DNA from: Spirosoma sp. SC4-14
GTDB taxonomy: Bacteria; Bacteroidota; Bacteroidia; Cytophagales; Spirosomataceae
Direction of reading: 5' to 3'
Assembly (NCBI RefSeq): GCF_037201965.1
Contig: NZ_CP147518.1
Location: 7,681,001-7,745,000, forward strand
Length of the DNA stretch: 64,000 nt
Positions 1-64,000 of the stretch are shown in pieces. Position 1 is the first letter of the stretch. Every line of letters begins with the position of its first letter. Below the pieces are notes generated by a model. The model saw only the letters and a list, made by a program, of their open reading frames with translations, searched no databases and had not been told where the DNA came from. The position numbers were made by a program, and so were the translations under genes.

Positions 1-531
1 GGTGCCGGTTACGATGTAATTCCAGTGGCCAAACTAGCCCGCGACCTCGGCTGGCAGGTTACCGTTACCGACGATTGCATCGCTCATTTATCACCGAAAC
101 GCTTTCCTGTAGCCACCTGCGTTTTATATGCCGACCGCGAAGCCGTTCTCGATCAGCTTACGATTACCAACCGCACAGCCGCCGTGCTGATGTCGCATAA
201 TTTTCATTACGACAAGGCCGTTTTACAGGCATTGCTTGCTACCGATGTGCCCTATATCGGTATGCTTGGCCCCCGCAAACGTTTCGACAAAATGCAGGCC
301 GAATTCAAAAAAGACGGCTATCAGTTTTCAGAAATGTCGCTCAATCGCGTACATGCCCCTATTGGCCTTGACATGGGAGCCGAAACGCCCGACGAAATCG
401 CCCTATCGATTATGGCCGAAATAAAGGCTTTCTTCACAAACGGGTCAGGCGGTTTTCTGAAAGACAAAGATGGTCCCATTCATGAGCGGCTGGTCAGAGC
501 GCATACAGCCTTTGCCAGCTCTGGCAACTAA
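1..531 (+). CDS. XdhC/CoxI family protein, C-terminal part (5' end outside window)
   Basis: The reading frame is already open at base 1, so the true start lies upstream and 176 codons are visible. The visible part begins with a Rossmann-type glycine motif (GAG at residues 1-3), followed by a beta-alpha unit and an acidic TDD. The family C-terminal block GMLGPRKRFDKM is followed by the conserved APIGLDMGAETPDEIALSI segment. XdhC-family proteins bind molybdenum cofactor and help insert or mature it in xanthine dehydrogenase-type enzymes. That role is family knowledge; no molybdoenzyme gene is visible here because the upstream side is cut off. The C-terminal tail after GSGG is less conserved. 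A promoter for ruvX follows 60 bases after the stop, so this gene is probably the last of its transcript. Confidence 0.85.
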   Translation, partial: GAGYDVIPVAKLARDLGWQVTVTDDCIAHLSPKRFPVATCVLYADREAVLDQLTITNRTAAVLMSHNFHYDKAVLQALLATDVPYIGMLGPRKRFDKMQAEFKKDGYQFSEMSLNRVHAPIGLDMGAETPDEIALSIMAEIKAFFTNGSGGFLKDKDGPIHERLVRAHTAFASSGN

Positions 532-592
532 TGCTATAGACAAAAGCTATTCATAAGCTCATAAATAGCACTTTAAACTCCTTTTAATGTCG

Positions 593-600
593 TACCTTTG
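593..600 (+). promoter_or_regulatory. Bacteroidota -7 box for ruvX (near-leaderless)
   Basis: TACCTTTG matches the Bacteroidota consensus TAnnTTTG exactly. It ends 8 bases before the ruvX ATG at 609, so the transcript would start at or a few bases before the start codon. A weak TTTA at about 572-575 is correctly spaced to be the -33 element. Confidence 0.65.
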
Positions 601-608
601 CGCCCGAA

Positions 609-1022
609 ATGGCACGACTCTTAGCAATCGACTATGGCGCAAAGCGAACCGGCATTGCCGTAACCGATCCGTTGCAACTTATTGCATCGGCTTTGGAAAC
701 GGTGCTATCGCACGAATTGCTCAAGTATCTTAAGACCTACACAGAACGGGAACCAGTTGAAGCGTTTATAGTTGGATTACCCAGACGGCTAGATGGTACC
801 GATACCGACAACACCCCCCGTGTTCGGAAGTTCGTCGTTCATTTACAGAACGCATTTCCCAATATTCCCGTTTATTGGCATGATGAGCGTTTTACATCGG
901 CAATGGCACTACAGGCCATGATTGCTGGCGGTAGTAGTAAAAAAGATCGGCGCGAGAAGGGCAACATCGACAAAGTCAGCGCTGCCATTATTCTCCAGTC
1001 ATATATGGAAAGTAAAAAGTAG
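609..1022 (+). CDS. ruvX: Putative pre-16S rRNA nuclease / Holliday-junction resolvase-like RuvX (YqgF)
   Basis: This 137-residue protein has the usual length for the YqgF/RuvX family. It has an RNase H-like fold beginning MARLLAIDYGAKRTGIAVTD, where Asp8 is the first metal ligand. The family motif VGLPRRLDGTD lies around residue 56, and HDERFTSAMA and DKVSAAIILQ near the end supply the remaining acidic residues. In E. coli the family member is required for 16S rRNA 5'-end maturation; a Holliday-junction role was proposed earlier. The ATG lies only 8 bases after a perfect -7 box, so the mRNA is probably leaderless or nearly so and no ribosome-binding site is expected. The peptide deformylase gene lies downstream on the same strand, separated by an inverted repeat. 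Confidence 0.93.
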   Translation: MARLLAIDYGAKRTGIAVTDPLQLIASALETVLSHELLKYLKTYTEREPVEAFIVGLPRRLDGTDTDNTPRVRKFVVHLQNAFPNIPVYWHDERFTSAMALQAMIAGGSSKKDRREKGNIDKVSAAIILQSYMESKK

Positions 1023-1113
1023 AACCAGGATTTTCGGGATTCGACAGATTCATCTGATTAGGCACCAGGAAGCAAAATCGTATCAATTTGCTAAATCCTG
1101 AAAATCCAGGTTC
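1022..1113. repeat. REP-like inverted repeat between ruvX and def
   Basis: Arms 1022-1041 and 1094-1113 are reverse complements at 18 of 20 positions (5' arm GAACCAGGATTTTCGGGATT) and enclose about 52 bases. The arms have the look of short interspersed palindromic elements (AATCCTG/GAAAATCC type) seen between genes in Cytophagales. It fills the whole ruvX-def gap and ends 13 bases before the def ATG. It has no T-tract, so it is not an obvious terminator. Confidence 0.7.
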
Positions 1114-1126
1114 AGACATTAAAGGT

Positions 1127-1699
1127 ATGATTCTCCCAATAATTGCCTACGGCGACACAGTTTTGCGGAAACGGGCTAAGGAAATAGAACCCGGCAGCAT
1201 CGACGTAAAGAAATTAAGTGAAGATATGTTCGAAACCATGTATGCGGCTTCTGGTATTGGCCTGGCAGCTCCGCAGATTGGTCAGAGCATTCGAATGTTT
1301 GTAGTCGACGGCGAACCGCTCAATGAGGATGAACCGGAAGAAGATATTGATAAAAGCCTGATTGGCTTTAAAAAAGTCTTTATTAATCCTGAAATTATTG
1401 AAGAAGCAGGCGACGACTGGGGCTTTGAAGAGGGCTGTCTTAGTATTCCCGGTATTCGGGGCGAAGTTTTTCGGCCCGAAATTGTGGTAATTCACTACTT
1501 CGATACCGACTGGAACGAACACGAAGAAGAATACGACGGCATGGCCGCCCGCATTATTCAGCACGAATATGACCATCTCGACGGTAAGTTATTTACTGAT
1601 TATCTGCCTCCATTGCGTCGGCAGCTTATCCGGAAAAAACTTTCCGATATTACCAAAGGAAAAACCGACGCCGAGTACCGAATGAAGTTCCCGAAGTGA
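1127..1699 (+). CDS. def: Peptide deformylase
   Basis: This is a 190-residue metal-dependent deformylase that removes the formyl group from the N-terminal methionine of new proteins. All three family motifs are intact: GIGLAAPQ (residues 43-50), EGCLS with the metal-binding Cys104, and QHEYDH with His146, catalytic Glu147 and His150. I place the start at the ATG at 1127, giving MILPIIAYGD, which matches family N-termini. A TTG 39 bases upstream is in frame but would translate the repeat sequence. Between motifs 1 and 2 there is an acidic insertion (residues 63-77), which is common in Bacteroidota deformylases. The C-terminal helix is basic (RRQLIRKKL). It may be cotranscribed with ruvX. Confidence 0.95.
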   Translation: MILPIIAYGDTVLRKRAKEIEPGSIDVKKLSEDMFETMYAASGIGLAAPQIGQSIRMFVVDGEPLNEDEPEEDIDKSLIGFKKVFINPEIIEEAGDDWGFEEGCLSIPGIRGEVFRPEIVVIHYFDTDWNEHEEEYDGMAARIIQHEYDHLDGKLFTDYLPPLRRQLIRKKLSDITKGKTDAEYRMKFPK

Positions 1700-1703
1700 T
1701 AAT

Positions 1704-1760
1704 GAGCAGGGATTGTGGGGATGTTCCAGACTATCCCTGCAATCCCTGCCATCCCCGCTC
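1704..1760. repeat. Palindromic intergenic repeat between def and the omega-amidase gene
   Basis: Arms GAGCAGGGAT (1704-1713) and ATCCCCGCTC (1751-1760) are complementary at 9 of 10 positions. Internal ATCCCTGC units also pair with GCAGGGAT. The element occupies almost the whole 63-bp gap and ends two bases before the downstream ATG. There is no T-tract. Its type resembles other short palindromes in this window, but the sequence is different. Confidence 0.55.
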
Positions 1761-1762
1761 TT

Positions 1763-2548
1763 ATGCACATCACCCTCCTCCAGACGAATCTGTACTGGCA
1801 CGATCCGGTAGCGAACCGGGCCATGCTGGAGGAGCATATCTTTTCGTTGCCGGAGCCAACCGATCTGATTGTCTTGCCCGAAATGTTTACGACGGGCTTT
1901 ACGATGGATGCGCCCGCGGTTGCCGAACCGATGAAGCTAACCACATTTCGGTGGCTCAAACAAATGGCTGCACAGACAGGCGCCGTTGTTACGGGTAGTT
2001 ATGTGGTGCAGGAAGGTGGCCAGTATTTTAACCGACTCATCTGGATGCAACCCGATGGCCAATTCGACAGCTACGACAAGCGTCACTTGTTTCGGATGGC
2101 GGGTGAAGACAACGTATACACGGCTGGAACACGACGAATCATTAAAGAATGGAAAGGTTGGCGCATCTGTCCGCTCATTTGCTATGATTTGCGATTTCCG
2201 GTATGGAGCCGCAACCGCAGTGCCGACTCTACCGATTTTGACTATGATCTGCTGCTCTATGTTGCTAACTGGCCTGCTCCCCGGCGCATGGCCTGGAATA
2301 CGCTTCTTCAGGCCCGAGCCATCGAAAATTTAAGCTATGTTGCGGGTGTCAATCGCGTAGGAGCCGACGGCAACGGCCATCCATACACAGGCGACTCTGC
2401 CCTCATTGATTTCAAAGGTGATCTGCTGGCCCGGCATACCGATGTTGGCGCAATTCATCAGCAACGTTTGTCGCTGGAAGAGTTACAAACGTTTCGAGCG
2501 AAGTTTCCAGCCAATCTCGATGCCGATGCATTTACGTTATTAGGTTAA
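1763..2548 (+). CDS. Nitrilase-superfamily omega-amidase (YafV-like)
   Basis: This is a 261-residue carbon-nitrogen hydrolase with the complete Glu-Lys-Cys triad: Glu40 in LPEMFTTGF, Lys106 in YDKRHLF and Cys140 in ICYDLRFP. The short form, without signal peptide or extra domains, and the MFTTGF and HLFRMAGE signatures match the YafV/Nit2 omega-amidase branch. That branch hydrolyses alpha-ketoglutaramate or alpha-ketosuccinamate, waste products of glutamine- and asparagine-dependent transaminations. The exact substrate is inferred from this branch. I chose the ATG at 1763 (MHITLLQTNL) because the frame upstream only translates the palindromic repeat. Cytosolic location is expected. Confidence 0.88.
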   Translation: MHITLLQTNLYWHDPVANRAMLEEHIFSLPEPTDLIVLPEMFTTGFTMDAPAVAEPMKLTTFRWLKQMAAQTGAVVTGSYVVQEGGQYFNRLIWMQPDGQFDSYDKRHLFRMAGEDNVYTAGTRRIIKEWKGWRICPLICYDLRFPVWSRNRSADSTDFDYDLLLYVANWPAPRRMAWNTLLQARAIENLSYVAGVNRVGADGNGHPYTGDSALIDFKGDLLARHTDVGAIHQQRLSLEELQTFRAKFPANLDADAFTLLG

Positions 2549-2667
2549 GAATCATTCCTCTCCCAGCGCTTAAAATAGTATTAATTTTCAAGGATTTGTC
2601 GGTATAAAACTGCTTTTACGAGTTATTAGTAGCAGCATTAACTTATTATAACTACATATCCTCCATC

Positions 2668-3381
2668 ATGAAAGCCTTTGTTCTACTGGTATCGTTTACA
2701 TTATGTAAGCAACTTACTACTTATAGCCAACCGTTCCAGCGTTCGATAATACAGGATGAAAAAGGCAGGCTGATTACCGTAGAAACGGGCAGAATTATTG
2801 CCCCAAATCCGACACGTTATTTGGGCACGGCATATCTGGGCAATACCGTCTGGCATCAGGGGTCATTATTGTACAGAAATCAGCGTGAGTTGCCAGCTCA
2901 GATTGCTTACAACATTATGCTCGATGAGATTTACTGGCGCTTAGCTGATTCAACCGAAACCAGTATGGCGTTGCCCGACGAGTTTATGTTTGAAGGGAAG
3001 CATTTTATTAGCGGTCAACGGAAGCCTCTGGGTATAAATCGGGTAAGTTATTTTGAGCTTTTGTATGATGGTCGCACTAAACTTCTTTGCAAATGGACCA
3101 AACAGTTGCGGCTTATCGACCCTAAACTATACTCTTTTCGCACACCGCCAGAAGACCAGTTTCGGGGCAAATACGTTATGTTTCGCGAATTCTATTTGCA
3201 AAAAGAAGGCAAACGGCCAAAATTCATCGTCCCGAGCGAATATACACTCAGTCGCGAACTTCCCAATATGGGCATAGAACTAGCCAATTTTATTGCCTCT
3301 CACGAGCTAACCGACGAAATATTAATAGAAGCTCTTATTCAATATGACCGGCGGCAGGCTACTTTCAAACAGAGTCAATAA
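2668..3381 (+). CDS. Secreted protein of unknown function
   Basis: This 237-residue protein is not one I recognise. The first 20 residues (MKAFVLLVSFTLCKQLTTYS) look like a signal peptide with cleavage near TYSQ, so it is probably periplasmic or exported. The rest is mixed alpha/beta with many aromatic and basic residues and no obvious catalytic motif, repeat or transmembrane segment. It follows a 119-base gap after the omega-amidase gene. Its last 60 bases overlap the 3' end of the convergent HAD phosphatase gene, so the final 19 residues are encoded antisense to that gene. The open frame length, a plausible signal peptide and an ATG start support a real gene. Confidence 0.7.
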   Translation: MKAFVLLVSFTLCKQLTTYSQPFQRSIIQDEKGRLITVETGRIIAPNPTRYLGTAYLGNTVWHQGSLLYRNQRELPAQIAYNIMLDEIYWRLADSTETSMALPDEFMFEGKHFISGQRKPLGINRVSYFELLYDGRTKLLCKWTKQLRLIDPKLYSFRTPPEDQFRGKYVMFREFYLQKEGKRPKFIVPSEYTLSRELPNMGIELANFIASHELTDEILIEALIQYDRRQATFKQSQ

Positions 3382-4044
3382 TTCGCGGGCGCTTTCCAGG
3401 GTAGTAAACGATTTATCCAGTAGTTGCTCATCAGCCACTTGTTCGTGCTCCCAGGTAACCGAAAAAGGAATGTGAATTGCCCGGCAACCAATATGCACAA
3501 CCGGCAAAACATCGGACTTGAGCGAATTGCCGATCATGATAAATTCGCTGGGTTGCAGATTGTATTTTTTCAGAATACTCAGATAAGCCTGTTCGTTTTT
3601 CTCGCTGACAATTTCAACGTGCTTGAAATAATGACCCAGTCCCGAACGGGCAATTTTACTTTCCTGATCAAACAGATCGCCTTTGGTCAGCACCATCAGA
3701 TCGAAGTGATTCGAGAGCGTTTCCAATACTTCCTGAACACCATCGAGCACTTCGATTGGGAAATCGAGCAACTCCCGGCCTACGTCAATAATCTGCTGAA
3801 TTTCGGAGCCCGTTATAGCTCCGTTGGTAAGTTCGATACCCGTTTCGATCATCGATAGAATAAAGCTCTTTGCTCCGTAACCAAATACCCGCAAATTGCG
3901 CATCTGTGCATCATAAAACCGCTGCGACAGAATTACGGGATCAACATGATGAGCCATCATTTCGAATAGCTTATCCTTTACGTTGACATAGTTGGGTTCA
4001 TTGACCCATAACGTATCATCGGCGTCAAATGCGATCAGTTTCAT
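3322..4044 (-). CDS. HAD-superfamily hydrolase
   Basis: This is a 240-residue haloacid dehalogenase-type phosphatase. Motif I is at the N-terminus (FDADDTLW, nucleophile Asp7 and acid/base Asp9). Motif II appears as VLTKGD, motif III as a lysine in the QESKIA region, and motif IV as MIGNSLKSDVLP. A helical cap domain lies between motifs I and II. The substrate cannot be told from sequence; phosphoglycolate-phosphatase-like members are the nearest style. I start at the ATG whose complement is 4042-4044, because the 24 upstream in-frame codons translate intergenic repeat sequence. The last 60 bases overlap the convergent gene ending at 3381. Confidence 0.88.
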   Translation of the reverse strand: MKLIAFDADDTLWVNEPNYVNVKDKLFEMMAHHVDPVILSQRFYDAQMRNLRVFGYGAKSFILSMIETGIELTNGAITGSEIQQIIDVGRELLDFPIEVLDGVQEVLETLSNHFDLMVLTKGDLFDQESKIARSGLGHYFKHVEIVSEKNEQAYLSILKKYNLQPSEFIMIGNSLKSDVLPVVHIGCRAIHIPFSVTWEHEQVADEQLLDKSFTTLESARELLTLFESSLPPVILNKSFY

Positions 4045-4080
4045 AGTGGTAGCTGGTTTAATCTTAGTCAATAGTAATTT

Positions 4081-4121
4081 GTCATTTGTCATCGGCCATT
4101 CGTTTTCCAATAACAAATGAC
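4081..4121. repeat. Inverted repeat in the gap upstream of the HAD gene
   Basis: GTCATTTGT (4081-4089) is perfectly complementary to ACAAATGAC (4113-4121). The surrounding 245-base divergent gap (4045-4289) is rich in GTCATT/AATGAC units, similar to those between trpD and trpC. I see no perfect TAnnTTTG box in it. Confidence 0.5.
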
Positions 4122-4289
4122 CAGTAACAATATCAACGGTTCAACAATTTACTCATTTGTCGGCTAACCACAATTACTCCGTTATCCAATTAGTCAATTA
4201 GCAGCCCTAATCAAAAATTTGATTTGCGTCACATTATCGAAATACCCAATTTGCCAACCGTTCCCTAACGATATTATTCCTGTTACCTT

Positions 4290-5810
4290 ATGCAATTTAC
4301 CGAGCAAGACCAGAACCAGATTACCGCTCAGGGCATCGCCACTGAGCAAATCGACGAGCAGATAAAGTATTTTGTTAATGGCTTCCCATTCCTGAACGTC
4401 ATCAAAGCCGCTACCATCGGTGATGGCATCATACGAATCGATGAAGATCAGTTAGCAACCTATATTCACCGGTTCGATGAAGCTACTGACGAAACAGACC
4501 TGGTTAAATTTGTACCAGCGTCTGGAGCCGCAACCCGTATGTTTAAATCGCTGTTTGCAGCCCTGGATGGTAAATCGGATAAAGCAACGGATGAAGTATT
4601 TGCCCGCCTGACCGACTTCGCTTTTTATGAAGACCTGAAAGCGGCAATGGCTGCCAACGGGAAGGATCTGGAAAAAGCCGTTTCTGAAAATGACCGCCAG
4701 ACGGTTCTTCGCTTTCTGCTCACCGACGAAGGCCTGGAGTACGGTAGCCTGCCTAAAGGGCTATTGAAATTCCACCGTTATACCGACGGACCGCGAACAC
4801 CGGTTGAAGAACATCTGGTTGAAGGAGCTGCCTATGCCAACTCCAACGGCTTGGTTAAAATCCACTTTACGGTTTCGCCCGAACACCGCGATCGCTTCGA
4901 AAAATTAATCGCAGAGCAAAAGGCCGATTATGAAGCCTGGCTGGGCGTTACATTCGAGATTAGTTTCTCCGAGCAAAAAAAATCGACCGATACCATTTCC
5001 GTAAACCTGGACAATTCGCCATTTCGGAACCCCGATGGCTCGTTGCTATTCCGTCCGGCTGGCCACGGTGCACTGATTGAAAACCTCAACGATATCGATG
5101 CCGATATTGTGTTCATTAAAAACATCGACAATGTTGTGCCCGACGAGATTAAGGAACCGACAGTTACCTATAAAAAAGTTCTGGGCGCGGTACTGCTCGA
5201 TGCTCAGCAACAAATAGCCCGTTTGCAGGGCCTGTTGTTGGGCAATGTAGACGACGTTAGCGATGGCTATCTGGCCGAAGCCGATGAACTGTTCCGGCGG
5301 ACATTGTTTACCCTTCCTCCCGATGGGTTCGACAAGCTGTCGAAAGCCGAAAAAATAGCCTATTTCCGTAAGAAACTGGATCGCCCAGTGCGTGTTTGTG
5401 GCATGGTGAAAAACGTAGGCGAGCCCGGCGGTGGACCATTCTGGGCCAAAAATCAGGATGGGTCGGTATCGTTACAGGTTGTCGAATCGGCGCAGATCGA
5501 TCTGGCTAATCCAGAACAGAAAGCCATTTTCGACGGAGCAACCCACTTCAACCCGGTCGATCTGGTCTGTGGTCTGAAAGACAGCCAGGGCAACAAATAC
5601 AATCTGGTTAATTACCGCGACCCTCTAACGGGCTTTATTACAGCGAAGTCGAAAGACGGAAAAGACCTGAAAGCACAGGAGTTACCTGGTCTATGGAATG
5701 GCGCGATGGCCGACTGGAACACCATCTTCGTTGAGGTTCCATTAATTACCTTCAATCCGGTCAAAACAGTGAACGATCTGCTTCGGAAAGAACACCAGCC
5801 CGAAGAATAA
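4290..5810 (+). CDS. DUF4301 family protein
   Basis: This 506-residue protein matches the DUF4301 family, which is largely confined to Bacteroidota and has no established function. Recognisable features are the N-terminal FTEQDQNQITAQGI segment, the FVPASGAATRMFKSL motif near residue 78, which resembles a nucleotide-sugar pyrophosphorylase-like phosphate-binding turn, and the later GHGALIENLNDIDADIVFIKNIDNVV block. The C-terminal half contains CGMVKNVGEPGGGPFWAK. These recall sugar-phosphate nucleotidyltransferases, but catalysis is not shown. There is no signal peptide, so a cytosolic location is likely. The gene stands alone and is closed by a strong terminator directly after the stop. Confidence 0.85.
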   Translation: MQFTEQDQNQITAQGIATEQIDEQIKYFVNGFPFLNVIKAATIGDGIIRIDEDQLATYIHRFDEATDETDLVKFVPASGAATRMFKSLFAALDGKSDKATDEVFARLTDFAFYEDLKAAMAANGKDLEKAVSENDRQTVLRFLLTDEGLEYGSLPKGLLKFHRYTDGPRTPVEEHLVEGAAYANSNGLVKIHFTVSPEHRDRFEKLIAEQKADYEAWLGVTFEISFSEQKKSTDTISVNLDNSPFRNPDGSLLFRPAGHGALIENLNDIDADIVFIKNIDNVVPDEIKEPTVTYKKVLGAVLLDAQQQIARLQGLLLGNVDDVSDGYLAEADELFRRTLFTLPPDGFDKLSKAEKIAYFRKKLDRPVRVCGMVKNVGEPGGGPFWAKNQDGSVSLQVVESAQIDLANPEQKAIFDGATHFNPVDLVCGLKDSQGNKYNLVNYRDPLTGFITAKSKDGKDLKAQELPGLWNGAMADWNTIFVEVPLITFNPVKTVNDLLRKEHQPEE

Positions 5811-5811
5811 A

Positions 5812-5845
5812 CAAAAAGGGATCGGCAGTTGCCGATCCCTTTTTG
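5812..5845. terminator. Bidirectional intrinsic terminator
   Basis: This is a perfect 16-bp stem, CAAAAAGGGATCGGCA (5812-5827) with TGCCGATCCCTTTTTG (5830-5845), around a two-base spacer. It has T-runs on both sides and lies between the convergent DUF4301 and rrf2-type genes. Confidence 0.92.
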
Positions 5846-5914
5846 TTTTCCTATAAAAAAAATACGCTGTCATTAGCCTCAAAAACGGTTGCCAATTAAC
5901 TAATGACTGATTCG

Positions 5915-6406
5915 TTAAGCAGACATTTTTGCCGATGCTTCTGCCAGTTCAGCAGAACCTGCCCCAATAGGAATCTCTTTGGTTTCAAGCGATTCGGGGC
6001 TTTGGAATGTGAGCAGTGACGTATTTTCATATACGCCGAGGTTTGCATCCCGAACACGCTCCATAATTGGTTTCAGTGCACAGGTTTCTTCATCGGCGCA
6101 ATCGTCGCATTTTACGTAGAAGTTAAACGATACGCAGGGGGTGGGTGCAATCGGCCCATCAATAACCCGCAGCACCTGCGCCAAATTGACACGCCCCGGA
6201 TCAATGCGTAACAAATAACCTCCTCCTTTTCCTTTCTGGCTCTGTAGAATGCCATGATTGCGCAATTCGAGCAGAATAGCCTCCAGAAACTTTTTAGGAA
6301 TATTTTCTTTCGCTGAGATATACGAAATCAGCACTGGGCCTTTCCCGTATTCTTCAGTTAAAACCTTGAGGGCCTTAATGGCATACTTAGCTTTCTTTGA
6401 AATCAT
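5915..6406 (-). CDS. Rrf2-family transcriptional regulator with four-cysteine cluster
   Basis: This 163-residue protein has an N-terminal winged helix typical of Rrf2 regulators (KKAKYAIKALKVLTEEYG, then a recognition region around IPKKFLEAILLELRNHGIL and the wing GKGGGYLL). The middle contains Cys91, Cys100, Cys103 and Cys109 in the pattern C-x8-C-x2-C-x5-C. This is where IscR/NsrR/RirA-type proteins bind an Fe-S cluster, but IscR uses three cysteines at different spacing. Iron-sulfur, redox or NO sensing is therefore an inference. The C-terminal tail carries an acidic, alanine-rich extension. It is transcribed alone from a good promoter about 65 bases upstream; its targets are unknown. Confidence 0.85.
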   Translation of the reverse strand: MISKKAKYAIKALKVLTEEYGKGPVLISYISAKENIPKKFLEAILLELRNHGILQSQKGKGGGYLLRIDPGRVNLAQVLRVIDGPIAPTPCVSFNFYVKCDDCADEETCALKPIMERVRDANLGVYENTSLLTFQSPESLETKEIPIGAGSAELAEASAKMSA

Positions 6407-6470
6407 TTGTTACGGTGACTTTAGGGTTTGACAACATTAATTGTGTAGCTGCATGGGCTATATAAGCGAA

Positions 6471-6478
6471 CAAAGGTA
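6471..6478 (-). promoter_or_regulatory. -7 box for the Rrf2 regulator gene
   Basis: On the minus strand this reads TACCTTTG, a perfect TAnnTTTG. A TTG at 6499-6501 lies 20 bases further upstream and fits the -33 element. The predicted leader is about 60 nt. Confidence 0.65.
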
Positions 6479-6814
6479 ACAAGTACTTAAGTGTCAGGCA
6501 ATTTTTTAGTGATTTCCCCCTAAACGTTAACCCGATACCTGCAACAAACCGGGTCAAAGAAGCACCTTCTTATAGCCGAAACAGTGCACTACTCTCTTAA
6601 AGTTCAATAGAGTTAATTGGGTGTTAGACGTGTATTTTTTGTTCAAGTAACAAAAAAAGTACAGTTTCTCTGGCTTTTTTTGCTCTCTCCTACCCTACTT
6701 CTGAAAAGCTTGATTGCCAAAAGAAAGTCTGGCCAAATTGCCTGCCTCATTATCTAATGCTTGCCATAAAACGCTGCCGTTCAGCGAGCCACCCCAATCA
6801 TCACGCGTTTTTAT

Positions 6815-6843
6815 AAAGAAAAAAGCCGGTGCAAAGCCCCGGC
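6815..6843 (-). terminator. Intrinsic terminator of the TonB receptor/lipoprotein operon
   Basis: On the minus strand, GCCGG (complement 6839-6843) and CCGGC (complement 6825-6829) form a GC-rich stem with a 9-base loop. A T-rich run (complement of AAAGAAAAAA) follows. It lies about 40 bases after the stop of the lipoprotein gene. Confidence 0.75.
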
Positions 6844-6882
6844 CCTTTCGTGCGACACCAATATGAAAATTAATTTGACGGC

Positions 6883-8559
6883 TTAGTTATAAGGCGTATT
6901 CTGAGGATCCCAGTTAGCCCAGCCTTTGGTCCAGTCGGTTGTTCCGAATGCTCCAATGAAGGTTTCTTTGGTAAAGAATGCATCAGCGCCTTTGCCATCC
7001 CAAATTGCTCCTGACAATAGCGGAGAACCTGACTGAGGCAAAAAGCTAGCCCCACCGCTCAGGTTGAATGTTTGCGCATTTAACAACAGCGTAGCCAGAC
7101 TTGCACTCGGAATGATCTGGTTTTTATAAGCAGCTGTGTTGAAGAACGTAATAGCTTGGTCGTTGGTAATTGACTGGGCTCCGCGAACCGGAGTTGTTGA
7201 GTTGGCAACTACTACACCGTGCAATTGTAATGCCCCGCTCGTTGCGTTATCCAACGTGTTGGTTGTACCAGTCTGAGCATCCAGACGTAAGCCTTCAGGA
7301 TAACCAACCATAATTGAGTTGAAAATGCTCAGGCTGGTGTTCCGACGAAGGTGCATAGCCGACTGGTATGGACCGCTACCACCCGATGTATTTCCGGTTG
7401 GAGGAGTACCAGCCGTCAGGAAGTTACTCATGTTGGCAAACACAGCAGCCGTTAACGGCAGACCAGCATTTGGGCCAGTTGCTGGCGCACCAGGGTTAAA
7501 GTTATCAGACTCAAAACCATTTGAACCCGATTGGTCAGCTACATTTGGGTCACGCAATGAAACCCCATACTGAACTTTACCCGAATAGCCCCAGTCGGTA
7601 TCCCAATCGTCGTCCCAGGTTCTGTAGGCAATCAGGTTTTTCATGTTAACCGTCCCACCAAACCACTCGTAGGCATCATCGCCCGAGTAGGAAACCTGAA
7701 TGTGATCCATGGTTGTACCAGCCCCAACACCATATAGCGAGATCCCGTTAATTTCACTATTAGCCAGCAAAGCAATACCCCCAAACTCAACGCGCATATA
7801 TTGCATTGTGCCCGAGTTATCATTTACGTCGCTATAGGTACCAACTGTTCCGGGCAGACCACCTTCAAACGTTGTAGCACTTGGCTGGTTGATAGGCGCT
7901 TTTCCAAATAGAGCAATCCCCCCCCAGTCGCCATAATTCCGGGCCCCGGCAGGCTGATTAGATGTAAAGACAATCGGTGCATCGGCTGTACCAACGGCCA
8001 TCAGTTTAGCACCGGGACGAACAATCAGGGTAGCTCCACGCTGTTGACCAGAAGGATCATCAGCTTTGCCGGCTCCTTTGATAATCGTTCCAGCCTGAAT
8101 CGTCAATGTTGCGTTGTTATCAACGATAACAAAACCTTTCATTAGGTAAATATTATCTGCGGTCCAGGTTTCATTGGCGGTAATACTACCCACTTTCGTA
8201 ACAACTGGTCGATTGCTTAATGAGAAAGACACAGAGCTAGTTGCCGTCTGGCCACCCGTTGATACAGTGATAGGTCCATTTTGAGCGCCCGAAGGAACTG
8301 TAACTACTAATTGTGTGGATGTTGCCGAAATAATCGTGGCAACTGCATTGCCCGTAAATGTTACTGTGTTGCTCGACGGTGTCGAATTGAATAATGTACC
8401 CGTGATAGTAACCGTGCTACTAATCGGAGCCGATGTGGGATTAATACCCGTAATACTCAACACTGCTGCTGGCTCATCGTCGTTTTTACACGCAGTGAAC
8501 GCTACCGTGAGCCCCAGTAATAGGAGCAATGAATACTGCCAGTTTCTAAGAAATTGCAT
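6883..8559 (-). CDS. IPT/TIG-domain beta-helix lipoprotein paired with a TonB receptor
   Basis: This is a 558-residue surface lipoprotein. The signal peptide ends in a lipobox with Cys24 (LTVAFTAC), followed by acidic KNDDEP, a pattern that in Bacteroidota favours export to the cell surface. Residues about 33-115 form an IPT/TIG immunoglobulin-like domain (SITGINPTSAPISSTVTITG). The remainder is rich in Gly, Asn and Thr with repeated strand-turn units (GRNYGDWGGIALFGKAPIN, YMRVEFGGI), typical of a right-handed parallel beta-helix. It sits 41 bases behind the TonB receptor gene in the same orientation. This suggests a SusD-like ligand-capturing role without SusD homology. The ligand is unknown. 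A terminator follows. Confidence 0.8.
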   Translation of the reverse strand: MQFLRNWQYSLLLLLGLTVAFTACKNDDEPAAVLSITGINPTSAPISSTVTITGTLFNSTPSSNTVTFTGNAVATIISATSTQLVVTVPSGAQNGPITVSTGGQTATSSVSFSLSNRPVVTKVGSITANETWTADNIYLMKGFVIVDNNATLTIQAGTIIKGAGKADDPSGQQRGATLIVRPGAKLMAVGTADAPIVFTSNQPAGARNYGDWGGIALFGKAPINQPSATTFEGGLPGTVGTYSDVNDNSGTMQYMRVEFGGIALLANSEINGISLYGVGAGTTMDHIQVSYSGDDAYEWFGGTVNMKNLIAYRTWDDDWDTDWGYSGKVQYGVSLRDPNVADQSGSNGFESDNFNPGAPATGPNAGLPLTAAVFANMSNFLTAGTPPTGNTSGGSGPYQSAMHLRRNTSLSIFNSIMVGYPEGLRLDAQTGTTNTLDNATSGALQLHGVVVANSTTPVRGAQSITNDQAITFFNTAAYKNQIIPSASLATLLLNAQTFNLSGGASFLPQSGSPLLSGAIWDGKGADAFFTKETFIGAFGTTDWTKGWANWDPQNTPYN

Positions 8560-8599
8560 AAGTAATTGGGTTGATTGACTCGTTAATTAGCGGTGATTA

Positions 8600-11467
8600 T
8601 TAAGGTATTATCATTCGGCGGCCAAACGTGTAAACTGCGCTTATTGTATAGTAACTACCACGTTTGAAGCGACGAATAACCTGATCGGCATTGGCCGTTT
8701 GTGAAGTTACGTCGCTGCCAATTTTGCCATCGCGATTGAAGTCCTGCGCAAAACGAACAGGCTGATTGAGAATGTCCTGAATGCCCAAACGCAGCTCGAT
8801 TTTATTGTTGAACTGTTTCGTAATATTCAAATCCACTACGTTACGAGGCATTTCGTAAACCGTTGGGTTCTGAATGTTTCCGACCGTGAAAATCCGCTGT
8901 CCAAAAACGTTATATAGAATATTAGCCTGCCAGCCCGAGTTAGGCGCGGTATAATATGCACCTAGGTTGATCAGATAGGGCGACTGCCCTGCCAGAGGCC
9001 GCTCAGAATCCGTCGAGTTGCGATATTCATTGATCTGTCCACTCAGGTCTGGTGCAGTAACCACATCCCCTACAGTGATCTTACTTTTGATCAGCGACAC
9101 GTTACCAACAACTGACAGGTTTTGCAGGAAGAGGCTGGCTGAGTTCGCAAACCCTTTGCGGACTTCCAGTTCGACCCCATAGTTCTGAGCCGATTTGCTA
9201 TTGAAGTAAGTATAAGCCAGTGTATTGGTCTGTACCAGCAGCAGGGCCTCAATTGGCTTATTGAAATGCTTGTAGAAACCCGTTACCGAAATCAGTTCGT
9301 TTGGCGAAGGATAAAATTCCCACTTTGCATCAACGTTTTGGATCGTTGCGGTGGTTAGCGTTGTATTACCCTGAATATCAGCCAGCAGGTTGAAGTCGTA
9401 ATAACGGAATGGTGCCAATTCCCGGATTTCGGGACGGTTTACAGACGACGAATAAGCGAACCGAAGGTTTGTACGATCACTTAGCTTATAGGTAAAGTTA
9501 AGCGAGGGTAGTGGGCTAAAGATTTTGTTCGAGGCCAGTTTGCGATCAACATTCTGCAACGTGGCTCTGATTGTCTGGTCGTTATATTCGCCCCGAAATC
9601 CGATTGTCAGATTTGCTTTCGGTCCGAAATAAACATCCCCCGACACATACCCTGCCAGATAACTATTGATCCCCCGGTATGAATCCAGATCCCGGGTTCC
9701 GTCTAGAATCGTAAATCCGCCGTTTTCTCCACTCTGTCCGTTCACATACTGCGGATCGAAAGCCGTACCCAGGCTCCGCTGTTTAGCAATCAACGAGGGC
9801 GATACATAGCCATAAAAACGGGCAGCATAATCGCGGTTCTTACGTTCACCATATACACCAAACCGAATACGATTCGGTTCACGATCGGTTGGGTTACCAA
9901 ATGTATGCTCGCCATTGGCAATAGCCGATACTACATATTCGTGCAGTTTTGAATAGAAGCGACCTGCTTCGCTGGCAGTTGCATCGTTAGGCGCTACAAT
10001 CGTAAATGGCTCGGTAGAATCTAAAGGACGTGTATAACGAATCCGTTTCCAGTCAGGCTCCCACCGACCGGTATAGCCAAAACTACCGATCCAGTTAATT
10101 TTCGTCAGTTCGCTAATTGAATGCTCACCGGCCAGTTGCGTCGTTAAAATACTACGATTCTCGAAACGCTCAGAGTAACTCTGTACATCGTTACTATTGG
10201 CAATATCCTGACCCGTACGAACAACCGTTTCAGTTGTGCTTAATTGGTTATAGAGCGTTTTCCACTCTAACGTAAATCCGGGTGAAAAGCGAGCCGACCA
10301 GTTATGGAGAATACCCAGACGCGTAGCCCGGGCGTAATTGGCATCATTATAATTCGAAGCAATCGAGTTCGCTACCGTACCGTTGTCATACAACTTAAAA
10401 GCGATGTTAGCGACCTGATTAGTCATCGCATAGTTAATGCTGGTCAGATTGCTAATACGAACATTTCCAATATCGAACCGGCGGCCAGTGTTGAAAGCAA
10501 AGCGAATGTCGGGCATTACCGATACATCTTTCAGCCCCCAGGTATTTGGTAGAAGTCGGCCGTAGGCAGCTCGCTGGGCAGGATTTAACGCATCAAAACT
10601 TGCTGCATTTTTCGGAAAACTACTCGGAAGCTGCTGATCGGCGCTCCATAAGCCTAACCAGTTCAGGCCACTACGACTGTGCGACTGCACATTGGCAAAC
10701 GTCGTATTGGCACGGTAGCCAATTGTCATACCAGCATCCGTAAAATTCTGATCGGGACGACGTTTGGTATATATTTTAACAACACCGCCCGCAAAATCAC
10801 CCGGCAAATCGGCAGATCCCGACTTGAAGACAATCATCCGGTCGATGATGTTGCTCGGTACCAGATCGAATGAGAACGAACGAGTGTCCACTTCGGTCGA
10901 AGGGGTAATCACGTCGTTGATCAGTACGGAGTTGTAGCGGGCAGCCAATCCGCGAATCAGTACGAAGCGATTGTCGACAATACTCACGCCCGGTACCCGG
11001 CGGATAGCTGCGGCTGCATCGCGGTCCTGCGATTTCACAATTTGCTGAGCCGAAATACCAACTGCAATGGGTTTGAGTTGTTTGATCTCGGTGATAACGG
11101 CTACTTCGGTATTGGTTGCCCGATTGGCCCGAACCACAACTTCCTGTAGCGATTTGCCTTCTTCGTCGAGTTCGGTGTCGATGGCTGTCGTATTGCCCGA
11201 TTCGACCCGTACGTTTGGAATTTCTTTCGATTGATAGGATACGTATGAGATAACAACTTTTTGCGTTCCGGCAGGAACATTGGCAATTGAAAAACCGCCG
11301 TTAATGTCGGTCGTTCCTCCCAGTTGTGTACCATCGATTCGAACAGTACAGCCAATCAGTGCTTCTTTTGTTTTACTATCTTTAATGGTACCCCTAACGG
11401 TACCTGTCTGCGCCAGAACGGCGGTAGAGAAGAGAGAGAAGAGAACAATAATTAAATTTCGGTTCAT
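8600..11467 (-). CDS. TonB-dependent outer-membrane receptor
   Basis: This 955-residue protein has a signal peptide (residues 1-19, ending VLAQ). A carboxypeptidase-regulatory-like domain covers roughly 22-105 (GTVRGTIKDSKTKEALIGC to TELDEE). A TonB-box-like stretch, LQEVVVRANRA, and a plug domain containing RRVPGVSIVDNRFVLIRGL and GGVVKIYTKR follow, then a 22-strand-type beta-barrel ending in an aromatic-rich strand near YTISAVYTFGRR. It imports a ligand across the outer membrane using TonB/ExbBD energy. It is not SusC-type by length or by partner. It is the first gene of a two-gene operon with the beta-helix lipoprotein. The leader and promoter region contains a palindrome and three 11-bp direct repeats, so transcription is probably regulated. 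The substrate cannot be assigned from sequence. Confidence 0.92.
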   Translation of the reverse strand: MNRNLIIVLFSLFSTAVLAQTGTVRGTIKDSKTKEALIGCTVRIDGTQLGGTTDINGGFSIANVPAGTQKVVISYVSYQSKEIPNVRVESGNTTAIDTELDEEGKSLQEVVVRANRATNTEVAVITEIKQLKPIAVGISAQQIVKSQDRDAAAAIRRVPGVSIVDNRFVLIRGLAARYNSVLINDVITPSTEVDTRSFSFDLVPSNIIDRMIVFKSGSADLPGDFAGGVVKIYTKRRPDQNFTDAGMTIGYRANTTFANVQSHSRSGLNWLGLWSADQQLPSSFPKNAASFDALNPAQRAAYGRLLPNTWGLKDVSVMPDIRFAFNTGRRFDIGNVRISNLTSINYAMTNQVANIAFKLYDNGTVANSIASNYNDANYARATRLGILHNWSARFSPGFTLEWKTLYNQLSTTETVVRTGQDIANSNDVQSYSERFENRSILTTQLAGEHSISELTKINWIGSFGYTGRWEPDWKRIRYTRPLDSTEPFTIVAPNDATASEAGRFYSKLHEYVVSAIANGEHTFGNPTDREPNRIRFGVYGERKNRDYAARFYGYVSPSLIAKQRSLGTAFDPQYVNGQSGENGGFTILDGTRDLDSYRGINSYLAGYVSGDVYFGPKANLTIGFRGEYNDQTIRATLQNVDRKLASNKIFSPLPSLNFTYKLSDRTNLRFAYSSSVNRPEIRELAPFRYYDFNLLADIQGNTTLTTATIQNVDAKWEFYPSPNELISVTGFYKHFNKPIEALLLVQTNTLAYTYFNSKSAQNYGVELEVRKGFANSASLFLQNLSVVGNVSLIKSKITVGDVVTAPDLSGQINEYRNSTDSERPLAGQSPYLINLGAYYTAPNSGWQANILYNVFGQRIFTVGNIQNPTVYEMPRNVVDLNITKQFNNKIELRLGIQDILNQPVRFAQDFNRDGKIGSDVTSQTANADQVIRRFKRGSYYTISAVYTFGRRMIIP

Positions 11468-11482
11468 ATTAGTAGTATTGGA

Positions 11483-11498
11483 GTCGCTTATAAGCGAC
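11483..11498. promoter_or_regulatory. Perfect 16-bp palindrome in the TonB-receptor leader
   Basis: GTCGCTTATAAGCGAC is fully self-complementary and lies 15 bases upstream of the receptor ATG (start at 11467, minus strand). It could be a dimeric repressor site or a short mRNA hairpin close to the start codon. Confidence 0.55.
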
Positions 11499-11513
11499 GC
11501 AAAACTACCTGAC

Positions 11514-11546
11514 CAATGTTACGCCAACGTTACGCCAATGTTACGC
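11514..11546. promoter_or_regulatory. Three tandem 11-bp direct repeats upstream of the TonB receptor
   Basis: CAATGTTACGC, CAACGTTACGC and CAATGTTACGC follow each other without spacing at 11514, 11525 and 11536. Only one base differs in the middle copy. The 11-bp period puts each copy on the same DNA face, as for tandem sites of PhoB/OmpR-type response regulators. A further pair of TTAAC units 11 bp apart lies at 11593 and 11604. Operator function is inferred. Confidence 0.6.
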
Positions 11547-11681
11547 TTGAATTACATTTAAGGCTTAGCATAAGGCCTTAAAATCCAGAAACTTAACCAT
11601 TCCTTAACAGAGTTAATAATATTCTGCCAGAACCTACTATCGAACCGATATACTGTTGTTTATTAATAGTTTATCTACTGA

Positions 11682-13178
11682 TTATTCGGCAATGCCATTT
11701 GCCCGTTTGCTCGTTTCGGCCGAACCATTTGTCCAGAATCCATTAACGAACCAATATATGATCTGGTCACCTTTCACCAACAAAAAGGTTGGAATCTGAT
11801 CCGTTTCGAGGGGTTGTGCCGGTAAATCGCCATCGTAGAGAATATGAACGGGAGTATCCAGAAAGTGGGCCTGTGGTTTCTGCCGAATCCGAAACGCAAC
11901 GATCCCCTGCTGATGAAGTGCCAATAAATCCAGCTTTTTCAGTTCTTCAACCGACTCCAGTGTATCAGCATATACGCGGGCCGGAATCAGCCTTAAACCA
12001 GTAGCGTCGATTTCTTCCAGGCCCGAAAAAATCGACAGGTCGCCAATATCGTCGACAACACCTTTATATCGAAAATCGGTGGCATTCGTAATATTTTTCT
12101 CGGTATGATTGATACCAACATCAATCATAATATCTCGCCCTTCCTGGTGGATTGTTGCATTCCGAACCAGCACATCAAACAAGGGGCGACCGTTTTCCGG
12201 AATGGCCTGATACTGTGTAGTATCTTCCTGCTGATACGATTTATCGGCGATCGCCTGAAGCGCCGTTAGAATAGCAACAAAATTCAGCCGCCGGATCGCC
12301 ATTTTTTCAACATCGCCTTTGTAACCCCCCGATTCGATCAATATGAGCGTTGTGCCCCATTTCTGAATATTGTCGCCAAAGGCGCGTGGTTCAAACTCAT
12401 CATCGTAGCGGGCTACCTGCCCCGGCACAAACTGTTGCAGAACCCGATTCATACCCACAATGAGTTGCATCGACCGTTCGCGCACGTCATTTATGTTCCG
12501 GTCTTCGTCGTAGGCCGTAGCCAGAAACGACACCACTGCCTGCTTGCCCGTTTTCCCGACGCTGTAGCGAGGGTTCTGATCGTGCAGATTGAAGCCAACC
12601 AATGGTTGCAGGGTCTGCTGAAGCGATTTCAGCAACGCGCCTTCGGGTGTTTGCAGCCGTAGTGCATCCCGATTCATATCGATCTCAGTTGCCGTTCGAC
12701 GCTGAAACCGTTCTGCACCATCAGGATTCAGCATTGGAACAAAATACAGCGTATTGTTAGTCAGAATCGACTGACGCAGGTTATCGAAGCCATCGTTTTT
12801 GGCTTTCAGAAAATTGAAAATATCGAACAGGGCCATGGTGGCCGTGGCTTCATCGCCGTGCATCTGCGACCAGAGCAGCACCTTGTTGGGGCCTGTACCT
12901 GCCTTTACCTGATAGATGGCACGCTTCTCCAGCGACTCTCCTACCCGACTGACCGTAAATAATTTCTGGTCTAAGGCATTAATCAACGGAACAATATCTT
13001 TATGCTTAAACCGTCGAAACGTGAAGTTTTTTTCTTTGTAGGTTTCGTGCGCATCATACAAACGGTGTGCGCTATCCTGAGCCTGAGCAGCGGTCGAAAT
13101 CATTAGTAGTACTAGCAGAAATACCGGTAAAGCAGATTGTAGAGCAGAGCGATTCGTATCATGTATGACCCTTTGCAT
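11682..13178 (-). CDS. Secreted M14-family zinc carboxypeptidase
   Basis: This 498-residue peptidase has a signal peptide (about residues 11-34, ending AQAQ). Zinc ligands are His107 and Glu110 in QMHGDEA and His199 in FNLHDQ. A catalytic Glu is likely at 282 in LILIESGG. MLNPDGAERFQRR and DMNRD are family substrate-pocket signatures, with the arginine of NRD expected to bind the substrate carboxylate. The C-terminal 200 residues are not peptidase-like and include an amidohydrolase-like DVLVRNATIHQEG segment. The start at 13178 gives a clean signal peptide; an upstream in-frame extension overlaps crcB and is less likely. It follows crcB by 11 bases, so the two are probably cotranscribed. Confidence 0.88.
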   Translation of the reverse strand: MQRVIHDTNRSALQSALPVFLLVLLMISTAAQAQDSAHRLYDAHETYKEKNFTFRRFKHKDIVPLINALDQKLFTVSRVGESLEKRAIYQVKAGTGPNKVLLWSQMHGDEATATMALFDIFNFLKAKNDGFDNLRQSILTNNTLYFVPMLNPDGAERFQRRTATEIDMNRDALRLQTPEGALLKSLQQTLQPLVGFNLHDQNPRYSVGKTGKQAVVSFLATAYDEDRNINDVRERSMQLIVGMNRVLQQFVPGQVARYDDEFEPRAFGDNIQKWGTTLILIESGGYKGDVEKMAIRRLNFVAILTALQAIADKSYQQEDTTQYQAIPENGRPLFDVLVRNATIHQEGRDIMIDVGINHTEKNITNATDFRYKGVVDDIGDLSIFSGLEEIDATGLRLIPARVYADTLESVEELKKLDLLALHQQGIVAFRIRQKPQAHFLDTPVHILYDGDLPAQPLETDQIPTFLLVKGDQIIYWFVNGFWTNGSAETSKRANGIAE

Positions 13179-13189
13179 TCTCACCGGTG

Positions 13190-13579
13190 TTAAAGTTTTT
13201 GTCCGATTAATAAACCTCCCATCGAAGCCAGGAGGCAACAAGTCACATTTAAGCCAATATTCAAAAAAGCAAATCCGGTTCGACCATTTTGTAACAACAC
13301 AACCGTATCGTAACTAAAGCTCGAAAAGGTACTGAGGCCACCACAAAATCCAACCCCAATCAACAGCCGCATTTCATCGCCAGCCATGCGGACCATTACC
13401 CAACCAGCCACAGCGCCAAGAATGGCACTTGCTACCACATTAACGATCAGAATAGCCATCGGAAACGGAGAGCCCATGAGTGTGGCCGGAATCAGTCGCC
13501 CCGTCAGATAACGCAACAAACTTCCGAATCCTCCGCCAGCAAAAACCAGCAGGTAAGGATGGGTCAGCAGGGTTTTCAT
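13190..13579 (-). CDS. crcB: Fluoride ion channel CrcB/FluC
   Basis: This is a 129-residue, four-helix membrane protein of the FluC family, which exports toxic fluoride as a dual-topology dimer. Family motifs are present: GGGFGSLLRY near the N-terminus, the conserved Asn in ILIVNVVAS, and the GFCGGLSTFSSFSYD block of helix 3, which lines the fluoride path. I start at the ATG whose complement is 13577-13579 (MKTLLTHPY). The longer open frame adds 43 residues without family similarity. A perfect -7 box lies only 5 bases upstream, so the message is probably leaderless. There is therefore no room for the fluoride riboswitch that often precedes this gene in other bacteria. Confidence 0.92.
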   Translation of the reverse strand: MKTLLTHPYLLVFAGGGFGSLLRYLTGRLIPATLMGSPFPMAILIVNVVASAILGAVAGWVMVRMAGDEMRLLIGVGFCGGLSTFSSFSYDTVVLLQNGRTGFAFLNIGLNVTCCLLASMGGLLIGQKL

Positions 13580-13584
13580 ATAGG

Positions 13585-13592
13585 CAAACTTA
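13585..13592 (-). promoter_or_regulatory. -7 box for crcB (near-leaderless)
   Basis: On the minus strand this reads TAAGTTTG, a perfect TAnnTTTG. Only 5 bases separate it from the chosen crcB ATG. Confidence 0.6.
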
Positions 13593-13681
13593 CGAAAAAA
13601 CAGCGATGGAGCGGGTTTAACCAACAATTGCCTGCTTTCTGAAGGCATTTTTTCGCTATCATTGTAGCTTCCCGGCACCGG

Positions 13682-13689
13682 CACCTTTG
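13682..13689 (+). promoter_or_regulatory. -7-like box for the APC permease gene
   Basis: CACCTTTG matches TAnnTTTG except for the first base. It ends 17 bases before the permease ATG at 13707 and is divergent from the crcB promoter in a 127-base gap. Confidence 0.4.
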
Positions 13690-13706
13690 CTCTTAATTCG
13701 CCCACC

Positions 13707-15023
13707 ATGGCCCAAAATCAACTCAAAAAACTTTTAGGTGTCGGATTCGGCATAGCCGTTACCATTGGCGGCACCGTTGGCACTGGCATTCTCCGCAAGC
13801 CCGGTCCGATCGCTCAGGACATTGGTAATCCTGCATTGATTATTGCCGTTTGGTTAATTGTTGGCGTTTATGCGCTGGTTGGCTCGCTGTCGGTGATGGA
13901 GTTAGGAACGATGCTTCCCAAGGCCGGAGCCTGGTATGTGTATGCCCGCCGGGCTTTTGGCGATTATGCTGGTTTTATCATTGGCATCAGTAGCTGGTTG
14001 GGCAGCGTGTCGGCAATGGCCTTTGGGGCTGCGGTCATGAGCGAATACATCGGTCTGTTATCACCCTCGCTGATCGATTATCAGAAAGTGGTGGCTATTG
14101 GGATACTGGTTGCCTTTGTCGCGTTTCACTCCATCGGCGTTCGGCTGGCCAGCCGGGCCCAGGAAGTGATGAGCGTATTGAAAGCAGTGGGCTTGCTGGC
14201 TTTCGTTATTGTTTGTTTTGTTATTACGCCCGACCCAAAGTCGACTGCTTCCGTCGATACGGTTCGGCCGCTGGCCGAAGGCGGTATCTGGCTGGGAATG
14301 CTGGCGGCCTTACAATCGGTTTTCTATACGTATGATGGCTGGCATACAGCCGCTTATTTTACCGAAGAAGACGTTGACCCAAGCCGCAATCTACCCCGCT
14401 CCATGATTAGTGGGGTTCTGCTGATTATCGGTATCTATATATTAGTAAACCTGGCCTTGCTCTACGTTTTGCCCCTTTCAGCGCTGGCCGGTTCGAAGTT
14501 ACCCGCAGCCGATGCGGTTCAGGTATTGTTTGGACCAGGGAGTGCGCAGGTTGTTACCTTTTTGCTGATGATTTCAATTATGGGGATCATCAATGCCCAG
14601 ATCATGTTTAACCCACGGGTTATTTTTGCGATGGGCCGCGATGGGCTGTTTTTCCCTTTCGTTACGCAGGTCAACAATGGCGGAACGCCCTTAAATGCTA
14701 CTGTATTAACCGCATCGGCCTCCATTATCCTGATCCTGACGAATACCTATAGCAAGTTATCGGATATTGCAACGTTCTTTTTCGTGCTGTGCTATGCGTC
14801 GAGCTTTGCCGCACTGATTTACCTTCGAAAAACCGAACCCGAACTTCCGCGTCCGGTTCGGGCATGGGGCTATCCGTTTTCGACCTGGACACTGCTAATC
14901 GCTTCGCTGGCCTTTCTGCTGGGCGTTGTCATCGGCGATTTTTCGAGCAGCCTCTACGCCGTGGCATTCATTGCTGTCAGTTACCCATTTTATCTGTTCA
15001 TTCGGCGGGCGGTTTCCAATTAG
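13707..15023 (+). CDS. APC-family amino acid permease
   Basis: This 438-residue protein has about twelve hydrophobic segments. The first carries the APC helix-1 signature IGGTVGTGILRKPG, where the unwound glycine stretch binds the amino-acid backbone. The conserved helix-3 region (MLPKAGAWYVYARRAFGDYAGFIIG) and the helix-6 region (YDGWHTAAYFTEEDVDPSRNLPRSM) are also typical. The order and length fit the LAT/APC branch of amino-acid/polyamine/organocation transporters in the inner membrane. The specific substrate is not readable. It is transcribed divergently from crcB, and the convergent MTHFR-like gene starts 36 bases after its stop, with no clear terminator between them. Confidence 0.9.
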   Translation: MAQNQLKKLLGVGFGIAVTIGGTVGTGILRKPGPIAQDIGNPALIIAVWLIVGVYALVGSLSVMELGTMLPKAGAWYVYARRAFGDYAGFIIGISSWLGSVSAMAFGAAVMSEYIGLLSPSLIDYQKVVAIGILVAFVAFHSIGVRLASRAQEVMSVLKAVGLLAFVIVCFVITPDPKSTASVDTVRPLAEGGIWLGMLAALQSVFYTYDGWHTAAYFTEEDVDPSRNLPRSMISGVLLIIGIYILVNLALLYVLPLSALAGSKLPAADAVQVLFGPGSAQVVTFLLMISIMGIINAQIMFNPRVIFAMGRDGLFFPFVTQVNNGGTPLNATVLTASASIILILTNTYSKLSDIATFFFVLCYASSFAALIYLRKTEPELPRPVRAWGYPFSTWTLLIASLAFLLGVVIGDFSSSLYAVAFIAVSYPFYLFIRRAVSN

Positions 15024-15058
15024 CTAGTGGCCATTGGTTGTCTTTCAGACTCATGCTC

Positions 15059-16012
15059 TTATTCCTGTTTTTCTTTTGACAACTTACGCACACCTTTATC
15101 CTTCATCATCTGACCTATTTTAGTTGCCAGATCGATGGACGCTTCGATCTCTGCTTTCCGAATAGAAACACTTTCAATGTTAAAGCCAAAAGGAACATTC
15201 TGCTTACGGCAATATGCGGTCAATGCTGAGGCAATGTCGAAGCATAATGTTACCGACTTTTCAAGAATATCATCCGATGTTTTTAATTCTTCTTTCAGCG
15301 CATCGGGTACATGAATCCCTAACCACTCCATAAAATGAAGCGTTTTTTCTGATCCACAGGCGGTAAGCGTAAAAATAATGGTTGGAGGCTCTATCTGCAG
15401 GCGGTTACAGCGTAGAGTCAGGTCTTTGATTACCTGTTTGGCATAATCAAGATTAAACACACATTGGGAGATAAAGTACGATACCCCACCGCTCATTTTG
15501 TCCAGTATCCGAACATCCTCATCCTTAAGCAGATTATGTCGTTCGGGGATCGTTACCGCACCCACAACAGAAACATCCTGATGTTTGCTCCAGAGCCTGT
15601 AGGCTTCCGAAAGGCTGGTTTTTACTGGAAAATCCGGCGCTGGTAGGCCAACAAAAACAGGATAAAAGTTATGCGTATGCATTTCTTCCAGCCAATCGGC
15701 TAGCTCTTCGGCTGAGAATTTACCAGCCGGACGATAGATTATTTTGGGGATGGTTAGTGCCCCCAGGTAGGTAGAAGCAAAACCAAACGGGTCAAGTGCC
15801 GTTATAAACGGGAAAGGCCTTTCGTCGTCTGTCCGAGCGGATTCATCCTGCACATCATACACCACGAGTGCATCAATATCCAGGCCAGCAAGTCGTTCAA
15901 CGGTTTTTTGGGCAATCTCGGCAACTCGTTCAGCAGAAGTACTCGCTTTGGGTGGAGTGATGCCGTAAAGCAAAACGCCAGACTCAGCACCTTTAATCTT
16001 GTCTAGAAACAT
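15059..16012 (-). CDS. Methylenetetrahydrofolate reductase-like protein
   Basis: This 317-residue protein resembles the TIM-barrel methylenetetrahydrofolate reductase superfamily. It has GVLLYGITPPKAS at the N-terminus, DALVVYDVQDES, a PVFVGLPAP strand and VSYFISQCVFNLDYAKQVIKDL, which resembles the MTHFR sequence before the substrate loop. The classic MetF motifs are weak (the usual EFFPPK is GITPPK), so it may be a divergent paralogue rather than the housekeeping MetF. The family role would be FAD-dependent reduction of methylene-THF to methyl-THF for methionine synthesis. The C-terminus is lysine-rich. It has its own promoter 77 bases upstream and is convergent with the permease gene. Confidence 0.75.
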   Translation of the reverse strand: MFLDKIKGAESGVLLYGITPPKASTSAERVAEIAQKTVERLAGLDIDALVVYDVQDESARTDDERPFPFITALDPFGFASTYLGALTIPKIIYRPAGKFSAEELADWLEEMHTHNFYPVFVGLPAPDFPVKTSLSEAYRLWSKHQDVSVVGAVTIPERHNLLKDEDVRILDKMSGGVSYFISQCVFNLDYAKQVIKDLTLRCNRLQIEPPTIIFTLTACGSEKTLHFMEWLGIHVPDALKEELKTSDDILEKSVTLCFDIASALTAYCRKQNVPFGFNIESVSIRKAEIEASIDLATKIGQMMKDKGVRKLSKEKQE

Positions 16013-16088
16013 TATCTGAATTTTGTCACTAACAATCTCACATTAGCAACAAGTATTGGATACAAAATCTCACTTTTATTATAGGAGG

Positions 16089-16096
16089 CAAAGATA
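16089..16096 (-). promoter_or_regulatory. -7 box for the MTHFR-like gene
   Basis: The minus strand reads TATCTTTG, a perfect TAnnTTTG, giving a leader of about 70 nt before the start at 16012. I see no riboswitch-like structure in that leader. Confidence 0.6.
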
Positions 16097-16246
16097 CTTA
16101 TAACCTGAACTTTTTAGCCCTTCTTAATTTATGACTTTCGCCGGGCCAACGAGCGGACAGAAAAAGCGTCATAGACACGCGCCCCGGCCATCTGCGATGC
16201 AATGGCCAACGAGCATGAAAATTTTCAAATTCCACTACCTACTAAC

Positions 16247-17515
16247 TTAAAACTGCTCATGAATCTGCTTTAACAGATCGGCCGTACGTTTGCGCATTTC
16301 GCTAACTGGCTGAGTGAAGTTATTGTGCATAATACTAAAATACAGCACCTTGTTCCGCTTCGTGAGTACATAACCGCTTAGATTATATACGCCACTCATT
16401 GACCCCGATTTTGCGAAAATATAGGGTTTATCGGCGGCCGATAGCGTCCGTAACGTACCCGATTGCCCAGCCGCAGGCAGTAGCTTAAACAACCGTTGCT
16501 GAGGCACTCGGGCAGCAATTTTAGTTAACAACGCAATCAGTACATTGGGCGTAAACAGATTATAGCGCGACAGGCCCGACCCATCGACCCATTTGGCCGA
16601 CGAAGCCGGAAAATGCAGCCCATCGAACGTGCGTTTCAGTTCAAGCAAGGGTTCTAACTGGCTGCTGTTTCGCTCGGCCGAAATCATAAACAGTACTTGC
16701 TCGGCAAATTGATTGTCGCTCACCCAAAGCATCCGTTTATAGAGCGAATCGGTGGGTGTTCCCCGAACCAGCCGGGCCTCTGCTGGTAACGGCTTATTCA
16801 GCACCGTCACCGGTCGATGAAGTGTGTCGGATAAAAGCTGAGCCGCTAACCCCGCCGACCACCGAAACGGCACATCCTGCCGAAGAGGCCGGTCGCCAGT
16901 CGACCGAACAAACTGATTGCTGAATTCGGCCCGTCGTAATCCATTTGCAGAACCGATTCCGATGAGAACACTATCGGCAAAGCGTTGTGGACTGACGGTT
17001 CCGTTTATGTACCGAACTACATTTCCATAAATGGGTAGTGGAGCCAGTTCGGGCGAATAGTCGTCGTTGTAGTCGTCCCAGGCCCAGCCCGAACCAAATC
17101 GTGGGCCAGCATAATTTGCTGCTGAGAAAAATAATTGTTCGGAGCGATTTCGTAAAAAAGCGAGGAGGGTTGTGTCGGGCAAATCGGGATGAAGCAACAG
17201 CGGGTTTCCCGTGCCCCAGACAATCAGCGAATCGCCTTTAATGGTATAGCGAAACGCGGGCAGCGAATCGGGTAGAGTTAGGGTACCAGCATAAAAACTA
17301 AACAGTTTAGTGTTGGATGCAGGCGTAAATGGCTTGTCGGCATTGTGCTGAATCAACGACCGTTGACGAACCGGATCGTATAAAGCAACACCGGTAAAAT
17401 GGTCGATGTAAACCGGTTTTGTATGTAAGTCATGACTAAGACGCCGGGCGGGTGAACAACCAAACTGCAATCCGGCCAATATAATAAACAGAGCGCTTTT
17501 TTTCAGGGTATTCAT
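16247..17515 (-). CDS. dacB: D-alanyl-D-alanine carboxypeptidase/endopeptidase, PBP4 (S13) family lipoprotein
   Basis: This 422-residue S13-family peptidase has all three penicillin-binding motifs: SxxK as Ser67-Asn-Thr-Lys70, SxN as SDN within WVSDNQFAEQ, and KSG within FAKSGSMSG near the C-terminus. It trims or cleaves D-Ala cross-links of peptidoglycan in the periplasm. The signal peptide ends in a lipobox with Cys20 (GLQFGC), so it is probably membrane-anchored, whereas E. coli DacB is soluble. It is also somewhat shorter than E. coli DacB. I use the ATG with complement 17513-17515; the upstream in-frame start at 17557 adds 14 residues before the signal peptide. It lies 67 bases after the T9SS protease gene in the same orientation. 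Confidence 0.88.
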   Translation of the reverse strand: MNTLKKSALFIILAGLQFGCSPARRLSHDLHTKPVYIDHFTGVALYDPVRQRSLIQHNADKPFTPASNTKLFSFYAGTLTLPDSLPAFRYTIKGDSLIVWGTGNPLLLHPDLPDTTLLAFLRNRSEQLFFSAANYAGPRFGSGWAWDDYNDDYSPELAPLPIYGNVVRYINGTVSPQRFADSVLIGIGSANGLRRAEFSNQFVRSTGDRPLRQDVPFRWSAGLAAQLLSDTLHRPVTVLNKPLPAEARLVRGTPTDSLYKRMLWVSDNQFAEQVLFMISAERNSSQLEPLLELKRTFDGLHFPASSAKWVDGSGLSRYNLFTPNVLIALLTKIAARVPQQRLFKLLPAAGQSGTLRTLSAADKPYIFAKSGSMSGVYNLSGYVLTKRNKVLYFSIMHNNFTQPVSEMRKRTADLLKQIHEQF

Positions 17516-17581
17516 TGGCTTACAGCCACCGTTTGCAACCGCATGTTCAGTTTGCAACGGTGGCTACTGTAAACCTACAAA

Positions 17582-20227
17582 CTAACGGGCAATTATGACC
17601 TTCTGCATTAGCACAGAATCGTCGGCTTTAAGCCGCAGAAAGTATAAGCCCGTAGGCAATTGTCTCAGGTCGAGCTGTTCATTCAGCTTTTTGCCACTTA
17701 CTTTTAGCGTTTGCTGCTGTATTATTTGTCCGGTAGCGCTCGAAATTGACAGATTAGCCTCGGCCACTGGCCTAACCAGATCAGCTTCTATCTGAAGTAG
17801 TCCGGTACTAATCGGGTTTGGGAAAACCGAAAACGTGCCTGAACGTATGGGTTCATTGCCCAGCACGGGCGACAACGGCGGCAATTGAATGCGCAGGTTA
17901 TCGACGGCCCAGCCCCAACCGTGCGCTAATTGGTCAGAAAACAACCGAAACCGAATCAATACTTCATCCCCTGCTTTGAAGTTACCGTTTTCCAGCAACG
18001 ACATCGACCGTTGTTTGTAATATGAAGGAATGCCGATTGTGGTCGAGTTTTTGTCGCCCGCTGTTGTTCCGGCAACCAGATTCCGATTGTAGGCAATCAG
18101 CCAGTCGGGCTGGTCGTTTGAGTCGTAGCCATCCCGAACCGGCAGCCAGGTTTTACCACCGTCTTTTGAGCCTTCAACTATTACGTAATCATAGAAATTA
18201 TCACTGCTAAACGTGCTCGTTACGTCGCCGGGTTCAACCAATACAATTTCGTCGAAGAATATGGTAGCACTGTCGGGGTTGGCTTTTACGCGTACGGGCG
18301 ATAGCAACACATACTGCGCATTGCTTTCATACTTATAATCGCTCCCGTTCTGATACGGATGCTCAGACTGAATAGCCGGATCTGTAAAATTGGCGGGCTT
18401 GTCGATCATGAACCGATAGCCAACAAAATCGCTGGCCGCCGATGCATCGTTGAACGTATTGCTGTAGCGATCCACCGTCGGCTTCAGGGCCACTACCGTT
18501 ACGTCATACAAGCCGGTTTTGGGGCTAATGGTCTGGTTCCGGGCTTTCGAAGAATCCTGAACCACAATCCGATAACTGATTTTATCACCTGCTTTGAGCG
18601 AATTGGCCGGGAACGTAATTCGGTTTGTATAAAGGCTATCGTACAACTTTCCGTTCGGTCCCGTCAGCGTAAGCCGCAGCGGTATGGTTGGCTGGGCAGC
18701 TCCATTGATCTGATAGTCGATATAAGCGGTATTGATGTTTGACCGAACCGAAGCAATACTCCGATCATCGGATATTCGGGCATAAACCGGTAAACTGTCG
18801 GTAGTGGTGAATATAAAGTTTTTTTCTGGCGCAAACGCTACGGTTGGTGGCGTTGTGTCGGGCCCAAATTGTACACGGTATAATAACTGCTGAGCCGTTG
18901 TCGATTTGCCGGGATTGGTAAACGTTCGGCCCGACGCATCCTGTGCCAGAACATAATACCAGATATCGCCCTGCGCCAGATTGGCAGGCATTGTGTAAGT
19001 ATAGTCTGCTGAACTTCCGGCAACCAGCGTCAGCGGCACTTCCGTAAATGTATTATCGGTAGCGGTCGGAAGGCTTTTTCGGTAGCGTAGTTTCACCGAA
19101 CCCGGTGTCAGCGTGGTATCACTGATTACCCGAACCATAAACACAACATCCTTTATCTCTTCGCTACTGACGAGTGGTGTATGCAGTACCGATGTTGTTT
19201 TCCACTCCATATCGGCAAAAAAGCTCAGCACCAGCGGTCCGGGAGTATGAATCGCTTCAGACGAACCGAATTGGGGCGACATCAATGAATTAATAGTACC
19301 TGCCGGATAGGTAGCCTCATCGACATGGTACACACTGGAACCACGGTTGAAGGTTGGAGGAGCATATAGCTTAATTTTCTGCCCGGTTTGCTGCTGGAGC
19401 ACAGGCCCATTTAAAAAAATATTGCCCCCCGTCAGTTGTTGATATAATTGATTAGACCCGTCCGGGTAGGTTTCTGCCGATGTTACCAGATTCTGGCTCT
19501 GTGCATTTTCGATGAAATGATCATAGACCGACGGTAGTCCGGCTGCGTAGTTACCAAGCGTTCCGTCGGTATCGAAATACCCAATAAATCCTAAACCGTG
19601 CCCAATTTCGTGGAGAACAACCGAAACAAGGTCATATTGCCCGGCGGGGGTTATGCCATCGGTTCCATAATACCAGTTATTGTTTCGGTTAAATTGAGCC
19701 ACTATATCGGGCTGGCCAGGCGTGTTTAGCTCCCGACGAGCGATTTTTTCAGCCAGTGCAATCGGATAGATACCCTGAGCTTTCTGAGCGCCATCAGAAC
19801 CATATCGCACTTCGGCGGGACCTGCCGAACCAAGAATTCCCCGGCTTTGGGTTGTCCAGCTAGCCTGAATATTAATTGGAACGGGCGTACTGATATAAGT
19901 TGCCCAAATATCGACCGCATATTGAAAAGCAGCCTGGGCTTCGGGTGTAAAGCCAGAATATGTAACGTTGATAGTAGCCGTTGCGGCTTTGCGGGCATTG
20001 GGGTTCTGGCGGGCTTTCAGAAAGGCTTCGGGCGGAGCAACGCTTGTGAAGGCATCCCGGCCGCTACCATAACAAATGGTTTTAGGAGCAACTAAATCAG
20101 ACCTTATTTTTCGAACAAATTCCCCATAGACCGGCGAAGCTGTAGTTGGTTTTTGTGCTACACCTGAAGTGCTGATCAAGGCCAGACCCACAACCAGGCT
20201 CCACGCCGGAACTTTCCCTAAACACAT
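17582..20227 (-). CDS. Secreted zinc metalloprotease-like protein with T9SS sorting domain
   Basis: This is an 881-residue exported protein with a signal peptide at residues 1-25 (ending GVAQ). A metalloprotease-like domain has the zinc signature HEIGHGLGF (His206, Glu207, His210) and a Met-turn-like SLMSP further on. The third zinc ligand expected in metzincins is not in its usual place. Two Ig/fibronectin-like regions with TPPTVAF and SYRIVVQDSS follow, then a jelly-roll-like segment. The C-terminal ~80 residues are a type IX secretion sorting domain (SVFPNPISTG to LPTGLYFLRLKADDSVLMQKVIIAR), which sends the protein through the outer membrane and anchors it to the surface. The 300-base upstream gap holds its promoter, not clearly recognisable. 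Confidence 0.87.
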   Translation of the reverse strand: MCLGKVPAWSLVVGLALISTSGVAQKPTTASPVYGEFVRKIRSDLVAPKTICYGSGRDAFTSVAPPEAFLKARQNPNARKAATATINVTYSGFTPEAQAAFQYAVDIWATYISTPVPINIQASWTTQSRGILGSAGPAEVRYGSDGAQKAQGIYPIALAEKIARRELNTPGQPDIVAQFNRNNNWYYGTDGITPAGQYDLVSVVLHEIGHGLGFIGYFDTDGTLGNYAAGLPSVYDHFIENAQSQNLVTSAETYPDGSNQLYQQLTGGNIFLNGPVLQQQTGQKIKLYAPPTFNRGSSVYHVDEATYPAGTINSLMSPQFGSSEAIHTPGPLVLSFFADMEWKTTSVLHTPLVSSEEIKDVVFMVRVISDTTLTPGSVKLRYRKSLPTATDNTFTEVPLTLVAGSSADYTYTMPANLAQGDIWYYVLAQDASGRTFTNPGKSTTAQQLLYRVQFGPDTTPPTVAFAPEKNFIFTTTDSLPVYARISDDRSIASVRSNINTAYIDYQINGAAQPTIPLRLTLTGPNGKLYDSLYTNRITFPANSLKAGDKISYRIVVQDSSKARNQTISPKTGLYDVTVVALKPTVDRYSNTFNDASAASDFVGYRFMIDKPANFTDPAIQSEHPYQNGSDYKYESNAQYVLLSPVRVKANPDSATIFFDEIVLVEPGDVTSTFSSDNFYDYVIVEGSKDGGKTWLPVRDGYDSNDQPDWLIAYNRNLVAGTTAGDKNSTTIGIPSYYKQRSMSLLENGNFKAGDEVLIRFRLFSDQLAHGWGWAVDNLRIQLPPLSPVLGNEPIRSGTFSVFPNPISTGLLQIEADLVRPVAEANLSISSATGQIIQQQTLKVSGKKLNEQLDLRQLPTGLYFLRLKADDSVLMQKVIIAR

Positions 20228-20527
20228 GCGAGAATAGAATTATAAATCGATACTACGTTATTTGTGATTAGCATATAGCCCCATCACCTCCCTTTAGCGC
20301 TACACTACTTATAAGGCTTTAGCCTGGTGGTTAACTCGGTCTACATGTATTTATACGATTTCGTTTCATTTTCATTGCGGCCTAACTGTTCATCCGCTTA
20401 ACTTTCAGGCCAAAATAGACATAGTAACAGAAGAAACAAAGTTCATAATCTGTTTAAGCCTGTTTACTTATTCTGGACGTCCATTTATGGCCCAATTGTC
20501 AAATCTGAGAGGTTAAAAGCAAGCGTT
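20228..20527. other. Intergenic stretch between the T9SS protease and msrB
   Basis: These 300 bases contain the promoter region of the minus-strand T9SS protease gene. A GAACTTTG on the minus strand near 20440 is a one-mismatch -7 candidate. I see no RNA gene, terminator or repeat with confidence. Confidence 0.4.
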
Positions 20528-20935
20528 CTATACGTTATCGGCTTCCCGTTTCAGCACTAACGACACCGAATTGAGACAATAGCGCAGGCCCGTTGGTGGG
20601 GGTCCATCATTAAATACATGCCCCAGATGGGCATCGCAAACGTTGCAGAGCACTTCTACCCGAAACATCCCATAACTATAGTCTTTTTCAAGCCGAGTTC
20701 GTTCTTCCTCAATAGGTTCCGTAAAACTTGGCCATCCGGTTCCTGATTCAAATTTGGTTTTCGATTCAAACAATTCTGTACCACAACACACACAGGCATA
20801 AACGCCCGGATCGTGCGCTTCGCAGTATTCGCCCGTAAATGGCCGTTCGGTTCCCTTCCCGCGAGCCACCCTATATTGCTCCGGCGTTAATATGGTACGC
20901 CACTCTTCGTCGGTTTTAATAACTTTCTGAATCAT
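20528..20935 (-). CDS. msrB: Peptide-methionine (R)-S-oxide reductase
   Basis: This 135-residue MsrB has the usual single-domain length. Structural zinc cysteines are Cys48/Cys51 (CVCC) and Cys97/Cys100 (CNVC). The catalytic Cys120 is in RYCLNSVSL, and the HLGHVFNDGPPPTGLRYC block binds methionine-R-sulfoxide. It repairs oxidised methionine, using thioredoxin as reductant. There is no signal peptide, so it is cytosolic. A second cysteine in the VCC region could serve as resolving residue, but in this subfamily the resolving Cys is often absent. It is divergent from recQ and stands alone; no terminator is obvious after its stop. Confidence 0.95.
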   Translation of the reverse strand: MIQKVIKTDEEWRTILTPEQYRVARGKGTERPFTGEYCEAHDPGVYACVCCGTELFESKTKFESGTGWPSFTEPIEEERTRLEKDYSYGMFRVEVLCNVCDAHLGHVFNDGPPPTGLRYCLNSVSLVLKREADNV

Positions 20936-21037
20936 GTTGGTTTTGGTTCTATATTCTATCTTTTCTATGAACGTAAACCATACTCCTATCCGATTTGTCT
21001 TTTCCAGACGTAAATTCGCAGTTATTTAGTGGTTTGA

Positions 21038-22984
21038 GTGCCCTATATCAACGATCTTTTAACTTCGTCGCCAGTGACTATCCGACAGATTTTACAGCAG
21101 TTTTGGGGATATACCAGCTTCCGGCCCATGCAGGAAGAGATCGTCAAGACGGTACTGGAGCGTCGGGATACATTGGTTTTGATGCCTACCGGGGGCGGCA
21201 AGTCCATCTGTTTTCAGGTGCCTGCCCTGGCCATGAAAGGGGTTTGCATTGTAGTAACGCCACTAATTGCTCTAATGAAAGATCAGGTAGAGCAGCTCCG
21301 CAAGCGCGGCATTCCGGCTGCAGCCATTTACTCGGGAATGCACTATCGCGAAATCGACAGTACGCTCGACAACTGCATTTATGGGAATACCAAATTCCTG
21401 TATGTATCACCCGAGCGGCTCCGCACCGAAATTGTTATCGAACGCGCAAAGCAAATGGTGGTTTGCCTGCTGGCGGTTGATGAAGCACATTGCATTTCGG
21501 CATGGGGATACGATTTCAGACCACCCTACCTGCAAATTGCGGAATTTCGCGAACTAATTGCCGAAACGCCAATCATTGCCCTTACCGCTTCGGCAACGCC
21601 CGATGTTCAGACCGACATTCAGGATAAACTGGCATTGCGGCAACCGGAGGTATTCCGTCAGACATTTGCCCGCCCCAACCTGTCTTATTCGGCCGTACTG
21701 GAAGAAAGCAAAGAAAACCGACTTCTGCGCGCTCTTCAGAATGTTCCGGGTTCGGGAATCGTGTATGTTCGTAGCCGGAAACAAACGCAGCAGGTAGCTC
21801 ATTGGCTCGCCCGCCAGGGAATTGCGGCCGATTTTTATCATGCTGGTTTAACAACTCAGCAACGGTCGCATAAACAGGACGAATGGATTCAGGACCGAAT
21901 TCGGGTGATGGTAGCAACCAATGCCTTCGGTATGGGTATCGATAAGCCCGATGTGCGGGTAGTTGTACACCTCGATGTACCCGATTCGCTCGAAGCCTAC
22001 TATCAGGAAGCCGGACGTGCCGGACGTGATGGCCAGAAAGCATACGCCGTGATGCTCTATACCCATGGCGATCTGGAACATTTACGCTACCGCACCGAAC
22101 AACTCTACCCACCGGTTGAGATGCTGCGCCGGGTCTATCAGGCGTTAGCCAACTACACGGCAGTTCCGGTTGGTGGCGGGCACTACGAGAGCTACGATTT
22201 TGACCTGAATGCATTTGCCAATACCTTCAATCTGCACCCTCAGGAGACGCATTATGCCCTGAAACAACTACAACTCGAAGGTCTGATCGAACTAAGCGAG
22301 AATTATTTCCACCCATCCCGTCTCCTGGTCACTCTCGATAATCGGCAGCTATATGAGTTTCAGGTTATGAATCCGCGTTTCGATCCGTTTCTAAAATTAA
22401 TCCTGCGCATGTATGGCGGGGAAGTATTCACCGATTTCGTTACCATTTCGGAGTCGGCCCTGGCCCGAACGTTTCTGGTTAACCAGAGCGAGGTTGTAAC
22501 TCTACTGGAACAGCTTCACCAGCGCAACGTTATTGTCTACGAAAAACAAAAGGACAAACCACAGCTCACTTTTCTGACGCCCCGGTTCGATGCCCCAACA
22601 TTGCCAATCAATGTGCAGGAACTAACCCGCCGAAAGGAACAGGCGCTGCGGAAAGTACAGGCGGCCATTATTTATAGCGAACATCCGACCCAATGCCGAA
22701 CCCGCCTGTTGCAGGCTTATTTTGGTGAAAAACCTGGCGAAGCCTGCGGCATTTGCGATAATTGCATAAAAAAGAAGAAACAGCAGGAGATCGTCTCATC
22801 AACCATGCGCGAACGAGTGCGGGAGTTTGTTGCACTAGCCAATGGCCCCGGCATATCGCCCAAACAACTGGCTCATCATTTTTCGCAAACCGATACCGAT
22901 TCGCTGGCTCAGGTTGTAAAACTAATGCTGGCCGAAGAAGAAATCCGCTATACCAAAAATGGTAACCTTACCCTGAACCTGTAA
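21038..22984 (+). CDS. recQ: RecQ-family ATP-dependent DNA helicase
   Basis: This 648-residue superfamily-2 helicase unwinds DNA 3' to 5'. Motif 0 is GYTSFRPMQEEIV, Walker A is TGGGKS (Lys55), and the DEAH box is VDEAHCISAWGYDFRP with the RecQ aromatic loop. The later motifs VYVRSRKQTQ, FGMGIDKPDVRVVVH and QEAGRAGRDG are also intact. A RecQ zinc-binding region ends in CGICDNC, followed by a winged-helix/HRDC-like tail. No ATG fits the start. The first in-frame codon after a stop is GTG at 21038, and GTG 21074 is an alternative. Numbering here uses 21038. It is shorter than RecQ proteins with a full HRDC domain. The gene is divergent from msrB. Confidence 0.92.
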   Translation: MPYINDLLTSSPVTIRQILQQFWGYTSFRPMQEEIVKTVLERRDTLVLMPTGGGKSICFQVPALAMKGVCIVVTPLIALMKDQVEQLRKRGIPAAAIYSGMHYREIDSTLDNCIYGNTKFLYVSPERLRTEIVIERAKQMVVCLLAVDEAHCISAWGYDFRPPYLQIAEFRELIAETPIIALTASATPDVQTDIQDKLALRQPEVFRQTFARPNLSYSAVLEESKENRLLRALQNVPGSGIVYVRSRKQTQQVAHWLARQGIAADFYHAGLTTQQRSHKQDEWIQDRIRVMVATNAFGMGIDKPDVRVVVHLDVPDSLEAYYQEAGRAGRDGQKAYAVMLYTHGDLEHLRYRTEQLYPPVEMLRRVYQALANYTAVPVGGGHYESYDFDLNAFANTFNLHPQETHYALKQLQLEGLIELSENYFHPSRLLVTLDNRQLYEFQVMNPRFDPFLKLILRMYGGEVFTDFVTISESALARTFLVNQSEVVTLLEQLHQRNVIVYEKQKDKPQLTFLTPRFDAPTLPINVQELTRRKEQALRKVQAAIIYSEHPTQCRTRLLQAYFGEKPGEACGICDNCIKKKKQQEIVSSTMRERVREFVALANGPGISPKQLAHHFSQTDTDSLAQVVKLMLAEEEIRYTKNGNLTLNL

Positions 22985-23142
22985 TCTTCTGTTAATCTAG
23001 CCTTCTGCCAGACTATCTGCTCAGGCTAAAACTTGCTATTTGTCCCATAATCGTGCTATGTGTCCCAGCCATTTTGTAGCTTTTATTGTACCTGTCATCT
23101 TTGCCAAAAAACGATAGTCACCAATCAACTTTCAGACACATT

Positions 23143-23598
23143 ATGAAAACCCTACTCGCGTCCCTCTGCCTACTCACCAATCTATCGGTCTATGCTTTTT
23201 CTTCTGCCAATAACCCTTCGTGGGCTGTTGTCGACTCGGCAACTTATCAGCTAACCGTTGTTGTGTCAGGAATCAATCAGCGAACCGGGAAACTATACAT
23301 CGGTTTGGCTACCGATGCGTCCAGCTTTACCGGAGAGTCGGCTCATAAAAAAACGGTTGCGATACCCGAATCCGGCGACATCACGGTGTCGTTTGAGGGG
23401 TTAAAACCTGGGCGCTATGCGGTGAGGGTTCTTCAGGATCTGAACGACAATCAGAAAATGGATTTTTCGGGTCAAATGCCAGCGGAGCCCTTTGGGTTCT
23501 CAAACGTAACGATGCTGATGGGACCGCCCAGTTTCGACGAATGCTCTTTTGAGCTTAATGAAAATAAATCAGTACAAATTCGTATGATCGAACTGTAG
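23143..23598 (+). CDS. DUF2141 domain secreted protein
   Basis: This 151-residue protein has a signal peptide (MKTLLASLCLLTNLSVYAFS). The remainder is a DUF2141 domain with the typical EGLKPGRYAVRVLQDLNDNQKMDF and PAEPFGFSN motifs. DUF2141 proteins are small Ig-like exported proteins, common in Bacteroidota and Proteobacteria, without known activity. The D-x-N-x-N-x-K/D segment resembles a calcium-binding loop, which is only suggestive. I start at the ATG at 23143, which opens the signal peptide; upstream in-frame codons do not resemble the family. A weak CATCTTTG lies about 40 bases upstream. The gene stands alone between recQ and the SDR cluster. Confidence 0.82.
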   Translation: MKTLLASLCLLTNLSVYAFSSANNPSWAVVDSATYQLTVVVSGINQRTGKLYIGLATDASSFTGESAHKKTVAIPESGDITVSFEGLKPGRYAVRVLQDLNDNQKMDFSGQMPAEPFGFSNVTMLMGPPSFDECSFELNENKSVQIRMIEL

Positions 23599-23756
23599 AG
23601 GCACAGTCTTGAATCGAAATCTAGTAACACGTTGAGTAGATATGAGTGCGGGAGTCGTCAAAAACTGGGCGACTCTTTTGCTACCCAATCAACAAAAAGG
23701 CCTAACACACAGTTACCAGACTATTGTTATAGGCTATTGATTTTCTCAACGTTACG

Positions 23757-24623
23757 ATGACGCAATCAGAATTCCGACCGCAATCCAACGAAATTCCGGG
23801 CCAGCAACTCCCCTATCCGGCCCAACAATCGGACATGGACCCAGCCCCCGACAGCGATCTGTCGAACTACAAACCTGCCGGAAAACTAATTGACAAAGTA
23901 GCTATCATTACGGGTGGCGATTCGGGTATAGGGCGGGCAGTAGCGATTGCGTTTGCCATGGAGGGTGCCGATGTAGCAATTGTTTACAACGAAAATACTG
24001 ATGATGCCAGACACACCCAGCGCCTTGTTGAACAAAAAGACCATTCATGCCTGATTATCAAGGCCGATGTGCGAAACGCAGCCGCCTGTCAGGCCGCCGT
24101 ACAACAGGTTGTTGAGCAGTATGGCAAATTGAATATTCTGGTCAATAACGCTGCCTATCAGATGGCGCAGCAGTCTATAGACGATCTTTCGGAGGAACAG
24201 TTTCGCAGAACGTTCGAAACCAATATTTTTGGCTATTTCTTCATGGTGAAAGCCGTTTTGCCGCACCTCAACGAAGGCGATGCCATTGTGAATACGGGCA
24301 GTATTGTTGGTATAGTTGGCAATCCGATTCTGGTCGATTATGCGTCTTCGAAAGGCGCTATTCATGCCTTCACCAAATCGCTGGCCATTCAGTTGGGCAA
24401 ACGTAACATTCGGGTAAACTGCATAGCACCTGGGCCTGTCTGGACGCCTAACATTCCTGGAACTATGCCCGAAGATGAGGTCAAAAATTTTGGTCACGAG
24501 GTTGCCCTTGCCCGGCCCGGCCAACCCGAAGAACTGGCTCCGGCTTATGTGCTGCTTGCATCCAGCGAAGGCAGTTTCATGACCGGCAGTATTGTCGAAG
24601 TAACCGGCGGCAAGCTAGGCTAA
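23757..24623 (+). CDS. Short-chain dehydrogenase/reductase (YhdF/GSP39-like)
   Basis: This 288-residue classical SDR has a 45-residue N-terminal extension, as in the general-stress-protein-39 subgroup. The cofactor motif is TGGDSGIGRA (residues 52-61), with NNA at 130-132. The catalytic residues are Ser182, Tyr195 and Lys199 (YASSK), and the APGPVWTPNIP segment follows. It should oxidise or reduce an alcohol or carbonyl with NAD(P), and subgroup members are often linked to sugar or polyol dehydrogenation. It begins a group of five same-strand genes and lies 20 bases before the subunit-3-like gene, so cotranscription is likely. It has no signal peptide. The exact substrate is unknown. Confidence 0.88.
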   Translation: MTQSEFRPQSNEIPGQQLPYPAQQSDMDPAPDSDLSNYKPAGKLIDKVAIITGGDSGIGRAVAIAFAMEGADVAIVYNENTDDARHTQRLVEQKDHSCLIIKADVRNAAACQAAVQQVVEQYGKLNILVNNAAYQMAQQSIDDLSEEQFRRTFETNIFGYFFMVKAVLPHLNEGDAIVNTGSIVGIVGNPILVDYASSKGAIHAFTKSLAIQLGKRNIRVNCIAPGPVWTPNIPGTMPEDEVKNFGHEVALARPGQPEELAPAYVLLASSEGSFMTGSIVEVTGGKLG

Positions 24624-24643
24624 TTTATACCTCATCACTCACC

Positions 24644-25234
24644 ATGTTTCACTATCCAGCAGGCACCGTTCGCGCATTGCTCAAAACCGATCAGGTTACC
24701 AAAGCTACCCAACAGGCATTGACCGAACGGCTGAACGCTCAACCTCGGCAACCTACATTCTTTTCAGAAGCAGAGTTCTTACTGTTGCGAGCCGTTTGTG
24801 ACCAACTGATTCCGCAGCCCAACAGCCCTGAACGTATTTGCATCGAACACAGCATTGACGAGCGGCTTTCGGAAAACACAACAAATGGCTGGCGATACGA
24901 CACCATGCCGAATGACGGCGAGGCTTATCGATCAGGGTTGAAAGGTATCGACGAAAGTGCCGTTCATTTATTCCAGAAGCCATTTCAGGACTTGCTCGAC
25001 GAACAAAAAAATCAGGTTCTTCAAGCTATTCAGACAATGGAGGCTCCCGGCAAAACCTGGCAAACCCTTCCTGCCGATCGTTTTTTTGAAGAACTACTGG
25101 CCGAAGCCGCAGAAGCCTATTATAGCCACCCGTTAGCGCAGGAAGAAATTGGCTACGTTGGGATGGCCGATGTGCTAACCTGGCACCGAATCGGCCTCAA
25201 CCAACTGGAAGAACGAGAACCAAGAGCAATATAA
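24644..25234 (+). CDS. Gluconate 2-dehydrogenase subunit 3-like protein
   Basis: This 196-residue protein matches the gluconate 2-dehydrogenase subunit 3 family, with the FFSEAEFLLLRAVCDQLIPQP signature near residue 40. Its central acidic region and the C-terminal EEIGYVGM segment are also typical. In periplasmic enzymes this small subunit carries a Tat signal and exports the flavoprotein partner. Here no signal peptide is visible, so the complex is probably cytosolic. The flavoprotein partner is the GMC oxidoreductase encoded 105 bases downstream. No cytochrome c subunit gene is present, so the electron acceptor is unclear. Confidence 0.82.
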   Translation: MFHYPAGTVRALLKTDQVTKATQQALTERLNAQPRQPTFFSEAEFLLLRAVCDQLIPQPNSPERICIEHSIDERLSENTTNGWRYDTMPNDGEAYRSGLKGIDESAVHLFQKPFQDLLDEQKNQVLQAIQTMEAPGKTWQTLPADRFFEELLAEAAEAYYSHPLAQEEIGYVGMADVLTWHRIGLNQLEEREPRAI

Positions 25235-25339
25235 CCTGGTCAGTTGTCACTTGGTCATTAGTTATTGGACAAGCGGAATGATTGTATCAATGACTAATTG
25301 CCAATGCTTGATAACTACTAATCTGAATGTATCGAATTC

Positions 25340-26878
25340 ATGCCTTATTCCACAACTGAAACCGTCGATGCTGTCGTAATCGGAACCGGTGCGGGCGGTG
25401 CGCCCCTACTGGCACGCCTGGCCAAAGCTGGCCTGAAAGTAGTTGCACTGGAAGCTGGCAAGCACTGGAACCCCCAGCACGACTTTCCGACCGACGAAAA
25501 AGCGCAGAGTAAACTCTTCTGGAACGATGAACGGCTTAGCGCGGGCAACGATCCCCTACCCTTTGGCAACAACAATTCGGGCACAGGTGTTGGTGGCTCT
25601 ACCCTTCATTACACAGCCTACACGCCACGAGCCCAACCCGACGATTTCCGTATCCGAACCGACTTCGGTGTTGGTGAAGACTGGCCCCTGAGCTTTGCGG
25701 ATATTGAGCCGTATTATGACGAGGTTGAGCAATTTCTGGGCGTATCGGGGCCTTCACCTTACCCCTGGGGCCCTGCTCGCAAACACGCTTACGCGCTAGG
25801 GCCATTACCCATAAACGGTGCCGGCCAATTGATGGATCGTGGTTGCAAATCGCTGGGGATCAACACATCGCCCGCAGCCAATGCGGCTCTGTCGGCAGGT
25901 TATTATCAGGAAGGCGTCGGATACCGGCCTGCCTGTGCCAACCGGGGCTTCTGTCAGGCAGGATGTACCATTGGCGCCAAAGCAAGTATGGATGTCACCT
26001 ACATTCCACTTGCCCTGTATCACGGAGCCGAGATTCGGCCAGAATGTTTTGTAACCCAGTTGATTAAAAACAGCGTGGGCAAAATCAGTGAAGTTGTCTA
26101 TATACGAAACGGGCAGGAAGAACGGCAACGATGTCGGTTTGTTTTTCTGTGTGCAGGAACTATTGAAACTGCCCGCCTATTGCTTCTTAACGGACTCGCG
26201 AACAGCAGTGGACAGGTTGGCCGAAATATTATGGCTCATCCGGGCCTGCAAATCTGGGGCGAGTTCGATGACGATGTGCGTCCATACAAAGGCATTCCGG
26301 GGGCCTTAATATCTGAAGATATGCACCGCCCTCCAAAGGCCGACTTCGCGGGCGGATACCTTCTACAATCTATTGGCGTAATGCCGGTTACGTATATGAG
26401 CCAAATGGCACGAGGACGCGGATTGTGGGGGCAGGCCCTAAAACAGGCGGCTTCGGCTTACAACCATGTAGCGGGTATCAATATTCTGGGCGACTGTCTG
26501 CCTTACGACCACAATTATCTGGAGCTCTCGGACGAAAAAGATGCTCGTGACCTCCCCAAACCCCGTGTTTATTTCACAAACGGCGACAATGAACACCGCC
26601 TGACCGTTCATGCCAACAACGTCATGCGCGACATCTGGGAGGCTGCTGGTGCCCGAAACGTCTGGGCATTTCCCCGTAATGCCCACGTAATCGGTACCTG
26701 CCGAATGGGAAACAAGCCCGATCAGGCAGTGGTGAACGCCAATGGGCAATCGTTCGACATTCCGAATTTATTTATCAGTGATAACTCAACGTTCCCCAGT
26801 GCCTTAAGCGTTAATCCAGCTCTGACAATCATGGCGTTATCGCTTCGAACTGCGGATTGTTTTTTACAAAAAGGTTGA
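25340..26878 (+). CDS. GMC-family FAD-dependent oxidoreductase
   Basis: This is a 512-residue glucose-methanol-choline oxidoreductase. The FAD-binding motif GTGAGGAPLLARLAKAG is at residues 15-31, followed by VALEAGKHW. Further family signatures are NNNSGTGVGGSTLHYTAYTPR, a CQAGCTIGAKASM segment and CAGTIETARLLLL. The catalytic His-containing C-terminal block (NAHVIGTCRMG, then VNPALTIMALSLR) is intact. It oxidises an alcohol, sugar or polyol, with the subunit-3-like protein as partner. There is no signal peptide, in agreement with the partner. It lies between that gene and a glycosidase-like gene, so the substrate may be a sugar released by the neighbouring GH1-like enzyme. That link is an inference. 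Confidence 0.9.
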   Translation: MPYSTTETVDAVVIGTGAGGAPLLARLAKAGLKVVALEAGKHWNPQHDFPTDEKAQSKLFWNDERLSAGNDPLPFGNNNSGTGVGGSTLHYTAYTPRAQPDDFRIRTDFGVGEDWPLSFADIEPYYDEVEQFLGVSGPSPYPWGPARKHAYALGPLPINGAGQLMDRGCKSLGINTSPAANAALSAGYYQEGVGYRPACANRGFCQAGCTIGAKASMDVTYIPLALYHGAEIRPECFVTQLIKNSVGKISEVVYIRNGQEERQRCRFVFLCAGTIETARLLLLNGLANSSGQVGRNIMAHPGLQIWGEFDDDVRPYKGIPGALISEDMHRPPKADFAGGYLLQSIGVMPVTYMSQMARGRGLWGQALKQAASAYNHVAGINILGDCLPYDHNYLELSDEKDARDLPKPRVYFTNGDNEHRLTVHANNVMRDIWEAAGARNVWAFPRNAHVIGTCRMGNKPDQAVVNANGQSFDIPNLFISDNSTFPSALSVNPALTIMALSLRTADCFLQKG

Positions 26879-26958
26879 TTGGCTTATCGTAAAATCGGTT
26901 TGCGGTATATACCTCCGGCCGACTTCTGTAAGCCGACTTCCGTAAGCCAGTCGATGTT

Positions 26959-28299
26959 ATGAAACAGAACGGATTTTTAGATCATATCAAACGCAAATTT
27001 GGCGACGGCAACTACGACGGCGATCAATTTGGCGGGGCCAATGGACACGATGGGAGCGGATTTCCGACCACAAATCCCAGCAATTTTATGTTCGCTACAG
27101 GCATTGAGTGCTCCTATCCAACGATTCAGAACGGCACCGTTCGGCGCGACCAGCTTCGGGAATGTGGTCATTATGATCAGTGGAAAGACGATTTAGGACT
27201 CGTGAAAGAAATGGGACTGAATGTGCTTCGGTATGGACTTCCCTATTATAGCATTCATCAGGGACCGGGTAAATTCGACTGGAGTTTTGCTGATCTGGCA
27301 ATGGCCGAAATCAAACGCCTGGGTATTATCCCGATTCTGGATCTGATGCATTTTGGCGTACCCGACTGGATTGGCAACTTTCAAAACCCAGAGCTTCCGA
27401 TTCATTTTGCCAGCTATGCCGCAGCAGTTGCCAAACGCTACCCGTGGGTTCGTTACTATACGCCCGTTAATGAGATTTATGTTACGGCCCGCATCAGTGG
27501 TCGCGATGGTGTCTGGAATGAACAGCTAAAAACCGACCGAGGCTTCGTAACAGCACTTAAGCACTGTGTAGCTGCCAGCATTATGGCCAATCAGCAGCTT
27601 GCCCGGTATCGAAACGATTGCGTAATCGTGCAAAGCGAAAGTGCCGAATATACTCATGAACTCTGCGCTACGCCCTCAGCGCAGACAATTCTGGACAACG
27701 AACTACGGTTTTTATCGCTGGACCTGCTGTATGCCAATGCGCCATCGGCTACGGTTGCTATGTTTATGATGGACAACGGTCTTACCCGCGACGAGTATAA
27801 CTGGTTTATGGCCGGAAAACCGCCCGGCTACCAGATCATGGGCAATGACTATTATGGTCGTAATGAACGGATCAAGCTAGCGGACGGCTCTATCAAAACG
27901 TCGATGGATGTGCTGGGCTGGTATGAAATTACCCGCGAATATTACGAACGGTATCATATGCCCGTTATGCATACCGAAACAAACGTATTTGAGGCCGACC
28001 AGGCACCCGTCTGGCTCTATAAACAGTGGGCGGGTATTATGCGCATGCGCCGAAGTGGCGTACCGGTCCTAGGCTTTACGTGGTATAGCCTCATCGACCA
28101 GATCGACTGGGACTCGCAGCTCGGTCAGGTTAATAATCATGTGAATGCCTGCGGGCTTTACGACCTCAACCGAAAGCCACGACCGGTAGCAGAAGCCTAC
28201 AAAAATATTCTCAACGAGTTTGGCCAGATCACGGTTGTGCCTTACGGAGAAATGCTTGAAATGACCGATCAACCAGCTCGACTTAAGGTACAGATCTGA
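26959..28299 (+). CDS. Glycoside hydrolase family 1-like protein
   Basis: This 446-residue TIM-barrel protein has GH1/clan-A features. The first strand region is FMFATGIECSYP, the putative acid/base Glu172 is in YYTPVNEIY, and the putative nucleophile Glu340 is in MPVMHTETNVF. The canonical GH1 motifs are TxNEP and (I/V)TENG, so both sites are altered, although both glutamates remain. Later parts (GFTWYSLIDQIDWDSQL, VNACGLYDLNRKPRPVAEAY) match family C-terminal regions. It lacks a signal peptide. It may cleave beta-glucosides inside the cell or act on a modified sugar. The stop codon overlaps the start of the hydrolase gene, so translation is coupled. Substrate specificity is not readable. 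Confidence 0.82.
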   Translation: MKQNGFLDHIKRKFGDGNYDGDQFGGANGHDGSGFPTTNPSNFMFATGIECSYPTIQNGTVRRDQLRECGHYDQWKDDLGLVKEMGLNVLRYGLPYYSIHQGPGKFDWSFADLAMAEIKRLGIIPILDLMHFGVPDWIGNFQNPELPIHFASYAAAVAKRYPWVRYYTPVNEIYVTARISGRDGVWNEQLKTDRGFVTALKHCVAASIMANQQLARYRNDCVIVQSESAEYTHELCATPSAQTILDNELRFLSLDLLYANAPSATVAMFMMDNGLTRDEYNWFMAGKPPGYQIMGNDYYGRNERIKLADGSIKTSMDVLGWYEITREYYERYHMPVMHTETNVFEADQAPVWLYKQWAGIMRMRRSGVPVLGFTWYSLIDQIDWDSQLGQVNNHVNACGLYDLNRKPRPVAEAYKNILNEFGQITVVPYGEMLEMTDQPARLKVQI

Positions 28300-29084
28300 T
28301 GACTACGGCCAGACGCATTTTTGCAAATAACATACACCTAAATATACTTGAACAGGGAAGCGGCCCGTTGTCGCTTGTTTTCCTTCACTATTTTGGCGGC
28401 TCTGCTTTAGAATGGCAATTCGTTATGAACCCGTTAGCTAACTACTATCATTGTGTAGCTATTGATCTGCGCGGTTTTGGCAACTCCGATGCGCCACCAT
28501 CGGGCTATTCGGTAAACGACATGGCCGACGATATTGCAGCTACACTAAAAACACTACAGATAGAGAGGGCTGTAGTTATTGGCCATTCGATGAGTGGAAA
28601 AGCGGCTCTGGCACTAGCTGCCCGACAACCAGCAGAGTTACAATCATTAATTCTTGTTTCACCCTCGCCACCTGTGCCAGAACCAATTCCCGATCAGGAA
28701 CGGCAAAAACTCCTCCAGGGACACGGTCGGCGGTCGGGGGCCGAGCAAACCTTGAAAAACATAACAGCAGCATCTGTTTCTGAAAACGTTAAGGAACAAA
28801 TTATTGCCGACGACCTGCGCACCTCAAAAGTTGCCTGGGATGCATGGCTGATGGCGGGTAGTAAGGAAAATATAGCCGGTCAACTGTCTTCCATCAACAT
28901 TCCGGTGTCCATTATTGTAGGCACTTCAGATCGGGCTTTGCCGCCCGACGTACAAACAAAACTGGTTATCCCTTATCTGAAAACAGCCTCTTTAGATATG
29001 ATAGAAAACGCCGGTCATCTGCTTCCGTGGGAGGTACCAGAGCAGCTAGCCGATTTTATTCTGAAAAAAATTTGGGCAGGTTAG
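28299..29084 (+). CDS. Alpha/beta-fold hydrolase
   Basis: This 261-residue protein has an alpha/beta hydrolase fold. Its nucleophile elbow is GHSMSG (Ser97), an oxyanion-region HYFGGSALEW lies near residue 30, and a C-terminal histidine is in NAGHLLPWE. The catalytic acid is probably the Asp in GTSDRALPP. It could be an esterase, lactonase or C-C hydrolase. Given the upstream dehydrogenases, a lactone-opening role is possible, since sugar oxidation yields lactones, but that is inference. Its ATG overlaps the TGA of the upstream glycosidase gene by one base. The next feature downstream is the tRNA-Pro promoter, so it ends this operon. Confidence 0.85.
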   Translation: MTTARRIFANNIHLNILEQGSGPLSLVFLHYFGGSALEWQFVMNPLANYYHCVAIDLRGFGNSDAPPSGYSVNDMADDIAATLKTLQIERAVVIGHSMSGKAALALAARQPAELQSLILVSPSPPVPEPIPDQERQKLLQGHGRRSGAEQTLKNITAASVSENVKEQIIADDLRTSKVAWDAWLMAGSKENIAGQLSSINIPVSIIVGTSDRALPPDVQTKLVIPYLKTASLDMIENAGHLLPWEVPEQLADFILKKIWAG

Positions 29085-29106
29085 ACAAAAAATTAATCAA
29101 ACACGC

Positions 29107-29114
29107 TATTTTTG
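29107..29114 (+). promoter_or_regulatory. -7 box for tRNA-Pro and probably the trp operon
   Basis: TATTTTTG is a perfect TAnnTTTG. It ends 10 bases before the first base of tRNA-Pro. No other TAnnTTTG box lies between here and trpE (29411) on this strand, so it is the best candidate to drive the tRNA, the Trp leader and the trp genes. Confidence 0.6.
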
Positions 29115-29124
29115 TGCCCTCAAA

Positions 29125-29201
29125 CGGGGTGTAGCGCAGCCTGGTAGCGCGCTACGTTCGGGACGTAGAGGTCGTGGGTTCGAATCCCGCCACCCCGACC
29201 A
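29125..29201 (+). tRNA. tRNA-Pro (anticodon CGG), CCA encoded
   Basis: This 77-nt tRNA folds perfectly. The acceptor stem is CGGGGTG with CACCCCG, followed by discriminator A and genomic CCA. The anticodon stem CTACG/CGTAG encloses the seven-base loop TTCGGGA, giving anticodon CGG, which reads the proline codon CCG. The T-arm contains GGTTCGAATCC. The trp leader ORF starts 23 bases downstream without an intervening terminator, so 3' processing from a longer transcript is expected. Confidence 0.95.
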
Positions 29202-29224
29202 ACGAAAAGCAGAAACAAGAACTC

Positions 29225-29281
29225 ATGAATAATAAGGTTAACAACATGATTTGGTGGTGGCACTCTTCTCATTGGGGATGA
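29225..29281 (+). CDS. trpL: Trp operon leader peptide (MNNKVNNMIWWWHSSHWG)
   Basis: This is an 18-codon ORF with start ATG at 29225 and stop TGA at 29279-29281. It has three consecutive Trp codons (29252-29260) and a fourth at 29273. Trp is normally the rarest residue, so four in 18, placed upstream of trpE and immediately before an alternative hairpin system, is the hallmark of a ribosome-mediated attenuator. The peptide itself probably has no function; its translation speed reports the level of charged tRNA-Trp. There is no Shine-Dalgarno sequence, only an A-rich stretch, which is usual in this phylum. An internal ATG at 29246 could serve as an alternative start and would keep all four Trp codons. 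Confidence 0.85.
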   Translation: MNNKVNNMIWWWHSSHWG

Positions 29282-29355
29282 GGGTTGCCGCTATTGTTGT
29301 TCACCAACAAATTTCACAAAGGCTCACCGTCATCCCGGTGAGCCTTCTTTTTTTC
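29259..29355 (+). promoter_or_regulatory. Trp attenuator: alternative antiterminator and terminator hairpins
   Basis: Region 1 (GGC at 29259-29261 and CTCAT at 29268-29272) can pair with region 2 (ATGAG, GCC). Region 2 (29275-29289) can instead pair with region 3 (29321-29336). GGGATGA pairs with TCATCCC and GGT with ACC, with two more terminal pairs beyond a small mismatch; this is the antiterminator. Region 3 is also the 5' arm of the terminator (29319-29346), so the two folds exclude each other. A ribosome stalled at the Trp triplet covers region 1 and leaves region 2 free to antiterminate. A ribosome at the leader stop codon, which lies inside region 2, masks it and lets the terminator form. 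Confidence 0.82.
29319..29355 (+). terminator. Attenuator terminator ahead of trpE
   Basis: This is a perfect 11-bp stem, AAGGCTCACCG (29319-29329) with CGGTGAGCCTT (29336-29346), with a six-base loop. A T-rich run to 29355 follows. It lies 55 bases before the trpE ATG and has no internal promoter after it, so trp transcription must pass through it. Confidence 0.92.
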
Positions 29356-29410
29356 CAGAACTCGCCCCTCAAACATCCATTCGATCACAAAGCCTGTAAA
29401 GCCCAACAAC

Positions 29411-30862
29411 ATGAGTACTACTCTCAAAACACCCACTACCTATCGGATCGTCAGCAAGCATAAGCGGATGCTGGCCGATATTATCACGCCGGTTAGTATT
29501 TACCTTCGTATCCGCGACCGGTTTCTCAATAGCATCCTGCTCGAAAGCTCCGACTATCATGGCAACGAAAACAGTTTTTCGTACATCGCCTTCGATCCGG
29601 TTGCCAGCTTCTCCTACGACGGCGGTCTGCTAACCATTAAAATGCCGGACGAAGCAGAACAAACGCACGAAATGACCGAAAGTCGCGATATGCTCGATGC
29701 GCTTCAACGGTTTAAGGATAGTTTTCAGCACGAGAAATCGCCATTCCCATTCATTAGCAACGGCCTGTTTGGCTACTTTGGCTATCCGGCTGTTCAGAGC
29801 TTTGAAGATATTACTCTTCATGCACCTATACCGGCCGAAAATCAGATTCCGGCGGCCGTTTTCATGGTATATCGATACGTACTGGCCATTAATCACTTCA
29901 AGGATGAGCTGTATCTGTTCGAACATAGCTACCTCCGTAATGGCGACGCCGAACATACTGACCCGGAGGGTCGAATCGATTATATCAGTGATTTAATTAC
30001 GGGCCGCAACTACCCAACTTATTCATTCAATACAGCCGGGCCAGAACAATCGAATTTCACCGACGATCAATTCAGGGCAGTTATCCAGAAAGGAAAAGAC
30101 CACTGCCAGCGGGGCGATGTATTCCAGATCGTTTTGTCGCGCCGGTTTTCGACCCCGTTTATTGGCGACGAATTTAATGTATATCGGGCCTTACGGTCGC
30201 TGAATCCCTCTCCTTACTTGTTCTACTTCGACTACGGCAACTATAAACTCTTCGGTTCATCGCCCGAATCGCAGATTGTTGTTAAAGATCGAAAAGCCAC
30301 CATCTATCCCATTGCCGGAACCTTCCGGCGCACAGGCGATGACGTTCACGATGCAGAGCTGGCCCAGAAACTTTACGACGATCCTAAAGAATCGGCCGAA
30401 CACGTAATGCTGGTCGACCTGGCCCGTAACGACCTGAGTCGCAACTGCGATGTGGTGAAAGTGGAAACCTTTAAAGAGGTTCAATATTATTCACACGTCA
30501 TTCATCTGGTATCTAAAGTGGTTGGCAACCTGACCGAATCGGCCGATCCGCTACAAATTGTGGCCGAAACGTTCCCGGCCGGAACGCTGTCGGGTGCTCC
30601 CAAACATATGGCTATGCAATTGATTGATCGTTATGAAAGCATCAGCCGCAGTTTCTACTCAGGCAGCATTGGGTATATGGGTTTCGACGGCGAGTTTAAC
30701 CATGCCATCATGATCCGTACGTTCATGAGTAAAGACAATACACTCTACTATCAGGCGGGTGCGGGCATTGTTGCCAAGTCGGTAGTCGAAAGCGAATTGC
30801 AGGAAGTACACAACAAACTGGCTGCTCTTCGGACAGCTATCGAACAGGCGAAAACTATTTAA
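29411..30862 (+). CDS. trpE: Anthranilate synthase component I
   Basis: This 483-residue chorismate-binding enzyme makes anthranilate from chorismate and ammonia or glutamine, with TrpG as glutaminase. The N-terminal feedback site motif LLES (residues 43-46), with the SFSYIAFDP segment, binds tryptophan, so allosteric inhibition is expected in addition to attenuation. The catalytic domain carries GDVFQIVLSRRFS, PSPYLFYFDYG, SPESQIVVKDR, PIAGTFRR, HVMLVDLARND and PAGTLSGAPK, all strongly conserved. It starts at ATG 29411, 55 bases after the attenuator terminator. TrpG is encoded 82 bases downstream, with a palindrome between them. Confidence 0.97.
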   Translation: MSTTLKTPTTYRIVSKHKRMLADIITPVSIYLRIRDRFLNSILLESSDYHGNENSFSYIAFDPVASFSYDGGLLTIKMPDEAEQTHEMTESRDMLDALQRFKDSFQHEKSPFPFISNGLFGYFGYPAVQSFEDITLHAPIPAENQIPAAVFMVYRYVLAINHFKDELYLFEHSYLRNGDAEHTDPEGRIDYISDLITGRNYPTYSFNTAGPEQSNFTDDQFRAVIQKGKDHCQRGDVFQIVLSRRFSTPFIGDEFNVYRALRSLNPSPYLFYFDYGNYKLFGSSPESQIVVKDRKATIYPIAGTFRRTGDDVHDAELAQKLYDDPKESAEHVMLVDLARNDLSRNCDVVKVETFKEVQYYSHVIHLVSKVVGNLTESADPLQIVAETFPAGTLSGAPKHMAMQLIDRYESISRSFYSGSIGYMGFDGEFNHAIMIRTFMSKDNTLYYQAGAGIVAKSVVESELQEVHNKLAALRTAIEQAKTI

Positions 30863-30865
30863 TGC

Positions 30866-30923
30866 GTGAAGAATAACAGGGTGATTGCAAACTATTTTAT
30901 ACTCTTCACTTTTCATTCTTCAC
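30866..30923. repeat. Inverted repeat between trpE and trpG
   Basis: GTGAAGAAT (30866-30874) pairs perfectly with ATTCTTCAC (30915-30923) across a 40-base AT-rich loop. There is no T-run, so termination is not indicated. Confidence 0.55.
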
Positions 30924-30944
30924 TATCAACTCTCCTTTCAGATT

Positions 30945-31511
30945 ATGAAACTTTTAGTCTTAGATAATTACGATTCCTTTACCTACAACCTGGTTTATAT
31001 TCTGCGGGAGTTGGGAAATCGGCCCGATGTAATTCGGAACAACAAGATTGCACTGGATGCTGTCAGCCAATACGACAAAATTATGCTTTCGCCGGGGCCG
31101 GGTATCCCATCTGAGGCTGGTATTATGCAGGATCTCATTACTGAATATGGCCCAACCAAAAGCATTCTGGGTATTTGCCTCGGTCATCAGGGAATTGGCG
31201 AAGCCTATGGTGCCACACTCGAAAACCTGGGCGATGTGCTCCATGGCGTTGCGCACCGGGCCATGGTTACAGATCGCTCTGAGCGGCTTTTCAACAACAT
31301 TCCTGATGAGCTGACCGTTGGGCGCTATCACTCGTGGACGGTAGTACCTGAGTCGATACCCAGTGAGTTGCGGACTACGGCCGTAGACGAACATGGACGC
31401 GTAATGGGTTTGGCACATATTCGCTACGATGTTCGTGGGTTACAGTTTCACCCCGAATCAGTATTGACCGAAAACGGTGTGAAAATGATTCAGAACTGGC
31501 TATCTCTGTAG
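30945..31511 (+). CDS. trpG: Anthranilate synthase component II (glutamine amidotransferase)
   Basis: This 188-residue class-I glutaminase supplies ammonia to TrpE. The nucleophile Cys78 is in GICLGHQGIGEAYG, and the His-Glu pair is in LQFHPESVLTENG. The N-terminus MKLLVLDNYDSFTYNLV and the oxyanion-type SPGPGIPSEAG are family signatures. I start at ATG 30945; an upstream in-frame ATG at 30885 would translate the intergenic palindrome. It could also serve PabB for folate synthesis if no separate pabA exists, which cannot be judged here. Its TAG stop lies inside the hairpin that separates it from trpD. Confidence 0.96.
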   Translation: MKLLVLDNYDSFTYNLVYILRELGNRPDVIRNNKIALDAVSQYDKIMLSPGPGIPSEAGIMQDLITEYGPTKSILGICLGHQGIGEAYGATLENLGDVLHGVAHRAMVTDRSERLFNNIPDELTVGRYHSWTVVPESIPSELRTTAVDEHGRVMGLAHIRYDVRGLQFHPESVLTENGVKMIQNWLSL

Positions 31512-31533
31512 AGACTCCTCTTTGCGTCTCTAC
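31508..31533. repeat. Hairpin repeat GTAGAGAC/GTCTCTAC between trpG and trpD
   Basis: The 8-bp perfect arms GTAGAGAC (31508-31515) and GTCTCTAC (31526-31533) enclose a 10-base loop. The trpG stop codon is inside the 5' arm. This TGTAGAGACGC-type hairpin resembles a common interspersed repeat of Cytophagales and cyanobacteria. There is no T-tract. Confidence 0.7.
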
Positions 31534-31548
31534 ACAAATCAAATAACG

Positions 31549-32535
31549 ATGAAAGCTATTTTAAACCACTTATTTGAGTACAAATTCCTGACCAAAGACC
31601 AGGCTCGACAAGTGCTGCTGGGCATTGGTCGGGGCGAATATAACGCAGCGCAAATTGCGTCGTTTCTAACCGTTTATATGATGCGAAGCCTTCGGCTCGA
31701 AGAACTCGAAGGCTTTCGGGATGCGATGCTTGAGCTTTGCCTGCCGGTCGATCTGGCGGCCTATGACCCAATGGATTTATGTGGCACCGGCGGTGACGGT
31801 AAAGACACATTTAACATTTCGACACTGTCGTCATTTGTGGTTGCGGGAGCAGGTCAATGCGTTGCCAAGCATGGCAATCATGGCGTATCGTCGCTGGTAG
31901 GCTCATCGACCGTGATGGAACGATTGGGCTATAAATTTACCAACGATGTAGGCGAATTACAGCGCAAGATGGAAACCGCCGGCATTTGCTTTCTACATGC
32001 TCCGTTGTTTCACCCAGCCATGAAAAACGTAGCCCCCATTCGCAAAGACCTCGGCGTAAAGACATTTTTCAATGTACTTGGCCCCATGATTAACCCCGCA
32101 AAGCCTCAAAAACAGCTTGTTGGCGTGTTTAACCTTGAATTAGCCCGATTATATGCGTATCTTTATCAGCAAACTGATAAACGGTTCATGATCCTGCACG
32201 CGCTGGACGGTTACGACGAGATTTCGTTAACGGGTGCTTTTAAAGTGATCAGTAATGAAACCGAACAGATTCTGGAACCGGAACAACTAGGGTTGAACAC
32301 ACTATCGCCCGAATTGCTGGCAGGTGGGCATACTCTTGACGAATCGGCTCAGATCTTTATGAACGTACTCAACGATGAAGCCACATCGGCTCAGAAACAA
32401 GCTGTTCTGGCCAATTCGGCAATGGCTTTGCTGGCAGCAGGTAAAGCAACAATGCGTGAAGATGCGGTTGCGATGGCCCGCGAATCGCTCGAAAGTAAAC
32501 GCGCACTAGCCAGTTTTAAGAAGTTGATTAATTAG
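31549..32535 (+). CDS. trpD: Anthranilate phosphoribosyltransferase
   Basis: This 328-residue enzyme transfers phosphoribose from PRPP to anthranilate. The PRPP-binding motif CGTGGDGKDTFNIST is intact, as are KHGNHGVSSLVGSSTVMERLG and the conserved FFNVLGPMINPA. The second metal-binding motif appears as LDGYDEISLTG. The start is ATG 31549; the frame is open upstream to 31522 without family similarity. It is the third biosynthetic gene of the trp operon, separated from trpG by a hairpin and from trpC by a 100-base repeat-rich gap. Length and order match standard TrpD proteins that are not fused to TrpG. Confidence 0.97.
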   Translation: MKAILNHLFEYKFLTKDQARQVLLGIGRGEYNAAQIASFLTVYMMRSLRLEELEGFRDAMLELCLPVDLAAYDPMDLCGTGGDGKDTFNISTLSSFVVAGAGQCVAKHGNHGVSSLVGSSTVMERLGYKFTNDVGELQRKMETAGICFLHAPLFHPAMKNVAPIRKDLGVKTFFNVLGPMINPAKPQKQLVGVFNLELARLYAYLYQQTDKRFMILHALDGYDEISLTGAFKVISNETEQILEPEQLGLNTLSPELLAGGHTLDESAQIFMNVLNDEATSAQKQAVLANSAMALLAAGKATMREDAVAMARESLESKRALASFKKLIN

Positions 32536-32635
32536 ACATAGTCATTCATGGTCATCCTTCGTCATTAGGTGTCGTAATTATTCCCTGAATACACTATTGA
32601 CCCAAAGAAATGACCCAATCTATGACGCGTAGCAA
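32536..32635. repeat. Imperfect palindromic gap between trpD and trpC
   Basis: The first half contains three GTCAT units in one orientation (near 32544, 32552 and 32561), and the second half contains ATGAC units in the opposite orientation, ending with the trpC start. It is an imperfect palindrome of the same GTCATT/AATGAC type seen at 4081-4121. It has no reading frame or promoter box. Confidence 0.45.
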
Positions 32636-33460
32636 ATGACAATTCTGGACGAAATTATTGCCCAAAAACGAATAGAAGTAGAGCAGCGAAAAGCAGCTAC
32701 ATCCCCATTAGCGCTGGAACAGATGCCCGATTTCAAACGGCAGCCTTTATCGGCGCGGGAAGCTATTCAGGATTTACGCTCAACAGGAATTATTGCCGAA
32801 TTCAAGCGTAAATCGCCCTCCAAAGGTATCATTAACGATCAGGCCGACGTAGCGACAACTACCCAGGGCTATGTACAGGCGGGTGCAGCCGTTTTGTCGG
32901 TATTAACCGATGAACCATTCTTTGGCGGTACACCAGCCGATTTACAAACCGCCCGGATAGCAAACCCGTCGACACCGATTCTGCGGAAAGACTTTATTGT
33001 CGATCAATATCAGTTGCTCGAAGCTAAAGCCTGGGGAGCCGATCTGGTTCTGCTGATTGCAGCCTGCCTGACTCCTGCTGAAGTCTCTATGCTTAGTCAA
33101 CAGGCGCAGGATATGGGCTTACAAGTGCTTCTCGAAGTTCATGATGAGGATGAACTCGACCGAAGCCTCACTCATTCGGTCGATCTGGTTGGGGTTAATA
33201 ACCGAAACCTAAAAACCTTTACGACCTCTATTGACACCTCACTTCGGTTAGTTGAACGGATTCCGGATACGTTTGCCAAAATAACGGAAAGCGGCCTGCG
33301 CGATGCTCAAACCATGTATTCTTTATTCCGCGCTGGCTTCGATGGGTTTCTCATTGGCGAAGCGTTCATGAAAACAGCCAATCCGGCCGCTGCGCTACAG
33401 TCGATAGTGGCTGATTATACTTCACATATGCCCACCTTTGCAAACTCGTTTACGTCATGA
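32636..33460 (+). CDS. trpC: Indole-3-glycerol phosphate synthase
   Basis: This 274-residue TIM-barrel enzyme closes the indole ring from CdRP. Conserved segments are ILDEIIAQKRIEVEQRK at the N-terminus, IIAEFKRKSPSKG carrying catalytic Glu and Lys residues, and LTDEPFFGG. PILRKDFIVDQYQ, LLEVHDEDELDR, VGVNNRNLKTF and ITESGLRD are also present. It is monofunctional, unlike the TrpC-TrpF fusion of enterobacteria. Its last four bases overlap the trpF start (ATGA), so translational coupling is expected. Confidence 0.97.
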   Translation: MTILDEIIAQKRIEVEQRKAATSPLALEQMPDFKRQPLSAREAIQDLRSTGIIAEFKRKSPSKGIINDQADVATTTQGYVQAGAAVLSVLTDEPFFGGTPADLQTARIANPSTPILRKDFIVDQYQLLEAKAWGADLVLLIAACLTPAEVSMLSQQAQDMGLQVLLEVHDEDELDRSLTHSVDLVGVNNRNLKTFTTSIDTSLRLVERIPDTFAKITESGLRDAQTMYSLFRAGFDGFLIGEAFMKTANPAAALQSIVADYTSHMPTFANSFTS

Positions 33461-34101
33461 AAATAAAAGTGTGTGGTCTGAGAGACGCTGAAAACCTGAA
33501 AGAGATTGCCGCTCTGGGCCCTGATTTTGTAGGATTTATTTTCTATGATCAGTCACCCCGGTTTGTCGGTGAAGAATTGAACGAAGAAGTAGTTAAGGCA
33601 TTACCCCGCTCCATTCGAAAAGTAGGTGTGTTTGTGAATGCCAGCCCGGACTACATTCTTCGAAATGTAAAAAAATACGATTTTCAGTATGTTCAGCTAC
33701 ATGGTAACGAAACGCCCGAGTATTGCCGAAGCTTACGCAACCGTGGAATAAGTCTGATCAAAGCGTTCCGCGTCGACGAAGGCTTCAACTTTTCGATGCT
33801 GAACAACTACAAAGCCCACTGCGATTTCTTTCTGTTCGATGCCAAAGGCGACCAGCCCGGTGGCAACGGCGTTACCTTCGACTGGAGCATTCTGAGCCGG
33901 TACGACAACGAAAAGCCATTTTTTATTAGTGGTGGTATCGGCCTTAACAACCTCGATCAACTCGACACCCTGAAAGGCATGAAACTATACGGCGTCGATG
34001 TAAACAGTCAGGTCGAAGTTTCGCCCGGCATCAAAGACGTGGCTAAAGTAAAAGAGCTGATCGACCGCGTTCGTCCGGTTGAAGAAGAGGAAACGGTGTA
34101 A
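33457..34101 (+). CDS. trpF: Phosphoribosylanthranilate isomerase
   Basis: This 214-residue TIM-barrel isomerase catalyses the Amadori rearrangement of PRA to CdRP. The catalytic Cys is in KVCGLRD at the N-terminus (Cys6), and the catalytic Asp is probably in FLFDAKGDQPGGNG. QLHGNE, FISGGIGLNN and VDVNSQVEVSPGIKD are family signatures. The start overlaps the trpC stop by four bases. Downstream, 61 bases separate it from a small antitoxin-like gene. That gene and its partner interrupt the operon before trpB, so trpB and trpA lie beyond this insertion. Confidence 0.96.
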   Translation: MKIKVCGLRDAENLKEIAALGPDFVGFIFYDQSPRFVGEELNEEVVKALPRSIRKVGVFVNASPDYILRNVKKYDFQYVQLHGNETPEYCRSLRNRGISLIKAFRVDEGFNFSMLNNYKAHCDFFLFDAKGDQPGGNGVTFDWSILSRYDNEKPFFISGGIGLNNLDQLDTLKGMKLYGVDVNSQVEVSPGIKDVAKVKELIDRVRPVEEEETV

Positions 34102-34162
34102 GTGATTTCCCTGCCAACGATTCGCTCATTACGTTTGTTGATTACTTAAAACGACAAAACTG

Positions 34163-34381
34163 ATGGAAACGACGAAGACGACAGAAGACGAAATTCCGAG
34201 AATGAAAAGAGGGCAGTTGAATATTTATAAACCCAGTGATATAAAGCGTTGGGGAGTTGAAAGGTTTTTAGAGGCAACAACTGTACAGGAACCTTTCTTA
34301 CTCGAATTTCCTGAATTTACTGATGAAGAGAATAGACGAATGGATGAATTGTTAGCAGAAGGAGATAGAGGTGCAGTATGA
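34163..34381 (+). CDS. Antitoxin-like protein of a PIN-toxin pair
   Basis: This is a 72-residue acidic, probably partly disordered protein with a basic middle (MKRGQLNIYKPSDIKRWG) and an acidic C-terminal helix (TDEENRRMDELLAEGDRG). I do not recognise a DNA-binding fold. Its stop overlaps the start of the PIN-domain gene by four bases (ATGA), the usual arrangement of toxin-antitoxin pairs, so an antitoxin role is inferred from position and size. It lies inside the trp operon, between trpF and trpB. If the toxin is inactive, it may be a leftover. Confidence 0.6.
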   Translation: METTKTTEDEIPRMKRGQLNIYKPSDIKRWGVERFLEATTVQEPFLLEFPEFTDEENRRMDELLAEGDRGAV

Positions 34382-34770
34382 TTTATGACACAAACCTGCT
34401 AATTAGTCATATTCGTCAGAGAAGTCTACCGCCTATTTAAACGATCATCCCAATTATTGTAGTTGGTGAACTGGAAGCTTTTTCATTAAAAGCCGATTGG
34501 GGCGCACAGAAAATAGATTTCATGAGGTACTTGATAGACCGCTATCCAATTGCCGATATTGAGCCGGATATTATTCCTGTTTATGCAAAAATAGATGCCT
34601 TCAGTCAAGGGAAGCTAAAAACTGCACCGCTCAACTCCTCTGCCCGAAACATGGGCAAGAACGACATCTGGATCGCGGCAACCACCTTGTATTTAGATGT
34701 AGAACTCCACACAACCGACAACGACTTCGATCATCTCCCCCTGTTGGGACTCCGCTTAGTAAAGCACTGA
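34378..34770 (+). pseudogene. VapC-like PIN-domain toxin, interrupted by an in-frame stop
   Basis: Reading from the ATG at 34378, the frame encodes a PIN-domain ribonuclease but meets TAA at 34438-34440, codon 21. Beyond it the same frame continues to 34770 with all expected acidic residues: Asp in IYDTN before the stop, Glu in VVGELEAF, Asp in GKNDIWIAA and Asp in TTDNDF after it. Only one change would restore a full 130-residue protein, so inactivation is recent, or the base call is wrong. A second start, ATG at 34522, could give an N-terminally shortened product lacking the first two acidic residues. It overlaps the antitoxin gene and ends 5 bases before trpB. Confidence 0.75.
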
Positions 34771-34775
34771 TTACC

Positions 34776-35975
34776 ATGCAAACCACTCTTGAACCAACAA
34801 CCTCGTTTGAGGTTTCCGATAAAGGCTTTTATGGCCATTTCGGCGGAGCTTTCATTCCCGAAATGCTCTATCCTAATGTTGAAGAACTCCGGCAGAACTA
34901 TCTCCAGATTATTGCCGACCCTTCCTTTCAGGCCGAATTCTGGCAATTGCTCGAAGACTACGTAGGGCGGCCAACTCCGCTATTTCTGGCAAAGCGACTG
35001 TCCGAAAAAATTGGTGCCACCATCTACCTTAAACGCGAAGACCTGTGTCATACGGGCGCGCATAAAGTCAACAATACGATTGGGCAAATTCTGGTAGCCC
35101 AGCGACTTGGTAAAAAACGGATTGTTGCCGAAACCGGTGCCGGTCAGCATGGTGTAGCAACGGCTACAGTTTGCGCCCTGATGGGCCTGGAGTGCATTGT
35201 GTATATGGGAAGCATCGACATGGAGCGCCAGAAGCCCAACGTCGACCGGATGCGAATGCTGGGCGCTACGGTGGTTCCGGCTACGTCGGGCAGCCAGACA
35301 CTTAAAGACGCCACCAACGAAGCTATGCGCCATTGGATCAACAATCCCGTCGACACGCATTATATTATTGGCTCGGTTGTGGGGCCTCATCCCTACCCCG
35401 ATATGGTTGCCCGATTCCAGTCGGTTATTTCAGAAGAAATCAAAAAGCAACTACTTGCTAAAACGGGTCGCCAAAACCCCGACTATGTGGTGGCCTGTGT
35501 GGGTGGAGGCAGTAATGCAGCTGGTACTTTTTTCCATTTTCTGAATGAGCCATCGGTTCGTCTGGTTGCGGCCGAAGCAGCAGGGCAAGGGGTATCGTCG
35601 GGCCACTCAGCGGCAACAACGGCACTCGGCAAGCCGGGCGTACTGCACGGTAGCCGGACCATTCTGATGCAAACCGAAGATGGGCAGGTTATTGAACCCT
35701 ACTCTATTTCGGCCGGGCTCGATTATCCGGGTATTGGTCCACTTCATGCCCATCTGTTCGATTCGGGCCGTGGCGAATTCTACGCTATCACTGACGACGA
35801 AGCCCTACAGGCTGGCTTTCAGTTAAGTAAACTCGAAGGCATTATTCCTGCGCTGGAATCGTCTCATGCGCTGGCAGCCTTGTCAAAAATGAATCTTAAG
35901 GCCGACGATGTGGTCGTCGTTTGTTTGTCCGGTCGTGGCGATAAAGATTTAGCAACCTATTCTAAGCATCTTTAG
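34776..35975 (+). CDS. trpB: Tryptophan synthase beta subunit
   Basis: This 399-residue PLP enzyme condenses indole with serine. The PLP lysine is Lys97 in the HTGAHKVNN motif, and the phosphate-binding GGGSNAAG loop is intact. [10 protein letters not shown], the [12 protein letters not shown] active-site segment with its catalytic glutamate, and [14 protein letters not shown] are further signatures. It pairs with TrpA in a channelled complex. It starts 5 bases after the broken PIN gene, so its translation may depend on ribosomes from upstream. It is separated from trpA by a 167-base palindromic repeat. Confidence 0.97.
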
Positions 35976-35980
35976 GCAAT

Positions 35981-36131
35981 GGTCAGTGGTTATTGGTCAG
36001 TTGTCTGCGAGGAATATTTATTGTCCACAGAGACACAGAGGGCACAGAGTTTTTATGCGTATGTAAGTTTCCTCTGTGTCCCATTACCAATGGCTAATGA
36101 CCTATTAACCAATAACTATTGACCACTGACC
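35981..36131. repeat. Nested palindromic repeat between trpB and trpA
   Basis: The outer arms GGTCAGTGGT (35981-35990) and ACCACTGACC (36122-36131) are perfect. The inner arms GACACAGAGG (36032-36041) and CCTCTGTGTC (36071-36080) are also perfect. The inner CACAGAG/CTCTGTG sequence resembles a widespread interspersed repeat. No reading frame, T-tract or TAnnTTTG box is visible. Confidence 0.75.
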
Positions 36132-36142
36132 AACATACAGAT

Positions 36143-36949
36143 ATGATACAAACATTAACCCAAAACCGAATTACCGACCTGTTTGCTCATAAAAGCAACC
36201 GGTTATTAAATGTATATTTTACCGCTGGCTTTCCTGAACTCGACGATACAGTAACCGTTCTGCGCGGCTTGCAGCAGGCGGGTGTCGATCTGGTCGAAAT
36301 TGGCATGCCTTACTCTGACCCCGTTGCCGATGGTGAAACTATTCAGCAGAGCAACAACAAGGCACTCGAAAATGGGATGTCATTGAAAAAGTTGTTTGCA
36401 CAACTTGAAGGCTGCCGCCAGAACCAATCTGGCGGTCCGATTACTGTGCCGATTCTCCTGATGGGATACATCAATCCTATTTTGCAGTATGGTGTCGAAA
36501 ATTTCTGTAAAAAATGTCAGGAAGTGGGTGTCGATGGGGTTATCCTGCCCGACCTACCACTCGATCTCTATTTGGCAGACTACGCCCAGACGTTCCGGGA
36601 GTATGGCATTCTGAATGTGAATCTGATTACTCCCCAAACATCGGAGAGCCGGATTCGGCATATCGATCAGGAATCGGATGGATTCATTTACATGGTGTCT
36701 TCGGCCAGTATTACTGGTTCGCAAAAAGGAATCAGCGATTCGATGAAAGCCTACTTTGAGCGGATTCAGGCCATGAATCTGCGCAATCCCCGGCTGATTG
36801 GATTTGGCATCAATAATCAGGAAACCTTCGATACGGCCAGCCAATATGCCAATGGCGCTATTGTTGGTAGTGCATTTATCCGGCATTTACAGGAAAAAGG
36901 CACATCAGCCGAGAGCATCCGGTCGTTTGTGCAGACGATTCGCGCTTAG
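36143..36949 (+). CDS. trpA: Tryptophan synthase alpha subunit
   Basis: This 268-residue TIM-barrel enzyme cleaves indole-3-glycerol phosphate. The catalytic residues are Glu52 and Asp63 in the VEIGMPYSDPVADG motif. VYFTAGFPELDD, GVDGVILPDLPLD and a glycine-rich phosphate-binding GFGIN segment are also present. I use the ATG at 36143; the TTG at 36119 would translate part of the palindrome. It ends the trp genes. The stop is followed only 5 bases later by the -7 box of hisIE, so hisIE has its own start of transcription. Confidence 0.96.
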   Translation: MIQTLTQNRITDLFAHKSNRLLNVYFTAGFPELDDTVTVLRGLQQAGVDLVEIGMPYSDPVADGETIQQSNNKALENGMSLKKLFAQLEGCRQNQSGGPITVPILLMGYINPILQYGVENFCKKCQEVGVDGVILPDLPLDLYLADYAQTFREYGILNVNLITPQTSESRIRHIDQESDGFIYMVSSASITGSQKGISDSMKAYFERIQAMNLRNPRLIGFGINNQETFDTASQYANGAIVGSAFIRHLQEKGTSAESIRSFVQTIRA

Positions 36950-36954
36950 CGACT

Positions 36955-36962
36955 TACCTTTG
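36955..36962 (+). promoter_or_regulatory. -7 box for hisIE (near-leaderless)
   Basis: TACCTTTG is a perfect TAnnTTTG and ends 4 bases before the hisIE ATG at 36967. The predicted transcript would start at the start codon itself. Confidence 0.65.
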
Positions 36963-36966
36963 TGGC

Positions 36967-37590
36967 ATGAATGCTGATATCAATTTTGACAAATCGCCTG
37001 ATGGGCTGGTTCCGGCCATTGTTCAGGACACTAAAACCGGCAAAGTGCTGATGCTGGGCTACATGAACCGCGACGCCTACAACAAAACACTTGCCGAACA
37101 GATGGTAACGTTTTTTAGCCGAAGTAAACAGCGGCTCTGGACTAAAGGCGAAACCTCCAGTAATTTTCTGCACGTACAGGAAATTCTGGTAGATTGCGAC
37201 GGCGATACCCTACTGATTAAAGCAAATCCAGCCGGACCAGTGTGCCATACGGGTGCCGATACGTGCTTCGATGAAGTTAATACGGAAAACGCCGGTGCGG
37301 GCCAGGGACAGTTTTTGAATTACCTGCAAAGCATTATTCACGATCGTAAGGTTAACCCAACCGATAAATCATACACCACTACACTCTTTAACCGCGGAGT
37401 AAACAAAATTGCTCAGAAAGTAGGCGAAGAAGCTGTTGAACTGGTAATCGAGGCTAAAGACGATAACGATGATCTGTTTAAAGGCGAAGCGGCCGACCTG
37501 CTCTTCCACTTTCTGGTGCTGCTTGAACAGAAAAATATTGGCTTAGACGATGTTATTGCCGTTTTACAGACCCGCCACCAAAAACAATAG
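36967..37590 (+). CDS. hisIE: Bifunctional phosphoribosyl-AMP cyclohydrolase/phosphoribosyl-ATP pyrophosphatase
   Basis: This 207-residue fusion carries HisI first: VPAIVQDTKTGKVLMLGYMN, WTKGETSSNFLHV and the metal-binding VDCDGD and GPVCHTGADTCF. HisE, a MazG-like helical domain, follows, with VGEEAVELVIEAKDDN and EAADLLFHFLVLL. It catalyses steps 2 and 3 of histidine biosynthesis in reverse order along the protein. The order and length are those of standard HisIE proteins. It stands apart from the other his genes and directly follows trpA, but has its own near-leaderless promoter. Confidence 0.96.
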   Translation: MNADINFDKSPDGLVPAIVQDTKTGKVLMLGYMNRDAYNKTLAEQMVTFFSRSKQRLWTKGETSSNFLHVQEILVDCDGDTLLIKANPAGPVCHTGADTCFDEVNTENAGAGQGQFLNYLQSIIHDRKVNPTDKSYTTTLFNRGVNKIAQKVGEEAVELVIEAKDDNDDLFKGEAADLLFHFLVLLEQKNIGLDDVIAVLQTRHQKQ

Positions 37591-37679
37591 CTTCAGGTTT
37601 CAGGTTTGTTTCTTCAACGTTGCGATGCATCACAGCGGTGTTTGAACAGCGTTACTCACCAAACACAAGCTTTTTTTTC

Positions 37680-38015
37680 ATGGGACTGATTATTCGTATC
37701 CTCATCAGCGCAGTGGCTGTTTATGTTGCTAGTTTGTTCATTCCAGGCATTTCGGTAACGGGCGGTGCCGGCACTTATTTAGTCGTTGCCATCGTACTGG
37801 GCTTTCTGAATGCCTTCATTAAGCCAATTCTAACGATCCTGACAATACCGATCACGATTCTGACACTGGGCTTGTTTCTACTGGTTCTTAACGTGCTGAT
37901 GGTCTATCTGACTTCGTCGCTGGTTCCTGCTTTTCACGTTTCTGGCTTCATTGCGGCCCTGTTGTTCAGCATTGTTGTATCCGTAGTGACGGCCTTGCTG
38001 GACTCGATTGTATAG
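37680..38015 (+). CDS. Four-helix phage-holin-family (superfamily IV) membrane protein
   Basis: This 111-residue protein is almost entirely hydrophobic, with about four transmembrane helices (MGLIIRILISAVAVYVASLF, then LVVAIVLGFLNAFIKPI, ITILTLGLFLLVLNVLMVYL and a C-terminal helix). The LGFLNAFIKPILTILTIPITI core is the signature of the mycobacterial four-TMS holin/DUF360 family, a chromosomal family with no proven lysis role. No phage genes surround it, so the holin name reflects similarity only. I start at ATG 37680, after an AGCTTTTTTTTC stretch; upstream in-frame codons are not membrane-like. A terminator follows. Confidence 0.78.
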   Translation: MGLIIRILISAVAVYVASLFIPGISVTGGAGTYLVVAIVLGFLNAFIKPILTILTIPITILTLGLFLLVLNVLMVYLTSSLVPAFHVSGFIAALLFSIVVSVVTALLDSIV

Positions 38016-38033
38016 TCTCCTTATTTTTCATTC

Positions 38034-38077
38034 AAAAAAAGAATGCCACGAGTTCTAACTTGTGGCATTCTTTTTTT
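38034..38077. terminator. Bidirectional intrinsic terminator
   Basis: The stem GAATGCCAC (38041-38049) with GTGGCATTC (38062-38070) is flanked by A7 on the left and T7 on the right. The inner AGTT/AACT can also pair. It closes the membrane-protein gene and precedes the RidA gene. Confidence 0.9.
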
Positions 38078-38102
38078 GAGCACTAGAAAACGTTTAGCAA
38101 GC

Positions 38103-38480
38103 ATGACTTTCATTCAAACAACAGAAGCGCCAGCGCCAGGAGGCCACTACACTCAGGCTATTGTCCATAACGATCTTGTATTTGTTTCCGGCATTTTACC
38201 GATTACACCCACAGGCGAAAAACTTACCGATGCCACCATCTCCGAACAAACCGAGCAGGTTCTGCGCAATCTCGATGCTATTCTGACGGCCGCCGGTAGC
38301 GATCGCCAGAAAGTAGTAAAGGTTACGATCTATATCGCCGATATGGAAGCCTGGAGTACAGTCAACGCAACTTATGCACAATTTTTCGGCGACCATCGCC
38401 CCGCTCGCTCAGTAGTGCCTGTTCTGCCGTTGCACTATGGCTTTACGATTGAGCTGGAAGCTGTAGCGATTGTTGCATAG
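38103..38480 (+). CDS. RidA/YjgF family enamine/imine deaminase
   Basis: This 125-residue protein has the usual size for the RidA family, whose trimers hydrolyse reactive enamines and imines produced by PLP enzymes. The N-terminal PGGHYTQAIVHNDLVFVSG motif and the middle ILTAAGSDRQKVVKVTIYIADM are present. The key arginine is in PARSVVPVLPLHYGFTIELEAVAI, followed by a conserved Glu. Start ATG 38103 lies after the terminator. The gene probably has its own promoter, but I cannot point to a clear box in the short gap. It is followed by a 460-base AT-rich gap. Confidence 0.92.
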   Translation: MTFIQTTEAPAPGGHYTQAIVHNDLVFVSGILPITPTGEKLTDATISEQTEQVLRNLDAILTAAGSDRQKVVKVTIYIADMEAWSTVNATYAQFFGDHRPARSVVPVLPLHYGFTIELEAVAIVA

Positions 38481-38940
38481 CCGAGAATAATTCTCCAGAA
38501 ATTGCGGGTAAATCGACTTAATTTCCCCAACATATAACCAGAGCATCAATTAAATCAACTAACTTATTATAAGATAGTTAACACTGTTAAATCTTACTAC
38601 ACTTTTCAAAGAAAAAAGCCATAAATTATGACCATTTCACAAATAAAGAACAAAATCTATATTATAAATATATATTTATTTTATGTATTATTTTTTGTAA
38701 ATGCTATATATATAACAAAAATTAACCTAACACTGTTAGATAAAAACTTAATGTATTACTAAAAATAAACAATACTAAACAAAAAAGTAAATTAGTGTAC
38801 TTTTTTTTAATTTTTTAAACATGAATAAATAATAACATTCTATTCAATCCTTTGAGCTAAGAATTGACTTACCCTTAAAAGCGCTATCTCTAAACAAAGT
38901 CGAGAAACGCCTTTAAGGATAAAGCACGCTACACTATCTG
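38481..38940. other. AT-rich intergenic region with two palindromes and a terminator-like hairpin
   Basis: Most of 38580-38830 is A and T only. It holds TTAACACTGTTAA (38578-38590) and CTAACACTGTTAG (38727-38739), two copies of the core TAACACTGTTA. Near its right end, CCTTAAAAGCG (38873-38883) pairs with CGCCTTTAAGG (38908-38918). On the minus strand this hairpin follows the alpha-2-macroglobulin stop and may be its terminator, though it lacks a T-tract. No coding frame or RNA gene is apparent. Confidence 0.55.
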
Positions 38941-41900
38941 CTAGTTCACGTTTACCCGAGTGCCCGCCGAATGAGCCGAAAATTCAGGAGCATAAAAACA
39001 TTGCACTGTAGCAACACCAGCAGCGAAGTCGCCAGTTTGGGCAACTCGCAAATCGTATTCGAATACGTGCGTACCCACTGGCAGATAACTCATAAAAAAA
39101 TCGGTACTGGCATCGCGGGGCGATTCATAGTATCCTAAACCATTCTGGAATTTGTAGCCCGACAAAGCGGCCACGGGTTCGAATCCCGACGCACGGCTGT
39201 CCTTCAGGTGAACATATTCCATTGCCCGATCGGTTTTCAGAACCAGTCGCACTTTGATCAGATCGCCGGGCTTCAGCGCAGTCTTAGCGTCGATGGCGCT
39301 GATGACCGGGCCTGAAGGCGAGTCATGTTGTACATACAGCGTTTTTTGAACCGATAACCCAGCACTACCTGGCATCACCTGATCGAGCGGTTCAAAATGT
39401 TGCCAGTACAACGCTCCCCAGGCAGGTCCGTCGGCTTTTTTCGTAATCTGGATAACGCCCATCTCGGGTTTGATTTCAGATGCGGCATAAACTACCTTCT
39501 GGTAGCCCGTAATCTGCTCCGTTTTCGTTACCCGACTTTCGATGGGTTGCCCGCCCAGACTAACCTGCGTAGTTACTGTTGTGCCAAGCCAGTCGCTACC
39601 GCGCAGCAGTAAGGCATATATGGCTTCGGTAGTAGCCTTGGTCGATGACCACGACTGTGTTTGCTTCTGTCGCAATAGCCATCGTTTCATGTTGTCGACA
39701 GCAACCCGATCCTGCCGAATTTCGTCGAACGCTTCGATCAGGTAGGCCTGCGTTTCGATGGGCGTCTGATACCAGAATAATCCGGCGGTATTATCAGGCC
39801 AGTAGGTCCCCAGTTCTTCCGACTGCCGACTCCGTTCGAGTAATGACTTCAGAATATTATCAGCAGTAGTTTTATCACCGAAGCGGTATAGCACCAGTGC
39901 CGACAAAGCCTGCCCCTGCAAACTTTGTTTGAGCCAGTTTTCCGAAACACGTTGTTTCAAATAGGCCAGCACATCTTTATCGACAGGCTTATCCAGATAA
40001 AAACTACGAGCGTAGAGATACTGGGTTGCCGAAAAATACCAGCTATCGACGGTCTTCTTTTTCTTCTGGTCGGTCACCCATTTTTTCATTTCGGCATCAG
40101 CATATTGAATTGCTTTTGCCTGCATATCCGCAACTTCGGGTTGCAAAGCTTCAGAGAAGCGCACGCCTAATTTTTGCAAATGCCCCAAACCGCTCAGAAT
40201 ATGCAGTGTCATGGACAGGCTCGGCTCCATACCGCCAAACCACCGAAACCCTCCGCCTGTGGTTTGTAGCTGTTGCAGTTTTTCGAAAGCTCGCTCCTGC
40301 TCGTTCACCATTCGGTTCTGATTGAGCAGGATGCCTAATTGCGCCTGACGAGCCGCTTCTGAACGGGCATCGGCCAGCCAGGGTGAGTTTTCCAGCGCCA
40401 CCGCCCGTAACTCGTCGTTCGCCATCAAGGGTGTCCGGGGTGGGTTTTTCTGCCATTCGTCTACAACCTGCTTAAAGGCGGGTTTACTATTGATGATATG
40501 AGCCGCCAGACTATTGGCATACAACCGGCTGAAAAGTTGCTCGGCACATTCGTAGCGATACTCCATCAGATAGGGCAACGACTGCAAGGCATACCACGAT
40601 GGATTGCTTGTTACCTCCACCGTCAGCCGCTCATGCTGAACGGGCAGTTCGGGGTTCAGATTGGCCAGCTCTTTCAATTTAAATTCTTTGCTTTCCTTAC
40701 CGTTCACCCAAAAAGGTTGTGTATCGGTCACGAGCATTCGGTTAGGCAACACAGGCACCGTAAACTCTTCGCCATCGGAGAAGTTTCCGGCTTGAGCCGT
40801 AAAACGGCAGGAAACCGTTTCGAGCCCCGAAGGCACAACAAGCGTCCAGGCTACGGCCTGCCCCTGTCCGGCAGCCACATTCGTCGATAGCTGTATGTTC
40901 GACCGGAGAAGTTTCTGATTCAGTGGTTCACCCGTAAACGCATCTGATAGGTTTAATGTTGCCATCACCGACATGGGCTTATCGGTCAGGTTGTTGACTC
41001 GGGCCGATACACGAATGGTATCACCTTCGCGCAGGAAGCGGGGGGCATTAGCCGTAATCATCAACTCTTTCTGGGTGATGATTTCCCGTTCGAGCGTTCC
41101 GGTTTTCAGGTCTTTCGTATGCGCAAAGGCCAGCAGCCGCCAGCGCGTAAGGGCTTCGGGCATGGTGAATTTGAGCACAACCCGCCCCTTTGCATCGGTG
41201 GTAGCCTGCGGAATAAAGAAAGCCGTTTCATTAAAATTCCGGCGAGGGTTGATAAGTTCAGGCTGCTTTTTTGTATCACCGGTTCCACTATTATCCGACT
41301 CTTCTTGCTTTCCACCGGCCATTCTACTATCTAAAGCCATTGGGGCGCTTCGGGCACTCATCTTCGCCACGGCACCCGTTACAGATCGTTTTTGCTGAGT
41401 GCTATAGCCCACTACCACCACTTCGCTCAACGATCTTTCGTCGGGCATCAAGCGCAACGAAATTGCTTTTTGTTTAATGGTTGCTTCTTCGGTTATGTAG
41501 CCAACCGACGAAAACACCAGCGTAATTGGTTTTTTATCAGAATCAACTTCAATAGAAAACTGGCCTTTCCCGTCAGAAACTGCTCCCTGCGTAGTTCCGT
41601 TTATCAACACATTCACGCCCGCCACGCCCGAACCATCTTTAGCTTTCATGGTGCCGCTAATTACCTTTCCTGACCGACGAACGCTGATCCGAATAGCATT
41701 ATCGACTTCGCCAAAAGGCCCAACAGGAGAATGGCTAAACAGGCGATTGTTGTAAAGCGAAAACCGATACCCCATCCAGCCTAACTGGTCATAATGCCGG
41801 ACTGGAACCTGAAACTCTGGGCGATTCGGATAGAACAGTGGATTGGTGGCTAGCATATTAAAACTTCCCGACTGCCATCCGTAAAACATCGGGAAATAAG

Positions 41901-44900
41901 ACTGGTAGAACGACGTTGGCCAGTCGAGCCGGGCGAAGGCGTCAAGAGACTCATCATACAAGGTAGCTACCAATTCGGCAGGCATTTTATTAAGTCCACC
42001 GATAGTGAGCGTCCATTCTTCCTGCTGACCGGGTTTGAGCTTACTACGAAATGTTTTTGTCTGAATCGTAAGTTGTTTGTTGGTAAACGGAACCGTTATG
42101 GTCTGCGATTTCTGATATAGCCGTCCGTTTTGAACCATTGCGAAATGAACGGCAAATCCGCCACGTTGCTTTTCGGTAACGGGCAAAGCCACCCGCCGGG
42201 GCCGACCATCGGTTTTGAGCCATTCCTGCCGTATGATGGAGTGATTTTCTTCGACGCTCATCAACACCCAGCCCGGCTGACTATTGCCCGCCCAGAACAC
42301 CACTTCCTGACCCGGCTCGGCAGTAGCTTTACGCACCTGCAACCAGCCATCGGCCCGAACCAAAGCGGTAGGTTGTTTATCATCAACTACCGCAAAAAAC
42401 GCCTGATCGGTCGATTTCTCGCCAGACGAATCAATTACGGTCAGCTCCGCCAGGTATTCGCCAACTGCATACCGACTCATGTCTGGTTTTATGAGCGAGT
42501 CGGCCGGAGAGTTGATAACCTGCTGCTGCACAATTTCGCCTTTGGGCCAGCTACGCGGATCGTTTTCGCTGGCGTATAAATCATGTGGAAACAGCCGCTC
42601 AAATTCTTCCCGACTGAGCAACTGCCGATCGGGCCGATTCCATAACCGATCGCGCAACACACGCGTTGGCGGCTGTAGCTTATAAATCGTTAGCTGTCCT
42701 TTTGCCGCCACTTTTTCGCCCGATTGATTCGTTATCCGAACCAGTAACGAATCGGGGGTACTTTTTTCAATCTGTTCCGGCGCGGTCAGTTCAGCCTGCA
42801 AGGCAGAATAGCCAATGCTCAGGGTTTGCGTTGCACTGCGGGTTTCGCCAGCACGGTCGGTTACATCAATCGTGACTTCGTAGTCGAAAACGGGACTGTC
42901 TTCTCGGGATTTCTGGCGATCGGGCGTGGCTGGAAAACTAATCGTAACATTACCTTTCTCATCAGTTTGGGCCGTTCCGTTGGCAATTTCGGTCTGGTTT
43001 GTATTCCGGGGGCGATACCACCAATACCACCGTTCCCGAAGTTTTCGAACAACGCGATAACGCACATCGGCCCCATCGACAACGGCCCCCGAAAATGTTT
43101 TGGCTTCGGCTGTTAATGAAACAGTCTGATCGAGTTTGAACGACTGTTTGATGGGTTTAACCTTCACTTCAAACGTTGGCCGTTTGTATTCTTCAACCTG
43201 AACGCTGGCCGAACCAAAAGCTGTTTGAATGGTCATAGTGCCAGTTAGTTTACCAACCGGAGCCGTAAAACTGGTATTGAATGTCCCGAATTCGTTGGTA
43301 CGCATGGTTTGTTCCAGCACACGTTCGCCGTTGTGGTCGATTAGTTCTACATCAATTTCCCGATCAGCAACAACCGTATATTGATTCGTTTTCCCTTCAT
43401 AAATCAGAGCTTTCACATAAATTAATTGCCCTGGTCGATAAATAGCCCGATCTGTAAATAGCTTCGCATACGTCTGCGATACATCTTCGTTCGGGTTCGA
43501 GGAATAGCGGTAGAAGTATTGTCGATCAGAGGAAATTGTATCGGAACCACTGGCAATCAGGTAGCTGAAAGGCGTTTGGGCCGGAATATCCTGAACCAAA
43601 AACTGGGCAACCCCATCGGCATTTGTTCGAACAGGTTTACGGCTACTGTTAAGAGTTGCTCCCTCAGCAATTGTAACGGTTGCATTGGCAACCGGAGCCC
43701 CATCCAATCGGTTAGCAATGACAATCTGCTGCCCCGGCTCCTTATTATTTCGGGGTTGCAGCAAATAGCTCAGATTAGAAACTGAAAAAACCGTGTACTG
43801 AACGGATTCTGTTTTTTCCTGAAACCTATCGTCGCTGGTTGCCAGCAATAGATAATGGCCTATAGGCAAGCCTCTTATCGGCATTTCGACTGAATGCCGG
43901 TTCAGATCACCGTCGTCGGGAAGTGTAACGAACTGCTCGGCTAAAACCGGCCGTTTCAGCCAGGTCTTATACTTCCTGAGTTTGGCCGCATCGTCGCCAT
44001 TAATATTGCGGTAGGTCTCCAGCTCGGGCAGGGATAACCGAATAATCCGGTAATTAATTTTGTTTACATTCTGATAATTTACCAATGCCCGAAACGATTG
44101 CTCCGGCGCATTGATGTGTTCGACCTGCACCGTATAGGAAGGCTTCAGCAATCGGTTCAGCAACTGCAATGCCTTTTGCCCGGCCAGTTCTTTCGGAAAT
44201 CGCTTTACCAGATCCCGGCAGATGTCGGCGGCCCGCTTGTTGTTCCAGCGTGATAGTTTCTCCGAATCGTCGGTAGACAAATCGTCGCCAAGGGGACGAA
44301 CGGGGGACGAAAAATTGGCCAGAAACTCCGCCAACTGATACGCATAAACTGCTTCGGCAGGCTGGTTTTTATAGTGGGCAATTTGTGTTTCAAGCGTTTG
44401 GCGATAGAGCGAATCTTTATTGGGCCCTACGCTGTGCCGATGAACAAATTCAAGCCGTAATACATCGGCATCGGCCAATGCCGCCGGGTTAGGATCAGCC
44501 AGATGAAACGACAGCAATTGCTGGTATAATAGCAGCGCCTGATAACGTCCCGACAGCGAGTCGCGGCTCTGAATAGGTAGTTTGGCGAACACATCGGGAA
44601 TGGAGAGATAACCAGGCTGATCGAGTTCGAACGAAAAAACAGGCTTCAGCAAATCGGGTTCTGTATTCTGAAAAAAACCAATGGCCCGATGGGCCAACAG
44701 GTCATACAACGTTGGCCGAAGTGGCCGGGCATCGGCATCACCTTTGTCGAGCAGGGCATCAAATTCCGTAATGGGTGTTTTCTGCAACAGCTCTTTTTGT
44801 TCGACCGAAGCCAGATAAGCTTCTGTTATGGCTCTTACTATATGCTGTGCATCCCAGGTTCGAAAATCGTTCGTTGTATCGGTAGGTACACCCGAACCCT

Positions 44901-45330
44901 TAACACCGTTAACAGACTGATTAACAGTAGTACGACTATAAAATTTATACCGATTTTGCTGAAAATACTGCCAGTAAATATTGGCCATAACCGACTGTAA
45001 GACCGACCTGGCAGGCTCTGGCGTATCCAGAATATCGGCCTGCATTGAGCGAACCAGTTCAACGTAAGCATTTTCATCCGAATAGCTTCTAAAAATCATT
45101 CGGTGCATGGCCGCTTTAGCAACCTGTGCATAGTTGTGTGTAGCCTTCGCTTCCTTATAGATACGGTTGGCAATATCGAGCGCCGACTTTGGCAATCCTT
45201 TATCAGCTAATGAGTCGGCTCGTTTCCAGTCGCGGGCGTAGTCGGGTTGCTTTGGTGGCGTATTGGAGCCTCTCTGAGCAGAAGCAGATAAAGCGGCCAT
45301 AGCAAAAAATAATGTCAGGAGGTAGTGCAT
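38941..45330 (-). CDS. Very large alpha-2-macroglobulin-family protein with a TonB-receptor-like insertion
   Basis: This 2129-residue exported protein has a signal peptide ending near ALSASAQ. The N-terminal third is helical and poorly conserved. It is followed by MG-type Ig-like domains (RAIYRPGQLIYVKALIYEG near 635, then FEVKVKP). The A2M core has the reactive thioester motif Cys1595-Ala-Glu-Gln1598 and an ANAPRFLREGDTIRVSARV bait-adjacent region. The protein would trap proteases in the envelope. Residues about 1217-1330 carry a carboxypeptidase-regulatory-like domain and a SusC/TonB-box-like segment (SEVVVVGYSTQQKRSVTGAV). That segment normally begins TonB receptors. It may act in attachment to the TonB system, or be a transplanted module. 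The gene stands alone. Confidence 0.88.
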   Translation of the reverse strand: MHYLLTLFFAMAALSASAQRGSNTPPKQPDYARDWKRADSLADKGLPKSALDIANRIYKEAKATHNYAQVAKAAMHRMIFRSYSDENAYVELVRSMQADILDTPEPARSVLQSVMANIYWQYFQQNRYKFYSRTTVNQSVNGVKGSGVPTDTTNDFRTWDAQHIVRAITEAYLASVEQKELLQKTPITEFDALLDKGDADARPLRPTLYDLLAHRAIGFFQNTEPDLLKPVFSFELDQPGYLSIPDVFAKLPIQSRDSLSGRYQALLLYQQLLSFHLADPNPAALADADVLRLEFVHRHSVGPNKDSLYRQTLETQIAHYKNQPAEAVYAYQLAEFLANFSSPVRPLGDDLSTDDSEKLSRWNNKRAADICRDLVKRFPKELAGQKALQLLNRLLKPSYTVQVEHINAPEQSFRALVNYQNVNKINYRIIRLSLPELETYRNINGDDAAKLRKYKTWLKRPVLAEQFVTLPDDGDLNRHSVEMPIRGLPIGHYLLLATSDDRFQEKTESVQYTVFSVSNLSYLLQPRNNKEPGQQIVIANRLDGAPVANATVTIAEGATLNSSRKPVRTNADGVAQFLVQDIPAQTPFSYLIASGSDTISSDRQYFYRYSSNPNEDVSQTYAKLFTDRAIYRPGQLIYVKALIYEGKTNQYTVVADREIDVELIDHNGERVLEQTMRTNEFGTFNTSFTAPVGKLTGTMTIQTAFGSASVQVEEYKRPTFEVKVKPIKQSFKLDQTVSLTAEAKTFSGAVVDGADVRYRVVRKLRERWYWWYRPRNTNQTEIANGTAQTDEKGNVTISFPATPDRQKSREDSPVFDYEVTIDVTDRAGETRSATQTLSIGYSALQAELTAPEQIEKSTPDSLLVRITNQSGEKVAAKGQLTIYKLQPPTRVLRDRLWNRPDRQLLSREEFERLFPHDLYASENDPRSWPKGEIVQQQVINSPADSLIKPDMSRYAVGEYLAELTVIDSSGEKSTDQAFFAVVDDKQPTALVRADGWLQVRKATAEPGQEVVFWAGNSQPGWVLMSVEENHSIIRQEWLKTDGRPRRVALPVTEKQRGGFAVHFAMVQNGRLYQKSQTITVPFTNKQLTIQTKTFRSKLKPGQQEEWTLTIGGLNKMPAELVATLYDESLDAFARLDWPTSFYQSYFPMFYGWQSGSFNMLATNPLFYPNRPEFQVPVRHYDQLGWMGYRFSLYNNRLFSHSPVGPFGEVDNAIRISVRRSGKVISGTMKAKDGSGVAGVNVLINGTTQGAVSDGKGQFSIEVDSDKKPITLVFSSVGYITEEATIKQKAISLRLMPDERSLSEVVVVGYSTQQKRSVTGAVAKMSARSAPMALDSRMAGGKQEESDNSGTGDTKKQPELINPRRNFNETAFFIPQATTDAKGRVVLKFTMPEALTRWRLLAFAHTKDLKTGTLEREIITQKELMITANAPRFLREGDTIRVSARVNNLTDKPMSVMATLNLSDAFTGEPLNQKLLRSNIQLSTNVAAGQGQAVAWTLVVPSGLETVSCRFTAQAGNFSDGEEFTVPVLPNRMLVTDTQPFWVNGKESKEFKLKELANLNPELPVQHERLTVEVTSNPSWYALQSLPYLMEYRYECAEQLFSRLYANSLAAHIINSKPAFKQVVDEWQKNPPRTPLMANDELRAVALENSPWLADARSEAARQAQLGILLNQNRMVNEQERAFEKLQQLQTTGGGFRWFGGMEPSLSMTLHILSGLGHLQKLGVRFSEALQPEVADMQAKAIQYADAEMKKWVTDQKKKKTVDSWYFSATQYLYARSFYLDKPVDKDVLAYLKQRVSENWLKQSLQGQALSALVLYRFGDKTTADNILKSLLERSRQSEELGTYWPDNTAGLFWYQTPIETQAYLIEAFDEIRQDRVAVDNMKRWLLRQKQTQSWSSTKATTEAIYALLLRGSDWLGTTVTTQVSLGGQPIESRVTKTEQITGYQKVVYAASEIKPEMGVIQITKKADGPAWGALYWQHFEPLDQVMPGSAGLSVQKTLYVQHDSPSGPVISAIDAKTALKPGDLIKVRLVLKTDRAMEYVHLKDSRASGFEPVAALSGYKFQNGLGYYESPRDASTDFFMSYLPVGTHVFEYDLRVAQTGDFAAGVATVQCFYAPEFSAHSAGTRVNVN

Positions 45331-45415
45331 AGCTTGTTACGAAGGTAGAATCGTTGGGATAGATGAAAGTAGGGCTGTTTTTCCACAACGCTGTTTTTGG
45401 GGTTAGATAATGACT

Positions 45416-45468
45416 CTAAATCAGGTTGACCGTGTCTGGCGAATTCTTAAACTATGACTCTGATTTAG
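45416..45468. repeat. Inverted repeat upstream of the alpha-2-macroglobulin gene
   Basis: CTAAATCAG (45416-45424) pairs perfectly with CTGATTTAG (45460-45468) across a 35-base loop. It lies 86 bases upstream of the alpha-2-macroglobulin ATG. Confidence 0.5.
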
Positions 45469-45560
45469 GCAGGAGGGTTTAACAAAGCACGTATAACTTA
45501 ACCAAATTATGCAAGATTTCACATAAACTAGTTACTTTTCAGAACCATAGCTAATAGGGT

Positions 45561-45938
45561 ATGATTTCTTTCGACCAATTCGGTAAGTTAACCCCTTACA
45601 CGCTGATTCAACTGCCATTAGCGCTATTTAGACACTATTTTATTGAAGATTCCCCTAAGTCGATAACCAGTCAAAAGCTATATTCTCATTTTGATTCTTA
45701 CATTCACAGTCTAAAAGCATCAACAGATCCGTATCCTAAGCTTGGTGGCAGTTTTATTAGTAGAACTTTCGCTGAAGCTCTCGAACTCCGACGAACTCAG
45801 CTTATAAAAGAGTGGCCGTTGAGTTTACGTTTATTTTTTTACCGAACAAATCCCCTAATTAACACTGTTAACAACATTTTTCATTTTAGCACATGCCAAA
45901 CCTTCTACTACTTTTTGTTTATATCGCTTCGTTCGTAG
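45561..45938 (+). CDS. Possible small protein of unknown function
   Basis: This is an open frame of 125 codons with ATG at 45561 and no family I recognise. The first ~85 residues have plausible protein composition (FDQFGKLTPYTLIQLPLALF). The C-terminal 25 residues are aromatic- and serine-rich and overlap the PPIase start region and the TTAACACTGTTAA palindrome, so they look like run-on translation. There is no clear promoter box. It may be a real small gene, a remnant or a chance frame. Its last 46 bases overlap the isomerase gene. Confidence 0.3.
   Translation: MISFDQFGKLTPYTLIQLPLALFRHYFIEDSPKSITSQKLYSHFDSYIHSLKASTDPYPKLGGSFISRTFAEALELRRTQLIKEWPLSLRLFFYRTNPLINTVNNIFHFSTCQTFYYFLFISLRS
45859..45871. 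repeat. Palindrome TTAACACTGTTAA upstream of the PPIase gene
   Basis: A perfect 13-bp odd palindrome lies 21 bases before the isomerase ATG. Its core matches two copies in the AT-rich region at 38578 and 38727. It is a possible transcription-factor site. Confidence 0.45.
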
Positions 45939-46474
45939 CTCCGCCCAGGCCAGAAAAAACGTATCCAATTGGCCAGATCAAAACAAACATGGGCGAAGTG
46001 CTTTTCTGGCTCTATGACGAAACGCCAAATCACAAAGCCAGTTTTATAAAACTAGCCAATCAGAACTACTGGGATACGCTGACGTTTAACCGGGTTATCA
46101 ACAATTTTGTGGCGCAGGGCGGTTGCCCAGACACGCCCGAAGGTTTTGCCAATTCGCCCTATTTGCTGAAACCAGAATTTCGGCCCAACATCCGGCACGT
46201 ATACGGCGCAGTAGGAGCGGGGCGCGACAATAACCCGCAAATGCTATCGGCAGGTTGCCAGTTTTACATTGTTCAGAACAAAAAAGGAGAGCACCGTTTA
46301 GACGATAAGTTCACCGTGTTTGGTCAGGTTTTTAAGGGTATGGATGTTATTGATGCTGTTGTAGCCGTAAAAACCGACTCGACCGATACGCCACTAACAC
46401 CAATTAAGCTGGATGTAAATGTGCTGAACCTGACGGCTGCCCAACTAAAAAAACTAGGCTACGAGGTGAAATAA
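45893..46474 (+). CDS. Secreted cyclophilin-type peptidyl-prolyl cis-trans isomerase
   Basis: This 193-residue protein has an N-terminal hydrophobic segment (MPNLLLLFVYIASFVA) consistent with a signal peptide and a cyclophilin domain behind it. Family features are TNMGEVLFWLYDETPNH, TFNRVINNFVAQGGCPD, which contains the catalytic-site FxRV and QGG pattern, and the hydrophobic SAGCQFYIVQ and KFTVFGQVFKGMDVID. It assists proline isomerisation during folding in the periplasm. The catalytic Arg is the one in NRV. Start ATG 45893. The gene is convergent with the cytochrome gene, with a perfect hairpin between the two stops. Confidence 0.9.
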   Translation: MPNLLLLFVYIASFVAPPRPEKTYPIGQIKTNMGEVLFWLYDETPNHKASFIKLANQNYWDTLTFNRVINNFVAQGGCPDTPEGFANSPYLLKPEFRPNIRHVYGAVGAGRDNNPQMLSAGCQFYIVQNKKGEHRLDDKFTVFGQVFKGMDVIDAVVAVKTDSTDTPLTPIKLDVNVLNLTAAQLKKLGYEVK

Positions 46475-46478
46475 CGGC

Positions 46479-46523
46479 CTAAGCAAACCCAAAAGAGATT
46501 TAAACCCTTTTAGGTTTGCTTAG
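46479..46523. repeat. Perfect 11-bp inverted repeat between convergent genes
   Basis: CTAAGCAAACC (46479-46489) pairs with GGTTTGCTTAG (46513-46523), and the inner AAAAG/CTTTT can extend the stem. There is no T-tract on either strand, so termination would be Rho-independent only if the stem alone is enough. Confidence 0.6.
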
Positions 46524-46541
46524 ACACAAAGCCTAAAATCA

Positions 46542-49500
46542 TTATTGTTTCAGCAAAAACGCGGTTAGATCGGCCAATTGCTGATTGGTTAGCCCCATGG
46601 CTCTGGGATCGGGCATCAGGCTGGTTTTATACTGCCGGCGCGACGATACCTGATCGGCTGGAATAGTGTGTTTCTGACCTTTTATTCCCTTGATCACAAC
46701 AGATTGTTCGCCATCGCTAACGAGGAAACCATAAAACGTTTGCCCTTTTTTAGTAGTAATCAGCCAGGGTTCGTAGCCAAAAGCAATACCAGCACTTGGG
46801 TAAAGAATGGCATCCAGCAGGCCATTTTTATCGAACTTCTGATGAATTTGACTTAGGTCGGGACCAATATCGTTACCCTGTTTGCCATGCCGGTGGCAGG
46901 TTGAACAGTTTGTTAGAAACACAGTTCGTCCATTGCGGTCGTTGCCTGTCAGCAGGGCAATTTCGGCAATGGGAGAGTCGGCATTAGCCGCTGATGACGC
47001 AGTTTCTTTGGATGTTTCATTAGCCGCTGAAGCTGTTGGCATCGCCATATTTTCTGTTGCAGCATTATCGCCTGCCAACTGACTTTCTGATTTCTTTTCG
47101 GTCTTTTTACCAAAATATTCCTTCGCCATCACCCGCACAGTCTGGTCTGGATTTTTCAGAATAACCGGACTTGCTACCTTTATTAATTCGGGCGCCAATT
47201 TACCATCGGCAGCCAGTCCGATCAGGCTTTTAGCCCCTTCAGGATCACGGGCCATTTCGAGCACGACCTTCCGTTTTTCGGTTTCCGATTTGTATTCGTC
47301 CAGAAGTACCTGACGTTTAGCAAGCATTTTCTGTTCTTCAGCCGATAGTTTTGTCGGCATCATTTCTTCCCAGTTGAGGAGCGTTGCCCAATCGTTACCG
47401 CGCCGGAAATTAACCCAATACAGGGCCTGATCGGCAATTGCTTTATCTGGCGATTTTGTCAACTCAAACATAGCCTGAGCGGCTGCCGATGTTTTGATAA
47501 ATCCCAGCGCTACAATTGCCTGACGACGAGCTTCGGCCGGGAGCGCTTGTGCTTCGGCTCGTTTTTTTAACTGAGGCACCAGAGAAGCCGGATGCAATTC
47601 CCAAACCAGATTCACCGTTTTCTGATCCCACTCAATTGGTTCGCTGGGCATTGTTGGGCGCAAATCGGCTATCAATGCTTCTTCTTTACCATCGGCTGCA
47701 ATCCCGAGTGCATTCAGATAAAAACGATCCTCGCCATCGTAGCCTTTCACCAGATTCAGCAACATAAACCGACAATCGTAATATGGCACATCGCGAAGGG
47801 CAATGGCTACTTCGCGACGAACAGCCGGACTACGATCGCTGGCCAGATTCCCCAGCAGAGGAAGCAGAGCTTTCTGCGAAGCCGTAAGTGCTGGATTTGC
47901 TTTCGAATTTTCGGGCGTAATACTACGTAAAGCCCGTAAGGCGGTGAGTCTGACAGGTGCATCAACGGCTTTCAGCAACCGCTCTACTTCAAATTGGCCT
48001 TCGGCACCCAGATGTGCCAGCAGGAAAATAGCCCGCGCCCGATGATATGGATTTGGCGACGACAATAGAGCCATAACTGGCTCTATTACCTTATCACCTT
48101 GTTGGCGTAGTGCTTCAAAACCCAACATGCGCACGTTGATAGCGGGGTTAAGTAAAGCTGCAATCTGTCCCTGAGTTGTCTTGAGGTCGATTTTAGGCGT
48201 TTTTAGTTTCTTTCCTTTAGGGGTTATGCGATAGATACGGCCATACCCTTTCTGATCCTGCATCTGATGACCACCAACAATAGGATCATACCAGTCGGCA
48301 ATATAAATAGCACCATCTGTACCGACAGCCACGTCGCTGGGCCGGAACCACTTTCGTGTATCGTTCTCAACATCATTCCATTTATAGGCTTCATCTACCT
48401 TTGGAAAGGTGCTGATAAGATCGGTTCGCTGAAGTCGATAGCCAGCACCCCAGGGTTCGGGCTTGTAGGAAAAAATCACATTTCGGCCTGCTTCGGCGCT
48501 TAGCAACATCCCCCGGTAGTTTGGTCCCAGTTCATCGCCTTCATACATGACCATACCCGTAGGCGAACCAGCACCCGTAATATCGCCCGATGGCATTACA
48601 CCCGGATCTTCCTGATGCCAGTGTGCTGTCGGAATCGACTGGCCGGGACGCTGATCGGCCTGCCAGTAGCGGGTGCCATCACTGCTAAAATAACCCGCAT
48701 TGGCACCTTCCATGAGCCAGCTGGTTCGGCAGGCAACCACCTGATCATCGTTGTCGTTCTGCCACATATTACCATACGAATCCACGGCCGTTTCGTAATT
48801 ATTGCGGAAATTATGTGCCATCACCTTCAGTCCCGAACCATTGGGGTTAATGCGCAGGGCCATTCCTCCCGTCCAGACCCGGCCATCGTCGCTCACCTGA
48901 TTGCCATGGTTTATTTTGTTGTAGGGTGTACCACCCACATACAAACTACCCGACCGCAGAGTCCAGCCCTCGGTGTCCGTTACAACATGTGGCCCAGCAT
49001 TTCCGGTATTGAAATAATACTTCCCATCGGGTCCGGCTATTACTGAATGTAACGAATGATCGTGATCGAGCCCCCCAAAACCCGTCAGTAAAATTTCTTT
49101 ACGGTCGGGTTTATCGTCGCCGTTCTCGTCGGTATACATCACCAGATTTGGCGAACAGGATACGATAATACGGTTACCAATAACGGCAATACCCATCGGC
49201 GATACCAGATCGGGATCGGTCACGAAAACTTTACTTTCATCGGCTTTACCATCGCCGTCAGTATCTTCCAGAATAACAATCCGTTCGCCCTCAGGATGAT
49301 TGAGCCTGCCTTCTGGCTTATTATTGAATTTACGGTAATTAACGGCTTCTGTTACCCAAACCCGCCCCCTGGCATCGATGTCGATATTGGTTGGATTATA
49401 GAACATGGGGGCTTCCGCCCACAAAGTAGCTTCAAGATCATCGGGCAGGTAGAGCGTGCTCGAATCGGCTCCAAGCTTTATTCCTTTCTGTTGAAATGGC

Positions 49501-49619
49501 TCATGGTCGAAAGGGGTCAGAATAGTGGCTTTTTGCTGAAAGAGGTGGGTAGCACAAAAAAGTATAGCTACCGTTGTCAGCACGAGTGGCAGTGTGTTTA
49601 GGTTAAGAGCCGTTTTCAT
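46542..49619 (-). CDS. PVC-type heme-binding CxxCH protein (beta-propeller, HEAT, cytochrome c)
   Basis: This 1025-residue exported protein has an N-terminal signal peptide or anchor (MKTALNLNTLPLVLTTVAIL). A beta-propeller-like domain covers roughly residues 50-430 (DIDARGRVWVTEAVNYRKF, HDHSLHS, MALRINPNGSG). Residues about 470-660 form HEAT-like repeats (ALRSIT, AVRREVAIALRDVPYYD). An alanine/serine-rich linker leads to a C-terminal cytochrome c domain with heme motif Cys905-Ser-Thr-Cys908-His909 and a distal Met in KTSLMPDPRAMG. These proteins are common in Planctomycetota and Bacteroidota and are thought to be sugar- or polymer-related dehydrogenases; no activity is proven here. I start at the ATG with complement 49617-49619. 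The isomerase gene upstream probably shares the transcript. Confidence 0.88.
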   Translation of the reverse strand: MKTALNLNTLPLVLTTVAILFCATHLFQQKATILTPFDHEPFQQKGIKLGADSSTLYLPDDLEATLWAEAPMFYNPTNIDIDARGRVWVTEAVNYRKFNNKPEGRLNHPEGERIVILEDTDGDGKADESKVFVTDPDLVSPMGIAVIGNRIIVSCSPNLVMYTDENGDDKPDRKEILLTGFGGLDHDHSLHSVIAGPDGKYYFNTGNAGPHVVTDTEGWTLRSGSLYVGGTPYNKINHGNQVSDDGRVWTGGMALRINPNGSGLKVMAHNFRNNYETAVDSYGNMWQNDNDDQVVACRTSWLMEGANAGYFSSDGTRYWQADQRPGQSIPTAHWHQEDPGVMPSGDITGAGSPTGMVMYEGDELGPNYRGMLLSAEAGRNVIFSYKPEPWGAGYRLQRTDLISTFPKVDEAYKWNDVENDTRKWFRPSDVAVGTDGAIYIADWYDPIVGGHQMQDQKGYGRIYRITPKGKKLKTPKIDLKTTQGQIAALLNPAINVRMLGFEALRQQGDKVIEPVMALLSSPNPYHRARAIFLLAHLGAEGQFEVERLLKAVDAPVRLTALRALRSITPENSKANPALTASQKALLPLLGNLASDRSPAVRREVAIALRDVPYYDCRFMLLNLVKGYDGEDRFYLNALGIAADGKEEALIADLRPTMPSEPIEWDQKTVNLVWELHPASLVPQLKKRAEAQALPAEARRQAIVALGFIKTSAAAQAMFELTKSPDKAIADQALYWVNFRRGNDWATLLNWEEMMPTKLSAEEQKMLAKRQVLLDEYKSETEKRKVVLEMARDPEGAKSLIGLAADGKLAPELIKVASPVILKNPDQTVRVMAKEYFGKKTEKKSESQLAGDNAATENMAMPTASAANETSKETASSAANADSPIAEIALLTGNDRNGRTVFLTNCSTCHRHGKQGNDIGPDLSQIHQKFDKNGLLDAILYPSAGIAFGYEPWLITTKKGQTFYGFLVSDGEQSVVIKGIKGQKHTIPADQVSSRRQYKTSLMPDPRAMGLTNQQLADLTAFLLKQ

Positions 49620-49693
49620 AAATAGCTGAAGGTTAATAATCCAGATGAGCCCTCTACAGACTAGCAACTTGTCTGAGCTTTAGGCTGGCAGGA

Positions 49694-50551
49694 TTATACA
49701 AATAGCGACCGCACAGTCTTATTGTTTTCAAGATAACTTTCCATCATTGGTTTGCCCTGTGGCACAGCGCCTTCCATCTGGAGCCAGCCAGTATAGCCAA
49801 TATCGTCTAATGCCTGTCTAACTTTCGTTAGATCAATTTTTCCCCTGCCAAGCAAATAGCCATTTTCTTTTAAGTGAAATTCGCAGATACGCTCTTTCCC
49901 CAGAGCCCGAATTTCGCTAAAAATGTCATATCCCATAACCGACGAGTTGCAGACGTCGTAATAGACTTTTATGGCTGGCGACCCCACCGCATCCATAATA
50001 GCCAGATGCTCAGGAGCCGATAGCCACGATTCAATGCCAAGTGTAATACCAGCCTTTTCGGCTTTGGGCGCCACGGCTTTCAGTCGGTCAATAACGACCT
50101 GTGTTCCTTTGGGATCGTTTTTCAGATCATTATTTGAAAAAAAAGCCAGCAGAATAGTTTTTACGCCCAACGCTTTGGCAACATCAACGCTATCCTGCAC
50201 CCAGACTTCGGTTCGGGGATCTGATTTGTAAGGAATTTGATTCAGCAAGCCGATGGCAAGGCCGCTGAACCCAATACCAGCATCCTGTGCCGCTTTCTGA
50301 TGCGCCCGTAATATGTCGGGTTGGCGCAGATGCTCATGGTCGGTAGCCGTATTCAAACTTACCTGAACGCCATCGAGACCAATACGTTTGGCTACAGCAA
50401 AAGAATTAATGTCACCAGCAGGGCCAATCGACCAGTCGCAGGCACCAATTTTGAACCGATTTTTCAGCTTCTTATTTTTCGGCCAGGCTGGTTTTACTAG
50501 CGAAGTTAAACTGATTCCCAGCGAATATCGTATTACATCCCGACGGTTCAT
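49694..50551 (-). CDS. Exported sugar phosphate isomerase/epimerase-like TIM-barrel protein
   Basis: This 285-residue protein belongs to the xylose-isomerase-like TIM-barrel (AP endonuclease 2) superfamily. An N-terminal Tat-like signal (MNRRDVIRYSLGISLTSLVKPA) has a twin arginine but no strict consensus Phe. The core has FKIGACDWSIG, GLDGVQVSLN, ITLGIESWLSA with a metal-ligand Glu, VYYDVCNSS and ICEFHLKENGY with His and Glu, all at expected strand ends. It is probably a periplasmic sugar or inositol isomerase/epimerase-like enzyme. It lies 74 bases upstream of the CxxCH protein gene in the same orientation, suggesting that they act in one oxidation pathway. Specific substrate unknown. Confidence 0.85.
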   Translation of the reverse strand: MNRRDVIRYSLGISLTSLVKPAWPKNKKLKNRFKIGACDWSIGPAGDINSFAVAKRIGLDGVQVSLNTATDHEHLRQPDILRAHQKAAQDAGIGFSGLAIGLLNQIPYKSDPRTEVWVQDSVDVAKALGVKTILLAFFSNNDLKNDPKGTQVVIDRLKAVAPKAEKAGITLGIESWLSAPEHLAIMDAVGSPAIKVYYDVCNSSVMGYDIFSEIRALGKERICEFHLKENGYLLGRGKIDLTKVRQALDDIGYTGWLQMEGAVPQGKPMMESYLENNKTVRSLFV

Positions 50552-50712
50552 GCTTATCAGAAAGGGTTTTTCAAAGATACAGGTATTAACTTATCCAGTA
50601 AAAATTATCCTATTTTAGTGTTTACAGTCTTTGGGCCACAAAAAGCATAATTTTTTTGCTTCGTTTCCAACCCTTTGGTTTGGAATGTGGTCTTTCAGAT
50701 TGTCAATACGAT

Positions 50713-51279
50713 ATGCAGGATGAATACGCATTAGTCGAAGGGTGCCGACGACAAGACCGGATTGTGCAGCGACAGCTCTATGAGCGGTTTGCCGGGAAAC
50801 TCTTTGTCGTTTGCAAACGATATATCCGAGACCCCGACGAAGCAGAAGATGTACTGCAGGATGCCTTTGTAAAGATCTATCGGCACATTGATTCATTTCG
50901 GTTCGAATGTCCATTGGAAGCATGGTTGAAACGTATCGTAATTAATACAGCCCTTAAACACTTGCGTAAGCTGAAGCCCTGGGAGAACACTGCCGACGTG
51001 CAGGAACTAGCCCCAGTACTGCCCCAGGCCGACGAAAGTCTACCCACGCTAAACTACCAATACTTGCTGCAACTGATTCAGGAACTACCACCCGGTTGCC
51101 GCACCGTGTTTAATTTATATGCAATTGAAGGGTATAACCATCCCGAAATTGCCGCAATGCTCGACATTGCCGAAGGAACCTCTAAATCACAATATGCCCG
51201 TGCACGCAGTCTTTTACTACAGAAATTACAATCGGACAACCGCTTTGCGGATGGTTATCCAGCAGATGGGCGTCCGTAG
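50713..51279 (+). CDS. ECF-type RNA polymerase sigma factor
   Basis: This 188-residue sigma-70-family factor has region 2 (LYERFAGKLFVVCKRYIRDPDEAEDVLQDAFVKIYR), including the conserved DAEDVLQDAF-type helix, and a short linker. Region 4 follows (LPPGCRTVFNLYAIEGYNHPEIAAMLDIAEGTSKSQYARAR), with a -35-binding helix-turn-helix. It directs RNA polymerase to a small regulon, probably controlled by the protein encoded next. I start at ATG 50713 (MQDEYALVEG), the usual ECF length; upstream in-frame codons are intergenic. Its TAG overlaps the GTG of the downstream gene by one base, strong evidence for translational coupling. Confidence 0.92.
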   Translation: MQDEYALVEGCRRQDRIVQRQLYERFAGKLFVVCKRYIRDPDEAEDVLQDAFVKIYRHIDSFRFECPLEAWLKRIVINTALKHLRKLKPWENTADVQELAPVLPQADESLPTLNYQYLLQLIQELPPGCRTVFNLYAIEGYNHPEIAAMLDIAEGTSKSQYARARSLLLQKLQSDNRFADGYPADGRP

Positions 51280-52919
51280 TGAACAATACGAATGAGATGG
51301 ATGAATTAGAAAAAAACATACCGAACGATTTCTGGCGCAAGGCTTTCGACGAAGCCGCCGAGACACCGCCCTCTGGGGTATGGGACGCCATTGAACGTCG
51401 GTTAGATGAATCAGCTAATCCGAAAATTATTCCGCTATGGAAAACCGGGCAGTTGGCATCGCGTCCGGTCAAATGGAGCGTTGGCATTGCTGCGGCTATA
51501 GCCTTATTGCTGATTGGGTGGTGGTCTGTCAACACAGCGCCTACTACCTCGCAACTTGCCCATAATGAACCATTAAACAAATCAGCTCAGCCGCAACCCA
51601 ACCAAACTGGTGCTGCTGAGAGCGAACCTGCTTTATCAACGAATAAATTAAATAGCCATCAGGCAGAGAAACTACCCAGCGAGTCAGTAGCCTCCGCAAC
51701 CCCCTCGTCGCCAGCACTAAATCAGGCACAAAATAAGCTTTCCAAACCAGGCCAACCGGCATCTGAATCAGAGCAATCGGTTCATCGGGCGACCCGGTTT
51801 TCTCCTGAAAATCAAATTACTCAGGCTCCCCAGCTACCGCAATCTTCGGCTCGTTTTGAGAGTCGGCCAGGGGCATCTGAAATCACGAACCGAACTGTCA
51901 ATCCTACACTCGCGGCAACGGCATCCCGGCAACGAACCCGGGTAATGTCGGTAGGGTTTACGTCATTAACTTCCGTTGCGGATATAAATAGTGCCGAACT
52001 GGTTTCGTTCCATACGATCCAGATTAATAAGCTTTCGTCGCAACCAATGAAACTGCGGTCGCCAGGTGGTATTCATCGAATTGTCTGGTATCGTCCTGCC
52101 GATTTACCGCTGGAACCTGAACGGAGTAAATTAAAACACGAACATCGCGAAGTTTGGGCTTCAGTTAGTCTGATGCCGGGTGCGTTTAACCCATCGGTTG
52201 CGATACGATCGTTACAAACAGCCGCTCTGAACGTTGCGACTTCCAGCCAGCCTTCCGTTAGCAGCCAGCCTAATTTTTCGATGGCTTATCAGGCAGGAGC
52301 TGGTGTACAACTCAGCGAACACTGGTCAGTTGAATCTGGAATCGGTTATTTATCGGCTCATTCGACGGTAGAAAGCCCGAGCCTTTCAACTACTTCTGCG
52401 AGTTTTGCTGCAACCAACAAATCGGCAACCTCCGGTAATTTATATGCCAATGCTGTTCGAAATAGCGTGCAGGGCGAGGCACTTTATGCCTCACCTGCCA
52501 AGGGAAACTATGATAATCTGAGTGCTGCTTCAGCCACCTATTCGGCATACGACAACCGCAATCAACAGGCCTTGGCCAATAATTTCGAGTATGTTCAGGT
52601 TCCGGTTCAGCTAGGTTATCAGTTTCGCCCCCGAAAGCGCCTGGGTATGGCTATTCTGGGTGGATTTTTAACGAATATTTTTGTTCGTAACACTGTTGGC
52701 GACGATCTGGTTGTTACGGGGAAAGACGGTGTATACCGTCCAGTGTCACTTGCGGCATCGATGGGTGCTCGTTTTCGCTATCGCCCCTCGCACCGGTGGT
52801 CGGCTTCATTGGCAGGTATGTATCAGCCATCGCTAGGGTTTGGCACTCGTCCAGAATCGCAGGTGCAGACTACGCCAACTTCGGCTGGCATGAGCTTTGG
52901 TCTTGATTATCATTTCTAA
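51279..52919 (+). CDS. Trans-envelope protein: cytosolic segment, TM helix, linker, outer-membrane beta-barrel
   Basis: This 546-residue protein has no family name that I recognise. Residues about 1-67 are cytosolic and helical (WRKAFDEAAETPPSGVWDAIERRL), in a position where anti-sigma domains usually sit. Residues about 68-88 form one transmembrane helix (WSVGIAAAIALLLIGWW). Then follows a ~200-residue Ser/Gln/Asn/Pro-rich linker. The C-terminal ~250 residues form an outer-membrane beta-barrel (YQAGAGVQLSEHWSVESGIGYL, FEYVQVPVQLGYQFRPRK) with a final aromatic strand ending in Phe. It would reach from the cytosol to the outer membrane and bind the sigma factor, a possible one-protein envelope sensor. 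The start is GTG 51279, or ATG 51297. Confidence 0.75.
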   Translation: MNNTNEMDELEKNIPNDFWRKAFDEAAETPPSGVWDAIERRLDESANPKIIPLWKTGQLASRPVKWSVGIAAAIALLLIGWWSVNTAPTTSQLAHNEPLNKSAQPQPNQTGAAESEPALSTNKLNSHQAEKLPSESVASATPSSPALNQAQNKLSKPGQPASESEQSVHRATRFSPENQITQAPQLPQSSARFESRPGASEITNRTVNPTLAATASRQRTRVMSVGFTSLTSVADINSAELVSFHTIQINKLSSQPMKLRSPGGIHRIVWYRPADLPLEPERSKLKHEHREVWASVSLMPGAFNPSVAIRSLQTAALNVATSSQPSVSSQPNFSMAYQAGAGVQLSEHWSVESGIGYLSAHSTVESPSLSTTSASFAATNKSATSGNLYANAVRNSVQGEALYASPAKGNYDNLSAASATYSAYDNRNQQALANNFEYVQVPVQLGYQFRPRKRLGMAILGGFLTNIFVRNTVGDDLVVTGKDGVYRPVSLAASMGARFRYRPSHRWSASLAGMYQPSLGFGTRPESQVQTTPTSAGMSFGLDYHF

Positions 52920-52930
52920 ATTGTTGGGCT

Positions 52931-53395
52931 ATGAACCTTCGTCTGGTCAATATAGTGTTCTTGCTGCTATTTTTTGGATGCTCCAGCGTTTCTCCCCAGA
53001 GCGATTCGAAAGTAAACGATGGCTTAATTGTTCGCACAGGCACCTCGTTTGGCATGTGCGTAGGCTACTGCCGAAATGATTATGAGATTAAACAAACAGC
53101 CGTAACACTCACTCGAAACGACATCCGTAAATCATTAACACAAACCTGCCAGACAACCATTAGTGAAACCGATTGGGCAGCCATAAAAGCGGCAACCAAT
53201 TTTTCGGAATTCAGCAAACAACCTGAGCGCCTTGGTTGCCCCGACTGCGCCGACGGCGGTGCCGAATATATTGAGTTACAACTCAACGACCAGAGCCACC
53301 GGGTCACCTTTGAATACAACGCCACTATTCCTGGCTTCGAATCGCTGGTAGATCTTCTGCGAAAACAGCGAAATGCCTATAAAGAATGTAAGTAA
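52931..53395 (+). CDS. Small cysteine-rich lipoprotein
   Basis: This 154-residue lipoprotein has a signal peptide ending in a lipobox at Cys17 (LLLFFGCSS). It has further cysteines in the pairs GMCVGYC and GCPDC, one in QTCQT and one at the C-terminus (KECK), possibly forming disulfide bonds or a metal site. The remainder is mixed, with ITISETDWAAIK-like and LQLNDQSHRVTFEYN strands. I do not recognise a family. It follows the trans-envelope gene by 11 bases, so it probably belongs to the same sigma-factor operon. Confidence 0.75.
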   Translation: MNLRLVNIVFLLLFFGCSSVSPQSDSKVNDGLIVRTGTSFGMCVGYCRNDYEIKQTAVTLTRNDIRKSLTQTCQTTISETDWAAIKAATNFSEFSKQPERLGCPDCADGGAEYIELQLNDQSHRVTFEYNATIPGFESLVDLLRKQRNAYKECK

Positions 53396-53472
53396 TAATT
53401 ATTCATAGAATCTGCTTTTTACGGCTGGCCACCGTATTGACCAGTACACTATGAGCTAATACTGAGTCTGTT

Positions 53473-54717
53473 ATGAAAACAAACCCTTTTTCGATATTAA
53501 CAGCGGTTATTGCCGTTAGCCTTTTAACGGCCATCAGTTGCAGAAATTCAACGGTTTCGCCTGATACACCCCCTAATGCAACGGGCGAGCTACGTGTGTC
53601 GGCTCCGTTTGCCAATCAAACTACTCAGTTTGCTTTCGATCTGGCCAGGCAGATAACGGCAGAAGAAGGACAGGATAAGAACATTTTTGTTTCTCCGCTA
53701 AGCCTGCACATAGCGCTTGGCATGATTTTGAACGGAGCAAATGGAGCAACGGCTGCCGAAATTCAGAAAACCCTGAAGCTCGGCGCGCAAACGCTGGCCG
53801 AAGCCAACCAAACCTACCAGAACCTGATGGAAAACCTGCCAGTTGTTGATCCGAAAGTAACCCTGACCCTGGCCAACTCGATGTGGTATCGGAATACATT
53901 TTCGGTTGCCACGTCTTTTCAGGATATTCTAAAGCAGACGTTTAAGGCCGAAATTTCGGCCGAGGATTTCAATGATCCGGCTACCGTTGGTAAGATCAAT
54001 AGCTGGGCCAGCGAAAAAACCAACGGTCGTATTCCGAAAGTAATCGACCAGATTCAGCCAGACAACGTTATGTTTCTGATGAATGCGCTGTATTTCAAAG
54101 GCGACTGGAAAACACAGTTTAAACCCGAACAAACCGTAGATACTCCGTTTAAGCTGGCCAATGGCAGTCAAACCTCCGTGAAGATGATGCGGCTCAACAC
54201 AAGCCTCCGGCAGGCGTTTCGCCCAACCTATTCGGCGTTTGAACTGCCCTACGGTTCCGACAAATTTGCCATGACGGTACTGTTGCCAGCCGCCACTTCC
54301 TCGGCCGATGCGCTGTTGCAAAGCTTTACCGCATCAGACTGGAGCCAACTCCAGAACGATATGGCAAATGGCATGCTGGACTTTGGATTACCTAAATTTA
54401 CGTTGTCGTACGAAATCAAGCTAAACAACGCACTCAGTGCCATGGGAATGCCAACCGCTTTTACGGACAATGCTGATTTTTCAAGAATAAGCGAACAAAA
54501 TAATCTAACGCTAAGCTTTGTGAAACAGAACACCTTTGTAGCTGTAGATGAGAAAGGTACAGAAGCGGCCGCTGTAACAACCGGAGGTATTTCAACAACG
54601 TCGATGCCTGTTCCAAAGCTCTGCGACCGCCCATTTGTGTTCGTTATTCACGAAAAGACGTCAGGAACTGTGTTATTTGTTGGAAAAATAGCCGATCCAA
54701 CAAAAACAAATTCATGA
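53473..54717 (+). CDS. Serpin-family lipoprotein protease inhibitor
   Basis: This 414-residue serpin has a lipobox at about residue 24 (LLTAISC), so it is membrane-anchored. Serpin motifs are present: NIFVSPLSLHIALGMILNGA, NSMWYRNTF, INSWASEKTNGRI, MFLMNALYFKGDWKTQF and FVFVIHEKTSGTVLFVGKI. The reactive-centre loop is residues 360-381 (EKGTEAAAVTTGG at the hinge); by the usual count P1 would be Thr376. The hinge has Thr at P14 and small residues after it, so it is likely an inhibitory serpin that traps serine or cysteine proteases. Serpins are irregularly distributed in bacteria. It overlaps the next lipoprotein gene by four bases (ATGA). Confidence 0.93.
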   Translation: MKTNPFSILTAVIAVSLLTAISCRNSTVSPDTPPNATGELRVSAPFANQTTQFAFDLARQITAEEGQDKNIFVSPLSLHIALGMILNGANGATAAEIQKTLKLGAQTLAEANQTYQNLMENLPVVDPKVTLTLANSMWYRNTFSVATSFQDILKQTFKAEISAEDFNDPATVGKINSWASEKTNGRIPKVIDQIQPDNVMFLMNALYFKGDWKTQFKPEQTVDTPFKLANGSQTSVKMMRLNTSLRQAFRPTYSAFELPYGSDKFAMTVLLPAATSSADALLQSFTASDWSQLQNDMANGMLDFGLPKFTLSYEIKLNNALSAMGMPTAFTDNADFSRISEQNNLTLSFVKQNTFVAVDEKGTEAAAVTTGGISTTSMPVPKLCDRPFVFVIHEKTSGTVLFVGKIADPTKTNS

Positions 54718-55160
54718 AACGAGCCTTAATTACCTGCCTGGTTCTAACGATTTTTGCTGGTTGTAAACAACGGAATCAGGAGGTTGCTCCTGTTTTGGCA
54801 AACCTGATTGGTACCTGGCAGCTTGTTCAACCTGATTCGTCCTATGCCGTAACACTCGAATTTGCATACGATACTAAAAATCCACCCATTGATATAACTC
54901 CATTTCTGGCCAGTGGGAAATCGGCAATCAACGACTATACGGCACGTATATTCGCGACAATCGACGGAACGATGCAGGTCAGCGAATTGGGCACTACAAA
55001 ACTAGGCGGCACACCCGAAGCCATACAGTTTGAACAGAACTATTATGAAAAGCTCAACAGCATTGTCCGATTTGAATCGCCAACCCAAACAACGCTCAAC
55101 CTCTACCACGGTGGCACTACACCAGGGATGTTAGTGTATAAAAAAATGACTCAGCCATGA
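54714..55160 (+). CDS. Small lipoprotein, possible META-like/lipocalin fold
   Basis: This 148-residue protein has a signal peptide with lipobox Cys17 (LTIFAGCKQ). The rest starts LIGTWQLVQPDSSYAVTLEF, a pattern shared by small META- or lipocalin-like beta-barrel domains, and ends in beta strands with no catalytic motif. The family call is tentative. Its start overlaps the serpin stop by four bases and its stop overlaps the next gene by four bases, so three genes are translationally linked. It is likely periplasmic, anchored to a membrane. Confidence 0.7.
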   Translation: MKRALITCLVLTIFAGCKQRNQEVAPVLANLIGTWQLVQPDSSYAVTLEFAYDTKNPPIDITPFLASGKSAINDYTARIFATIDGTMQVSELGTTKLGGTPEAIQFEQNYYEKLNSIVRFESPTQTTLNLYHGGTTPGMLVYKKMTQP

Positions 55161-55588
55161 ACCGTATCCGAACGGCTTTTTCTATCGTTTTCGTCGTAGC
55201 GCTTGTTTTCAGTTGTTCCGAAAAACGAGTCTGCGGATGTGTTTTTCCAGCGTCACCTTTAGCGGGCGACTGGAACCTGACTAAAATCACCTATGGCTTA
55301 ACCCAGAAAACGGTTACGCCTGCCGAAGCGGGCTATACCGAAGTACTGTCATTTACGGGCACAGTAGGAAATGGCAAATACAGTCTGGTTCGTAATGGCA
55401 TTCCGATTGAGAGCAGTAATTATTCCCTATCCTTTCCCAAAGGAGGCTCTACCGAAGGCCTGATTTTTTATCAGGTCGATTCAACCCAACAATCGTTTCA
55501 ACTGAGCGATAATAAACTTGTACTTTCCGAACGGAGCTCCGATGGCACTGCTATTGCCGATGGGGCCATATATGAATACAGCCGATAA
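55157..55588 (+). CDS. Small lipoprotein, lipocalin-like
   Basis: This 143-residue protein has a lipobox at Cys20 (ALVFSCSEK), followed by CGCVFP and then LAGDWNLTKITYGL, similar in style to the upstream protein and to lipocalin-like domains. Gly, Asn and Ser-rich turns and beta strands continue to the end. I do not recognise a function. Its ATG overlaps the upstream stop (ATGA). A strong terminator lies 67 bases downstream, so it ends the operon that starts with the sigma factor. Confidence 0.7.
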   Translation: MNRIRTAFSIVFVVALVFSCSEKRVCGCVFPASPLAGDWNLTKITYGLTQKTVTPAEAGYTEVLSFTGTVGNGKYSLVRNGIPIESSNYSLSFPKGGSTEGLIFYQVDSTQQSFQLSDNKLVLSERSSDGTAIADGAIYEYSR

Positions 55589-55655
55589 GGATTTCGGCCA
55601 TTGGCATCTACCAGACACCACCGATTATATTGCTAACTTTTTGTGTAAGACCAAT

Positions 55656-55688
55656 ATTGCCCGGCCGTAGTTAAGACAGCCGGGCAAT
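55656..55688. terminator. Hairpin terminator after the lipoprotein operon
   Basis: The perfect 10-bp stem ATTGCCCGGC (55656-55665) pairs with GCCGGGCAAT (55679-55688) around a 13-base loop. A T-rich TTTATTT follows on the plus strand. Confidence 0.85.
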
Positions 55689-55761
55689 TTATTTCTCCGG
55701 CAATCCAACGCTTTCATTCGCTTTAGAATCCTGATAATAAAATCATTAGATCCTGTTGCCT

Positions 55762-57039
55762 ATGAAAGCCCAACCTCTACTTTTCGCTTTGGCATTAATG
55801 GGTCTGGCATTGGCCAGTTGCACCGACAAATGCGAAGAAACACGAACCTTTAAACAATTTACCCCCATTACCCTTACTCTTCAGCAGGTACGGGAAGGAG
55901 TACGCGTTGAACAAGCGCAGGACCTACGAAATACTGGTAAAATCTACACAAAAGACGGCTATTTGTTCATCAACGAGATTAAGGAAGGCATTCACATCAT
56001 TGATAACCGGAATCCCTCTTCACCGCAACAAATCGCGTTTCTGCGTATTCCGGGCAATGGCGACATTGCGGTTCGTAACAATATCCTGTATGCCGACAGT
56101 TATATGGATCTGATCGCGTTCGACATTAGCGATCCGAGTCAACCCCGAGAGGTTAATCGCGTTCAGTCAATTTTTCCAAGTGGGCAATTCGACGGGGGCT
56201 ATTGGAGCGTCAATCCACAAGCGGTTACGCTCAGCGACCAACGGGTCGACTACGTTACCGAAACCGTAAAAACGGACTGTGAAACGGCGGGGCAATGGCA
56301 AAACAACTGCCCTAACTGCTTGGTTTTCGATGCGTTTGCCAATTTCTCAAAAGCTAATTCAGCAGCACCAAGTACCAATGGCACGGCCGGATCAATGGCT
56401 CGTTTTGCGCTGTACGACAATTATCTGTATGCTGTTAACCAGTCAGATATGCAATTGTTCGATATTCGGGATGCTACCAGGCCAACACCCAGCAATCGGA
56501 TTAACCTGGGTTGGGGCATCGAAACTATTTTCCCATACAAGGACAAACTGTTTATCGGATCTCAGTCGGGTATGTTCATTTACGACAATACAAATCCGGC
56601 CAACCCCGTACAGCTTTCAACGTTTCAACATGCCCGCGTGTGCGACCCGGTTGTGGTTAGCGGAGATATTGCCTACGTAACCCTACGCAATGGAACTCAG
56701 TGTGGCGGCTACACCAATCAACTCGACGTGGTCGATATTAGTAGCCTGACGAATCCGCGGTTACTGAAAAGTTATCCCATGCAGAATCCGCACGGCCTGG
56801 GCGTCGATTACCCAAATGTGTTTATCTGTGAGGGCGAATATGGCTTAAAATCACTTGACGCCAGCTCACCGCTCGACGTTAAACAACTCGAATATCTGAC
56901 TAGCATGAATGCTTACGACGTGATTCCAATCGACAAAACCCTGTTAATGATTGGTCGGGATGGCTTATATCAGTTCGATTATTCGAATCCGGCTCAGTTG
57001 CGTCAATTAAGCAAAATTCCCGTCAACCGGCCGTATTAA
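55762..57039 (+). CDS. LVIVD-repeat beta-propeller lipoprotein
   Basis: This 425-residue lipoprotein has Cys20 in LALASC as the lipobox residue. The body has about six LVIVD-type repeats of the pattern GIHIIDNRNPSSPQQIAFL, LIAFDISDPSQPREV, LQLFDIRDATRPT, LDVVDISSLTNPRLL and QFDYSNPAQL, expected to fold as a beta-propeller. Such proteins occur on the surface of many Bacteroidota and may bind polymers or other proteins; no enzyme motif is present. A Cys-rich loop (TDCETAGQWQNNCPNC) is unusual for the family. It starts at ATG 55762; the TTG at 55756 is less likely. It follows a terminator, so it is a separate transcript, with the small outer-membrane protein gene 16 bases downstream. Confidence 0.85.
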   Translation: MKAQPLLFALALMGLALASCTDKCEETRTFKQFTPITLTLQQVREGVRVEQAQDLRNTGKIYTKDGYLFINEIKEGIHIIDNRNPSSPQQIAFLRIPGNGDIAVRNNILYADSYMDLIAFDISDPSQPREVNRVQSIFPSGQFDGGYWSVNPQAVTLSDQRVDYVTETVKTDCETAGQWQNNCPNCLVFDAFANFSKANSAAPSTNGTAGSMARFALYDNYLYAVNQSDMQLFDIRDATRPTPSNRINLGWGIETIFPYKDKLFIGSQSGMFIYDNTNPANPVQLSTFQHARVCDPVVVSGDIAYVTLRNGTQCGGYTNQLDVVDISSLTNPRLLKSYPMQNPHGLGVDYPNVFICEGEYGLKSLDASSPLDVKQLEYLTSMNAYDVIPIDKTLLMIGRDGLYQFDYSNPAQLRQLSKIPVNRPY

Positions 57040-57055
57040 ACCACTCAGCAAACTT

Positions 57056-57634
57056 ATGAGAACGTTTTTACTGATGCTGTTTGGTTTGCTTCCGTTATCG
57101 GTCGTTGCCCAAACACCAGCGTTCAAACCTGTTTACACCAACATGACCGAAATCGGTGTATCGATGGGTCAGGTGAGGTATGGCACACCAACGGTCGAAT
57201 CGGTATCGAAACGGTCGAATCTGACCGCGCAAACATTCAACGGCGTATTGATTCACCCACGGTTGGCCCTGGGCGGAACGGTTGGTATCGACTGGTATAA
57301 TTCGGCACTTCTCATACCGGTTTGCGCCGGGCTCCGATACGATCTTGCCCAACCCAACCAGAAGAATCTTCGCGTGTTCACGAGCCTCGATTCGGGTTGG
57401 GGATTTACCTGGCTAAACGAAGATCCGACGGGTTATAAAACAACGGGTGGCTGGGTAATTTCACCCGGTATTGGCTTCCGAACCGGTAAACCAAACAACG
57501 CAAACTTTATTATGTCGCTGTCGTACAGGCGTCAGGAAGCCGAGGCCGACAAACCACTCTCATGGAATGAAATCGCCAAACACGAAACACGGGTTTACAA
57601 TCGAGTAGCCATTCGATTAGGTATTAGTTTTTAA
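57056..57634 (+). CDS. Small outer-membrane beta-barrel-like protein
   Basis: This 192-residue protein has a signal peptide (MRTFLLMLFGLLPLSVVAQ). The rest shows alternating hydrophobic beta strands ending NRVAIRLGISF, whose last residue is Phe, as in outer-membrane proteins. Motifs such as GWGFTWLNEDPTGYKTTGG and GIGFRTGKPNNANFIMSLSYRR match the style of Bacteroidota eight-strand barrels, but I do not recognise a named family. It lies 16 bases after the LVIVD gene, so the pair is likely cotranscribed. The LVIVD propeller may dock to the barrel on the surface. Confidence 0.72.
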   Translation: MRTFLLMLFGLLPLSVVAQTPAFKPVYTNMTEIGVSMGQVRYGTPTVESVSKRSNLTAQTFNGVLIHPRLALGGTVGIDWYNSALLIPVCAGLRYDLAQPNQKNLRVFTSLDSGWGFTWLNEDPTGYKTTGGWVISPGIGFRTGKPNNANFIMSLSYRRQEAEADKPLSWNEIAKHETRVYNRVAIRLGISF

Positions 57635-57878
57635 TGATGACCAAACGAATATTTTCCGTCCTAGTATTGGCTGATTGAGTAAACGGTTTAACAATTTGCG
57701 TACTTATAGCGTTGTACACTTTGTGTCTTCTGTTCGAACTAACCCAAAACTCATATTTCAGCCAATTTCAGTAATTCTGGATTGAGTTTTTGGCAAACAT
57801 TTTTTGTTGACCCTAACGGTTCAGCTCAATTTGTTGATTCGCCAGTAAACCGTTTTGACGCTAATAAACCACACAGGT

Positions 57879-58253
57879 ATGACTACTGACTATTGGGATT
57901 CGCAGCGACAGGGTAACTGGAACGTTTATTCTGACCAGCAAGAAAGAAAAACCACAGACCGAAGCGCCGAAAAAGTGAGCGATCACCTTCTGGTTACAGG
58001 TGTAAGCACGCTACCAGTAGCGAAGGTTATTACTTTTCCTAATAGAATCGAATTGGTTAATGATATAAAATACGTTATGAGAAAAATGGCAATGATTGTT
58101 GTTGGGGCAACGCTATTTGTGGCAGGATACCGTCATATTCACCGTCAGGCTGAATATGTTACAACTCAAAGTGCAACGAGCGAACCTAATCAGAAAACAA
58201 TTCCTGATAATATTAAAAATTCGGTTGCCTTTCGGTTGGTTAAGGCATCATAA
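57879..58253 (+). CDS. Single-pass membrane protein of unknown function
   Basis: This 124-residue protein has a hydrophilic N-terminal half, one predicted transmembrane helix near residues 74-92 (MAMIVVGATLFVAGY) and a hydrophilic C-terminal tail. I do not recognise a family or motif. The start is ATG 57879, the first after the 244-base gap; the ATG at 57855 would add eight residues. The gene stands alone and is closed by a strong terminator 22 bases after its stop, so it is probably expressed. Confidence 0.6.
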   Translation: MTTDYWDSQRQGNWNVYSDQQERKTTDRSAEKVSDHLLVTGVSTLPVAKVITFPNRIELVNDIKYVMRKMAMIVVGATLFVAGYRHIHRQAEYVTTQSATSEPNQKTIPDNIKNSVAFRLVKAS

Positions 58254-58267
58254 TACGCACATCATAC

Positions 58268-58301
58268 AAAAAAACCTCCCGATTGCTCGGGAGGTTTTTT
58301 T
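58268..58301. terminator. Bidirectional intrinsic terminator between convergent genes
   Basis: The 8-bp stem CCTCCCGA (58275-58282) with TCGGGAGG (58287-58294) has a 4-base loop and A and T runs on its two sides. It serves the small membrane-protein gene and the convergent typA gene. Confidence 0.92.
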
Positions 58302-58339
58302 ATATCTAACGATTGATAACAAACTTATTTTCCAGTCAA

Positions 58340-60154
58340 TTAAGCCATTGCAAACTTGCTTTCATTCCGTTTGCGCTCGTTCTCATCCAGGAAGATTTTA
58401 CGCATCCGGATCGATTTAGGCGTTACTTCCAGATATTCATCTTTCTGGATATATTCCATTGACTCTTCGAGCGAGAACGTAATTTTCGGTGCAATTTTCA
58501 CATTGTCGTCCGAACCCGAAGCCCGCATATTGGTCAGTTTCTTAGCCGTTTGCAAATTCACAACGATGTCGTTCTGGCGGTTATGCTCGCCAACAACCTG
58601 GCCTGTATAGATTTCCTCACCCGGTTCAACAAAGAACACGCCCCGATCCTGTAGCTTATCGATTGAGTAAGCTGTAGCCTGACCGGTCGTCATCGAAATC
58701 AGTGATCCATTGATACGCTCCTGAATTGGCCCTTTAAATGACTGGTATTCTTTAAACCGGTGACTCATCACAGCTTCCCCAAACGTAGCCGTCAGCACGT
58801 TTGAGCGCAGACCAATCAGACCCCTTGAAGGAATCTCAAACTCAAGGTGTTGCAAATCACCTTTCGGCTCCATAATTAGCAATTCACCTTTCCGCTGCGT
58901 AGCCAGTTCAATTACTTTACCGGCCGTTTCTTCCGGAACATCAACGACCAGCGTTTCTACCGGCTCCAGTTTCTGACCGTTTTCATCTTCTTTATAAAGA
59001 ACCTGTGGCTGACCAACCTGAAGTTCGTAACCTTCACGACGCATGGTCTCGATCAGTACCGACAAATGTAGAATCCCTCGTCCAAACACTAGAAACCGGT
59101 CTTCACTATCGGTATTTTCAACACGAAGAGCCAGGTTCTTTTCCGTTTCTTTGAAGAGCCGGTCGCGCAGGTGACGCGAGGTTACAAACTTGCCTTCTTT
59201 ACCAAAGAAAGGAGAGTTGTTAATCGTGAACAGCATGTTCATCGTTGGCTCATCAACCGAAATACGGTCGAGAGCTTCCGGGTTTTCGGCATCGGTTAAT
59301 GTATCACCGATTTCGAAGTCTTCCAGGCCCGTTACAGCACAAATGTCGCCCGACCGAACCTCCGATACTTTTTGCTTACCAAGGCCCTCAAAAACGTGCA
59401 ATTCTTTAATTCGAACCCGCTTAACCGAACCGTCCGATTTCACAAGGGCCATACTGGCTCCCTCTTTTAGCGTTCCGCGATGCACACGACCAATGGCAAT
59501 CCGACCCACAAAGGCCGAATAATCCAAAGACGTAATCTGCATCTGTGGCAACCCCTCATTGACAGGCGCTGCCGGAATATGCTCAACGATTGTATCGAGC
59601 AGATACGTAATGTTGTCGGTTGGGGTTTTCCAGTCTGGCCCCATCCACCCTTGCTTCGACGATCCGTAAACCGTTGGAAAATCGAGCTGGTCTTCTGTTG
59701 CGCCCAGGTTAAACATCAGGTCGAATACCTGCTCATGCACCTCATCGGGGCGGCAGTTTTCTTTATCGACTTTGTTAACGATCACGACTGGTTTTAGCCC
59801 CAGCGACAGTGCTTTGCTTAACACAAAGCGTGTTTGTGGCATAGGCCCTTCGAAGGCATCGACCAACAGACAAACGCCATCGGCCATTTTTAAAACACGC
59901 TCTACTTCACCCCCAAAGTCACTGTGCCCCGGCGTATCAATGATGTTGATTTTTACATCTTTATACCGAACCGAAACGTTTTTAGAAACGATGGTAATGC
60001 CCCGTTCGCGTTCCAGATCGTTGTTATCCAGAATCAGGTCACCAAACTCCTGATTTTCCCGGAAGATCTTTGACGCGTGAATAATTTTGTCGACCAGGGT
60101 CGTTTTGCCGTGGTCAACGTGCGCGATGATTGCTATGTTGCGAATTGATTGCAT
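58340..60154 (-). CDS. typA: GTP-binding translational GTPase TypA/BipA
   Basis: This is a 604-residue ribosome-associated GTPase of the EF-G/LepA class. The GTPase domain carries AHVDHGKTTLVDKI (P-loop), RGITI, DTPGHSDFGGEV and NKVDKENCRP. The central domain and the BipA-specific C-terminal domain (GLIGLRSNVLTATFGEAVMSHRF) are full length. It helps 50S assembly and translation under stress, particularly in the cold. The N-terminal MQSIRNIAIIAHVDHGKTT matches other BipA proteins, so the start (complement 60152-60154) is secure. The predicted leader is about 115 nt from the -7 box. It is convergent with the small membrane-protein gene. Confidence 0.97.
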   Translation of the reverse strand: MQSIRNIAIIAHVDHGKTTLVDKIIHASKIFRENQEFGDLILDNNDLERERGITIVSKNVSVRYKDVKINIIDTPGHSDFGGEVERVLKMADGVCLLVDAFEGPMPQTRFVLSKALSLGLKPVVIVNKVDKENCRPDEVHEQVFDLMFNLGATEDQLDFPTVYGSSKQGWMGPDWKTPTDNITYLLDTIVEHIPAAPVNEGLPQMQITSLDYSAFVGRIAIGRVHRGTLKEGASMALVKSDGSVKRVRIKELHVFEGLGKQKVSEVRSGDICAVTGLEDFEIGDTLTDAENPEALDRISVDEPTMNMLFTINNSPFFGKEGKFVTSRHLRDRLFKETEKNLALRVENTDSEDRFLVFGRGILHLSVLIETMRREGYELQVGQPQVLYKEDENGQKLEPVETLVVDVPEETAGKVIELATQRKGELLIMEPKGDLQHLEFEIPSRGLIGLRSNVLTATFGEAVMSHRFKEYQSFKGPIQERINGSLISMTTGQATAYSIDKLQDRGVFFVEPGEEIYTGQVVGEHNRQNDIVVNLQTAKKLTNMRASGSDDNVKIAPKITFSLEESMEYIQKDEYLEVTPKSIRMRKIFLDENERKRNESKFAMA

Positions 60155-60274
60155 ACAGGTCTGAACTGGGATTTGTTTGATTTTATTGACCTTCTATGAT
60201 TATTTATGAGCTTTCTGCGAAAGCAAAATCAGGGACGATCAGTAAAACCTAAAAAATACCAGTCTATTTTGCCG

Positions 60275-60282
60275 CAAAGGTA
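60275..60282 (-). promoter_or_regulatory. -7 box for typA
   Basis: The minus strand reads TACCTTTG, a perfect TAnnTTTG. It lies 121 bases upstream of the typA start, giving a leader of about 115 nt. I see no clear riboswitch in this leader. Confidence 0.6.
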
Positions 60283-60325
60283 CGAAATTTTACGCTGAAA
60301 CACAGAATTTTACAACTAATAAAAC

Positions 60326-60350
60326 GAAAAAAGGCCCTCTTAAGGACCTT
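60326..60350 (-). terminator. Terminator after the small basic-protein gene
   Basis: On the minus strand AAGGTCC (complement 60344-60350) pairs with GGGCCTT (complement 60331-60337), with one G-U pair. A T-run (complement of AAAAAA) follows. It lies 34 bases after the small-protein stop. Confidence 0.7.
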
Positions 60351-60383
60351 TCTCTCTTATAAATACAATTTCTTAACAATTGC

Positions 60384-60593
60384 TTAATGCTTTGGGCACC
60401 CACAGGGGTTTTTCTTACGAAAAAGGCCGGTATTAAAAAGGCCACCTCGCCGGGGTTTATAGCCCTTCCGTTTACGACCAAAAATTGACGTTTCAGTAGC
60501 CGTGTTTTTTGTTGGAGAAGCCATTGTTTCGAATGGAACCTCCCACAATAGCACCGACACAGCGGTCAGCAGTAGTAATTTCGTCTTTCTCAT
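60384..60593 (-). CDS. Small secreted basic protein with CGCPKH tail
   Basis: This 69-residue protein has a signal peptide (MRKTKLLLLTAVSVLLWEVPFETMAS). The mature part is strongly basic: FGRKRKGYKPRRGG, then LFNTGLFRKKNPCGCPKH at the C-terminus. The pattern GRKRKGYKP followed by a C-terminal CGCP-H looks like one I associate with small Cytophagales proteins, but I have no name or function for it. The two cysteines could form a disulfide bond or bind metal. It has a terminator behind it, lies alone and is too short for most gene callers, but the features together support a real gene. Confidence 0.7.
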   Translation of the reverse strand: MRKTKLLLLTAVSVLLWEVPFETMASPTKNTATETSIFGRKRKGYKPRRGGLFNTGLFRKKNPCGCPKH

Positions 60594-60674
60594 AGCCTCA
60601 ACCTGTTTCGTTTATAACGCAATTTTTGGGCCGTTAGTCGCATTAATCGCCAAAAATCTATTATTTAGCCTATT

Positions 60675-61094
60675 ATGATCGATACTTCTAACTTTTTGTT
60701 CGTATACGGTACTTTACGGCCTGTTTTTGACAATTCGTTTTCTCTTTATCTTCGTCAACGCTCTCAATATATTGGAGAAGGCTCTTTTTCGGGTTTGCTT
60801 TATGACTTAGGTAGTTATCCGGGGGCCGTCTATCAGAAAAACAGTCCAACACTGGTAGTCGGAACCGTGTATGACATTAGCAAAAACAATGAAACGGTTC
60901 TAACCTATCTCGACTATTACGAAGGTGTTGGGGCAGAGTTTGAATCGCCAACCGAATATATCCGAATGCTTGTTCCGGTTATGTGCAACGAACACCTGCT
61001 CAATTGCTGGGTTTATGTCTACAATTATCCATCCGAAGGCAAACCAGTTATTGAATCGGGCGATTACTGCCATCACTTAAATCTATCGAGATAA
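60675..61094 (+). CDS. Gamma-glutamylcyclotransferase (AIG2-like) family protein
   Basis: This 139-residue protein has the GGCT/AIG2 fold signature FVYGTLRP at residues 9-16. The conserved SYPGAVY, VVGTVYDIS and DYYEGV follow, with the acidic catalytic-site candidate Glu83. The family releases 5-oxoproline from gamma-glutamyl compounds; bacterial members are often of uncertain substrate. There is no signal peptide. It is divergent from the small basic-protein gene and closed by a perfect terminator directly after its stop. Confidence 0.88.
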   Translation: MIDTSNFLFVYGTLRPVFDNSFSLYLRQRSQYIGEGSFSGLLYDLGSYPGAVYQKNSPTLVVGTVYDISKNNETVLTYLDYYEGVGAEFESPTEYIRMLVPVMCNEHLLNCWVYVYNYPSEGKPVIESGDYCHHLNLSR

Positions 61095-61099
61095 GCAAA

Positions 61100-61134
61100 A
61101 AAAAGTCCCGATACGATCAGCACCGGGACTTTTT
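61100..61134. terminator. Bidirectional intrinsic terminator
   Basis: The perfect 11-bp stem AAAAAGTCCCG (61100-61110) pairs with CGGGACTTTTT (61124-61134). It lies between the convergent cyclotransferase and Gly/Tyr-rich protein genes. Confidence 0.92.
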
Positions 61135-61151
61135 GCTATACTACCTGCAGA

Positions 61152-61490
61152 TTATCGGGGCCCACGACCACGGCCACCTCCGCGAGAACCCCCATAGCTA
61201 TTTCCATATCCACCACGCGCATTCGGGCTACTGTATCCTCCTCTGGGCGAATAATAGCCTCTGGGGGAATAATATCGGGGACGTACAACCTGCGGCTGAA
61301 CAATCACCGGCGGCCGATAATAGGGTCGATAATAACCACCATAGCCAGGATAACCGTAGCCGTAACCATATCCGTAATAAGGCCTGGGGCCGTAACCAAC
61401 ACCTGTTGATACATATCCCGGACCGCAGCTTGCCATTAAAACGACCAATAACGAGGCCATCAGAAAAGGCATTATTTTTATAGTTTTCAT
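61152..61490 (-). CDS. Gly/Tyr/Arg-rich lipoprotein
   Basis: This 112-residue protein has a signal peptide with lipobox Cys22 (VVLMASCGPG). The remainder is low-complexity: YGYGYGYGYPGYGGYYRPYY, then PRYYSPRGYYSPRGG, and a C-terminal GGSRGGGRGRGPR tail. Such Gly/Tyr/Arg sequences are found in extracellular matrix, adhesive or phase-separating proteins. I cannot assign a function. It lies 113 bases downstream of a second Gly/Tyr-rich gene in the same orientation. The two share an MKTIK start and composition and may be a related pair. Confidence 0.72.
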   Translation of the reverse strand: MKTIKIMPFLMASLLVVLMASCGPGYVSTGVGYGPRPYYGYGYGYGYPGYGGYYRPYYRPPVIVQPQVVRPRYYSPRGYYSPRGGYSSPNARGGYGNSYGGSRGGGRGRGPR

Positions 61491-61603
61491 AGTAAGTGTT
61501 CACTGTTTACTTGTTGAACCATCTATACGCCGTTTGGTTTGTAACAAACAGATAATGACCCTGCAAAGCCTTGCTTGCAAAACCATACGGTTAAGCAAAT
61601 CTA

Positions 61604-62068
61604 CTATCGACGCCAGCCATAACCACCCCGGCCACCGCCATGATGTCCGTGGCCATAGCCGCCGTAACCACCATACCCATTATTATAGCCGTATCCATAA
61701 CCGTAATTAGGGTAAGAGCGAATAACAACAGGAGGTGACACAACAACGGGAGGAGGAGTTACGACTACCCGAGGAGGCACAACAACAACGGGCGGTTGTG
61801 CTGGCACCGCATATGGCTGACCATACTGATTATAGCCATACCCATTAGGATAGCCCTGATTATAGCCATATCCGTTCGGGTAGTTAGGATTATACCCATT
61901 AGGATAACCCTGATTATAGCCATACCCGTTCGGATAACCCTGATTGTATCCATTATTGCTTGGGCAGCTTTGTCCATAACCACCCGGACCATAAACTTGT
62001 CCGAACGAAACAGTAGCTACTCCGAATGCCAGAACGGCTACCAGGAAACTCCATTTTATTGTTTTCAT
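61604..62068 (-). CDS. Secreted Gly/Tyr/Asn-rich protein with YGYNQGYPNG repeats
   Basis: This 154-residue protein has a signal peptide (MKTIKWSFLVAVLAFGVATVSFG). Residues about 35-85 hold near-identical ten-residue repeats of the type YGYNQGYPNG (about four copies with one degenerate YNPNYPNG). A Val/Pro-rich segment (PPVVVVPPRVVVTPPPVVV) follows, then a Gly/Tyr/His tail (GYGGYGHGHHGGGRGGYGWRR). Repeat number could vary by slippage. The composition suggests a structural or adhesive extracellular protein. There is no lipobox, unlike the neighbour. Function unknown. Confidence 0.72.
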   Translation of the reverse strand: MKTIKWSFLVAVLAFGVATVSFGQVYGPGGYGQSCPSNNGYNQGYPNGYGYNQGYPNGYNPNYPNGYGYNQGYPNGYGYNQYGQPYAVPAQPPVVVVPPRVVVTPPPVVVSPPVVIRSYPNYGYGYGYNNGYGGYGGYGHGHHGGGRGGYGWRR

Positions 62069-62163
62069 CGCTATGGTGGGCTCCTCACCCGGTTTTGTTT
62101 GTTAGACTTGCCAAACCCCATTGCGTTTAATGAAAACGTCGAGATAATCGTTAAAGTTTAATT

Positions 62164-62197
62164 AAAAAAGCCCGGTCTCTCAAAGAAGCCGGGCTTT
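62164..62197 (-). terminator. Terminator after the dienelactone hydrolase gene
   Basis: On the minus strand AAAGCCCGG (complement 62189-62197) pairs with CCGGGCTTT (complement 62167-62175), followed by a T-run. It lies 22 bases after the hydrolase stop. Confidence 0.85.
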
Positions 62198-62218
62198 CGG
62201 AATAAACAACAAACGCTA

Positions 62219-63073
62219 TCAGGCCTTTAGCTTGTCTTTCAAATAGTTAAGAGATAGTTTATAGGCATCGGCAGTGGCTTCTTTGTTGTAGACGGGATTG
62301 CTTGGATTGGCAAAACCATGGCCAGCATCGTACATCTTTACGGTTACTTTTTTACCCGCTTTCTGCATGTTTTCTTCAAACGTCTTTACCGACTCAGGTG
62401 TAATACCTTTGTCCTGGCTACCAAAAATGCCCAGCACATCGGTATTCAATGTTTTTAGTTTGTCAACATCCTGTTCTGGGCGGCCGTAGTACATTACACA
62501 GCCTTTGGCCTGTTTGCCTTCCAGTAGTGCCGATTGCAGCGAAAGCATACCGCCAAAACACCAGCCTACACTGGCAAACTCGGCTTTGGGGCCAGCATAA
62601 GAAATAGCCCCTTTCATAATGCTGCTCAAACGCTCTTTATTTGCACTCTGCATCAGCTTTCCGGCTTCCGATGGCTCCGTGGCTACCTTACCATCATACA
62701 TATCAACGGCCAGCACATTCACATCTTTCAGGTCGTTATAGAATGATTCGGCCTGTTGTTTAATGTTATCGTTTAACCCCCACCATTCCTGATATACCAG
62801 CAGCCATTTGTTCGACGGCTTTTTGGCTTTAAGAAAAAAAGCATTGGCCGACTGACCATCGGGGGTAGGGAATTTAATCATTTCGCCTGCTCCAACATAG
62901 GTAAAGGGTAGGGGAGCCGGGTGTAACTGCTGAAACGCCGGATCAGCCGCCATTGCCGACATATCGTTACCGCCCGAATGGCAAAGCGGGATGTTGGTTT
63001 CTTCCGGCTTTGGCGACAGCCAGGAGAACAACGACATGAAGAAGGAAATACCTGTTATGAAAACGATTTTCAT
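62219..63073 (-). CDS. Exported dienelactone hydrolase family protein
   Basis: This 284-residue alpha/beta hydrolase has a catalytic triad of Cys172 (VGWCFGGM), Asp220 (GSQDKGI) and His251 (DAGHGFANPS), the same residue types as in dienelactone hydrolases. The N-terminus MKIVFITGISFFMSLFSW acts as a signal peptide or anchor. About 50 extra residues precede the catalytic domain. It probably hydrolyses an ester or lactone in the periplasm. Dienelactone itself is unlikely as a substrate, since no aromatic-degradation genes are near. A terminator follows it and a metallophosphoesterase gene lies upstream. Confidence 0.88.
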   Translation of the reverse strand: MKIVFITGISFFMSLFSWLSPKPEETNIPLCHSGGNDMSAMAADPAFQQLHPAPLPFTYVGAGEMIKFPTPDGQSANAFFLKAKKPSNKWLLVYQEWWGLNDNIKQQAESFYNDLKDVNVLAVDMYDGKVATEPSEAGKLMQSANKERLSSIMKGAISYAGPKAEFASVGWCFGGMLSLQSALLEGKQAKGCVMYYGRPEQDVDKLKTLNTDVLGIFGSQDKGITPESVKTFEENMQKAGKKVTVKMYDAGHGFANPSNPVYNKEATADAYKLSLNYLKDKLKA

Positions 63074-63203
63074 GAGTGTTTGGTGATTTGTTTGTTAGTA
63101 GATCTAGGTAACTGACTGATTAAGAAATTGGTTAATTTACGCAATAAAAAAGCGGCAGATTGCCCGATGTTGACACAATTTACCCTTTTTAAACGTTTCC
63201 GGT

Positions 63204-64000
63204 TTACGCTTTTATTAACTCAAAAATTGTGATCTCCGGCAAAATTCCAACCCGACCCGGATACCCAATATAGCCATAGCCCCGGTTGACATAGAGCCGC
63301 TGATTTCCTTCCTGATACAACCCGGCCCACTGCTTATAAAAATACTGTGCCGGACTCCAGCGCACATCGCCCAGATCGACGCCAAACTGTGCACCGTGCG
63401 TATGACCACTAAATTGCACATCGATGTCGGGGTACTTTGGCCGAACTTCGGCATCCCAGTGAGTTGGGTCGTGCGATAGCAGCAGTTTAACCGGATAGTC
63501 CTGCGTACCTTCGTAGGCCTTAGCCAGATTACCGGCCCGCAAGGCAGCTGGGCCAAAACCCAGGTTCTGAACCCCAATCAGTGCCAGTTTATCGCCATTT
63601 TGCTCCAGAATCTTGTGCTCATCCAGCATAATATTCCAGCCCATTTGTTTATGAGCCGCAATAACATTAAGCACGTTCTGCCGCTCAGCCTGCACACTCG
63701 GCCACTGCACATATTTGCCATAATCGTGATTGCCCAGCGTTGAATACACCCCGAGTGGAGCTTTCAGCTTGTCGAACACATCGATATAGCTATTCACCTC
63801 ATCGGCATGGCTATTGACCAGATCGCCCGTGAAAAAGATGATGTCGGGTTTTTGGCCGAGGAGCATTTCAACACCGCCCCGAACCGCCGTTTTATTGAAA
63901 AAACTACCCGAATGAATGTCTGAAATCTGAGCGATTGTCATTCCGTTGAAACCAGATGGCAGGTTCCTGAGCGGTAGTTTCACCCGACGAATGCGGTAAT
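63204..64000 (-). CDS. Metallophosphoesterase, N-terminus outside window
   Basis: The frame is open to the right end of the window, so the start lies beyond base 64000; the first visible residues are YRIRRVKLPLRNLP. Motifs of the calcineurin-like superfamily are complete: ISDIHSG (two metal ligands), FTGDLVNS, TLGNHDYG, LLLSHDP and FSGHTHGAQFG. The sequence order and the YRIRR-type lead-in resemble YkuE-like membrane-bound metallophosphoesterases, whose N-terminal membrane segment would be encoded outside the window. It hydrolyses phosphodiesters or a lipid phosphate, such as UDP-sugar-type substrates; specificity is not readable. It lies 130 bases upstream of the dienelactone hydrolase gene in the same orientation. 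Confidence 0.9.
   Translation of the reverse strand, partial: YRIRRVKLPLRNLPSGFNGMTIAQISDIHSGSFFNKTAVRGGVEMLLGQKPDIIFFTGDLVNSHADEVNSYIDVFDKLKAPLGVYSTLGNHDYGKYVQWPSVQAERQNVLNVIAAHKQMGWNIMLDEHKILEQNGDKLALIGVQNLGFGPAALRAGNLAKAYEGTQDYPVKLLLSHDPTHWDAEVRPKYPDIDVQFSGHTHGAQFGVDLGDVRWSPAQYFYKQWAGLYQEGNQRLYVNRGYGYIGYPGRVGILPEITIFELIKA

Follow-up and report, generated by a model that had tools for sequence, protein, structure and literature searches.

In Spirosoma sp. SC4-14, the genes for tryptophan biosynthesis are preceded by a short ORF with three consecutive Trp codons and by a terminator-like hairpin, an arrangement that raises two questions: is transcription of the operon controlled by a ribosome that reads these codons, and from which promoter does the leader transcript come? 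Here, we address both in the window, that is the whole stretch of 64,000 nucleotides that was analysed from this genome of 8.1 Mb, and in the corresponding loci of related bacteria. A sequence-only reading of the window had described a complete attenuator upstream of trpE, and every coordinate of it that was tested, namely the leader ORF, regions 2 and 3 and the terminator, holds.

The Leader and the Attenuator

From 5' to 3', the locus consists of a TAnnTTTG motif, a tRNA-Pro(CGG) gene, the leader ORF, the attenuator, trpE, the remaining trp genes in the order trpG, D, C, F, B and A, and a hisIE-like gene. The features are as follows, with the evidence in brackets.

29107 to 29114, + strand: TAnnTTTG motif TATTTTTG, presumed to be the promoter for tRNA-Pro, leader and trp operon (sequence, relatives)
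29125 to 29201, + strand: tRNA-Pro, anticodon CGG (Rfam tRNA match, tRNA call, genome comparison)
29225 to 29281, + strand: leader peptide ORF of 18 codons, MNNKVNNMIWWWHSSHWG (ORF list, relatives)
29252 to 29261, + strand: Trp codons 10 to 12, forming the 5' arm of region 1, with its partner at 29284 to 29293 (predicted fold, leader comparison)
29275 to 29289, + strand: region 2, 5' strand of the antiterminator (folds, covariation, exchange test)
29294 to 29310, + strand: small hairpin within the antiterminator loop, 29294-29299 with 29305-29310 (predicted folds)
29319 to 29346, + strand: terminator hairpin of regions 3 and 4, 11 pairs, then C and seven T at 29348-29354 (folds, covariation)
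29321 to 29336, + strand: region 3, common to antiterminator and terminator (folds, covariation of both helices)
29411 to 30862, + strand: trpE, anthranilate synthase component I (translation, Pfam)
30885 to 34101, + strand: trpG, trpD, trpC and trpF (translation, Pfam)
34776 to 36949, + strand: trpB and trpA (translation, Pfam)

The leader stop codon, UGA at 29279-29281, falls within region 2, as the sequence-only reading had it, and the Trp triplet (29252-29260), which was expected in or just before region 1, is itself the 5' arm of that region. The leader was also described as carrying a fourth Trp codon; this codon is present (codon 17, 29273-29275) but is not conserved, Trp standing there in 5 of 35 genus loci. 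For this reason, and because a ribosome stalled at codon 17 would hide region 2, it probably has no part in sensing. The combination is rare by chance: short ORFs with three tandem Trp codons and a terminator at most 110 nt downstream occur once in the window, in comparison with a mean of 0 in 40 order-2 Markov windows.

These elements are very probably a ribosome-mediated transcription attenuator of trpEGDCFBA. In the mechanism that we propose, RNA polymerase would start at the TAnnTTTG motif and transcribe the tRNA-Pro gene, followed by the leader. With an ample supply of charged tRNA-Trp, the ribosome would reach the UGA and cover region 2, so that the 3:4 terminator could form; when charged tRNA-Trp is short, the ribosome would stall on codons 10 to 12 and break the 1:2 helix, and region 2, freed in this way, would pair with region 3 and let transcription enter trpE. 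We infer the translation of the leader, the stalling, the response to Trp and the transcription from this promoter; sensing of charged tRNA-Trp would best explain why the Trp run is invariant and occupies a fixed place relative to region 2.

Predicted Folds and Ribosome Position

In the predicted fold without a ribosome, region 1 (29252-29261) pairs with 29284-29293 and the terminator forms, with –50.7 kcal/mol for 29225-29352 (z –5.4) and –20.0 kcal/mol for the terminator stretch 29317-29352 (z –6.5). When Trp codon 10, 11 or 12 is placed in the A site, assuming a ribosome margin of 13 nt, the nascent RNA up to 29336 is predicted to adopt the 2:3 antiterminator at –23.9 kcal/mol, in which 29275-29281 pairs with 29330-29336, 29283-29285 with 29326-29328 and 29287-29289 with 29321-29323. 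The full-length minimum keeps this antiterminator with codon 10 or 11 in the A site and becomes the terminator with codon 12, so that antitermination at this last codon would need co-transcriptional timing. A ribosome with codon 17 or the stop codon in its A site covers region 2, and the predicted minimum is then the terminator. Folding in both states, one of the checks suggested with the sequence-only reading, therefore gives the proposed 2:3 pairing in the stalled state and the terminator for a ribosome at the stop.

The same behaviour is predicted throughout the family, in which regions 2 and 3 of 90 loci form a mean of 13.5 pairs in the stalled state, 1.7 with the ribosome at the stop and 7.2 when stalled with a shuffled spacer. 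At least seven pairs are formed in 90/90 stalled loci and in 8/90 with the ribosome at the stop; this threshold lies near the shuffled mean, and it is thus the difference in means, more than these counts, that constitutes real evidence.

Conservation in Relatives and Covariation

TrpE was found in all 36 genus genomes, and a leader with a terminator precedes trpE in 36/36 of these loci. Of the 160 family genomes outside the genus in which TrpE was matched, 57 were sampled, from 26 other genera (seven further genera with a TrpE match, g9, g14, g21, g24, g28, g30 and g34, lie outside the sample): leader and terminator are present in 56/57 loci, or in 53/57 by a stricter script, which missed three leaders located beyond the 500 nt tested, so that L087 is the only one of the 57 with no leader followed by a terminator. 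Leader and terminator were also detected in 28 of 39 loci from other families of the order (39 of 104 TrpE loci taken) and, beyond the order, in 18 of the 20 loci taken from 104, whereas shuffled versions of the same upstream regions were positive in 3 of 4560 cases. Eleven of the 39 order loci have no leader by the script criterion, among them L124, for which the upstream sequence spans only about 105 nt. The Trp run comprises three codons in 84 of 90 family loci and two in the other six, and the leader ends with TGA in 65, TAG in 13 and TAA in 12. L030 was left out of the exchange test, the alignment, the leader comparison and the fold survey: the script took an overlapping ORF with two Trp codons, although a WWW leader is present. 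A short ORF with tandem Trp codons thus stands upstream of a Trp biosynthesis gene, as a ribosome-mediated Trp attenuator requires.

An RNA model built from the leaders gives one strong match in each of the 36 genus genomes, adjoining the TrpE match, with scores of 92-116 bits at the trp locus and 34.6 bits for the next best match; 8 of the 36 loci are in the model by construction, and 89 first-look candidates per genome were scored. On reading, five weaker matches considered as second attenuators in the genus look like ordinary terminators, and none of them qualified. One of the five, L245, has an ORF with two tandem Trp codons and no ORF of more than 100 aa downstream in the stretch examined. 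One genome (G025) has a second TrpE-like match.

Both helices appear to be under selection. The alignment A1 holds 51 family leaders out of 59 references, themselves chosen from 90 loci; L049, L056, L058, L070, L071, L073, L080 and L085 were left out by choice. In it, 86.5% of the antiterminator cells are paired and 35 are doubly changed, in comparison with 9.6 in shuffles, with two-sided changes in 6 of 9 pairs, a level reached by 1 of 500 shuffles. For the terminator the corresponding values are 99.8% and 110 versus 34.2, with two-sided changes in 8 of 11 pairs (10 of 500 shuffles as high). An exchange from A-U to U-A at columns 68/142, found in 11 sequences, sits in the terminator loop and is thus explained by the 2:3 pairing and not by the terminator stem. 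Two antiterminator pairs are often unpaired (15 of 50 and 23 of 51 cells), in part because Spirosoma pairs in another register there.

When region 3, cut at a loop placed by script, was exchanged among 26 genera, the 2:3 pairing became weaker and none of 5000 permutations was as good as the own combination; this result is a sum, and 4 of the 26 genera (g7, g16, g27 and g29) show an own pairing that does not exceed the average for the others. In g13, 32 of 200 shuffles were as good. Repeated over 22 groups (21 other families and one more genus of the family), the test again gave 0 of 5000 permutations as good, with little 2:3 pairing in f34 and f8 and with the mis-picked terminator of L145 left in. 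Covariation and exchange tests thus agree on a terminator and an antiterminator that are mutually exclusive, share region 3 and are both selected. The conservation in relatives that had been proposed as a check is found, both for the leader ORF and for the pairings.

The leader comparison also bears on the possibility that, beyond the sensing of Trp codons, the amino-acid sequence of the peptide has an effect of its own, whether as an arrest peptide or by action in trans. The H and S that follow the WWW are each kept in 35 of 35 genus loci, and a Trp leader peptide acting in trans is described for Sinorhizobium (PMC7298713). Beyond the genus, however, the Trp run is the only constant part and the neighbouring residues vary, and the bases conserved within the genus lie in the predicted pairing region, so that a constraint on the RNA could suffice to conserve H and S. 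We regard this reading as improbable.

A tRNA-Pro Gene Within the Presumed Leader Transcript

The sequence-only reading, right about the parts of the attenuator, did not mention the tRNA-Pro gene located 5' of the leader. A similarity search of the own genome with this gene gave nine places, and of the eight examined three are tRNA-Pro, with the anticodons CGG, UGG and GGG; the gene upstream of the leader is therefore the only CGG one detected. Among 91 family loci, an intact tRNA-Pro lies between motif and leader in 41, a relic in 4 and none in 46. Intact genes occur in Spirosoma (g1, 27/36), g8 (Fibrella and Fibrivirga, 5/5), g16 (Larkinella, 4/4), g18 (Fibrisoma, 2/2), g3 (Rudanella, 2/3) and g26 (1/2). 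The tRNAs of L011, L018, L020, L043, L044 and L047 are longer by about 16 bases; as ARAGORN calls them tRNA-Pro, they were counted as intact, and the nearly intact one of L006 as a relic.

In each of the 41 loci where the tRNA gene is intact, a TAnnTTTG motif precedes it, with its first base 12-20 nt upstream, and in 39 of these loci there is no further such motif between the tRNA and the leader ATG, a second one being present in L021 and L032. The six of 36 Spirosoma loci without a recognisable tRNA retain both the motif and the attenuator, so the switch does not require the tRNA. In 10 of the 91 family loci the first base of the motif is 12 nt upstream of the leader ATG, a distance at which the leader mRNA would be nearly leaderless if the start spacing usual in Bacteroidetes holds; bacteria of this phylum largely initiate translation without Shine-Dalgarno sequences. 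An independent promoter between 29350 and 29411 would count against the attenuator, and neither a scan for sigma-70-like sites on the + strand nor inspection by eye for TAnnTTTG found one in this interval.

Taken together, we consider it probable, with some reserve, that in Spirosoma and its kin the trp operon is expressed by regulated readthrough of a tRNA-Pro(CGG) unit made of promoter, tRNA and Trp attenuator. The hairpin might instead be merely the terminator of the tRNA-Pro gene and the ORF incidental: in the window the gene does lie 5' of the hairpin with no other promoter motif in between. Yet the Trp leader, region 2 and the hairpin are all retained in genera that have no tRNA at this place, and region 2 covaries with the terminator loop. 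As a sole explanation this is contradicted by the tRNA-less relatives and is very improbable; the hairpin may serve in both roles.

The region upstream of the leader is variable in other respects. By eye, L009, L010, L021, L032, L033, L035, L037 and L040 carry another tRNA-Pro-like copy, degenerate and placed between the intact gene and the leader, and in the six enlarged tRNAs the additional bases are GC-rich and located before the T loop; the site appears to show repeated duplication and decay of tRNA-Pro. Furthermore, in L043, L050, L051, L057 and L065 the trp leader is preceded, at a distance of a few hundred bases, by a 5S rRNA gene. These loci belong to g3, g16, g26, g32 and g4 (with Rudanella, Larkinella and Dyadobacter among g3, g16 and g32); this arrangement may explain why trpE stands at contig ends in many draft genomes.

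Relation to Known Trp Leaders

Regulation by a protein- or tRNA-binding leader of the TRAP, T-box or riboswitch type, for which we found no supporting point, is scarcely credible, as only the tRNA reached the Rfam threshold in the window (no T-box match in the leader, other weak matches below their gathering scores) and an invariant Trp run has no known role in such mechanisms.

The attenuator shares with the E. coli trp leader (RF00513, Trp_leader) the tandem Trp codons, regions 1 to 4 and the choice between terminator and antiterminator, but scores 27.6 bits against a gathering threshold of 41. The E. coli leader has two tandem Trp codons and a stop just before region 2, whereas in the window three tandem Trp codons are found, the stop is inside region 2 and a tRNA gene lies upstream in the presumed leader transcript. 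Outside Proteobacteria, control by a Trp-dependent leader is described for Corynebacterium glutamicum and Streptomyces venezuelae, with experimental support cited in PMC4833913; the parallel drawn here is one of regulation type.

In Bacteroidetes, the motif Bacteroid-trp (RF01692) was judged cis-regulatory by Weinberg et al. (2010; PMC2864571) and noted before the trp operon of Flavobacterium psychrophilum (PMC6414381). It too is a Trp-codon leader before the trp operon, and the matching loci L139, L141 and L142 have WWW leaders with a UGA stop followed by a terminator. Its model ends just inside the terminator, and the leader in the window scores 28.2 bits against a gathering threshold of 49. 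None of 20 family loci reaches this threshold, while 3 of 20 mixed loci pass, all from f26, which contributes four of these 20 and which we infer to be Flavobacteriaceae. Among 296 phylum genomes, searched with stricter filters that can lose weak matches, RF01692 matches 29 (27 over threshold), 27 in f26, one in f25 and one in f59, and none in the order of the window; the single match in 14 control genomes is in Bacteroides ihuae. The sequence-only reading knew of no characterised example in Cytophagales, but a Bacteroidetes Trp leader had been catalogued in Rfam since 2010. The kind is therefore known and its reach under-called.

Our literature search, with most subscription papers outside its scope, found no experimentally tested Trp attenuator in Bacteroidetes. 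This phylum may be covered by earlier predictions, namely those of Vitreschak et al. 2004, whose abstract reportedly names Bacteroidetes, and of Lopatovskaya et al. 2010.

Neighbouring Genes

Two ORFs occupy 34163-34770, between trpF and trpB: a short one that has no Pfam match, and a PIN-domain-like one that is interrupted by an in-frame stop (34438-34440) and whose later piece weakly resembles PF01850 (E 9e-4, below the cut-off). The two look like a decayed toxin-antitoxin pair inside the operon. The hisIE-like gene (PF01502, PF01503; 36967-37590) begins 17 bases downstream of trpA, and its possible co-transcription with the operon would place a His step under Trp attenuation. Elsewhere in the same genome, upstream of hisG (L163), a short ORF, MISQRATVSPFRHRRYHHGC, with the residues HRRYHH, stands just after a TAnnTTTG motif and is a possible His leader; no T-run of five was found in the 500 nt examined there. 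A genome titled Flavobacterium sp. SUN052 (L187) has a TrpE 75% identical to that of the window, like the Spirosoma relatives of the window, and is possibly mislabelled.

Implications

The mechanism is ordinary and known, and it is well supported in silico in a lineage that current models leave unannotated, with one unusual arrangement, the tRNA-Pro gene. If tRNA and attenuator are one unit, the attenuator would double as the tRNA-Pro terminator and every attenuated transcript would be a tRNA-Pro precursor; the supply of this tRNA would be independent of Trp status while the trp genes switch, and tRNA processing would create the 5' end of the RNA from which the leader peptide would be translated. 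The locus would then be a clear instance of a single promoter and a single terminator apparently serving both a tRNA gene and an amino-acid attenuator. For the phylum, the results indicate that classic Trp attenuation is widespread, well beyond the 29 of 296 genomes reached by the Bacteroid-trp model.
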